Shown in pieces: positions 1-29,978 of a DNA stretch of 29,978 nucleotides; position 1 is the stretch's first letter, and each line of letters opens with the position of its first letter. The position numbers were made by a program, and so were the translations under genes. The DNA is from Burkholderiaceae bacterium. Lineage in GTDB: Bacteria; Pseudomonadota; Gammaproteobacteria; Burkholderiales; Burkholderiaceae. Below the pieces are notes generated by a model, which was not told the DNA's origin, did not search any database, and saw nothing but the letters and a program-made list of their open reading frames with translations. The stretch lies in contig JAGOEY010000002.1 of assembly GCA_017997515.1 (NCBI GenBank), positions 1 to 29,978 on the forward strand, in the 5' to 3' direction.

Positions 1-290
1 TGATGGGCTGCCAGATCAACCCGCTCAAATCCGCGTCCACGCACGTCAACCCGGATTCCGTGCGCACCAAGAAGCTGCTGCTGCACAAGGAAGAAATCCG
101 CCGCCTGACGATCAAGGTCGAGCAAAAAGGCTACACCCTGGTGCCGCTGAACCTGCACTGGAAAGACGGCAAGGTGAAGTGTGAAATTGCCTTGGCCAAG
201 GGCAAGGCCGAACACGACAAACGCGACACCATCAAGGACCGTGAAGGCAAACGCGAAGTTGAGCGCGCCATGAAGTCGCGCAGCCGGTAA
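1..290 (+). CDS. smpB: SsrA-binding protein SmpB, 3' part
   Basis: SmpB binds tmRNA (SsrA) and delivers it to stalled ribosomes for trans-translation. The gene enters from the left edge; bases 1-2 finish a codon and about 95 residues remain, which is the C-terminal part of a protein of about 150-160 residues. Recognisable blocks are [15 protein letters not shown], then [20 protein letters not shown], then a basic tail with [17 protein letters not shown], the conserved SmpB C-terminal tail that reaches into the decoding centre. The in-frame ATG at base 3 is an internal Met and should not be taken as the start. The reading frame is open to the edge and ends in TAA at 288-290. Confidence 0.95.
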
Positions 291-344
291 ATTGGTCCGG
301 GCCTGCCTGCTGGGTTCCGATCCAGAAATAAACAGCGTGGCCAT

Positions 345-371
345 GGAATAAACCGGCACTGGAAGGTGTTC
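345..371 (+). promoter_or_regulatory. Possible ECF sigma-factor promoter
   Basis: Upstream of the secreted protein gene at 434 lies GGAATA (345-350), then 17 bases, then GTTC (368-371). The GGAAT-type -35 and GTT-type -10 resemble promoters of extracytoplasmic-function sigma factors rather than sigma-70 boxes. The gene for an ECF sigma factor lies two genes downstream in the same direction, so autoregulation is a natural guess. No second copy was noticed in the window, so this is a single-site prediction. A GGAG ribosome-binding site at 424-427 precedes the ATG by 6 bases. Confidence 0.4.
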
Positions 372-433
372 ATCCCATTGCAGACCCTGTCTGCCAATGC
401 CTGCAAAGAACCTTCCCTGAACCGGAGAACTCC

Positions 434-808
434 ATGAAACTGCTGCGTATCCCCCTCCTGACACTGGCACTGCTGGCCAGTTCGCTGTCCATGGCCCAGA
501 GCAGCCCTGCCAAAGTCGCAGACGGCGTGCTGGTGGGCCCCAACGGCATGACCTTGTACGTGTTTGACCGCGACACGGCCAACAGCGGCAAGTCCGCATG
601 TAACGGCCCCTGCGCCACCAACTGGCCCCCACTCATAGCCACCGCTGCTGACAAACCCGCTGGCGATTACACCGTCATCACCCGCGACGATGGCCAGAAA
701 CAATGGGCACTCAAGGGCCAGCCGCTGTACTACTGGGTGAAAGACACCAAAGCCGGCGACAAAACCGGTGACGGTGTAAACAGCGTGTGGCACGTTGCCA
801 AACCCTGA
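434..808 (+). CDS. Secreted YxFxxD-repeat protein (COG4315-like, PF03640 type)
   Basis: A protein of 124 residues with an N-terminal signal peptide (about residues 1-22, basic start, hydrophobic run, SMAQ cleavage region). It carries the repeat typical of the secreted-repeat/lipoprotein-15 family: GMTLYVFDRD at about 39-47, followed by a Cys pair (C56, C60) in the SxxxCxGxCxxxWPP context, and a second element with LYYWVKD and a GDKTGDG loop near the C-terminus. The molecular function of this family is unknown. There is no lipobox cysteine, so it is probably soluble in the periplasm or secreted. It is the first gene of a three-gene run with an ECF sigma factor (18-base gap) and its anti-sigma factor, which suggests it belongs to the same regulon. 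Confidence 0.85.
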   Translation: MKLLRIPLLTLALLASSLSMAQSSPAKVADGVLVGPNGMTLYVFDRDTANSGKSACNGPCATNWPPLIATAADKPAGDYTVITRDDGQKQWALKGQPLYYWVKDTKAGDKTGDGVNSVWHVAKP

Positions 809-826
809 TTTCCACCGGACGCGCGC

Positions 827-1360
827 TTGAACCACTCGCCGCTGGAAGACCACATCCCCAGCCTGCGCCGGTATGCGCGCATGCTGACCGGGGACGCGTG
901 GGCTGCCGACGATCTGGTGCAGGACACGCTGGAGCGGGCCTGTTCCAAGTGGCGTCTGTGGCGCGCGGGCAGCAACCTGCGGGCGTGGTTGTTCACCGTG
1001 ATGCACAACGTGTACGTGAACCAGGTACGCCGCGCTGTGCGGCAGTCTGCGGCGGGTGTAGCCATTCCCATTGAAGACCTTGCCATTGAGCCAGCCACGC
1101 CAGACACCAACGGCACCGACACAATCGACCTCCAACGCTGCCTGCTGCGCCTGCCCGAGAACCAGCGGGTAGTGCTGTTGCTGGTCACACTCGAAGACCT
1201 TTCGTACGACGACGTGGCGCGCATCACCGGCGTGCCGGTGGGCACGGTGATGTCGCGCCTGTCGCGCGCCCGCAGCCGCTTGCGCACCCTGATGGAAGGT
1301 AACGCACCTGTGCCTGCAACCGCCCTCTCGTCCCCTGCCCCGCTGCGGCGCATGAAGTGA
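827..1360 (+). CDS. ECF-family RNA polymerase sigma factor
   Basis: A sigma-70-family factor of 177 residues with only regions 2 and 4, as in the ECF group. Region 2 spans roughly residues 10-70, with DDLVQDTLERACSKW (28-42) matching the core-binding helix and LRAWLFTVMHNVYVNQVRR following. Region 4 spans about 103-155, with LPENQRVVLLLV and a helix-turn-helix SYDDVARITGVPVGTVMSRL that would read the -35 box. The start is a TTG 18 bases after the preceding stop; no better ATG lies in frame before region 2. The last 20 or so residues (Pro/Ala rich) are outside the family core. The anti-sigma gene starts 6 bases after its stop. The regulon and signal cannot be told from sequence. Confidence 0.92.
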   Translation: MNHSPLEDHIPSLRRYARMLTGDAWAADDLVQDTLERACSKWRLWRAGSNLRAWLFTVMHNVYVNQVRRAVRQSAAGVAIPIEDLAIEPATPDTNGTDTIDLQRCLLRLPENQRVVLLLVTLEDLSYDDVARITGVPVGTVMSRLSRARSRLRTLMEGNAPVPATALSSPAPLRRMK

Positions 1361-1366
1361 ACGCCC

Positions 1367-2179
1367 ATGACCACGGACAACCATTCGACTCCATCGCCGG
1401 ACCTGGCAGACACCTTACACGCCCTGGTGGACGGGCAATTGCCTGCCGACCGGCAAGCGGCGGCACACCAGCGTCTGGCCGGTGACACCACTGCACAAGA
1501 CACATTGCGTGCCTGGCAAACCCAGCGCGATGCCCTGCGTGCGCTGCACCAAAACGTGTTGCGCGAAGACGTGCCCGAGTCCATGCGCGCCGTGGCACGC
1601 CGCGCCGAACACACACACCAGCAACGTGACCAGTGGGCCCGCTGGGGCGGCATGGCTGCGGGGGTATTGTTGGCGTTTGGTGTGGGGTGGATGGCACATG
1701 GGCAATGGCTCGGCGCACCCAGCCAAGGCCAGTTCAGCCAGAACAACCGTTTACCCGCCTTTGTGCAGCAGGCATCGGTTGCACATGCCGTTTTTTCACC
1801 CGAGGTGCGCCACCCGGTTGAAGTGACGGCGGCACAGCAGGACCACTTGGTGCAGTGGCTGTCCAAACGCTTGGACCGGCCATTAAAAGTGCCCGTGCTG
1901 GCTGCGCTGGGTTACGAACTGGTGGGCGGTCGCTTGTTGCCCGGCGATGGCGGTGCCCGCGCGCAGTTCATGTTCCAGAACCCCACCGGGCAACGTATTA
2001 CGCTGTACCTCGGTGCCGTGGACGCCAAGGCCGCGCCGGAAACCACCTTCCGCTACAGCAGCGACGGCCCCGTACCCTCTTTCTACTGGGTGGACAACGG
2101 TTTTGGTTATGCGCTCAGCGGCGCCGTGTCGCGCGAAGAACTGATGCGGCTGGCGCAACTGGTGCACCAGCAGCTCTGA
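1367..2179 (+). CDS. Single-TM anti-sigma factor
   Basis: A protein of 270 residues following the ECF sigma gene by 6 bases. The N-terminal cytoplasmic part (about 1-90) is helical, with LADTLHALVDGQLP and a following Ala/Arg/Gln-rich helix typical of anti-sigma domains. One transmembrane segment is visible at about 93-110 (WGGMAAGVLLAFGVGWMA). The C-terminal 160 residues would be periplasmic and include LAALGYELVGGRLLPGDGGA and FYWVDNGFGYALSG, a segment I associate with putative transmembrane transcriptional regulators of this anti-sigma type. I see no HxxxCxxC zinc motif in the N-terminal domain. Pairing with the upstream sigma factor is inferred from adjacency. The gene converges on the next one with only 12 bases between the two stop codons. 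Confidence 0.85.
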   Translation: MTTDNHSTPSPDLADTLHALVDGQLPADRQAAAHQRLAGDTTAQDTLRAWQTQRDALRALHQNVLREDVPESMRAVARRAEHTHQQRDQWARWGGMAAGVLLAFGVGWMAHGQWLGAPSQGQFSQNNRLPAFVQQASVAHAVFSPEVRHPVEVTAAQQDHLVQWLSKRLDRPLKVPVLAALGYELVGGRLLPGDGGARAQFMFQNPTGQRITLYLGAVDAKAAPETTFRYSSDGPVPSFYWVDNGFGYALSGAVSREELMRLAQLVHQQL

Positions 2180-2191
2180 CGCATCACAGCT

Positions 2192-3289
2192 TCACAGATC
2201 GCGCAGCGGGTGTGCGTGGGCTGGCCACGGGCTGGTGAAGAACGGCGCGACCATGTCGGCAGTCACCTCTTCCAGCCGGGCCGGGTTCCATTTCGGGCTG
2301 TGGTCCTTGTCAACAGCCAATGCACGAATCCCTTCCACCGTTTCGCTGGCTGCGCCGGGACGCAGGTTAAAACAGCGGCGCACCATGTCGCGCTCCATGC
2401 GCAGGTCTTCGGCCAGCGTCATGGTGCGGGCACGGCGGATTTGCTCCAGCACCACAGCCACCATCAGAGGAGACCGTTTACGCAGGGTTGCAGCGGTGGT
2501 TGTGGCCCAGACGTCTGACCCAGCCGCCTCCAGTGACCGCAGGATAGCCAAGGCGTCTGCTTGCGCGAAATAAGCATCAAATTGGCCTGTAGCGCACGAT
2601 CCACCTGCACCCTTAGCTATTGATTTGGAAGCAAACCAGGCCAGCACTTCTTCTGCGCTGTTGAAGTGTGTATTGGCCAGTCCGTCCCACAAAGCAGGCA
2701 AAGTGGCGGATTCCACCTGCACATCTGCCAGACCCCAGGCCACGGCATTGGCGGGCGACACGGTATCGCCCGTCAGCGCCAGGTATTCACCCACGCGCCC
2801 CGGGCAGCGGCTCAGGAAGTAACCTCCACCAACGTCGGGGAACAGGCCAATGGCCGTTTCGGGCATGGCCATCTTGGTGCGTTCGGTCACCAAGCGCAGC
2901 GCAGCGCCTTGGGAGATCCCCATGCCGCCACCCATCACGATGCCGTCCATAAATGCAATGTAGGGCTTGGCGTAGCTGTGGATCAGGTGGTTCAGCGCGT
3001 ATTCTTCGGTGAAGAAGTCTTCGATTTCGGGGTTGCCTGCCAGCGCAGCCTGGTGCAGAAAACGGATATCACCACCCGCGCAGAACGCGCCAAAGGGGCC
3101 TTCCTTGTTCGATCCGCGGATGGCCACGGCACAAATAGCGGCATCGTCCTGCCATGCCAGCAGGCAGGCCCGCAGGTCGCGCACCATCTGCAGGGTGAGT
3201 GCATTCAAGGCTTTGGGGCGGTTCAGTGTGATGAAGCCGATCTGTCCACGCACTTCGGTCAATACGTCGCGGTTCACTGTCTCTGTCAT
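2192..3289 (-). CDS. Enoyl-CoA hydratase/isomerase family, 3-hydroxyisobutyryl-CoA hydrolase-like
   Basis: A crotonase-fold protein of 365 residues. Its features fit the HIBYL-CoA hydrolase subgroup, which releases 3-hydroxyisobutyrate in valine breakdown: FCAGGDIR (69-76, oxyanion hole), MDGIVMGGGMGIS (114-126), and MPETAIGLFPDVGGGYFLS (142-160) with the acidic residues E144 and D152 expected for the active site. The C-terminal part, with MAVVLEQIRRA and LRMERDMVRRC, is also typical. The extra stretch at about 219-240 (SKSIAKGAGG onward) is encoded by a repeat described separately and looks like an in-frame insertion. Start is ATG at 3287-3289, overlapping the stop of the upstream EamA gene (ATGA). 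A broader enoyl-CoA hydratase role cannot be excluded. Confidence 0.88.
   Translation of the reverse strand: MTETVNRDVLTEVRGQIGFITLNRPKALNALTLQMVRDLRACLLAWQDDAAICAVAIRGSNKEGPFGAFCAGGDIRFLHQAALAGNPEIEDFFTEEYALNHLIHSYAKPYIAFMDGIVMGGGMGISQGAALRLVTERTKMAMPETAIGLFPDVGGGYFLSRCPGRVGEYLALTGDTVSPANAVAWGLADVQVESATLPALWDGLANTHFNSAEEVLAWFASKSIAKGAGGSCATGQFDAYFAQADALAILRSLEAAGSDVWATTTAATLRKRSPLMVAVVLEQIRRARTMTLAEDLRMERDMVRRCFNLRPGAASETVEGIRALAVDKDHSPKWNPARLEEVTADMVAPFFTSPWPAHAHPLRDL
2568..2630 (-). repeat. Coding-embedded repeat, copy 1 (in HIBCH-like gene)
   Basis: On the minus strand this stretch contains AATAGC, then TGCAGGTGGATCGTGCGC, then AGGCCAATTTGATGC. By eye it aligns without gaps to copies at 6588-6650, 23144-23206 and 28000-28062, all inside genes. 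The 3' half is closest to the folP copy, with about 19 of 25 bases identical. It encodes roughly residues 219-239 of the host protein in frame, without stops, and is locally more AT-rich than the gene around it. Copy boundaries are approximate. Confidence 0.6.
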
Positions 3290-4203
3290 GTCGTTCTCCT
3301 GTTGTGGGTTGGGGCCTGCGACCGGCGCATGCCCAGTAGTTCGTTGGCGAGCAGCGCACCTATCACCAGCACACCGCCCAGCAGCACTTCTTGCCCCGGC
3401 GTCTCATTGCCCCAGAGCCAGGCCCAGAGGATGCCAAAAATCACTTCCAGCAACGCGAGCAAGGACACTTCAGGCGCTTTTAAAACCTTGGCGCACATCA
3501 CGGCGAGCACACACGGAATGGCCAGTTGCACCAAACCCAGCAGGGCCAGCCACGCGACATCGCGCGGTGTGGCGACCAAAGGGAATGCCAGTGGCAGGGT
3601 CGCCATGCTTGAAATGACGGCGCCCAGCAACACGGCCGGCACCAAGTCAATTTTGTCACCATGGGTCTGGCTGCGCTGAACGATGGTCCAGTTGGTCGCA
3701 GCCGCAAACGGCACACACAAAGCCACCAGCAGGCCGAGCATGGTGCTGCCCTGCCCCATCGCGTCCAGATTCATCTGTGACCCGAACATGTAGGCGATGC
3801 CCACACCCGCCACCACAATCGCAGCCCAGGTGCGCGCAGGCAACCGGTGCCCGATAAACACCCGCGCAATCAGCGCCGTTAACAGGGGCCCGATGGCCAT
3901 GGTGACCAGCACATTGGCCACGGTGGTGAGCGTCAGCGCCAGCATGAAAGCGGTGAACATCACGCTCCAGCTCACGCCCGACAACCAGAACGCGCCGCGT
4001 TTCCAGGGCATGGCGCGGAACACGCCGGGGCCGCGCCACAGCGGCAGGATCACCAGCAGCGACACCACCGTGAAGAAGCTGCGCCAGAACGTCACTTCAA
4101 AGCTGTGTGCACTCTCCAGCTGGCGCGTGACCACACCGGCGATGGACCACATCAGGGTCACCGCCACCATCGTGCAGACGGCACGGCCGTGGGTTAGTTG
4201 CAT
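3286..4203 (-). CDS. EamA/DMT-family membrane transporter
   Basis: A very hydrophobic protein of 305 residues with about ten predicted transmembrane segments arranged as two EamA-like halves. The first opens with VCTMVAVTLMWSIAGVVTRQ and FWRSFFTVVSLL, the second near NWTIVQRSQ. It belongs to the drug/metabolite transporter superfamily, inner membrane; the substrate cannot be inferred. It starts with ATG at 4201-4203, and its TGA overlaps the start codon of the downstream enoyl-CoA hydratase-like gene, so the two are almost certainly co-transcribed and translationally coupled. Upstream lies the terminator of typA, so its promoter must be in or near 4204-4245. No clear sigma-70 boxes were seen there. 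Confidence 0.88.
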   Translation of the reverse strand: MQLTHGRAVCTMVAVTLMWSIAGVVTRQLESAHSFEVTFWRSFFTVVSLLVILPLWRGPGVFRAMPWKRGAFWLSGVSWSVMFTAFMLALTLTTVANVLVTMAIGPLLTALIARVFIGHRLPARTWAAIVVAGVGIAYMFGSQMNLDAMGQGSTMLGLLVALCVPFAAATNWTIVQRSQTHGDKIDLVPAVLLGAVISSMATLPLAFPLVATPRDVAWLALLGLVQLAIPCVLAVMCAKVLKAPEVSLLALLEVIFGILWAWLWGNETPGQEVLLGGVLVIGALLANELLGMRRSQAPTHNRRTT

Positions 4204-4244
4204 GGATTTGTCTCTGCTTTTTTATCCGGAATGCCAGACGTGAA

Positions 4245-4292
4245 AAAGGCCCTGGGCCAACCCTCTGTTGTGAGGGCGAGCACGGGGCCTTT
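4245..4292 (-). terminator. Intrinsic terminator after typA
   Basis: On the minus strand AAAGGCCC (4292-4285) pairs with GGGCCTTT (4252-4245), and an inner CCCTC/GAGGG stem is nested between. The T-run at 4247-4243 follows directly. This ends the rimP-to-typA operon and separates it from the EamA gene. Confidence 0.75.
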
Positions 4293-4311
4293 GGGAGCTG
4301 CCGGGGAAGGA

Positions 4312-6138
4312 TTAACCTTCGCGGCCAGCGCGCTTGCGGTCGCTTTCTTTCAGGTGGCGCTTGCGCAGGCGAATCGACTTGGGCGTGATTTCGACCAGTT
4401 CGTCGTCCTCGATGAATTCCACACCGTATTCCAGCGTGCAATCAATCGGGGGCGTGATCTTGACAGCGTCTTCCTTGCCGCTCACGCGGAAGTTGGTCAG
4501 CTGCTTGGTACGGGTGGCGTTGACCACCAGGTCGTTGTCACGGCTGTGGATACCCACAATCATGCCTTCGTATACCGGATCATTCGCCTTGACGAACATA
4601 CGGCCACGGTCGTCCAGCTTGCCCAGTGCGTAGGTGAAGATTTCACCGTCGTCCATGGAAATCAGCACACCGTTCTTGCGGCCACCAATGTCACCCTTAT
4701 GGGGTTCGTAGCTGTCAAAAATGTTGGCGATCAGGCCGGAACCACGGGTCAAGTTCAGGAATTCGTTGGTGAAACCGATCAGGCCACGGGCCGGAATGCG
4801 GTACTCCAGGCGCACACGGCCACGGCCGTCCGGCTCCATGTTCACCAGTTCACCCTTGCGCTCACCCAGTGCTTGCATCACGCCACCTTGGTGACCTTCT
4901 TCGATGTCAGCAGTCACCAATTCGATCGGCTCATGCTTCTCGCCGTTCACGGTGCGGAACACCACACGTGGCTTCGACACGGCCAGCTCGTAACCTTCGC
5001 GGCGCATGTTTTCCAGCAGGATGGTCAGGTGCAATTCACCACGGCCCATCACTTCGAAGATACCTTCTTCGTCGGTTTCGTTCACGCGCAGGGCCACGTT
5101 GTGTTGCAGCTCTTTTTGCAGGCGGTCCCAGATCTGGCGGCTGGTGACGAACTTGCCTTCGCGGCCAGCCAATGGGCTGGTGTTCACGCAGAAGTTCATG
5201 GTCAGTGTGGGTTCGTCCACCTTCAGCATGGGCAGCGGTGTGGGGTTTGCCGGGTCGGTCAGTGTGACGCCGATACCGATGTCACCCAGGCCGTTGATCA
5301 GCACGATTTCGCCGGGGCCGGCTTCGGTCGCTTGCACACGTTCCAGACCCTGGAATGTCAGCACCTGGTTCACACGTCCCTTGACGGGTTTGCCGTCCGG
5401 GCCTTCCATGACGACCACGTCCATCATGGGCTTGATGGTGCCCTGGCTGATACGGCCTACACCGATACGGCCGACGAATGTGGAGAAGTCCAGTGCCGAA
5501 ATCTGCAGTTGCAGCGGCGCGCTGGCGTCACCGGAGTTTGGTGGCACGTGTTTCAGGATGGTGTTGAACAGGGCCGACATGTCGGGGCCCCACTGCTCAC
5601 CAGGCGCGCCTTCTTCCAGCGAAGACCAGCCGTTGATACCCGAGGCGTACACCACAGGGAAGTCGAGTTGTTCGTCGGTGGCACCCAGCTTGTCGAACAG
5701 GTCGAACGCAGCGTTCACGACCTTGTCGGGGTTGGCACCAGGCTTGTCGACCTTGTTAACAACCACGATGGGCTTCAGGCCCAGGGCCAGTGCCTTCTTG
5801 GTCACAAAACGCGTTTGGGGCATGGGGCCTTCTTGCGCGTCGATCAGCAGCACCACGCTGTCGACCATGGACAGCGCACGTTCCACTTCACCGCCGAAGT
5901 CCGCGTGACCGGGGGTGTCCACGATGTTGATGTGGGTGCCTTGCCAGCTCACGGCGCAGTTCTTGGCCAGAATCGTAATGCCACGTTCTTTTTCAATCGC
6001 GTTGTTGTCCATCACCGTGTCGACGACCTTTTCATGGTCGGCGAAGGTGCCGGACTGGCGCAGCAACTGGTCAACCATGGTGGTTTTGCCATGGTCAACG
6101 TGGGCGATGATGGCGATATTGCGGATTTGTTTAGTCAT
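4312..6138 (-). CDS. typA: Ribosome-associated translational GTPase TypA/BipA
   Basis: A 608-residue GTPase of the EF-G-like family that binds the 70S ribosome and aids 50S assembly and growth under stress or cold. The G domain is intact: P-loop AHVDHGKTT (12-20), switch region with the ERGITI motif (51-56), DTPGH (74-78) and NKVD (128-131). The downstream EF-G-like domains III and V and the BipA-specific C-terminal domain are represented by [19 protein letters not shown] and [15 protein letters not shown]. Length matches the family. Its ATG overlaps the truB stop (ATGA at 6135-6138), so it is the last gene of the operon, followed by a terminator. Confidence 0.97.
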
Positions 6139-7121
6139 AGGTTTTCCAAAATGCCGGCCTCGGTGCGCTCCGGCGTGTTTTCTAAAATCTGCTGTATTTC
6201 AAGAGGGCTCAGCAGGCGCCCCGGGATCAGTTCACCGGCCTGGGTATGCCCCACGCCGAGTAGTGCGCGTGGAGATTCTCCAAACACCGCCACCCGCTCC
6301 ATATCCGGCCACGTGCCCCGGCGGCGTACACCACTCAGGAAGCGCCCGGCATTTTCACTGTCCAGCGTGACAACCGTGTGTTCGGCCAGCAAGGACTCAG
6401 CTGGTTGCAGACACTGCAGGCGGTCTGCCTCATCCATCGCTTCCAGCGCGGCCAAGGTGACGCAGTGGGTCAGGTCAAAACCACCGGTTTCGATGCGGCG
6501 CAAAGAGATCAGGTGGGCGCCACAGCCGAGTGCTTCCCCGATGTCTTCGCCCAGCGTGCGGATGTAAGTACCCTTGCTGCATTTTACTATAATTTTGATA
6601 GCTATTTGTGCAGTTGCAGCGGGCGCAAACTCCACATTTAGCTCATAAATTTCCACATTGCGCGGAGCACGCTCCACCTCGATGCCGGCACGGGCGTACT
6701 CGTACAGGGCTTTGCCGTTCTTCTTGAGCGCACTGTGCATGGGCGGAATCTGCTGGATCGGCCCGCGAAAACGCGCCGCTACTTCCCGCAGTTTTTTCGG
6801 CGTGACATGCACTTCGCGCGTAGCAATCACCTCACCTTCGGCATCACCCGTGCTAGTTTTGGTGCCCAGCAGCGCAATAGCTTCGTAAGTCTTGTCCGCG
6901 TCCAGTTGCAACTGGCTGAACTTGGTTGCCGCGCCAAAACACAAAGGCAACACCCCCGTCGCCAACGGGTCCAGCGTGCCGGTATGGCCCGCCTTCTCGG
7001 CGCGCAGCAGCCATTTGGCTTTCTGCAAGGCGTCATTACTCGACCAGCCCAAAGGCTTGTCAAGCAGCAGCACCCCATGCACGGGGCGCCTCGCGACCCG
7101 TGCACGTGGCGTGGCAAGCAT
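6135..7121 (-). CDS. truB: tRNA pseudouridine(55) synthase TruB
   Basis: TruB makes pseudouridine 55 in the T-loop of tRNAs and also acts as a tRNA chaperone. The catalytic region [16 protein letters not shown] (45-60) carries the nucleophile D51. [17 protein letters not shown] (77-93), [21 protein letters not shown] and [19 protein letters not shown] are all family hallmarks. The 328-residue length includes a C-terminal extension with a PUA-like segment. Residues about 158-178 are encoded by an AT-rich repeat (copy 2) that lies just before the CSKGTY strand, where other TruB proteins vary. The start lies 3 bases beyond the rbfA stop and the stop overlaps typA. Confidence 0.96.
6588..6650 (+). 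repeat. Coding-embedded repeat, copy 2 (in truB)
   Basis: On the plus strand: TATAATTTTGATAGC, then TGTGCAGTTGCAGCGGGCGC, ending near CATTTAGCTCATAAAT. Aligned by eye without gaps to the copy at 28000-28062, 35 of 63 bases match, including GATAGC and AGCGGGCGC. The host gene reads the opposite strand, in the same frame relative to the repeat as the DUF4149 copy; the encoded peptides share an APA...A..AI pattern. The base composition is strikingly AT-rich against the rest of truB. Confidence 0.6.
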
Positions 7122-7124
7122 GTG

Positions 7125-7496
7125 TCAGTCTTCCTGCGCGCGCGAAGCAACAGCACGCGCAATCAGCGCGTTCATGTCGGCGGCCTGTTCGGTCGTGCGG
7201 TCGAACAAAAAGTGCAGCGTGGGCACCGTGTGGATATGCAGACGTTTGAACAAGCCCGCACGCAGGAAACCTGCGGCCTGGTTCAGCCCTTCTGCACATT
7301 CGGCCGGGTTACCCGTCAGTACGCTGAAGAACACCTTGGCATGGGCGTAGTCTGGCGTGATCTCCACCGCCTGGATGGTCACCATCCCGACGCGGGGGTC
7401 CTTCAACTCGCGCGCGATCAGCTCCGTCAGATCGCGCTGGATCTGGTCGGCCACCTTGAAGGCGCGGTTGGGGGTAGCTGCTTTTTTCTTAGGCAT
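7125..7496 (-). CDS. rbfA: 30S ribosome-binding factor A
   Basis: RbfA binds the immature 30S subunit near helix 1 of 16S rRNA and is needed for late small-subunit maturation, especially in the cold. The 123-residue protein has the single KH-like fold order: [23 protein letters not shown] at the N-terminus, [28 protein letters not shown] in the middle, and [19 protein letters not shown] near the end. It sits between infB (81-base gap) and truB (3-base gap), its usual place in the rimP operon. Start is ATG at 7494-7496, followed by a Lys-rich MPKKKA start. Confidence 0.96.
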
Positions 7497-7577
7497 TTAA
7501 ACAATCACAAGCGGTACGACATGGCACCCGTTGCAAGGCGCAGTGCCATTGCAGTGGGTGTCACATTGCGGCGCGTA

Positions 7578-10448
7578 TTACAACGTCCGGGCGATTTCCT
7601 TGATCTCGAAGAATTCGAGCTGGTCACCTTCTTTGATGTCGTTGTAGTTCTTGAGCTTGATACCGCACTCGAAGCCTTCCTTGACTTCGCGAACGTCGTC
7701 CTTCATACGCTTGAGCGAATCCAGCTCGCCGGTGTAGATCACGACGTTGTCGCGCAGCAGGCGGAAACGCGCGCTGCGGTTGACGGAACCGTTGGTGACC
7801 ATACAACCCGCAACCGTACCGATCTTCGACGCCACGAACACGGTGCGAATCTCGGCCATACCGATGACTTCTTCGCGCTGTTCAGGTGCCAGCATGCCGG
7901 ACATCGCTGCCTTCAACTCATCCACGGCGTCGTAAATGATGTTGTAGTAATGCAGGTCAACCCCGTTGTTCTCGGCCAGCTTGCGTGCACCGGCGTCGGC
8001 GCGCACATTAAAGCCGATGATCAACGCCTTGGACGCAATGGCCAGGTTGACGTCGGATTCGCTGATACCACCCACAGCGGCGTACACCATCTGCACCTTG
8101 ACTTCGTCGGTCGACAGCTTGAGCAGCGATGCTGCAAGCGCTTCCTGCGAACCCTGCACATCGGCCTTGACGATGATCGGCAGCGTCTGCACTTCACCCG
8201 CGGACAGGTCGGAGAACATGTTCTCCAGCTTGGCAGCCTGCTGTTTGGCCAGCTTGGTGTTGCGGAACTTGCCTGCACGGTAGGTGGCAATTTCACGGGC
8301 CCGGCGTTCGTCGGTCATCACCATGAATTCGTCACCGGCCTGCGGCACTTCGGTCAGACCCTGGATTTCGACCGGGATCGAAGGACCTGCCGTCTTGGCG
8401 GTTTTTCCGTTCTCGTCGAGCATGGCCCGCACGCGGCCAAAGGTCTGGCCCGCCAGCACCACGTCGCCCACCTTCAGCGTACCGGACTGCACCAGCACGG
8501 TGGCCACAGGGCCACGGCCCTTGTCCAGGCGTGCTTCGATGACCAGGCCCTTGGCCATGCTGTCCACCGGCGCCTTCAGTTCCAGCACTTCGGCTTGCAG
8601 CAAAACCTGTTCAAGCAGCGTGTCAATGCCCATACCGGTCTTGGACGACACGGGGACGAAGGGTGAATCACCACCGTATTCCTCGGGCACCACCTCTTCA
8701 ACCACCAGTTCCTGCTTGACGCGGTCGGGGTTGGCATCGGGCTTGTCGGACTTGGTGATAGCGACCACGATCGGCACACCGGCCGCTTTCGCGTGTTTGA
8801 TGGCTTCCTTGGTCTGGGGCATCACGCCGTCATCGGCAGCCACCACCAGAATCACGATGTCGGTTGCCTGGGCACCACGGGCACGCATGGCGGTAAACGC
8901 CTCGTGGCCAGGGGTGTCGAGGAAGGACACCATGCCGCGTGGGGTTTCCACGTGGTACGCACCAATGTGCTGCGTGATACCACCGGCTTCACCCGACGCC
9001 ACTTTGGCGCGGCGGATGTAGTCCAGCAGCGAGGTCTTGCCGTGGTCAACGTGGCCCATGACGGTCACGACGGGTGCACGGGGCAACAGCTCGGCGTCTT
9101 GTTGTGCCACTTCGTCATCGGTAAAGGCTTCTGGATCGTCCAGCGCCGCAACGATGGCCTTGTGGCCCATTTCTTCCACCACGATCATGGCAGTGTCCTG
9201 GTCCAGCGGCTGGTTGATGGAAACCATCTGGCCCATCTTCATCAGCGCCTTGATGACCTCGGACGCCTTCACGGCCATCTTGTGTGCCAGTTCGGCCACG
9301 GTGATGGTCTCAGGAACGTGCACTTCGATCACACGTGCTTCCACCGGCGCCTGCTGGCTGTGGTGGTCGTCACGTTGGTCGCGGTCATTGCCGCGGCGGC
9401 CACGAGGGCCCCCACGCCAGTTGCCACGGTTCATGCCACCGCTGCTGTCGCCGCGGGTCGGAATACCCTTCTTCTTGGCGGGATCCCCTGCCCAGGCGGA
9501 CGACGTCTTGGCAGACTTGATTTCTTTGCCTGCGCCTGCAGCACCAGGGGCGGCGGGTGCACCTGGGCGCGCAGCGCCGGGTGCGCCGACTGGCTTGTGC
9601 AGCGTACCCTTGACACCGGCCTTGTCGGCACCGGGCTTGGCAACCGGTTTGGGTTCTTCGGGCTTCTTGGCAACCATCACCTGTTTGGGTGTGGCCATCA
9701 TCGAACGAATGGCGGCAGCCTCGGCCTCGGCACGGCGGCGGCGGTCACCCAGATCGGATGCACGGGCGGCTTCTTCGGCGGCGCGGGCCTTGGATTCAGC
9801 GGCGAGTTTTTCACGGGCTTCGGCCTGGGCCAGAGCGCGTGCAGCAGCCTCTTCAGCGTACTCCTTGGAGGCTTCGGCCTTCTCGGCGGAGGCTTGCTGC
9901 TTCTTCAGCGCCTCTTGTGCAGCGTAGGCAGCAGCACGCTCTTCGGCTTCGCGTTCACGTTTCTCACGCGTCTCGCGATCATTGCGTTCCTTCGCCAGCT
10001 CTTCTTCCTGGCGGCGGATCACATCGGCCTGGCTGCGGGCTTCTTCCTCGCGGCGCAAAAGTTCTGCATCCTGCGCGCGGGATTCAACGCTGCTTTCCAC
10101 AGCAAGCTCGTTGCCTTCGTCATCAGCGGGCGACGCGTCAGAGCCATCCTCACGCTTGATGAAGGTGCGCTTCTTGCGGATTTCGACCTGGATCGTGCGG
10201 GCCTTGCCACTGGCATCGGCTTGCTTGATTTCGCTGGTGGACTTCTTCACCAGCGTGATTTTCTTGCGGTCGGCCACAACGGTGCCATGGCTGGCCTGCA
10301 GGTAACCCAGCAGTTTTTGTTTGTCCGACTCGGACAAGGTGTCTGCTCCGGCGGCTTTGGCAACGCCAGCAGCCTGGAGCTGTTCCAACAAGGTTTCAGG
10401 TGATTTTTTGAGTTCGTTTGCAAACTCGGCGACTGTAGTACTGGTCAT
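7578..10448 (-). CDS. infB: Translation initiation factor IF-2
   Basis: IF-2 places fMet-tRNA on the 30S subunit and promotes subunit joining. The 956-residue protein has an N-terminal IF2_N domain ([20 protein letters not shown]), a long Ala/Glu/Arg-rich predicted coiled coil (roughly 130-250), a Pro/Ala/Gly linker ending in an Arg/Gly/Asp/His-rich patch, and then the G domain. The P-loop GHVDHGKT falls at 465-472, followed by DTPGHEAF and the TKSDKPDAN guanine-specificity loop. The C-terminal domains carry [15 protein letters not shown] and [22 protein letters not shown] ribosome site lies about 12 bases upstream of the ATG. The spacer to rbfA holds a small inverted repeat (ATGGCAC/GTGCCAT at 7521-7549) of unknown meaning. 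Confidence 0.98.
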
Positions 10449-10472
10449 ATTCGGTTCGTGCCTCCATAACCA

Positions 10473-11957
10473 TTACTCTTGGCCCGCGAACCAGTGTTCG
10501 CGCGCCTTCATGATCATTGCCCTGGCATCGTCCGCGGACTGGCCAGTAAGTTCGGTGAGTTCATCAACAGCCAGATCGGCCAGGTCGTCACGTGTGTGAA
10601 TCCCACCTGCCACCAGCTTTTCGAGGATGTCAGGCGTCACGCCATCTACATCCCGCAGATTCTGGGAAGTTTCGTCAACGCTTTCTTCGCGGGCGATTTC
10701 CATCGTCAGCAAGGCATCTTTGGCCCGCGAACGCAGCTCGTTGACGGTGTCTTCGTCAAAGCTTTCGATTTCCAGCATTTCCTGCAGCGGCACGTAGGCC
10801 ACTTCTTCCAGGCTGTTGAAGCCCTCGGCGATCAGGATGTCGGCGATTTCTTCGTCCACATCCAGCTTTTCCATGAACAGCTTGCGGCTGCTGTCGGTTT
10901 CGACGGCCTGCTTTTGCGCAGACTCGGCCGCATCCATGATGTTGATCTTCCAGCCGGTCAGGTCGGACGCCAGGCGCACGTTCTGCCCGCCACGCCCGAT
11001 GGCGATGGCCAGGTTTTCTTCGTCCACCACCACGTCCATGGAGTGTTTTTCTTCGTCCACCACGATGGAGGAGACATTCGCGGGGGCCAGGGCACCAATC
11101 ACGAACTGCGCGGGGTCTTCGCTCCACAACACGATGTCCACACGTTCACCAGCGAGTTCGTTGGTAACGGCGTTCACGCGGGTACCACGCACACCCACAC
11201 AGGTGCCGATGGGGTCCACACGTTTGTCGTGCGACAGCACCGCGATCTTGGCGCGCGAACCGGAGTCGCGGGCGCAGGATTTGATCTCGAGCAGACCTTG
11301 TTCGATCTCAGGCACTTCGTTGCGGAAGAGCTCGATCATGAATTCAGGTGCCGAACGCGACAGGATGATGGGTGCGCCGCGAAGCGTCAGGTCGACTTCC
11401 ATGATCATGGCGCGCACACGGTCACCACTGCGCAGGTTTTCCTTGGCGATCATCTCGCTGCGGCGCAAGCGGCCTTCCACACGGCCGGACTCGACAATGA
11501 TGTCGCCCTTGTCCATGCGTTTGACGGTGCCCGTAAAGATCTTTTCGCCGCGCGACATGAAGTCGTTGAGCAGCATTTCGCGCTCGGCGTCACGAATCTT
11601 CTGCAGAATGACCTGTTTGGCAGCCATGGCACCAATACGGCCAATAGGCAGGGACTCGACAGCTTCTTCGATGTATTCATCGACCTCGATGTCGGGCATT
11701 TCTTCCCTGGCCTCGAACAGCAGGATTTCCTGGTCGGGCAATTGCAGGCCCGCCTCATCGGGAACGACATGCCAGCGGCGGAACGTTTCGTAGACGCCGC
11801 TGTCGCGATCGATGGAGACGCGGATGTCCACATCACCTTCGTGCAGCTTTTTTGTGGCCTGCGCCAGGGCGGACTCCACTGCGCCAAATACCACATCACG
11901 CTCGACGTTTTTCTCGCGCGAGATGGCTTCCACCAACATCAACAATTCGCGATTCAT
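10473..11957 (-). CDS. nusA: Transcription termination/antitermination factor NusA
   Basis: NusA binds RNA polymerase and modulates pausing, intrinsic termination and antitermination. The 494-residue protein has the N-terminal polymerase-binding domain ([31 protein letters not shown] region), an S1 domain (around 135-200, with [20 protein letters not shown]), and two KH domains ([17 protein letters not shown] and [18 protein letters not shown]). Two C-terminal acidic helix-hairpin-helix repeats follow, ending in [19 protein letters not shown]. The C-terminal repeats make it the longer, proteobacterial form. An AGGAGTG ribosome site is visible upstream. It lies between rimP and infB in the standard order. 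See the rimP leader terminator for possible autoregulation. Confidence 0.98.
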
Positions 11958-12040
11958 GCCACGACACTCCTATTCCGAAATCAGTTGAGAACCACTTTGC
12001 ACAAACACAAGTGATCCACCCACCACCACGGTCCGCGCCA

Positions 12041-12631
12041 TCACTCAGACGGCGGCACGTCCCCAGGCCTGCGCCCCTTGAAATCCACGATCGGCGCAAG
12101 TCTTGCCTCACGCACCTCATCGAGCGTGAAACCCAGCACCTGCAATGGGGCTGGCACCCGCTTTTTACTAACACGCTGCCCCGGCTTGGGGGCAGGCTCG
12201 TCACTCCAGACGATTTGCCAACCGGCAGGCTCCGCGCCCACAGCTTCAGCACGCTCCAGCGTGCCACGAAATTTCTTGCGGTTCGCGCTCACCTGCCCTC
12301 GGGCAGCAACACCCATGGGGGCCTTGAGCGTGATGTCCACCACCACACCCACAAAACGCTCAAAATCTGGCTCGCCACGCAAAGGGCGGTCAATACCGGG
12401 CGAGGACACCTCCAGCCGACGGTATTCAATGCCATCCACCTCCAGAGCAAACTGCAGCTGGCGATGGACTTTTTCGCAGTCTTCAACGTTCACGAACTGC
12501 TCGACCACCTGGGCAGTATCCCAAGGCATGTCGATAGTGATACGCAGCAAGCCGCCTGCGGAGCGGTCAATCTCCACGAGGTCGTAACCCAGCCCGGTTA
12601 CGGTTTGTTCGACAATTTGCTGCAGCGCCAC
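12041..12631 (-). CDS. rimP: Ribosome maturation factor RimP
   Basis: RimP is needed for early 30S assembly. The 196-residue protein shows the family pattern: VEQTVTGLGYDLVEIDRS at the N-terminus, LLRITIDMPWD, CEKVHRQLQFALEVDGI, and the signature LEVSSPGIDRPLRGEPDFERF. The C-terminal SH3-like part contains GQVSANRKKFRGTLERA and LDEVREARLAPIVDFKG. Start is a GTG at 12629-12631; no in-frame ATG fits better, and the MALQQIVEQTV start matches relatives as I know them. No strong Shine-Dalgarno sequence is seen upstream; the region is AT-rich. It is the first gene of the operon. Confidence 0.95.
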   Translation of the reverse strand: MALQQIVEQTVTGLGYDLVEIDRSAGGLLRITIDMPWDTAQVVEQFVNVEDCEKVHRQLQFALEVDGIEYRRLEVSSPGIDRPLRGEPDFERFVGVVVDITLKAPMGVAARGQVSANRKKFRGTLERAEAVGAEPAGWQIVWSDEPAPKPGQRVSKKRVPAPLQVLGFTLDEVREARLAPIVDFKGRRPGDVPPSE

Positions 12632-12705
12632 GTTAGTTCGGATACTTTTTAAAAATCAGGAAACGGAGAGAGGTCAGGAAAACCCTGCCCCAAAAACAAT
12701 CGACC

Positions 12706-12738
12706 AAAAAAAACGGGCCGGTAGTAACCCGCCCGTTT
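12706..12738 (-). terminator. Intrinsic terminator in the rimP leader / after the thioredoxin gene
   Basis: On the minus strand AAACGGGC (12738-12731) pairs with GCCCGTTT (12718-12711) across a 12-base loop that can pair further (GG/CC), and is followed by eight T residues (12713-12706). It is a textbook rho-independent terminator. It can end the cytochrome/thioredoxin transcript, but it also lies downstream of the best predicted promoter for rimP. Confidence 0.85.
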
Positions 12739-12754
12739 GGTCGTGAAGAGCGCA

Positions 12755-12783
12755 ATTATAGCCCGAAATCCCCTGATTTGCAA
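12755..12783 (-). promoter_or_regulatory. Predicted sigma-70 promoter for rimP-nusA-infB operon
   Basis: Minus strand: TTGCAA (12783-12778), 17-base spacer, TATAAT (12760-12755). The -10 is a perfect consensus and the spacing is optimal. The start site would be near 12748, about 10 bases before the terminator stem, leaving a leader of about 117 bases before the rimP GTG. No comparable promoter was seen between the terminator and rimP. Confidence 0.7.
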
Positions 12784-12830
12784 AGGTTTAGACCGGCCAA
12801 CAGCCCTGAAACTGACGGGTTACGGGGCAT

Positions 12831-13208
12831 TTACGCAGCATGGAGCTGCTGAATTCGCCGCAACAGAGCCCGGGTATCGTCATCCACCACACTACTGCGC
12901 TCTGGCTGCGCCTGGAGGCTTGTTAACAACCGGGCCAAAACATCGGAATAAGGTGCAAGCGGTGCAAGAAAACGGGCACCCGTGTCATCGGCAATCAGCA
13001 GGGTCGGAAAAGTCTCGATGTCCAGGTCGCCCACCGTGTCGGACGCATCCTCCACATCCAGCCACAGGAAACGGGCTGCGGGAAACTGCAGCGCAACCGC
13101 ATCAAACTGGGCGCGGTAATCACGGCAGGCACCACACCAGCCCGCACAAAGACAGACAACCCACCACTGCGACAACATCTTCTGGTCACTCCGGAAATAA
13201 CTGCGCAT
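12831..13208 (-). CDS. Thioredoxin-family protein
   Basis: A protein of 125 residues with a thioredoxin-like active site WCGAC (24-28) preceded by WWVVCLCAG, so two further cysteines (C19, C21) lie close to the redox pair. After it come DYRAQFDAVALQFPAARFLWLDVED and the cis-Pro region DIETFPTLLIADD (63-75), as in thioredoxin. There is no signal peptide, so it should be cytoplasmic. The start is uncertain: ATG at 13208 gives the listed length, while ATG at 13178 has a clearer GGAG upstream and removes ten residues. The open frame continues further upstream but overlaps the cytochrome gene and is not plausible there. It follows the tri-haem cytochrome by about 52 bases. The exact redox partner is unknown. 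Confidence 0.85.
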   Translation of the reverse strand: MRSYFRSDQKMLSQWWVVCLCAGWCGACRDYRAQFDAVALQFPAARFLWLDVEDASDTVGDLDIETFPTLLIADDTGARFLAPLAPYSDVLARLLTSLQAQPERSSVVDDDTRALLRRIQQLHAA

Positions 13209-13260
13209 GGTAAAGCCCTTTCGCGCGGGCGCACCCTCACCCGCCCCATGCCACACCAGA

Positions 13261-14562
13261 TTACCGGCTTTCGCGCTGCTTGTAGACCTCGATTGCCGTG
13301 ACCGGTACGGCCTGGTTACCCCAGGATGCCCGCACAAATGACAAAACAGCCGCCACTTCGGCGTCGTTGAGCACATGGGTAAAAGGCGGCATACCAAACG
13401 GCCGTGGGTTCCCGGCCGTCGCTGGCAGGTAACCGCCATGTAATACCGCCTGCACCGCATTGATGGGTGGGTCCATCGTGACGGCACGGTTGTCCGCCAG
13501 GGCCGGGAACGCACCAGCCTGGCCTTCCCCTGATGCGCCATGGCACTGGGCACATTGCTGGTCGTACACCTGAGCGCCCAAACGCATCGTTTCAGGCGCT
13601 GGCACAGCAGGCCGCTGGTGTGCAGCCGGAATGGATTCTTGTGGCAAGGCCCGCAGATATACCGCCATGGCGTGGGCGTCGGCATCACTCAGGTGCTGTG
13701 TGCTGTTGAATACCACCTCGGCCATGGGTCCCATCACCGAGCCGTGTGGTGCAATGCCGGTTTTCAGCAAAGCCACCACATCTTCCAGCGGCCAATCGGC
13801 CACCCCGGCCTGGGCCGATGAAGTCAGCCCGGGTGCATACCAATTTTGCAAAGGAATGATGCCGCCCTGCAGGCTGCGCGACAGGCTGCTGGCCCCCAAC
13901 GCGTTGCGTGGGCTGTGGCAGGCCACGCAGTGGCCCAGGCCCTGCACCAGATAAGCGCCACGGTTCCAGTCGGCAGACTGGTGCGGATTTTGGGTGTTGG
14001 CACCGGGCGTAAAGAACAACGCCCGCCAGACCGCCAGCGCCCACTGGCTGTTGTACGGAAAACGCAGCGTGTGGTCGCGGTTGGGCTGGGCCACGGGTGG
14101 CAGGCTGTGCAGGTAGGCAAAGATCGCGTCTGAATCTTCCCGCGTGACGTGGGTGTATTCGGTGTACGGAAACGCGGGGTACAGCAGCCTGCCATCCTTC
14201 GACCGCCCATGGTGCATGGCACGCCAGAAGTGATCGGGCGACCAAGTACCCATGCCGGTTTCTGCGTGCGGCGTGAGGTTGGGTGCGTAAACCGCGCCAA
14301 ATGGCGTGTCAATGCCCCGTCCGCCTGCATAGGCTGGGCCACCGCGTACGGTGTGGCACGAAATGCAGTTCCCGGCCTGTGCCAGGTATTTGCCACGCTC
14401 GATCTGCGCCGGACTCGCCGGCACGGCCACGGGGGCCACGCGGGTAACAGGTGTCTCGCCCCGCACATTCAGCATCCAGACCGTTGCTACAACGGCTGCA
14501 AACAGAGCTACCAAAAGCCCGAAGGCCCAGGCCAGGCGTTTTTTTGTAAGGGTGTTTGCCAT
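13261..14562 (-). CDS. Tri-haem cytochrome c (alcohol/aldehyde dehydrogenase cytochrome subunit-like)
   Basis: A membrane-anchored periplasmic cytochrome of 433 residues. One N-terminal hydrophobic segment (about 11-31, AWAFGLLVALFAAVVATVWML) serves as signal anchor. Three CxxCH haem-attachment motifs are present: CISCH (66-70), CVACH (212-216) and CAQCH (337-341). The region around the first haem (RGKYLAQAGNCISCH and FGAVYAPNLTPHAETG) matches the multi-haem subunits of membrane-bound gluconate, alcohol or aldehyde dehydrogenases that pass electrons to the respiratory chain. No dehydrogenase catalytic subunit lies nearby. It follows the di-haem cytochrome gene by 3 bases, so the two are probably one unit. 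Confidence 0.9.
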   Translation of the reverse strand: MANTLTKKRLAWAFGLLVALFAAVVATVWMLNVRGETPVTRVAPVAVPASPAQIERGKYLAQAGNCISCHTVRGGPAYAGGRGIDTPFGAVYAPNLTPHAETGMGTWSPDHFWRAMHHGRSKDGRLLYPAFPYTEYTHVTREDSDAIFAYLHSLPPVAQPNRDHTLRFPYNSQWALAVWRALFFTPGANTQNPHQSADWNRGAYLVQGLGHCVACHSPRNALGASSLSRSLQGGIIPLQNWYAPGLTSSAQAGVADWPLEDVVALLKTGIAPHGSVMGPMAEVVFNSTQHLSDADAHAMAVYLRALPQESIPAAHQRPAVPAPETMRLGAQVYDQQCAQCHGASGEGQAGAFPALADNRAVTMDPPINAVQAVLHGGYLPATAGNPRPFGMPPFTHVLNDAEVAAVLSFVRASWGNQAVPVTAIEVYKQRESR

Positions 14563-14565
14563 GGT

Positions 14566-15288
14566 TCAGTCCGCCAGTCCACCACAGGGCATGGGCAAAG
14601 GTGCAGGCAAACTGGTTGCAGGTTTTCCAGCGTTGGCCACCACCTGGGACGACAGCCACGTGGACACCGCCCCCACATCGGCAGGTGTGAGTTGCGCCGC
14701 AATCTGGGCCATACAGTCGGGCGCGTGCGCCTTGCGTTGACCGGTCTGCCATGCGCCCAGTTGGGCATTCAGGTAATCACGCGGCAGGCCCAACAGGCCG
14801 GGAATGAACGGTTTCACACCTGTCATGGCGGCACCGTGGCACAACACACAGGCAGGCAGCTTGCGGCTGGCGTCTCCCTCCATCACAAGCACCCGCCCCC
14901 GCTCCAGCGTGGCGGTCGGTGCATTCTGGGTCTGCGGCGCAGGGTAAGGCACGTCAGTGTTGGCGAAGTGCTGCGCCATTTCCAGCAGATAACCGTCGGT
15001 CAGATGCTCCAACAGCAACGCCATGGGTGGATAGCTGCGACGTCCATCGCGGAAGTTAAGCAGCTGGTTGTACAGGTAGCCCTCCGGCTTGCCCGCGATG
15101 CGCGGAAAGTACCCCTGGTTGGTGGCGCGCCCTTCCCGGCCGTGGCAGGCGACACAGGCCAGCACACGCGGAGCCATACCTGCGGACACAGTGGCGGCCA
15201 ACGCAGCAGGTGCACCCGTTGACGTAGCCGCCATCGCACCACTGGCCAGACCCAACACAACAAACAACAAAGATCGCAAAGGGGACAT
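14566..15288 (-). CDS. Di-haem cytochrome c (c4/c553-like)
   Basis: A periplasmic protein of 240 residues with a signal peptide (about 1-20, LLFVVLGLASGAMA) and two CxxCH motifs, CVACH (45-49) and CVLCH (147-151). Sequences around the haems (ACHGREGRATNQGYFPRIAG, GYLYNQLLNFRDGRRSYPPM, IPGLLGLPRDYLNAQLGAWQ) follow the two-domain cytochrome c4 pattern. It most likely shuttles electrons between a periplasmic or membrane donor and a terminal oxidase. It is the first gene of a three-gene minus-strand run with the tri-haem cytochrome and the thioredoxin-like protein. No clear promoter or Shine-Dalgarno site was recognised upstream. Confidence 0.9.
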   Translation of the reverse strand: MSPLRSLLFVVLGLASGAMAATSTGAPAALAATVSAGMAPRVLACVACHGREGRATNQGYFPRIAGKPEGYLYNQLLNFRDGRRSYPPMALLLEHLTDGYLLEMAQHFANTDVPYPAPQTQNAPTATLERGRVLVMEGDASRKLPACVLCHGAAMTGVKPFIPGLLGLPRDYLNAQLGAWQTGQRKAHAPDCMAQIAAQLTPADVGAVSTWLSSQVVANAGKPATSLPAPLPMPCGGLAD

Positions 15289-15565
15289 GGGGCTTGTAAA
15301 TTATGAAATTCAGATCACCCTTTAAATCTACCCCGGGCACCAAAAACAATACAGCCTCAGTGGCGCTCCAAAAAACCATACCAGATGGGAGTGCCTGACA
15401 CACTTTGCACATGATGGGCCGAGGGCATGAAACCAATGCCCAAGTCTGAATAAATTTGAAGTTATTCGACGAAGCACCCCAGGAGTCTGCTCGCTGGGTA
15501 TTTTGAATACATGGGCTCAATGATCTGCAGCGCGAGCCCACGCCCAAACCAAGCACGGAAATGAC
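15289..15565. other. Intergenic region with no recognised gene
   Basis: Between the di-haem cytochrome start and the tRNA-Lys terminator there is a stretch with lower GC content. It must contain the cytochrome promoter. A CATAAT hexamer on the minus strand (15305-15300) is too close to the start codon to be convincing. The open frame that covers it on the minus strand shows no family signature and reads into the cytochrome gene in another frame, so it was not accepted. No integrase remnant or duplicated tRNA end was noticed. Confidence 0.5.
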
Positions 15566-15589
15566 AAAGGCCTCCATGAGGAGGCCTTT
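15566..15589 (-). terminator. Terminator hairpin after tRNA-Lys
   Basis: A perfect 10-bp stem, AAAGGCCTCC and GGAGGCCTTT, with a 4-base loop, about 25 bases downstream of the tRNA 3' end on the minus strand. The run after the stem (TTTGTCATTT) is only moderately T-rich. Confidence 0.7.
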
Positions 15590-15614
15590 GAAAACGCGCA
15601 TTACGCTTCTAATT

Positions 15615-15690
15615 TGGTGGGACGTGCGGGGGTCGAACCCACGACAAACGGATTAAAAGTCCGCTGCTCTACCAACTGAGCTAACGTCCC
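15615..15690 (-). tRNA. tRNA-Lys(TTT)
   Basis: Read on the minus strand, the gene starts GGGACGTTAGCTCAGTTGG and has a full cloverleaf: acceptor stem GGGACGT/ACGTCCC, D-arm with GCTC/GAGC, anticodon loop CTTTTAA with anticodon TTT, variable loop, and T-arm GTGGGTTCGACCCCCGC. The discriminator base is A, and the CCA end is encoded (15617-15615). It lies downstream of tcdA, and a hairpin terminator follows it. Confidence 0.97.
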
Positions 15691-15736
15691 AAATTTTCTA
15701 TCTAGCCGTCACTTTTCAGTAGCAGCAAAGCCTCAG

Positions 15737-15766
15737 ATTATAGCGTGATTTTTCTGGTTTTCTGAC
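15737..15766 (-). promoter_or_regulatory. Possible tRNA-Lys promoter overlapping the tcdA stop
   Basis: Minus strand TATAAT at 15742-15737 overlaps the TAA of tcdA (15740-15738). The matching -35 is weak (GTCAGA at 15766-15761, 18-base spacer). The start site would lie about 40 bases before the mature tRNA 5' end. Confidence 0.45.
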
Positions 15767-16580
15767 TTGCACCTGTTTTGGATGCAATCTGATCCAGCAT
15801 CCAGCCTGCTGCACACTGCCCAAAAGTGGCAGTTACGCTGACAACCGAACCATAACCATGACAATTCAGGGTTCCGTCACCCTGCTCGACAGCGCATGAG
15901 GCATCGGGTACAGCAACGGACTCGCGACTGAAGACACAAGGCACACCCATGGATTTACCCTCCCGTGGCGCTCCGTGCTCTTTGCGCAGTCGGGCACGCA
16001 AGCGCGCCAGTAGAGGGTCGTGTGTGGTCTTCGACAGGTCGTCAATATCCACCTTGTGGGCCAGGCGCTTACCGCCCGCAGCCCCCACACAAATAAAAGG
16101 CACTGCGCCAGCACGACGGGCCCAGGCAGCCATTGCAGTCTTGGCAGCAGCGCTGTCACAAGCGTCCACCACACCATGGACGCCTTCGGACATTAACCCC
16201 GGCCAATTGGAAGGCTCCACAAAGTCTTCAATGCAGTTGACCAGGCATGCAGGATTGATCTCCGCAATACGGTCACGCATTGCCAGCACCTTGGCCTGCC
16301 CCACTGTTGCGGTTAAGGCGTGGATTTGCCGGTTGATGTTGGACTCGGCAATATGGTCCAGATCAACCAGAGTCAATTGCCCGACACCGCTGCGTGCCAG
16401 TGCTTCAGCGGCCCACGACCCCACACCACCAATGCCAATCACAGCGACGTGAGCACCACGGATCGCTGCAGCGCCTGCAGCCCCGTACAAACGTTCCAGC
16501 CCACCAAACCGGCGACCAAGATCCACAACCTCTTCGTTCGCTTCGTCCACGGCAAACGTACTGGTGCTCAACGGATTCAC
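15738..16580 (-). CDS. tcdA: tRNA threonylcarbamoyladenosine dehydratase TcdA (CsdL)
   Basis: An E1-like ThiF-family enzyme of 280 residues. TcdA uses ATP to cyclise the t6A37 modification of ANN-decoding tRNAs to ct6A. Sequence features: RFGGLERLYG near the N-terminus, the nucleotide-binding GIGGVGSWAAEALARSG (49-65), LVDLDHIAESNINRQIHA (71-88) with the conserved Asp and Arg, and VDACDSAAAKTAMAAWA. C-terminal CVFSRE and GYGSVVSVTATFGQCAAGW are typical of this subgroup rather than of ThiF or MoeB. It starts 7 bases after cpoB, and the next gene downstream is tRNA-Lys(TTT), which reads AAA/AAG codons and is itself a t6A-type tRNA. Confidence 0.92.
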   Translation of the reverse strand: MNPLSTSTFAVDEANEEVVDLGRRFGGLERLYGAAGAAAIRGAHVAVIGIGGVGSWAAEALARSGVGQLTLVDLDHIAESNINRQIHALTATVGQAKVLAMRDRIAEINPACLVNCIEDFVEPSNWPGLMSEGVHGVVDACDSAAAKTAMAAWARRAGAVPFICVGAAGGKRLAHKVDIDDLSKTTHDPLLARLRARLRKEHGAPREGKSMGVPCVFSRESVAVPDASCAVEQGDGTLNCHGYGSVVSVTATFGQCAAGWMLDQIASKTGASQKTRKITL

Positions 16581-16587
16581 CCCGGGT

Positions 16588-17361
16588 TTACTTCATGCGC
16601 GCCAGCCGCTCTTTGGCAGCAGCGGCGGCTTCAGACTGCGGATAGACCTTGACGAGGTCTTCCAGGGTCTTGCGAGCGGCTTTGGTGTCCTTCAGCTCGC
16701 TCTGGCAATTGGCAATGGACAGGGCTGCCTCCGGTGCACGCATGTGCGCGGGCGCAGAAGCCAACAATTGCTTGAAGTTGGCAATGGACTCTTTGTAGTC
16801 CTTCAATGCATATTGCGCATTACCCAACCAGAATAAAGTGGATGCGGTGTACCCACTCTTGGGGTAACGCTTGTTGAAGCCAGCAAAAGCAGCTTGTGCA
16901 CCCGCAAAGTCTCCTTTGCGGAACAAGGCCAAGGCGGCATCGAAATCACGCTTTTCTGCGGGGTCGGCAGTGAACTCCTGCCCATCCAGGGTGACAGGCA
17001 CCGGCTCGAACTGGCGCAGGCGTTCGTCAACACCTTTGGCAATGTCGCTCTGTCGGCGCTGCAACTCGGCCACAGCGCGCTGAAGTTGCTCGTTCTGCCC
17101 ACGCAGTGCAGCCTGTTCAGAGCGCAAACTTTCGATCTGGGACTGCAAGTCCAGCAGACTGCGGCGCAACTGTGCACCGTCGTCTCCCTGGCGTTGCGCC
17201 TGCGATTCTGTGGATTGCCGTAGCGCATCCACACGCTGGCGCAAGTCCAGTACTGCACGCCGGGCTTCGTCATCCTCAAACAGTGCTGCGTGTCCACTCG
17301 CGCAAGACAGCGCGGCAAACGCCAGCGCCGTCAGGCGCATGCTGAAGGCTCGGGCACTCAT
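16588..17361 (-). CDS. cpoB: Tol-Pal system protein CpoB (YbgF)
   Basis: CpoB is a periplasmic protein that links the Tol-Pal complex with peptidoglycan synthesis (PBP1B-LpoB) during constriction in E. coli. The 257-residue product has a signal peptide (about 1-25, ending CASGHA). A predicted coiled coil follows (about 30-115, heptad-like with many Gln/Arg/Leu; the trimerisation part). A C-terminal TPR region (about 135-255) contains FDAALALFRKGDFAGAQAAF, TLFWLGNAQYALKDYKESI and ALSIANCQSELKDTKAARK. Its ATG overlaps the last base of the pal stop (TGATG), implying coupling. It sits in the usual tolB-pal-cpoB order. Confidence 0.94.
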   Translation of the reverse strand: MSARAFSMRLTALAFAALSCASGHAALFEDDEARRAVLDLRQRVDALRQSTESQAQRQGDDGAQLRRSLLDLQSQIESLRSEQAALRGQNEQLQRAVAELQRRQSDIAKGVDERLRQFEPVPVTLDGQEFTADPAEKRDFDAALALFRKGDFAGAQAAFAGFNKRYPKSGYTASTLFWLGNAQYALKDYKESIANFKQLLASAPAHMRAPEAALSIANCQSELKDTKAARKTLEDLVKVYPQSEAAAAAKERLARMK

Positions 17362-17900
17362 CAGCGGTAGGCGATTTCAGCGCGGCGGTTTTGTGCCATG
17401 GCGTTCTCGTCGCTGCCTTGCACTGCGGGTTTTTCCTTGCCAAAACTTACCGCTTCAACTTGGTTATCGGTCACACCCAACAAGCCCAGCGAACGGCGTA
17501 CTGCTTCGGCACGGCGCTGACCCAGTGCCAGGTTGTATTCCCGGCCACCACGGTCGTCGGTGTGGCCTTCAATGACAACCTTGCGCGCTGGGTTGGCCTT
17601 CAGGAAACGAGAGTGTGCTTCGATAACCGACTGGAAGTCCGACCGGATGACGTAGCTGTCAAAGTCAAAATAGACGATACGGGCCACGTTTTGCGGACCT
17701 GCGGCATTGGCAGCAGAGCTGCCGATGTCGACTGGTGTCACGCCACTTTGGGAGGCACCCGCCGAGCCACTTCCGTTCCCAGCGCCAAGTGTGCCGCTGG
17801 CACCCTTGTCTTCGACGGGAACGTCATTGAGTTTGACGCCGGAACTGCATCCTGCCACCAGGGCGAGGATGACGAGACTCAAAGAAATACGCTTGATCAT
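17361..17900 (-). CDS. pal: Peptidoglycan-associated lipoprotein Pal
   Basis: Pal is an outer-membrane lipoprotein that binds peptidoglycan and TolB. The 179-residue precursor has a lipoprotein signal peptide with lipobox LVAGC; the modified Cys is residue 18. A Gly/Ser/Ala-rich linker (about 30-65) leads to an OmpA-like domain (about 70-179). The meso-DAP binding region shows VVIEGHTDDRGGREYNLALG, followed by RRAEAVRRSLGLLGV and the closing NRRAEIAYR. A 46-base spacer separates it from tolB upstream. Confidence 0.97.
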   Translation of the reverse strand: MIKRISLSLVILALVAGCSSGVKLNDVPVEDKGASGTLGAGNGSGSAGASQSGVTPVDIGSSAANAAGPQNVARIVYFDFDSYVIRSDFQSVIEAHSRFLKANPARKVVIEGHTDDRGGREYNLALGQRRAEAVRRSLGLLGVTDNQVEAVSFGKEKPAVQGSDENAMAQNRRAEIAYR

Positions 17901-17946
17901 GGTGAAAACACTCCTGAATGGGATGGATTAGGTTGAAACTGAAAAA

Positions 17947-19281
17947 TTATTGCGCTTGGAATGGGCCCCAGTCGGGCTCCCGGATGTCTCCACCTTTGCC
18001 TGCCAGTCGTGCCTTGATTTTTCCATCAAGTGTTGTGGTCATGAGCGCCTCGCGGCCTTGCAATTGGGTTGCGTAAACAATCAAGCGGCTATTGGGGGCA
18101 AAACTTGGGCTTTCGTCGGCATTGGTGTCGGTGAGTGAGGTCACCGTGCCGGTTGCCAGCTCCATGAGCTGCAGTTTGAAGGCTCCACCCACACGGCTGA
18201 CATACGCCAACCAACGGCCATCCGCACTGAGTGCCGGAGAGATGTTGTAGCTCCCGTTGAAAGTGACTCGCTCAGCGCTGCCACCAGAGACGCCCACGCG
18301 GTAGATCTGTGGTGCGCCACCGCGATCACTGACGAAATAAATACTTTTACCGTCGCGCGAAAAAGCAGGCTCGGTGTCGATGCTGCCACCTTGCATCAGA
18401 CGGCGTGGCTCCCCGCCATTGGCATCGATGGTGTAGAGCTGTGACCCACCATCCCGGCTCAATGTGACGGCCAACGTGCGGCCATCTGGTGCCCATGCAG
18501 GAGCGCTGTTGGAGCCACGGAAGTTGGCAATCAGTCTGCGCCGCCCGCTTGAAACGTCATGCACATACACAACGGGTTTGCGCGACTCGAATGAGACATA
18601 GGCCAACTGGTTGCCACTGGGGGACCACGCGGGAGAAATGATGGGCTCGGGACTGGCCAGTGCCGACTGGGCATTTTCGCCATCGGCATCCGCAACCCAC
18701 AGCGTGTGGCGGCCACCTGCCCGAGTCACATAGGCAATTCGGGTAGAGAAGACACCCTTCTCGCCAGTGAGCTTTTCATAGATAAAGTCTGCAATGCGGT
18801 GGGCTGCCAAGCGCAGATCACCTTGGGGCACGACATAACTTTGCCCCCCCAGGTCCTGCCCCTTGACGACATCCCACAAACGGAAACGGACATCAAAACG
18901 GCCATCGGCCAAACGGGTAACGCTGCCTGTCACGAGCGAGTCTGCGGCCTTCTGGCGCCACAGCCCCACATCAGGGCGGCTGGTTTCATCCAGTACAGCC
19001 CCTCCAGCGTCGATAGCCCTGAATTGTCCGCTGCGCTCCAGATCGGCCTGGACGATGGCGCTGATTTTCTGGGGTGACTGCGCCTCACCCCGGAATTGCG
19101 CAATCACGATGGGCAACTGCGTCAGACCCACACCTGACACTTCCACACGAAACTGCGCAAAAGCAGGAAGTGCAGGAGCTGCCAACAGGGTGGCCAGCAT
19201 GGCACGGCGGCGTGACAAATGGGATGGCAACAGGACAGACAAAGATGTGGTGGACAAGGATTCAGTGCAGTCAGATTTCAT
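17947..19281 (-). CDS. tolB: Tol-Pal system periplasmic protein TolB
   Basis: TolB is the periplasmic beta-propeller of the Tol-Pal complex and binds Pal. The 444-residue product has an N-terminal signal with [20 protein letters not shown], a twin-arginine-like pattern, after an unusually long polar start. A TolB N-terminal domain follows (with [17 protein letters not shown]), then WD40-like PD repeats such as [23 protein letters not shown] and [19 protein letters not shown] chose the ATG at 19279-19281; an open frame continues about 40 codons upstream but has no homology I recognise and reaches the msbA start. No strong Shine-Dalgarno site is visible. tolQ, tolR and tolA are not next to it. 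Confidence 0.94.
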
Positions 19282-19333
19282 TGGCAACCAGGTCGAAGGG
19301 GTCAAACTCGGCGAATTAACCGCCAATGTTACA

Positions 19334-19359
19334 CAGTGACAGGAAACCCCTGTGACAAA
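19334..19359. repeat. Paired TGTCAC repeats in the tolB/msbA divergent region
   Basis: On the minus strand TTTGTCACAG (19359-19350) and CCTGTCACTG (19343-19334) form direct repeats 16 bases apart. They can also form a weak interrupted hairpin (ACAGG/CCTGT). They lie between the start codons of two divergently transcribed envelope genes and could be an operator. No known regulator was recognised. Confidence 0.3.
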
Positions 19360-19418
19360 CTGTGATCTGCGCAGCCAAGGCGCAACCGTAGAATCCGCCC
19401 ACATTTCCGTCGTTGTTC

Positions 19419-21245
19419 ATGCCCTCATCACCCCCCACTGCCGCGTCCACCCCCCCCGCGCCACCTTTGCCCTTGATGGCCCGCTTGCGCCGTCTCGCTG
19501 TGTATTTTGGCGACCAGCGCGCGGCATGGACATTGGCCATCATTGCCACACTGGTCGGCGCGGCGACCGAACCGCTGCTGCCTGCCTTGCTGCAGCCCTT
19601 GCTGGACCGGGGATTTACCGAAGGCACCCTGCCCTTATGGATCATTCCCATCGCATTACTGGGCCTGTTTGCCATTCGCGGACTGGCCCAGTTTGTTGGG
19701 CAATATGCACTGGCACGTATTGCAAACGAAGGCATGCTGCGTTTGCGGCGCAAGATGTTTGAGCGTTTGTTGTCTGCTGAGATGGGGCTTTTCACACGCC
19801 AATCGGCCAGCGCCTTGTCCAATACGGTGGTGTACGAAGTGCAGACAGGTGCAACCTTGCTGGTGCAGGCAATGCTGGGCCTGTCGCGCGACGGCTTCAC
19901 ACTCGTGGCATTGCTGGCCTACCTTTTGTACCTGAACTGGCAGCTCACGCTGATCGTGGCGGTGGTGGTGCCTGGTGTGGCCTGGATCATGAAAACCTTG
20001 TCGCGTCGGCTTTACCGGCTCACCAAGGCCAGCCAGCAGTCCACCGACGACCTGGCTTACGTGGTGGAAGAAAACGTGCTGGCCCACCGCATGGTGCGCC
20101 TGCATGGCGCACAGGCCAGCCAGATTACGCGGTTTGACAAGCTCAGCACCCAACTGCGCAGCCTGGCCATCAAGTCCACCATTGCCTCCGCGGCCATGAC
20201 CCCCTTGACCCAATTGCTCGCAGCCGGTGCCTTATCGGCAGTGATTGCCGTGGCACTATGGCAAAGCAAGAGTGGGCAGGACGCAGCCGGCACCACCGTG
20301 GGGGGTTTTGTGGCCTTTATCACCGCCATGCTGATGCTGATTGCCCCCATCCGCCGCCTGGCAGATATTGCCAATCCGGTGACACGCGGCGTTGCAGCAC
20401 TGGAGCGTGGATTAACACTGATTGAACAGGTGCAACCCGAAACCAGCGGCAGCTACATACCCTCGGCCACCTCCCCGCTGGTCGGGCATATCTCTCTGCG
20501 TGACGTTTACGTACAGTACCGCGAAGACGCAGCAGCGGCACTCGCGGGCCTGAGCCTGGAGATCGCGCCTGGGGAAGTCGTTGCACTCGTGGGCCCTTCG
20601 GGTTCGGGCAAAACCACCTTGGCCAACCTGCTGCCGCGCTTCGTGCTGCCCGGCAGCGGACACATTGTGCTGGACGGCCATGACATTGCCGAATGGGACT
20701 TGGCGGCCCTGCGGTCGCAATTTGCCATGGTGAGCCAAGACGTAGTCATGCTGAATGACACCGTGGCCGCCAACGTGTGTATGGGGCAGCCCATGGACAC
20801 CACGCGGGTGGAGCATTGCCTGGAGGCCGCCAACCTTGCCAGCCATGTTGCCGCGATGCCGCAGGGTATACACACCACGGTCGGCCACAACGCAGCCCAG
20901 ATGTCCGGAGGCCAGCGCCAGCGCCTCGCGATTGCACGGGCACTTTATAAAAATGCCCCGATCCTGATCCTGGATGAAGCCACGTCGGCGCTCGACACGG
21001 AGTCAGAGCGACTTGTCCAGGACGCCTTACAACGCCTGATGAAGGGCCGCACCACGCTGGTGATTGCGCACCGGCTGTCCACTATCGAACATGCGGACCG
21101 GGTCATCGTGATGGAGCGCGGACGTATCGTCGAGCAGGGCACCCACGCCACATTGATGGCGGCACAAGGCCTGTACGCACGCCTGCAAACCAAACCGCCC
21201 GCAGAGCCGGCATCCGACTCCGAAACGGCTGCATTGCCCTCCTGA
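19419..21245 (+). CDS. msbA: MsbA-like lipid A flippase (ABC transporter permease/ATPase)
   Basis: A half-type ABC exporter of 608 residues: an N-terminal Pro-rich start, six transmembrane helices (about 25-320) and a C-terminal ATPase domain. The ATPase has Walker A GPSGSGKT (392-399), signature SGGQRQR (496-502), Walker B ILILDE (515-520), the D-loop SALD and the H-loop VIAHRLS. Family and length fit MsbA, which moves lipid A-core across the inner membrane. Related peptide or drug exporters share this architecture, so the name is likely rather than proven. Start: ATG at 19419; a TTG two codons earlier and an ATG at 19476 are alternatives, and none has a good ribosome site. It is divergent from tolB. 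Confidence 0.85.
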   Translation: MPSSPPTAASTPPAPPLPLMARLRRLAVYFGDQRAAWTLAIIATLVGAATEPLLPALLQPLLDRGFTEGTLPLWIIPIALLGLFAIRGLAQFVGQYALARIANEGMLRLRRKMFERLLSAEMGLFTRQSASALSNTVVYEVQTGATLLVQAMLGLSRDGFTLVALLAYLLYLNWQLTLIVAVVVPGVAWIMKTLSRRLYRLTKASQQSTDDLAYVVEENVLAHRMVRLHGAQASQITRFDKLSTQLRSLAIKSTIASAAMTPLTQLLAAGALSAVIAVALWQSKSGQDAAGTTVGGFVAFITAMLMLIAPIRRLADIANPVTRGVAALERGLTLIEQVQPETSGSYIPSATSPLVGHISLRDVYVQYREDAAAALAGLSLEIAPGEVVALVGPSGSGKTTLANLLPRFVLPGSGHIVLDGHDIAEWDLAALRSQFAMVSQDVVMLNDTVAANVCMGQPMDTTRVEHCLEAANLASHVAAMPQGIHTTVGHNAAQMSGGQRQRLAIARALYKNAPILILDEATSALDTESERLVQDALQRLMKGRTTLVIAHRLSTIEHADRVIVMERGRIVEQGTHATLMAAQGLYARLQTKPPAEPASDSETAALPS

Positions 21246-21314
21246 CCCTCGTTGGCCACCAAGCATGTGGCGGAGGTTATGATTCGCGTCCTGCAGAGTG
21301 CACAAGCACACCAT

Positions 21315-21391
<77 letters not shown>

Positions 21392-21412
21392 AACAAATAT
21401 GCTGGATTCACA

Positions 21413-21431
21413 GACGGGTTTCTCACCCGTC
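21413..21431. terminator. Possible hairpin between tRNA-Arg and glmM
   Basis: GACGGG and CCCGTC enclose a 7-base loop in the space between the convergent tRNA-Arg and glmM. There is no clear T-run on either side, so terminator function is uncertain. A second small palindrome, GGCTTGCAAGCC, lies at 21445-21456. Confidence 0.35.
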
Positions 21432-21482
21432 ATCCGTGCTGGAAGGCTTGCAAGCCACCGCAGCGTTACAGCGCTGCCAGAC

Positions 21483-22817
21483 TCAACTGGTAAGCGCCAC
21501 CGCCTCGAGGCGCTGCGCGCATGCAAGCGCCTGTGCCGGATCCCTCGCCTCCACCATCACACGCAACAAAGGTTCCGTGCCGCTGGCACGGATCAGTACA
21601 CGGCCACCCGCACCCAGCTCAGCTTCTACCTGGCGCACCGCTTCGTCGAGCCGGGTATTGGCCTTCCAGTCCTGCCCGGGCTGCAAACGCACGTTCAGCA
21701 GTGTTTGGGGGAACAAGGTGACCTCCGCCAGCAACTCTGCCATGGACAAGCCACTGCGTACACAGGCCTGCAGCACCTGCAACGCACTGATGAGGCCGTC
21801 GCCCGTGGTGTGGCGGTCCAGTGCCAGCAGGTGGCCAGAGCCCTCCCCGCCCAGCAGCCACTGGCGTTTTTCAAGCTCCTCCAGCACATAACGGTCGCCC
21901 ACCTTGGAGCGCACAAACTCGATGCCCCTGGATTGCAGCGCCACTTCAACCGCCTTGTTGGTCATCAGGGTGCCGACGACACCCGGCACCTGTTCACCTT
22001 CGGACAGGCGGTCGGCAGCCATGAGGTACAGCAACTCATCACCGTTGTACAGGCGCCCCTGGGCGTCGACCATCTGCAAACGGTCTGCGTCTCCGTCCAG
22101 GGCGATACCGTAGTGCGCACCATGCTCCTTGACGGCTTGCACCAGCGCTGCAGGGTGTGTGGCCCCTACGCCGCGGTTGATATTGAGTCCGTCTGGTGCA
22201 CAGCCAATCGCAATCACCTCGGCCCCCAGTTCATGGAACACGCTGGGGGCAATCTGGTAAGCCGCTCCGTGGGCTGCATCCACCACGATCTTCATGCCCT
22301 TGAGGGTTCGGTCATGGGCAAATGTGCTTTTGCAAAACTCGATGTAGCGGCCTGCAGCATCAGCCAGCCGGCGCGCCTTGCCCAAACTGGCGGAGTCGGC
22401 CCACACCGGTGACTCCTCCAGCGCAGCCTCCACCGCAAGCTCCCAGGCATCGGGCAGTTTGGTGCCCTGGGCACTGAAGAACTTGATGCCGTTGTCGGCA
22501 AATGCATTGTGACTGGCGCTGATGACCACCCCGAGGCTGGCGCGCTGGGCACGGGTCAGGTAGGCCACGCCCGGTGTTGGCAAGGGACCGAGCAGCACCA
22601 CATCCACACCGGCGGAGTTGAAGCCAGACTCCAGTGCACTTTCCAGCATGTAGCCCGAAATGCGGGTGTCTTTGCCAATCAGCACCGTGGGTTTGGCCTC
22701 AGACTGCTTGAGCACCCGCCCCACTGCATGGGCCAGCTTGAGCACAAAGTCCGGGGTGATAGGTGCTACACCCACCGTGCCACGGATGCCATCGGTGCCG
22801 AAATATTTACGTTGCAT
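21483..22817 (-). CDS. glmM: Phosphoglucosamine mutase GlmM
   Basis: GlmM converts glucosamine-6-phosphate to glucosamine-1-phosphate, feeding UDP-GlcNAc for peptidoglycan and lipid A. The 444-residue length is standard. All four active-site loops are present: the phosphoserine loop GVVISASHN (96-104, S102), the metal-binding DGDADR (241-246), the sugar-binding GGEGSGH (323-329), and the phosphate-binding RASGTEP (410-416). The N-terminus YFGTDGIRG is also diagnostic. It is the last gene of the rlmE-ftsH-folP-glmM run, 42 bases after folP. Confidence 0.98.
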
Positions 22818-22859
22818 GTTTTTGGTGGCTTAAAAGCCATATCTCTTGGTTAATCTTGG

Positions 22860-23690
22860 TCAAATCACGCTGTGCATGGCGCTCCACACCCGCAGTGCGG
22901 CCACAGTGTCCCGCACATCATGCACCCGCACCACCCTCGCCCCGCGGTCTACCGCAAGCACAGCAGCAGCCACACTGGGCACCATACGCTGTGGCGCATC
23001 CAGGCCGCTCACCGCCCCCAACGAAGACTTGCGCGACCAGCCTGCGAGTATCGGGTACCCGGCAGCCAGCAATGCCTGCTGGCGCGCCAGCAAGGTGAAG
23101 TTTTGTTCCACGGTTTTGCCGAAGCCAATGCCTGGGTCCAGCACAATTCGCGTCAAATCGACCCCTAGCGCCCGTAGATTGTCCGCATGATGCTCCAAAA
23201 ATGATAGCGTCTGTGCCATCACGTCACCCGACATGGGTTCGACCTGCATGGTCTGAGGGTCTCTGTGCATGTGCATCAGGCAGATACCACAACGGGGGTG
23301 CTGTGCCACCACCGCAGCAGCGCCCGGCTGGCGCAAGGCCCAAATGTCGTTCACGATGTCGGCTCCCAGGTCCAGCACGGCCTGCATCACGCCCGCTTTG
23401 TAGGTGTCCACCGACACCGGCACCCCCATGGTCACGGCACCCCGCACCACAGGCAGCACACGTGCGAGCTCCTCTTCCAGCGAGACAGCCGGTGCGCCCG
23501 GCCGTGTGGACTCTCCGCCCACATCCAGGATGTCTGCGCCGTCTTTCAGAAGCTGCTCGCAATGGCGCAGGGCTCCGGCGGTTGAAGCATGTGTGCCACC
23601 GTCTGAAAAAGAGTCAGGGGTGGCGTTGACGATGCCCATCACCTGGGGGCGGGTCAAATCAATGGCGTAGCGGGATGTGGTCCAGAACAT
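22860..23690 (-). CDS. folP: Dihydropteroate synthase FolP
   Basis: FolP joins p-aminobenzoate with the pterin pyrophosphate in folate synthesis and is the sulfonamide target. The 276-residue protein has VMGIVNATPDSFSDGG (17-32), the GADILDVGGESTRPGA loop (51-66), VSVDTYKAGV (92-101), IVNDIWALR (112-120), the LMHMHRDPQTMQ loop (138-149), DPGIGFGKTVEQNF and a C-terminal RVHDVRDT. Residues about 162-182 are encoded by DNA resembling the embedded repeat and use rare codons (CTA, GGG, TTG, CGA). The ATG at 23688-23690 lies only 12 bases from the stem of the ftsH terminator, leaving little room for a normal ribosome site. Confidence 0.96.
   Translation of the reverse strand: MFWTTSRYAIDLTRPQVMGIVNATPDSFSDGGTHASTAGALRHCEQLLKDGADILDVGGESTRPGAPAVSLEEELARVLPVVRGAVTMGVPVSVDTYKAGVMQAVLDLGADIVNDIWALRQPGAAAVVAQHPRCGICLMHMHRDPQTMQVEPMSGDVMAQTLSFLEHHADNLRALGVDLTRIVLDPGIGFGKTVEQNFTLLARQQALLAAGYPILAGWSRKSSLGAVSGLDAPQRMVPSVAAAVLAVDRGARVVRVHDVRDTVAALRVWSAMHSVI
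23144..23206 (-). repeat. Coding-embedded repeat, copy 3 (in folP)
   Basis: Minus strand: GGAGCATCATGCGGAC, then CGGGCGCTAGGGGTCGATTT ending GACGCG. AGCATCATGCG is identical to the copy at 28000-28062, and the second half aligns without gaps to the copy at 2568-2630. The frame is shifted by one relative to copy 1. The peptide fits the usual dihydropteroate synthase alignment in length, so this is the least certain copy. Confidence 0.5.
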
Positions 23691-23697
23691 GGCAGAA

Positions 23698-23724
23698 AAA
23701 GAAAACGGGGCCGAAGCCCCGTTT
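23698..23724 (-). terminator. Intrinsic terminator between ftsH and folP
   Basis: Minus strand: AAACGGGGC (23724-23716) pairs perfectly with GCCCCGTTT (23711-23703) over a CGAA-type loop (TTCG on the RNA), followed by a T-rich run TTTTCTTTTTC. It lies directly in front of the folP ATG, so the T-run covers the place where a ribosome site would be. Confidence 0.8.
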
Positions 23725-23771
23725 GGATGGATAACAGGGCCTTATTGGTACCAAGCCGTGTATTTTGGCAC

Positions 23772-25694
23772 TCAGGCCGCGTTTGGTGTGGGTTCCGTCA
23801 CCACCACCGGGCTGCCACCACCGCTGCTGTCGCCGCCACCAGAGGGCGGAACGCGTGGGGTCCAGTCCTTGGGTGGACGGGGTGCCTTGCCTGCCATGAT
23901 GTCGTCCAGCTGCTCGGAGTCGATGGTTTCCCATTCCAGCAGGGCCTTGGCCATGGCGTGCATCTTGTCGCTGTTGTCTTCAATCAGGCGGCGTGCCAGG
24001 CTGTACTGCTCGTCGATGATGCGACGGACTTCGCTGTCGACCTTTTCCATGGTCTGCTCGCTCATGTTGGTGGTTTTGGTCACCGAGCGGCCCAAGAACA
24101 CTTCGCCTTCATTTTCGGCATACACCATGGGGCCGAGTGCATCCGTCATGCCGTAACGCGTGACCATGTCACGTGCAATGGAAGTGGCTCGCTCGAAGTC
24201 GTTGCTAGCCCCGGTGGTCATCTGGTTCATGAACACTTCTTCGGCAATACGGCCACCAAACAACATGCTGATCTGGTTCAGCATGAATTCCTTGTCGTAG
24301 CTGTAGCGGTCTTGCGCGGGCAGGCTCATGGTGACACCCAGCGCGCGGCCACGCGGGATGATGGTGACTTTGTGCACCGGGTCACACTTGGGCAGCAGCT
24401 TGCCGATGAGGGCGTGGCCAGACTCGTGGTACGCGGTGTTGCGGCGCTCTTCCTCGGGCATGACCATGCTCTTGCGCTCAGGGCCCATCAGGATCTTGTC
24501 CTTGGCCTTTTCGAAGTCCTGCATTTCCACCGTACGCGCATTGCGGCGCGCAGCCATCAGTGCTGCTTCGTTACACAGGTTGGCAAGGTCGGCACCACTC
24601 ATGCCAGGTGTGCCGCGGGCAATCACCGCAGCATTCACGTCCTGGGCCACTGGCACCTTGCGCATGTGCACATTCAAAATCTGCTCACGGCCCCGGATGT
24701 CGGGCAGCGTCACATACACCTGGCGGTCAAAACGACCGGGGCGCAGCAGGGCGGCGTCCAGGATGTCGGGGCGGTTGGTGGCAGCCACCACAATCACACC
24801 AACGTTGGTTTCGAAACCGTCCATCTCAACCAGCATCTGGTTCAGCGTCTGTTCGCGTTCGTCATTACCACCGCCCAGGCCCGCGCCACGTTGGCGGCCC
24901 ACGGCGTCAATTTCGTCGATGAAGATGATGCAAGGCGCATTTTTCTTCGCGTTCTCGAACATGTCGCGCACGCGGGACGCACCCACACCCACAAACATTT
25001 CAACGAAGTCCGAGCCGGAAATCGAGAAGAAAGGCACCTTGGCTTCGCCCGCAATGGACTTGGCCAGCAGGGTCTTGCCGGTGCCGGGAGGGCCAACCAG
25101 CAGCAAACCACGTGGAATACGGCCGCCCAGCTTCTGGAACTTGGAGGGGTCTTTCAGGAAGTCGACGACTTCCTTGACTTCTTCCTTGGCCTCATCACAC
25201 CCCGCCACATCGGCAAAGGTCACGGTGTTGGTGTTTTCATCCAACAGGCGCGCCTTGCTTTTGCCAAAGCTGAATGCTCCGCCTTTGCCGCCACCCTGCA
25301 TCTGGCGCATGAAGTACACCCACACGCCGATCAGCAGCAGCATCGGCCCCCAGCTGACCAGCAAGGTCATAAGCAGAGAGCCTTCTTCACGCGGCTTGAC
25401 GTCGAACTTGACGCCATTGGCGATCAGGTCGCCCACCAAGCCCCGGTCGAGGTAGGTGGCCGTGGTACGGAGTTTGCGGTCATCCGTGGTGGTGGCGATG
25501 ATTTCCGTACCACCCGGGCCCTCCTGGATGGTGGCGACTTTGATGCGGTTGCTGCGCACTTCTTCGAGGAAGTCGGAGTAACCAACTGCGGTCGCGCCGC
25601 CGCCGGCACGGGTGTCAAACTGTTTGAACACCGTGAAAAGCACCATGGCGATCACGAGCCATACGGCAATTTTTGAAAACCACTGATTGTTCAA
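23772..25694 (-). CDS. ftsH: ATP-dependent zinc metalloprotease FtsH
   Basis: FtsH is an inner-membrane AAA+ protease that removes damaged membrane proteins and, in enterobacteria, LpxC and sigma-32. The 640-residue protein has two membrane segments (about 9-25 and 107-128) around a small periplasmic domain. The AAA module has Walker A GPPGTGKT (201-208), Walker B IIFIDEID (256-263) and second region of homology RPGRFDRQ (318-325). The zinc site HESGH is at 423-427. A Gly/Ser/Pro-rich tail ends the protein. Start is TTG at 25694-25692 with GGAG six bases upstream; the next Met lies inside the first membrane helix. It follows rlmE after 150 bases. Confidence 0.97.
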
Positions 25695-25739
25695 GCGAGG
25701 CTCCGGTAACGGGAGAAAGAATAGACCACGAGGGTACAG

Positions 25740-25765
25740 TTATGCGCCATTTTAGGCGTTTCAAG
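25740..25765 (-). promoter_or_regulatory. Possible heat-shock (sigma-32-like) promoter for ftsH
   Basis: Minus strand CTTGAAA (25765-25759), 11-base spacer, GCGCATAA (25747-25740). CTTGAAA is the sigma-32 -35 consensus, while the -10 fits CCCCATNT only partly. ftsH is heat-inducible in E. coli, which makes the match worth noting, but it may be chance. Confidence 0.3.
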
Positions 25766-25844
25766 GTGGGGCCCTCCCCTATTCACCCCTTGCAGCGATA
25801 GGCCTATACCGGCCTCCGACGGATTCCCGGCCCGCAAGGGCGGT

Positions 25845-26516
25845 TTACGCGGTGCCTGGCACCTTCTTGAGACCCCGTCCCACCAGAAAGGTTTCCGATG
25901 ATTTGTCGCGGGAAGCCTTCGGCTTCATCGGTTTAACCACCAAAAAATGCGCCTTGAACAGCGCCACCAACTGGTCGTACCCCCTGCCGTGGAAAACCTT
26001 GGCAACCAGGGCACCCTCGGGCTTCATGTGTTTCTGGGCAAAGTCGAGCGCCAGCTCGATCAGCACCTCCACCCGCGCAGCATCGGCATGTGCGATGCCT
26101 GAGAGGTTGGGGGCCATGTCGGACACCACGATATCCGCCTGCCTGCCGCGCAGTTCTTGCTCCAGTTTCAGGAGCACTTCGTCTTCGGTGAAGTCTCCCT
26201 GGATAAAAACCACCCCTTCCACCGGCACCATGGGCAGCAGGTCCAGCGCGATGATGGTGCCGTCCAGCTGGCCTGCCGCAGCACCTGCAGGCGACATCTT
26301 GCGGCGCAGGTACTGGCTCCAGGCGCCGGGCGTCGAGCCCAGGTCCACCACCAACTGCCCGGGTTTGATGAGCCCGAAGGTCTCGTCAATTTCCTTGAGC
26401 TTGTAAGCGGCACGGGCGCGGTAACCCTCGCGGGTTGCCAATTTCACGTACGGGTCATTGACGTGGTCGTTCAACCACGCCTTGTTGACCTTCTTGCTTT
26501 GCGTTTTAACTTTCAT
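25845..26516 (-). CDS. rlmE: 23S rRNA (uridine-2552-2'-O)-methyltransferase RlmE
   Basis: RlmE (FtsJ/RrmJ) methylates U2552 in the A-loop of 23S rRNA and is a heat-shock protein in E. coli. The 223-residue protein carries the SAM-binding [15 protein letters not shown] (56-70) and the K-D-K-E catalytic tetrad: K39 in RAAYKL, D133 in [12 protein letters not shown]173 in VAKVF, and E208 in SSETF. The basic N-terminus [23 protein letters not shown] is typical. Start is ATG at 26514-26516, only 35 bases from the divergent yhbY start, so both promoters must overlap or lie in neighbouring coding DNA. Confidence 0.97.
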
Positions 26517-26551
26517 GCGGTGTATCTGTCCATGCCTCGATAATACGGGTT

Positions 26552-27028
26552 ATGTCTCAAATTCAATTGACCCCCGCCCAGCGCCGGGAACACCGCGCCA
26601 ATGCCCACCACCTGACCCCTGTGGTGCTGATCGGTGGCGACGGTCTGACGGACGCCGTCAAAAAAGAAGTCGATGCGGCCCTGAACGCCCACGGGCTGAT
26701 CAAGGTCCGCGTTTTCTCGGACGACCGTGCTGGCCGGGAACTCATTTACCAAACCCTCAGCGCCGACCTGAGCGCAGCGCCCGTGCAGCACATCGGCAAG
26801 TTGCTGGTGCTGTGGCGTCCGCAAGTCGAGAAGGAACGCGTCATTGACGAAGACCGCATGCCAGGCCCGAAGGACGTCAAAATCCTGAAGTACAGCAAAC
26901 GCGGCGGCCAGCGGCCTGAAGTCAAAACCCTGCGTGTGCTGGGCAACCAGCGCCTGACGCAGGGCGGTACCATCAAACGCGCCCGGCCCAAGCCCGCGGT
27001 GTCCGTCAAAAAGCGCCAGGCTGACTGA
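26552..27028 (+). CDS. yhbY: YhbY-family (CRM domain) RNA-binding protein
   Basis: A 158-residue protein whose first 100 residues form a CRM/YhbY domain: QLTPAQRREHRANAHHLTPVVLIGGDGLTDAVKKEVDAAL, with the GxxG-like loop GGDG, then HGLIKVRVFSDDRAGRE and LVLWRP. YhbY associates with pre-50S ribosomal particles in E. coli. The C-terminal 55 residues are basic and extend past the usual length of about 97, as seen in other betaproteobacteria. It is divergent from rlmE, as in many proteobacteria, and is followed by the glycosyltransferase-like gene after 5 bases. Confidence 0.93.
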   Translation: MSQIQLTPAQRREHRANAHHLTPVVLIGGDGLTDAVKKEVDAALNAHGLIKVRVFSDDRAGRELIYQTLSADLSAAPVQHIGKLLVLWRPQVEKERVIDEDRMPGPKDVKILKYSKRGGQRPEVKTLRVLGNQRLTQGGTIKRARPKPAVSVKKRQAD

Positions 27029-27033
27029 CTCTG

Positions 27034-27801
27034 ATGCAGTCCGAAGTGTCCGCTGCCCGGCAGCGTTACGTCATCTGCATGAAATGGGGCACCAAATATG
27101 GGCCCCATTACGTCAACAACCTCTATGCCATGGCGCGCCGCCATCTGACGGGCGACTTTCGTTTTGTCTGTCTGACCGATGACACCCAGGGCATCCGCCC
27201 TGAAGTCGAATGTTTCCCCATTCCGCGTTTGGACATCCGCCCCGAAGCGGCAGGTGTGCGCGACATGGCCTGGCGCAAGCTGACCACCTTCAGCACCGAC
27301 CTGGTGGACGTGTACGGCCTGCATGGCACGGCGCTATTCCTGGACCTGGACGTGGTGGTGGTGGGAGGCCTGGACGATTTCTTCGCCAAGCCGGGTGAGT
27401 TCCTGATCATCAAGGACTACAAACGCCCTTGGCGCGTGACCGGCAACTCGTCGGTGTACCGCTTTGAGATCGGCGCACATCCGGATGTGCTGGACTACTT
27501 TCGTGCGAACGAAGACAAGATGCGCCGGGACTTCCGCAACGAACAGGCGTACTTGTCAGACTACCTGCACCGCCAGGGAATGCTGCAATACTGGCCTGCC
27601 GAGTGGTGCCCGAGCTTCAAATACCACTGCATTCCGTTCTGGCCCAGCAACTACTGGCGCGAACCACTGATTCCCGATGGCACACGCATCGTGATCTTCC
27701 ATGGTGAATGCAACCCGCCCGACGCACTGACCGGCAAACGCAATCGGCGGTTTCGGCATATCGAGCCAACCCTCTGGGTGGCCGAACACTGGAAAGAATA
27801 G
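27034..27801 (+). CDS. Glycosyltransferase-like protein
   Basis: A soluble protein of 255 residues that I recognise only at fold level: GT-A-like nucleotide-diphospho-sugar transferase. It has YVICMKWGTKYGPHYVNNL (12-30), FRFVCLTDD (42-50) and the likely metal-binding DxD in LFLDLDVVVVGGLDDFF (D104 and D106). A late IVIFHGECNPPDA segment has the His often seen near the C-terminus of such enzymes. It resembles bacterial proteins that are distantly like GT8. Donor, acceptor and pathway are unknown. It probably shares a transcript with yhbY (5-base gap). It converges on the DUF4149-like gene with 36 bases between. Confidence 0.75.
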   Translation: MQSEVSAARQRYVICMKWGTKYGPHYVNNLYAMARRHLTGDFRFVCLTDDTQGIRPEVECFPIPRLDIRPEAAGVRDMAWRKLTTFSTDLVDVYGLHGTALFLDLDVVVVGGLDDFFAKPGEFLIIKDYKRPWRVTGNSSVYRFEIGAHPDVLDYFRANEDKMRRDFRNEQAYLSDYLHRQGMLQYWPAEWCPSFKYHCIPFWPSNYWREPLIPDGTRIVIFHGECNPPDALTGKRNRRFRHIEPTLWVAEHWKE

Positions 27802-27837
27802 GCAGGCCGCAGACTTGCCCAATTGACTGACATGCGC

Positions 27838-28257
27838 CTATTGTTTGGGAGTAATCCGCCAAAACACGATGGCCGCGCAGAGCCACTGCACCAGGTACAT
27901 CACACTGCCCACTGAATGCCACAGCTTGAGGTTGGTACGTGTGACGATGCGTGGCGCCACGGCAAACTCGACCAGCAAAGCCAGCAGCAGGCCCAGAAGT
28001 ATAAAAACGATAGCATCATGCGCACGCTGAGCGGGCGCCGAAGCCTGTTTTGATGTTGAAATTAACAGCAAAATGCCGCCACAGGTGACGGACACCCAGG
28101 TCTGCGCCGTGAACAGCTTGGCGGCCATGCCGCCTGCGAGAGCAGGCGTAGGCAAGTGCATGAACAGCAAGGGCACCACCAGAAAGCCGATGGTTGTCAG
28201 ACTGCCCCACCACAGCGCAGCGGCATACACCGGCAAGCGCGACAGAATGTTGTTCAT
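27838..28257 (-). CDS. DUF4149-like four-TM membrane protein
   Basis: A protein of 139 residues with about four membrane segments: about 9-33 (with ALWWGSLTTIGFLVVPLLF), 52-66, 81-98 (with IVFILLGLLLALLVEF) and 112-134. The pattern, with SRLPVYAAALWWGSL at the start, fits the DUF4149/TMEM205-like family found next to greA in betaproteobacteria; no function is established. The loop and third helix start (residues 65-86) are encoded by repeat copy 4. It starts 28 bases after the greA stop, so it likely shares the greA transcript. Confidence 0.8.
   Translation of the reverse strand: MNNILSRLPVYAAALWWGSLTTIGFLVVPLLFMHLPTPALAGGMAAKLFTAQTWVSVTCGGILLLISTSKQASAPAQRAHDAIVFILLGLLLALLVEFAVAPRIVTRTNLKLWHSVGSVMYLVQWLCAAIVFWRITPKQ
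28000..28062 (+). repeat. Coding-embedded repeat, copy 4 (in DUF4149-like gene)
   Basis: Plus strand: TATAAAAACGATAGCATCATG, then CGCACGCTGAGCGGGCGCCG, AAGCCTGTTTTGATG and TTGAAAT. It aligns without gaps to the truB copy (35 of 63) and shares AGCATCATGCG and CGGGCGC with the folP copy. The host gene is read from the other strand. The peptide falls in a loop between two membrane helices and the start of the third. Confidence 0.6.
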
Positions 28258-28285
28258 GTGAAGTGGATATGGATGCGACGGCGTG

Positions 28286-28762
28286 TCAGATGTAGCTCAC
28301 TGCTACGATTTCATAACGCTTCGTGCCGCCGGGCGCCTGGAACTCGGCCACGTCGCCTTCGTCCTTGCCGATCAGCGCGCGGGCGATGGGGCTGGACACG
28401 TTGATCAGGCCCAACTTCAGGTCGGCCTCGTCTTCACCAACGATCTGGTAAGTCACGGCTTCCCCGGAGTCTTCTTCTTCGAGCTTGACGGTGGCACCAA
28501 ACACCACGCGTCCACCCGCGTCCAGCGTGGAGGGGTCGATCACCAGCGCGGCCGACAATTTGCCTTCGATATCCTGGATACGTCCTTCCACAAAGCCCTG
28601 GCGGTCTTTGGCGGCGTCGTATTCGGCGTTTTCGCTCAGGTCGCCCTGTGCCCGTGCTTCGGCGATGGCGTTGATGACCCAGGGACGGTCTACCGTCTTG
28701 AGTTGGTGCAGTTCGGCCTTCAGTTTTTCAGCGCCGCGTTTGGTAATCGGAAGTGTGCTCAT
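28286..28762 (-). CDS. greA: Transcription elongation factor GreA
   Basis: GreA rescues backtracked RNA polymerase by stimulating cleavage of the nascent transcript. The 158-residue protein has the antiparallel coiled coil (about 1-75), with the acidic tip [17 protein letters not shown] carrying the catalytic acidic residues. The C-terminal FKBP-like domain includes [36 protein letters not shown] and [14 protein letters not shown]. Ribosome site GGAGCAAT precedes the ATG. A perfect 15-bp hairpin lies 22 bases upstream of the ATG. Confidence 0.98.
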
Positions 28763-28783
28763 GTTTTTATTGCTCCTGCAAAG

Positions 28784-28819
28784 CGACGACGCCGAACGGG
28801 CAAACGTTCGGCGTCGTCG
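28784..28819. repeat. Perfect 15-bp inverted repeat between the Kdo-hydroxylase-like gene and greA
   Basis: CGACGACGCCGAACG (28784-28798) and CGTTCGGCGTCGTCG (28805-28819) form a perfect 15-bp stem with a 6-base loop. There is no T-run on either side, so a standard intrinsic terminator is unlikely. It lies 12 bases after the Kdo-hydroxylase-like stop and 22 bases before the greA ATG. Confidence 0.75.
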
Positions 28820-28831
28820 GGGGGTGAAAAT

Positions 28832-29701
28832 TCAGACGAGAGGTCGTCCTGTCAGCCGACGCAATATCGCCAGCGGACTCGCGTCAGGATTGTATTGCCT
28901 TGACGCGGGCAAATGCAGTGTTTGTTCCAGCATGTACTGGCCCGACTCCACTGCGTGGGACGTCTGGTCCGAAAAACACACCCACACAGACCCAGGCGGG
29001 AAAGGCATGGTCTGCTGAGGCGCATTTTTCTGGTAGTCGAGGTCCGACTTCATGTTGTCGTGCAACTGCAGCATCAGGTGGTCGTATTCGCTGCGCAGCG
29101 ACTTGGTCACATGCAACTTGTGCAGCACCTTGGCCTGCCAGCGTGAATAAGGTTTGGCACGCGGCAGAAAGCGCCCCGCCACGTCTTCAAAGGGCTCACC
29201 CACCCGCCAGACACGGGGTTTGCCGTGGGGGTTGGCGTTGGTGAACACCCGCAAAATCCGTTCACCGTAATTGGGCCGCGAAGGAAACGAATCGACATGC
29301 ATACGCCGGTCATCCGCCCGCCACGACTGCACCCGCGACTCCACCTGCGCGGGGCGGTAACTGGTCGGCGCATAACGCAACGCCTCGGTGTAATGCGGCC
29401 GCAGGCCCTGCACCAGTTGCTGTGCCTGTGCCCGAAACCGCCCCACCATGGCAGCCGCGGCCCGCTGCACGTCCGCGCCCCCCACCACACCCTTGATCTG
29501 CCCATTGGCATCCAGGCTGATGTTGCGCACATCGGGTGACAGCAAGGCTGGCGTCAACAAGGCATCTTCGCCGTCCAGCAGCTCAAAAGCCAGACGCGGA
29601 AAGTACAAAACCTTGCCCGCCTCCAGCGCCGCAATCCATGCCTCGTTCGGCACGGCAGCGCTCCAGTCGGCCAAATCCAGTTCGACAAGTTGGTTGTCCA
29701 T
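28832..29701 (-). CDS. kdoO: Kdo hydroxylase-like Fe(II)/2-oxoglutarate dioxygenase (KdoO)
   Basis: A 289-residue protein that I recognise as a member of the Kdo hydroxylase family (PF11004 type), which converts the outer Kdo of lipopolysaccharide to Ko (D-glycero-D-talo-oct-2-ulosonic acid). The expected dioxygenase facial triad is visible: H135 and D137 in RRMHVDSFPSRP, and H249 in FSDQTSHAVESGQYMLEQT. Other hallmarks are ERILRVFTNANPHGKPRVW and YDHLMLQLHDNMKSD. There is no signal peptide or membrane segment. It lies between carB and greA on the same strand. The family assignment is from memory of its motifs; substrate use in this organism is inferred. Confidence 0.8.
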   Translation of the reverse strand: MDNQLVELDLADWSAAVPNEAWIAALEAGKVLYFPRLAFELLDGEDALLTPALLSPDVRNISLDANGQIKGVVGGADVQRAAAAMVGRFRAQAQQLVQGLRPHYTEALRYAPTSYRPAQVESRVQSWRADDRRMHVDSFPSRPNYGERILRVFTNANPHGKPRVWRVGEPFEDVAGRFLPRAKPYSRWQAKVLHKLHVTKSLRSEYDHLMLQLHDNMKSDLDYQKNAPQQTMPFPPGSVWVCFSDQTSHAVESGQYMLEQTLHLPASRQYNPDASPLAILRRLTGRPLV

Positions 29702-29784
29702 GAAGGAACTCCTCTGGCCTTATTTTGCAGCCATTGCCAACCCACCTCACGGTGCAAAGCGCGAAGCGCAAGCACTTCTTCCAG

Positions 29785-29876
29785 CCAACACCGCGGAACT
29801 GGCTACGCCAGGCCGCTGGTGTTGCCCCCTGCAAGGGAGTTGGCGGTAGCAGAACGAAGTCCGCGAAGCCTGGGGG
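29785..29876. repeat. Intergenic palindromic repeat between carB and the Kdo-hydroxylase-like gene
   Basis: This stretch includes CACCGCGGAACTGGC and GCCAGGCCGCTGGTG, an imperfect inverted repeat around TAC, then CCCCCTGCAAGGGAG and GCAGAACGAAGTCCGCGAAG. The pattern, with a CGCGG-xx-CTGGC stem followed by a C-run and G-run, resembles an intergenic repeat I associate with Comamonadaceae genomes. Only one copy is seen here. Together with flanking bases it fills the 175-base gap; the Kdo-hydroxylase-like promoter, if any, was not identified. Confidence 0.5.
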
Positions 29877-29978
29877 TTAACCCAATTCAGCGTGCATCTC
29901 CTGCACAGAGATCACACCCAACTCGTCCATGTACTGCATCCCTTCCACCGCAGCTTCGGCGCCGAAGATGGTGGTGAA
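29877..29978 (-). CDS. carB: Carbamoyl-phosphate synthase large subunit, C-terminal end
   Basis: The last 33 residues of a minus-strand gene that runs off the right edge. The peptide includes AAVEGMQYMDELGVISVQEM, continues HAELG and stops at TAA (29879-29877). VISVQEMHA is the conserved end of CarB, which makes carbamoyl phosphate for pyrimidine and arginine synthesis. Its position upstream of greA on the same strand is the usual betaproteobacterial order. The fragment is too short to say more. Confidence 0.8.
   Translation of the reverse strand, partial: FTTIFGAEAAVEGMQYMDELGVISVQEMHAELG

Follow-up and report, generated by a model that had tools for sequence, protein, structure and literature searches.

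The window (the whole stretch of DNA analysed here, 29,978 nt) carries on its minus strand, at 2192..3289, a gene for a 365-residue protein of the 3-hydroxyisobutyryl-CoA hydrolase/ECH_2 family (HIBCH-like), which aligned to Pfam PF16113 over the full profile (1-335 of 335; protein residues 17-351) with an E value of 4.7e-115, and whose solved relatives by sequence are 4hdt and 3bpt. On the coding strand of this gene, at 2571..2641 (-), lies one of four copies of a repeat, with its core at about 2580-2633 and at about residues 217-240 of the protein. A second copy, at 6577..6647 (+), is antisense to truB (6135-7121, minus strand; TruB_N and TruB_C_2), a third, at 23147..23217 (-), is on the coding strand of the dihydropteroate synthase (DHPS) gene folP (22860-23690, minus strand; Pterin_bind, E 6.7e-73), and a fourth, at 27989..28059 (+), is antisense to a DUF4149 gene (27838-28257, minus strand; PF13664, E 5.1e-17) that adjoins greA (28286-28762). 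The window also contains tRNA genes at 15618-15690 (-) and 21315-21388 (+), and one pair of the repeat family (I12) was among the 25 longest inverted repeats listed for it.

A preliminary description had aligned four places without gaps by eye, all of them inside genes. By ungapped identity to 2568-2630(-), the places at 28000(+), 6588(+) and 23144(-) agreed at 36, 35 and 32 of 63 positions, the last being weak by this measure because the best of all other places in the window reaches 31. A set of 23 gapless 71-nt copies, none of which came from the window, HIBCH or truB, served to build both a covariance model of 71 columns (R1) and a weight matrix. These copies were what remained of 28 non-HIBCH, non-truB matches after removal of two in the window and of three that were partial or weak; the four window copies were absent from the training set, and the selection was not blind, because the gathering searches had been seeded with them. 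In a search space of the window and 80 loci from relatives (1,499,185 bases), R1 recovered the copies in HIBCH (42.0 bits, E 5.8e-6), the DUF4149 gene (32.5 bits, E 6.4e-4), truB (30.6 bits, E 0.0017) and folP (26.5 bits, E 0.013). With the weight matrix, exactly four places in the window reached 8 bits or more, namely those first seen by eye, with 44.6 bits for HIBCH, 37.3 for folP, 36.8 for DUF4149 and 34.1 for truB, against a maximum of 12.5 bits in 200 shuffles of the window in two-base chunks.

The unit of this family is about 61 bp and, with its left box TGCTAT, extends somewhat further than the original outline had suggested. Its layout is the left box TGCTAT, then ATAGC, GCGC, a variable middle, GCGCTAGAGGC and ATTT, and the G+C content of 73 matches ranged from 34 to 66%. 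The motif holds about 51 bits of information (0.722 x 71), which is more than would be required of a binding site occurring a few hundred times and points to common descent of the copies. The copies align without gaps and look palindrome-like, with long hairpin pairing in 71.3% of cells versus a shuffled mean of 70.4% (32-46% in register-shifted controls), and the pairing showed no covariation beyond that of shuffles. We rejected a conserved RNA hairpin: RNAalifold gave four pairs, none of which had double changes, and pair counts were at the shuffle level. When the window and four loci (109,128 bases) were compared with Rfam, the only hits at gathering score were two tRNAs, with no match to the repeat.

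The preliminary description had further proposed that the HIBCH copy was an in-frame insertion, which the orthologues do not support. The segment corresponding to residues 217-240 was 24 residues long, as in the query, in 76 of 80 orthologues (25, 25, 27 and 29 residues in the other four), and its length was equal whether or not the DNA resembled the repeat, the repeat being present in many orthologues (e.g. L005, L006, L013 and L049) and unrelated G+C-rich codons occupying the site in L017, L033 and L043. Since orthologues are equally long, an outcome that the preliminary description had itself named as refuting its proposal, and in keeping with the full-length alignment to PF16113, we rejected insertion in this gene. 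An additional order-wide search found HIBCH in 8 of 60 genomes at E 1e-60, and these were left out of the length comparison. In the predicted fold (mean pLDDT 86.0), the segment comprises the end of a helix (212-220), a loop (221-233) and the start of another helix (234-241), with pLDDT below 50 at residues 225-228; in this model the copy would lie in a loop that tolerates it, and an added protein function is not expected.

Genome-wide counts were obtained with R1 at E 0.01 for the 79 whole genomes behind the relatives' loci (L018 left out). At least 50 matches were found in 47 genomes (repeat-rich) and 24 or fewer in 31 (repeat-poor), with 32 in one (L027); these counts are lower bounds drawn from the best 125-128 candidates per genome, and many genomes had at least 125-128 matches. 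Across the wider order, searched with stricter filters, at E 0.001 and among the best 20 candidates per genome, 7 of 250 genomes, the centre genome G010 among them, had a match. We listed 73 matches in two contiguous 400-kb stretches, one taken from the genome of L010 (Acidovorax temperans) and the other from that of L023 (Rhodoferax bucti). This density of about one per 11 kb extrapolates to an estimated few hundred copies in each repeat-rich Comamonadaceae genome. With genes assigned by a codon-usage caller and one match (L157:13475-13542, overlapping another on the opposite strand) left out, the 72 classified copies comprised 31 inside genes, 35 between genes and 6 at gene edges. Genic copies kept to particular frames in which stops are avoided: phase 2 held 15 of the 17 sense copies, and phase 0 held 13 of the 14 antisense ones. 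The earlier expectation of a family lying both between and inside the genes of Comamonadaceae-labelled genomes, with genic copies in open frames, was borne out.

Even spacing along the chromosome was rejected, with intervals in G022 resembling random placement (CV 0.91, random 0.97) and those in G010, the genome of L010, being clustered (CV 2.44, random 0.95). One stretch of G010 (C2, ~462000-645000; L144-L153) had no listed copy over about 183 kb that include ordinary genes such as rpsM and some transposases, copy density being uneven. Carriage by phages or plasmids was likewise rejected, each on the query of one copy, which matched none of 50,697 phage records and a single one of 72,556 plasmid records (Diaphorobacter, 78.5% identity over 63% of the query).

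Genic sites were common to several genera, and the presence of a copy at a given site followed the status of the genome. Taking the best place in each gene and requiring at least 15 bits with the weight matrix, the HIBCH site was occupied in 42 of 49 rich genomes versus none of 31 poor genomes, and the truB site in 38 of 41 versus 2 of 27 (L064 and L068, with 24 and 16 copies); for these two genes the window and L018, which have no genome counts, were taken as rich. Five further genes were compared in 30 of the 79 genomes (folP in 29; DUF4149 in 28 by search, of which 27 were tabulated); of these, thiL, dapE and gph had been picked for the copy that each contains. Rich versus poor, the site was occupied in 17/17 versus 0/13 for thiL and also for dapE, 14/17 versus 0/13 for gph, 11/17 versus 0/12 for folP and 14/17 versus 0/10 for DUF4149. 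Rich genomes below 15 bits numbered seven at HIBCH (L012, L021, L030, L032, L055, L076 and L080) and three at truB (L002, L030 and L055), so that L030 and L055 were without both, and six lacked the folP copy. In truB the repeat was antisense at one site in many relatives, with the same spacer length in most, and the folP stretch was gap-free in all 29 orthologues fetched. By eye, copies at L016:12483-12553 and L075:19820-19890 lie just 5' of a similar coding stretch (WGGNL) and may mark a further gene with a repeat at a shared site.

The match lies in the DNA far beyond what the proteins require. With the place fixed, the protein kept and codons redrawn from codon usage, the four window copies had z scores of 5.3 (HIBCH), 5.8 (truB), 5.5 (folP) and 6.4 (DUF4149), and none of 400 recodings scored as high in any of them. 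Mean z for rich versus poor orthologues was 5.12 versus 0.72 for HIBCH, 5.32 versus 0.74 for truB, 3.54 versus 0.52 for folP and 6.39 versus -0.01 for DUF4149, with z above 3 in 4 of 26, 3 of 25, 1 of 12 and 0 of 5 poor orthologues, respectively; the test dropped 5, 4, 0 and 5 orthologues, and L027, with its 32 copies, was placed in neither class. Individual codons illustrate the pattern. In the frame of folP the consensus has two stops (TGA TAG), at which motif-bearing genes have instead TTG GAG or similar, matching the motif on both sides of the avoided stops. In dapE of the Acidovorax group, codons that are native in poor relatives supply both ends of the motif, one end being AAA CGG/AGG CCT where G023 has CGC CGG CCG. 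At the other end, K-T-I-V-F is written with ATA in 8 of 12 genomes, at a place where G017 and G023 have ACC CTG GTG. ATA is a rare codon, used for 2.3% and 3.3% of isoleucines in the two 400-kb stretches. In Rhodoferax and Polaromonas, more of the element lies upstream of an intact K-T-L-V-F in dapE.

Copies in unrelated genes also varied together by lineage. For each of the ten pairings of HIBCH, truB, thiL, dapE and gph, copies were more alike within than between genomes, with a mean excess of 0.041 and permutation p values from 0.0002 to 0.043, which are too favourable because related genomes share versions; 13 controls with shifted register or flanks gave -0.003 to 0.008. Like the site counts, this comparison took the best place per gene, and the drift holds although the repeat is sense in some genes and antisense in others. 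The centre of the consensus likewise differs between the genomes of the two 400-kb stretches (GCGCTTnnCnnnCAAGCGCTAGAGGCC versus GCGCAnATTCnACGGGCGCTAGnGGCC). Ordinary homologous conversion has a limit of about 25 nt of identical run. Within a genome, copies had a mean identity of 61-63% and a shared run of 25 nt occurred in 0 of 276 and 0 of 903 pairs, so that ordinary homologous conversion seems unlikely.

In a tree of typA and infB (two proteins, 70 tips, some weak nodes), poor genomes fell in several parts and were partly intermixed with rich ones, and we inferred 11 changes of rich/poor status, 13 for the HIBCH site and 12 for the truB site. Shuffled status labels required a mean of 21.9 changes (minimum 15); rich/poor status is thus also passed down by descent, which leaves the genomes non-independent and makes the permutation p values look better than they should. 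Relics in dapE of G034 and in thiL and dapE of G068, read partly by eye, suggest that some poor lineages once carried copies. No trans-acting factor tracking the repeat was found among the candidates compared across 40 genomes, the Y1 transposase (PF01797) being present in 37 and ComEC in 39, in rich and poor genomes alike. With RAYT subfamilies pooled, the three genomes without PF01797 were G005 and G054, both rich, and G068, which is poor. The 37 Y1-transposase matches of G010 have mostly identical scores, suggesting that an IS200-like element multiplied there recently.

Relative to the poor Acidovorax genomes G017 and G023, the net length difference at tightly anchored sites was zero at gph, L141:3234 and L141:5458, and also at L141:39941 (versus G023 only); truB and DUF4149 showed no added length versus most poor relatives. 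Against the same two genomes, thiL had gained 18 nt, dapE 12 to 15 nt and L141:12140 54 nt (versus both). Further net gains were found at L295:8018 (+62 nt), L292:6309 (+65 nt), L139:1500 (+69 to +75 nt) and Polaromonas dapE (L233; +49 to +70 nt). Fine alignments with empty sites were made for three sites, but the sequences had diverged too far for ends or target duplications to be placed. The proposal that translated copies add a peptide, as do the Rickettsia palindromic elements (RPEs), fits a minority of the sites looked at, such as L141:12140 and Polaromonas dapE, and in part for Acidovorax thiL and dapE, and fails for HIBCH, folP and gph. Between guaB and guaA, the repeat lies in a spacer of 75-77 nt in five genomes, in place of which 12 relatives have 63-94 nt with a terminator; elsewhere among the relatives the spacer measures anything from 0 to about 1,030 nt. 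Together, the net gains and the guaB-guaA copies indicate that a mobile or copying phase belongs to the story. Spacer copies were noted at L007:14592-14662, L008:15036-15106, L014:14794-14864, L049:15063-15133, L059:16366-16436 and L037:6516-6586; L005 and L013 have the intrinsic-terminator spacer, such that the near relatives L005 and L007 differ in type. The Polaromonas loci L027, L030 and L063 have a different, G+C-rich repeat-like spacer here, which may be the Beta-proteobacterial repeat element (BRE) or a similar family.

Based on these data, we favour, with moderate confidence, a motif acting at the level of DNA that was partly spread by copying and is maintained by a candidate trans-acting system. 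Observed are recurrence at the same sites in most rich genomes, near-absence from poor genomes, lineage versions common to unrelated genes and a fit at the DNA level well beyond protein needs. Part of the family arose by copying into new places, whereas at most of the genic sites compared the motif overlies sequence native to the protein and lengthens it little or not at all. A putative factor would read the motif DNA and keep its sequence at tolerant places, genic or not; it could be a protein that binds the motif, a system for organising chromosomes or for recombination, or DNA uptake combined with molecular drive, and loss of the factor would lead to decay of the whole set. The pattern in which lineages keep most spellings or lose nearly all hints at such a cellular reader. 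That a word of about 61 bp has been imposed on conserved genes by in-place substitution, concerted across genes and erased together when the system is lost, is a narrower proposition to which we give not quite even prospects. Several observations weigh against a maintained motif: the 183-kb stretch of G010 without a listed copy, the absences at single sites in rich genomes, the few poor orthologues with z above 3, the failure of Y1 transposase and ComEC to track the repeat, the inheritance of status, the net gains near element length, the high information content and the lack of covariation in palindrome pairing beyond shuffles.

The gapless, palindrome-like copies, their open-frame usage and the net gains of 49 to 75 nt, together with the smaller ones in Acidovorax thiL and dapE, are what would be expected of a mobile palindrome of the RPE or MITE type that was inserted in frame into genes in the ancestor of the family, later deletions having trimmed the host loop so that equal lengths are secondary. 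We regard this as rather unlikely, as no length was added in HIBCH, folP, gph (versus G017 and G023) and mostly truB and DUF4149, the folP copy lies in a stop-containing frame of the element, the ends of the dapE motif are built from native codons, and an old insertion leaves unexplained both the concerted drift and the joint loss in several lineages. Short-patch replacement, in which single-stranded pieces of a copy are pasted over host DNA of similar length and compatible patches are selected, could proceed by illegitimate recombination or gene conversion. It would account for differences of equal length in genes and in the guaB-guaA spacer, and the high information content suggests copying; however, a pasted consensus would bring stops into folP, the copies are too diverged for ordinary homologous exchange and the process alone leaves the loss in repeat-poor lineages unexplained, and we consider it improbable.

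An unusually long DNA-uptake sequence, with biased uptake and recombination of better matches driving the motif into tolerant sites, and with a dialect in each lineage, would be a special case of the maintained motif and would explain most features, since many copies are intragenic (31 of 72) and both the dialects and the joint loss agree with it. This possibility is nevertheless unlikely: the motif has about 61 nt as opposed to the roughly 8-12 nt of the uptake motifs covered in the reports consulted (PMC2346458, PMC3630211), and ComEC, whose presence says nothing about specificity, occurs in rich and poor genomes alike. Finally, the repeats might have no function and be ancient AT-rich sequences erased under high G+C pressure, in line with an average G+C, in the fetched loci only, of 63.9% in poor versus 61.7% in rich genomes. 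The ranges overlap, however (53.2-70.1% in poor, 53.9-67.2% in rich), with 24 of 31 poor genomes below the rich maximum, and we think this explanation very improbable.

If the maintained motif is real, the sequences of HIBCH, TruB, DHPS, ThiL and DapE would be partly dictated by a signal unrelated to the protein, and codon use and loop sequences in these genomes should be read with the warning that they carry non-protein information. Lineages with and without the signal would, if the signal is indeed kept, constitute a natural experiment for finding its reader, and because losses have recurred, the question is open to a test in which the gene content of repeat-rich and repeat-poor relatives is compared.

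Searches of open-access literature by titles, beginnings of abstracts, passages and core strings returned no description of this repeat. As a short, palindrome-like repeat of high copy number, it resembles REPs, the GTAG- and CGTC-tagged palindromes associated with RAYT transposases, some of which lie inside genes (PMC3733652, whose main text has no mention of Acidovorax, Polaromonas, Rhodoferax or Comamonadaceae); in the accounts consulted, however, REPs are 20-40 bp long compared with about 61 bp here, and the Y1 transposase does not track our repeat. The BRE, described from Bordetella and Comamonadaceae with some copies wholly within coding sequences (Hot et al. 2011, PMC3110155), is, in the parts of that report consulted, 75-91 bp at full length, often tandem, with an average G+C of 69.0% in Bordetella and at most 29 copies. 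Our family, with a unit of about 61 bp, a model of 71 columns from 23 gapless copies, 34-66% G+C and at least 125-128 matches in many genomes, does not fit a tandem element of about 90 bp and about 69% G+C, and is set apart from BRE by description rather than by sequence. RPEs, according to the portions of PMC2229807 consulted, are 105-146 bp long, their open frames forming in-frame fusions with host proteins; our repeat shares with them a palindrome-like form, occurrence in conserved enzymes, open frames and both orientations, but most of the genic sites compared here add little or no length and the copies co-vary by lineage. In the passages of PMC2346458 and PMC3630211 consulted, uptake sequences occur in hundreds to thousands of copies, many of them intragenic with orientation bias, and show lineage dialects. 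With its hundreds of copies, many intragenic, its dialects and its permissive sites, the family described here resembles the uptake sequences of Neisseriaceae and Pasteurellaceae, a likeness in sequence pattern, though with a motif about five times longer.
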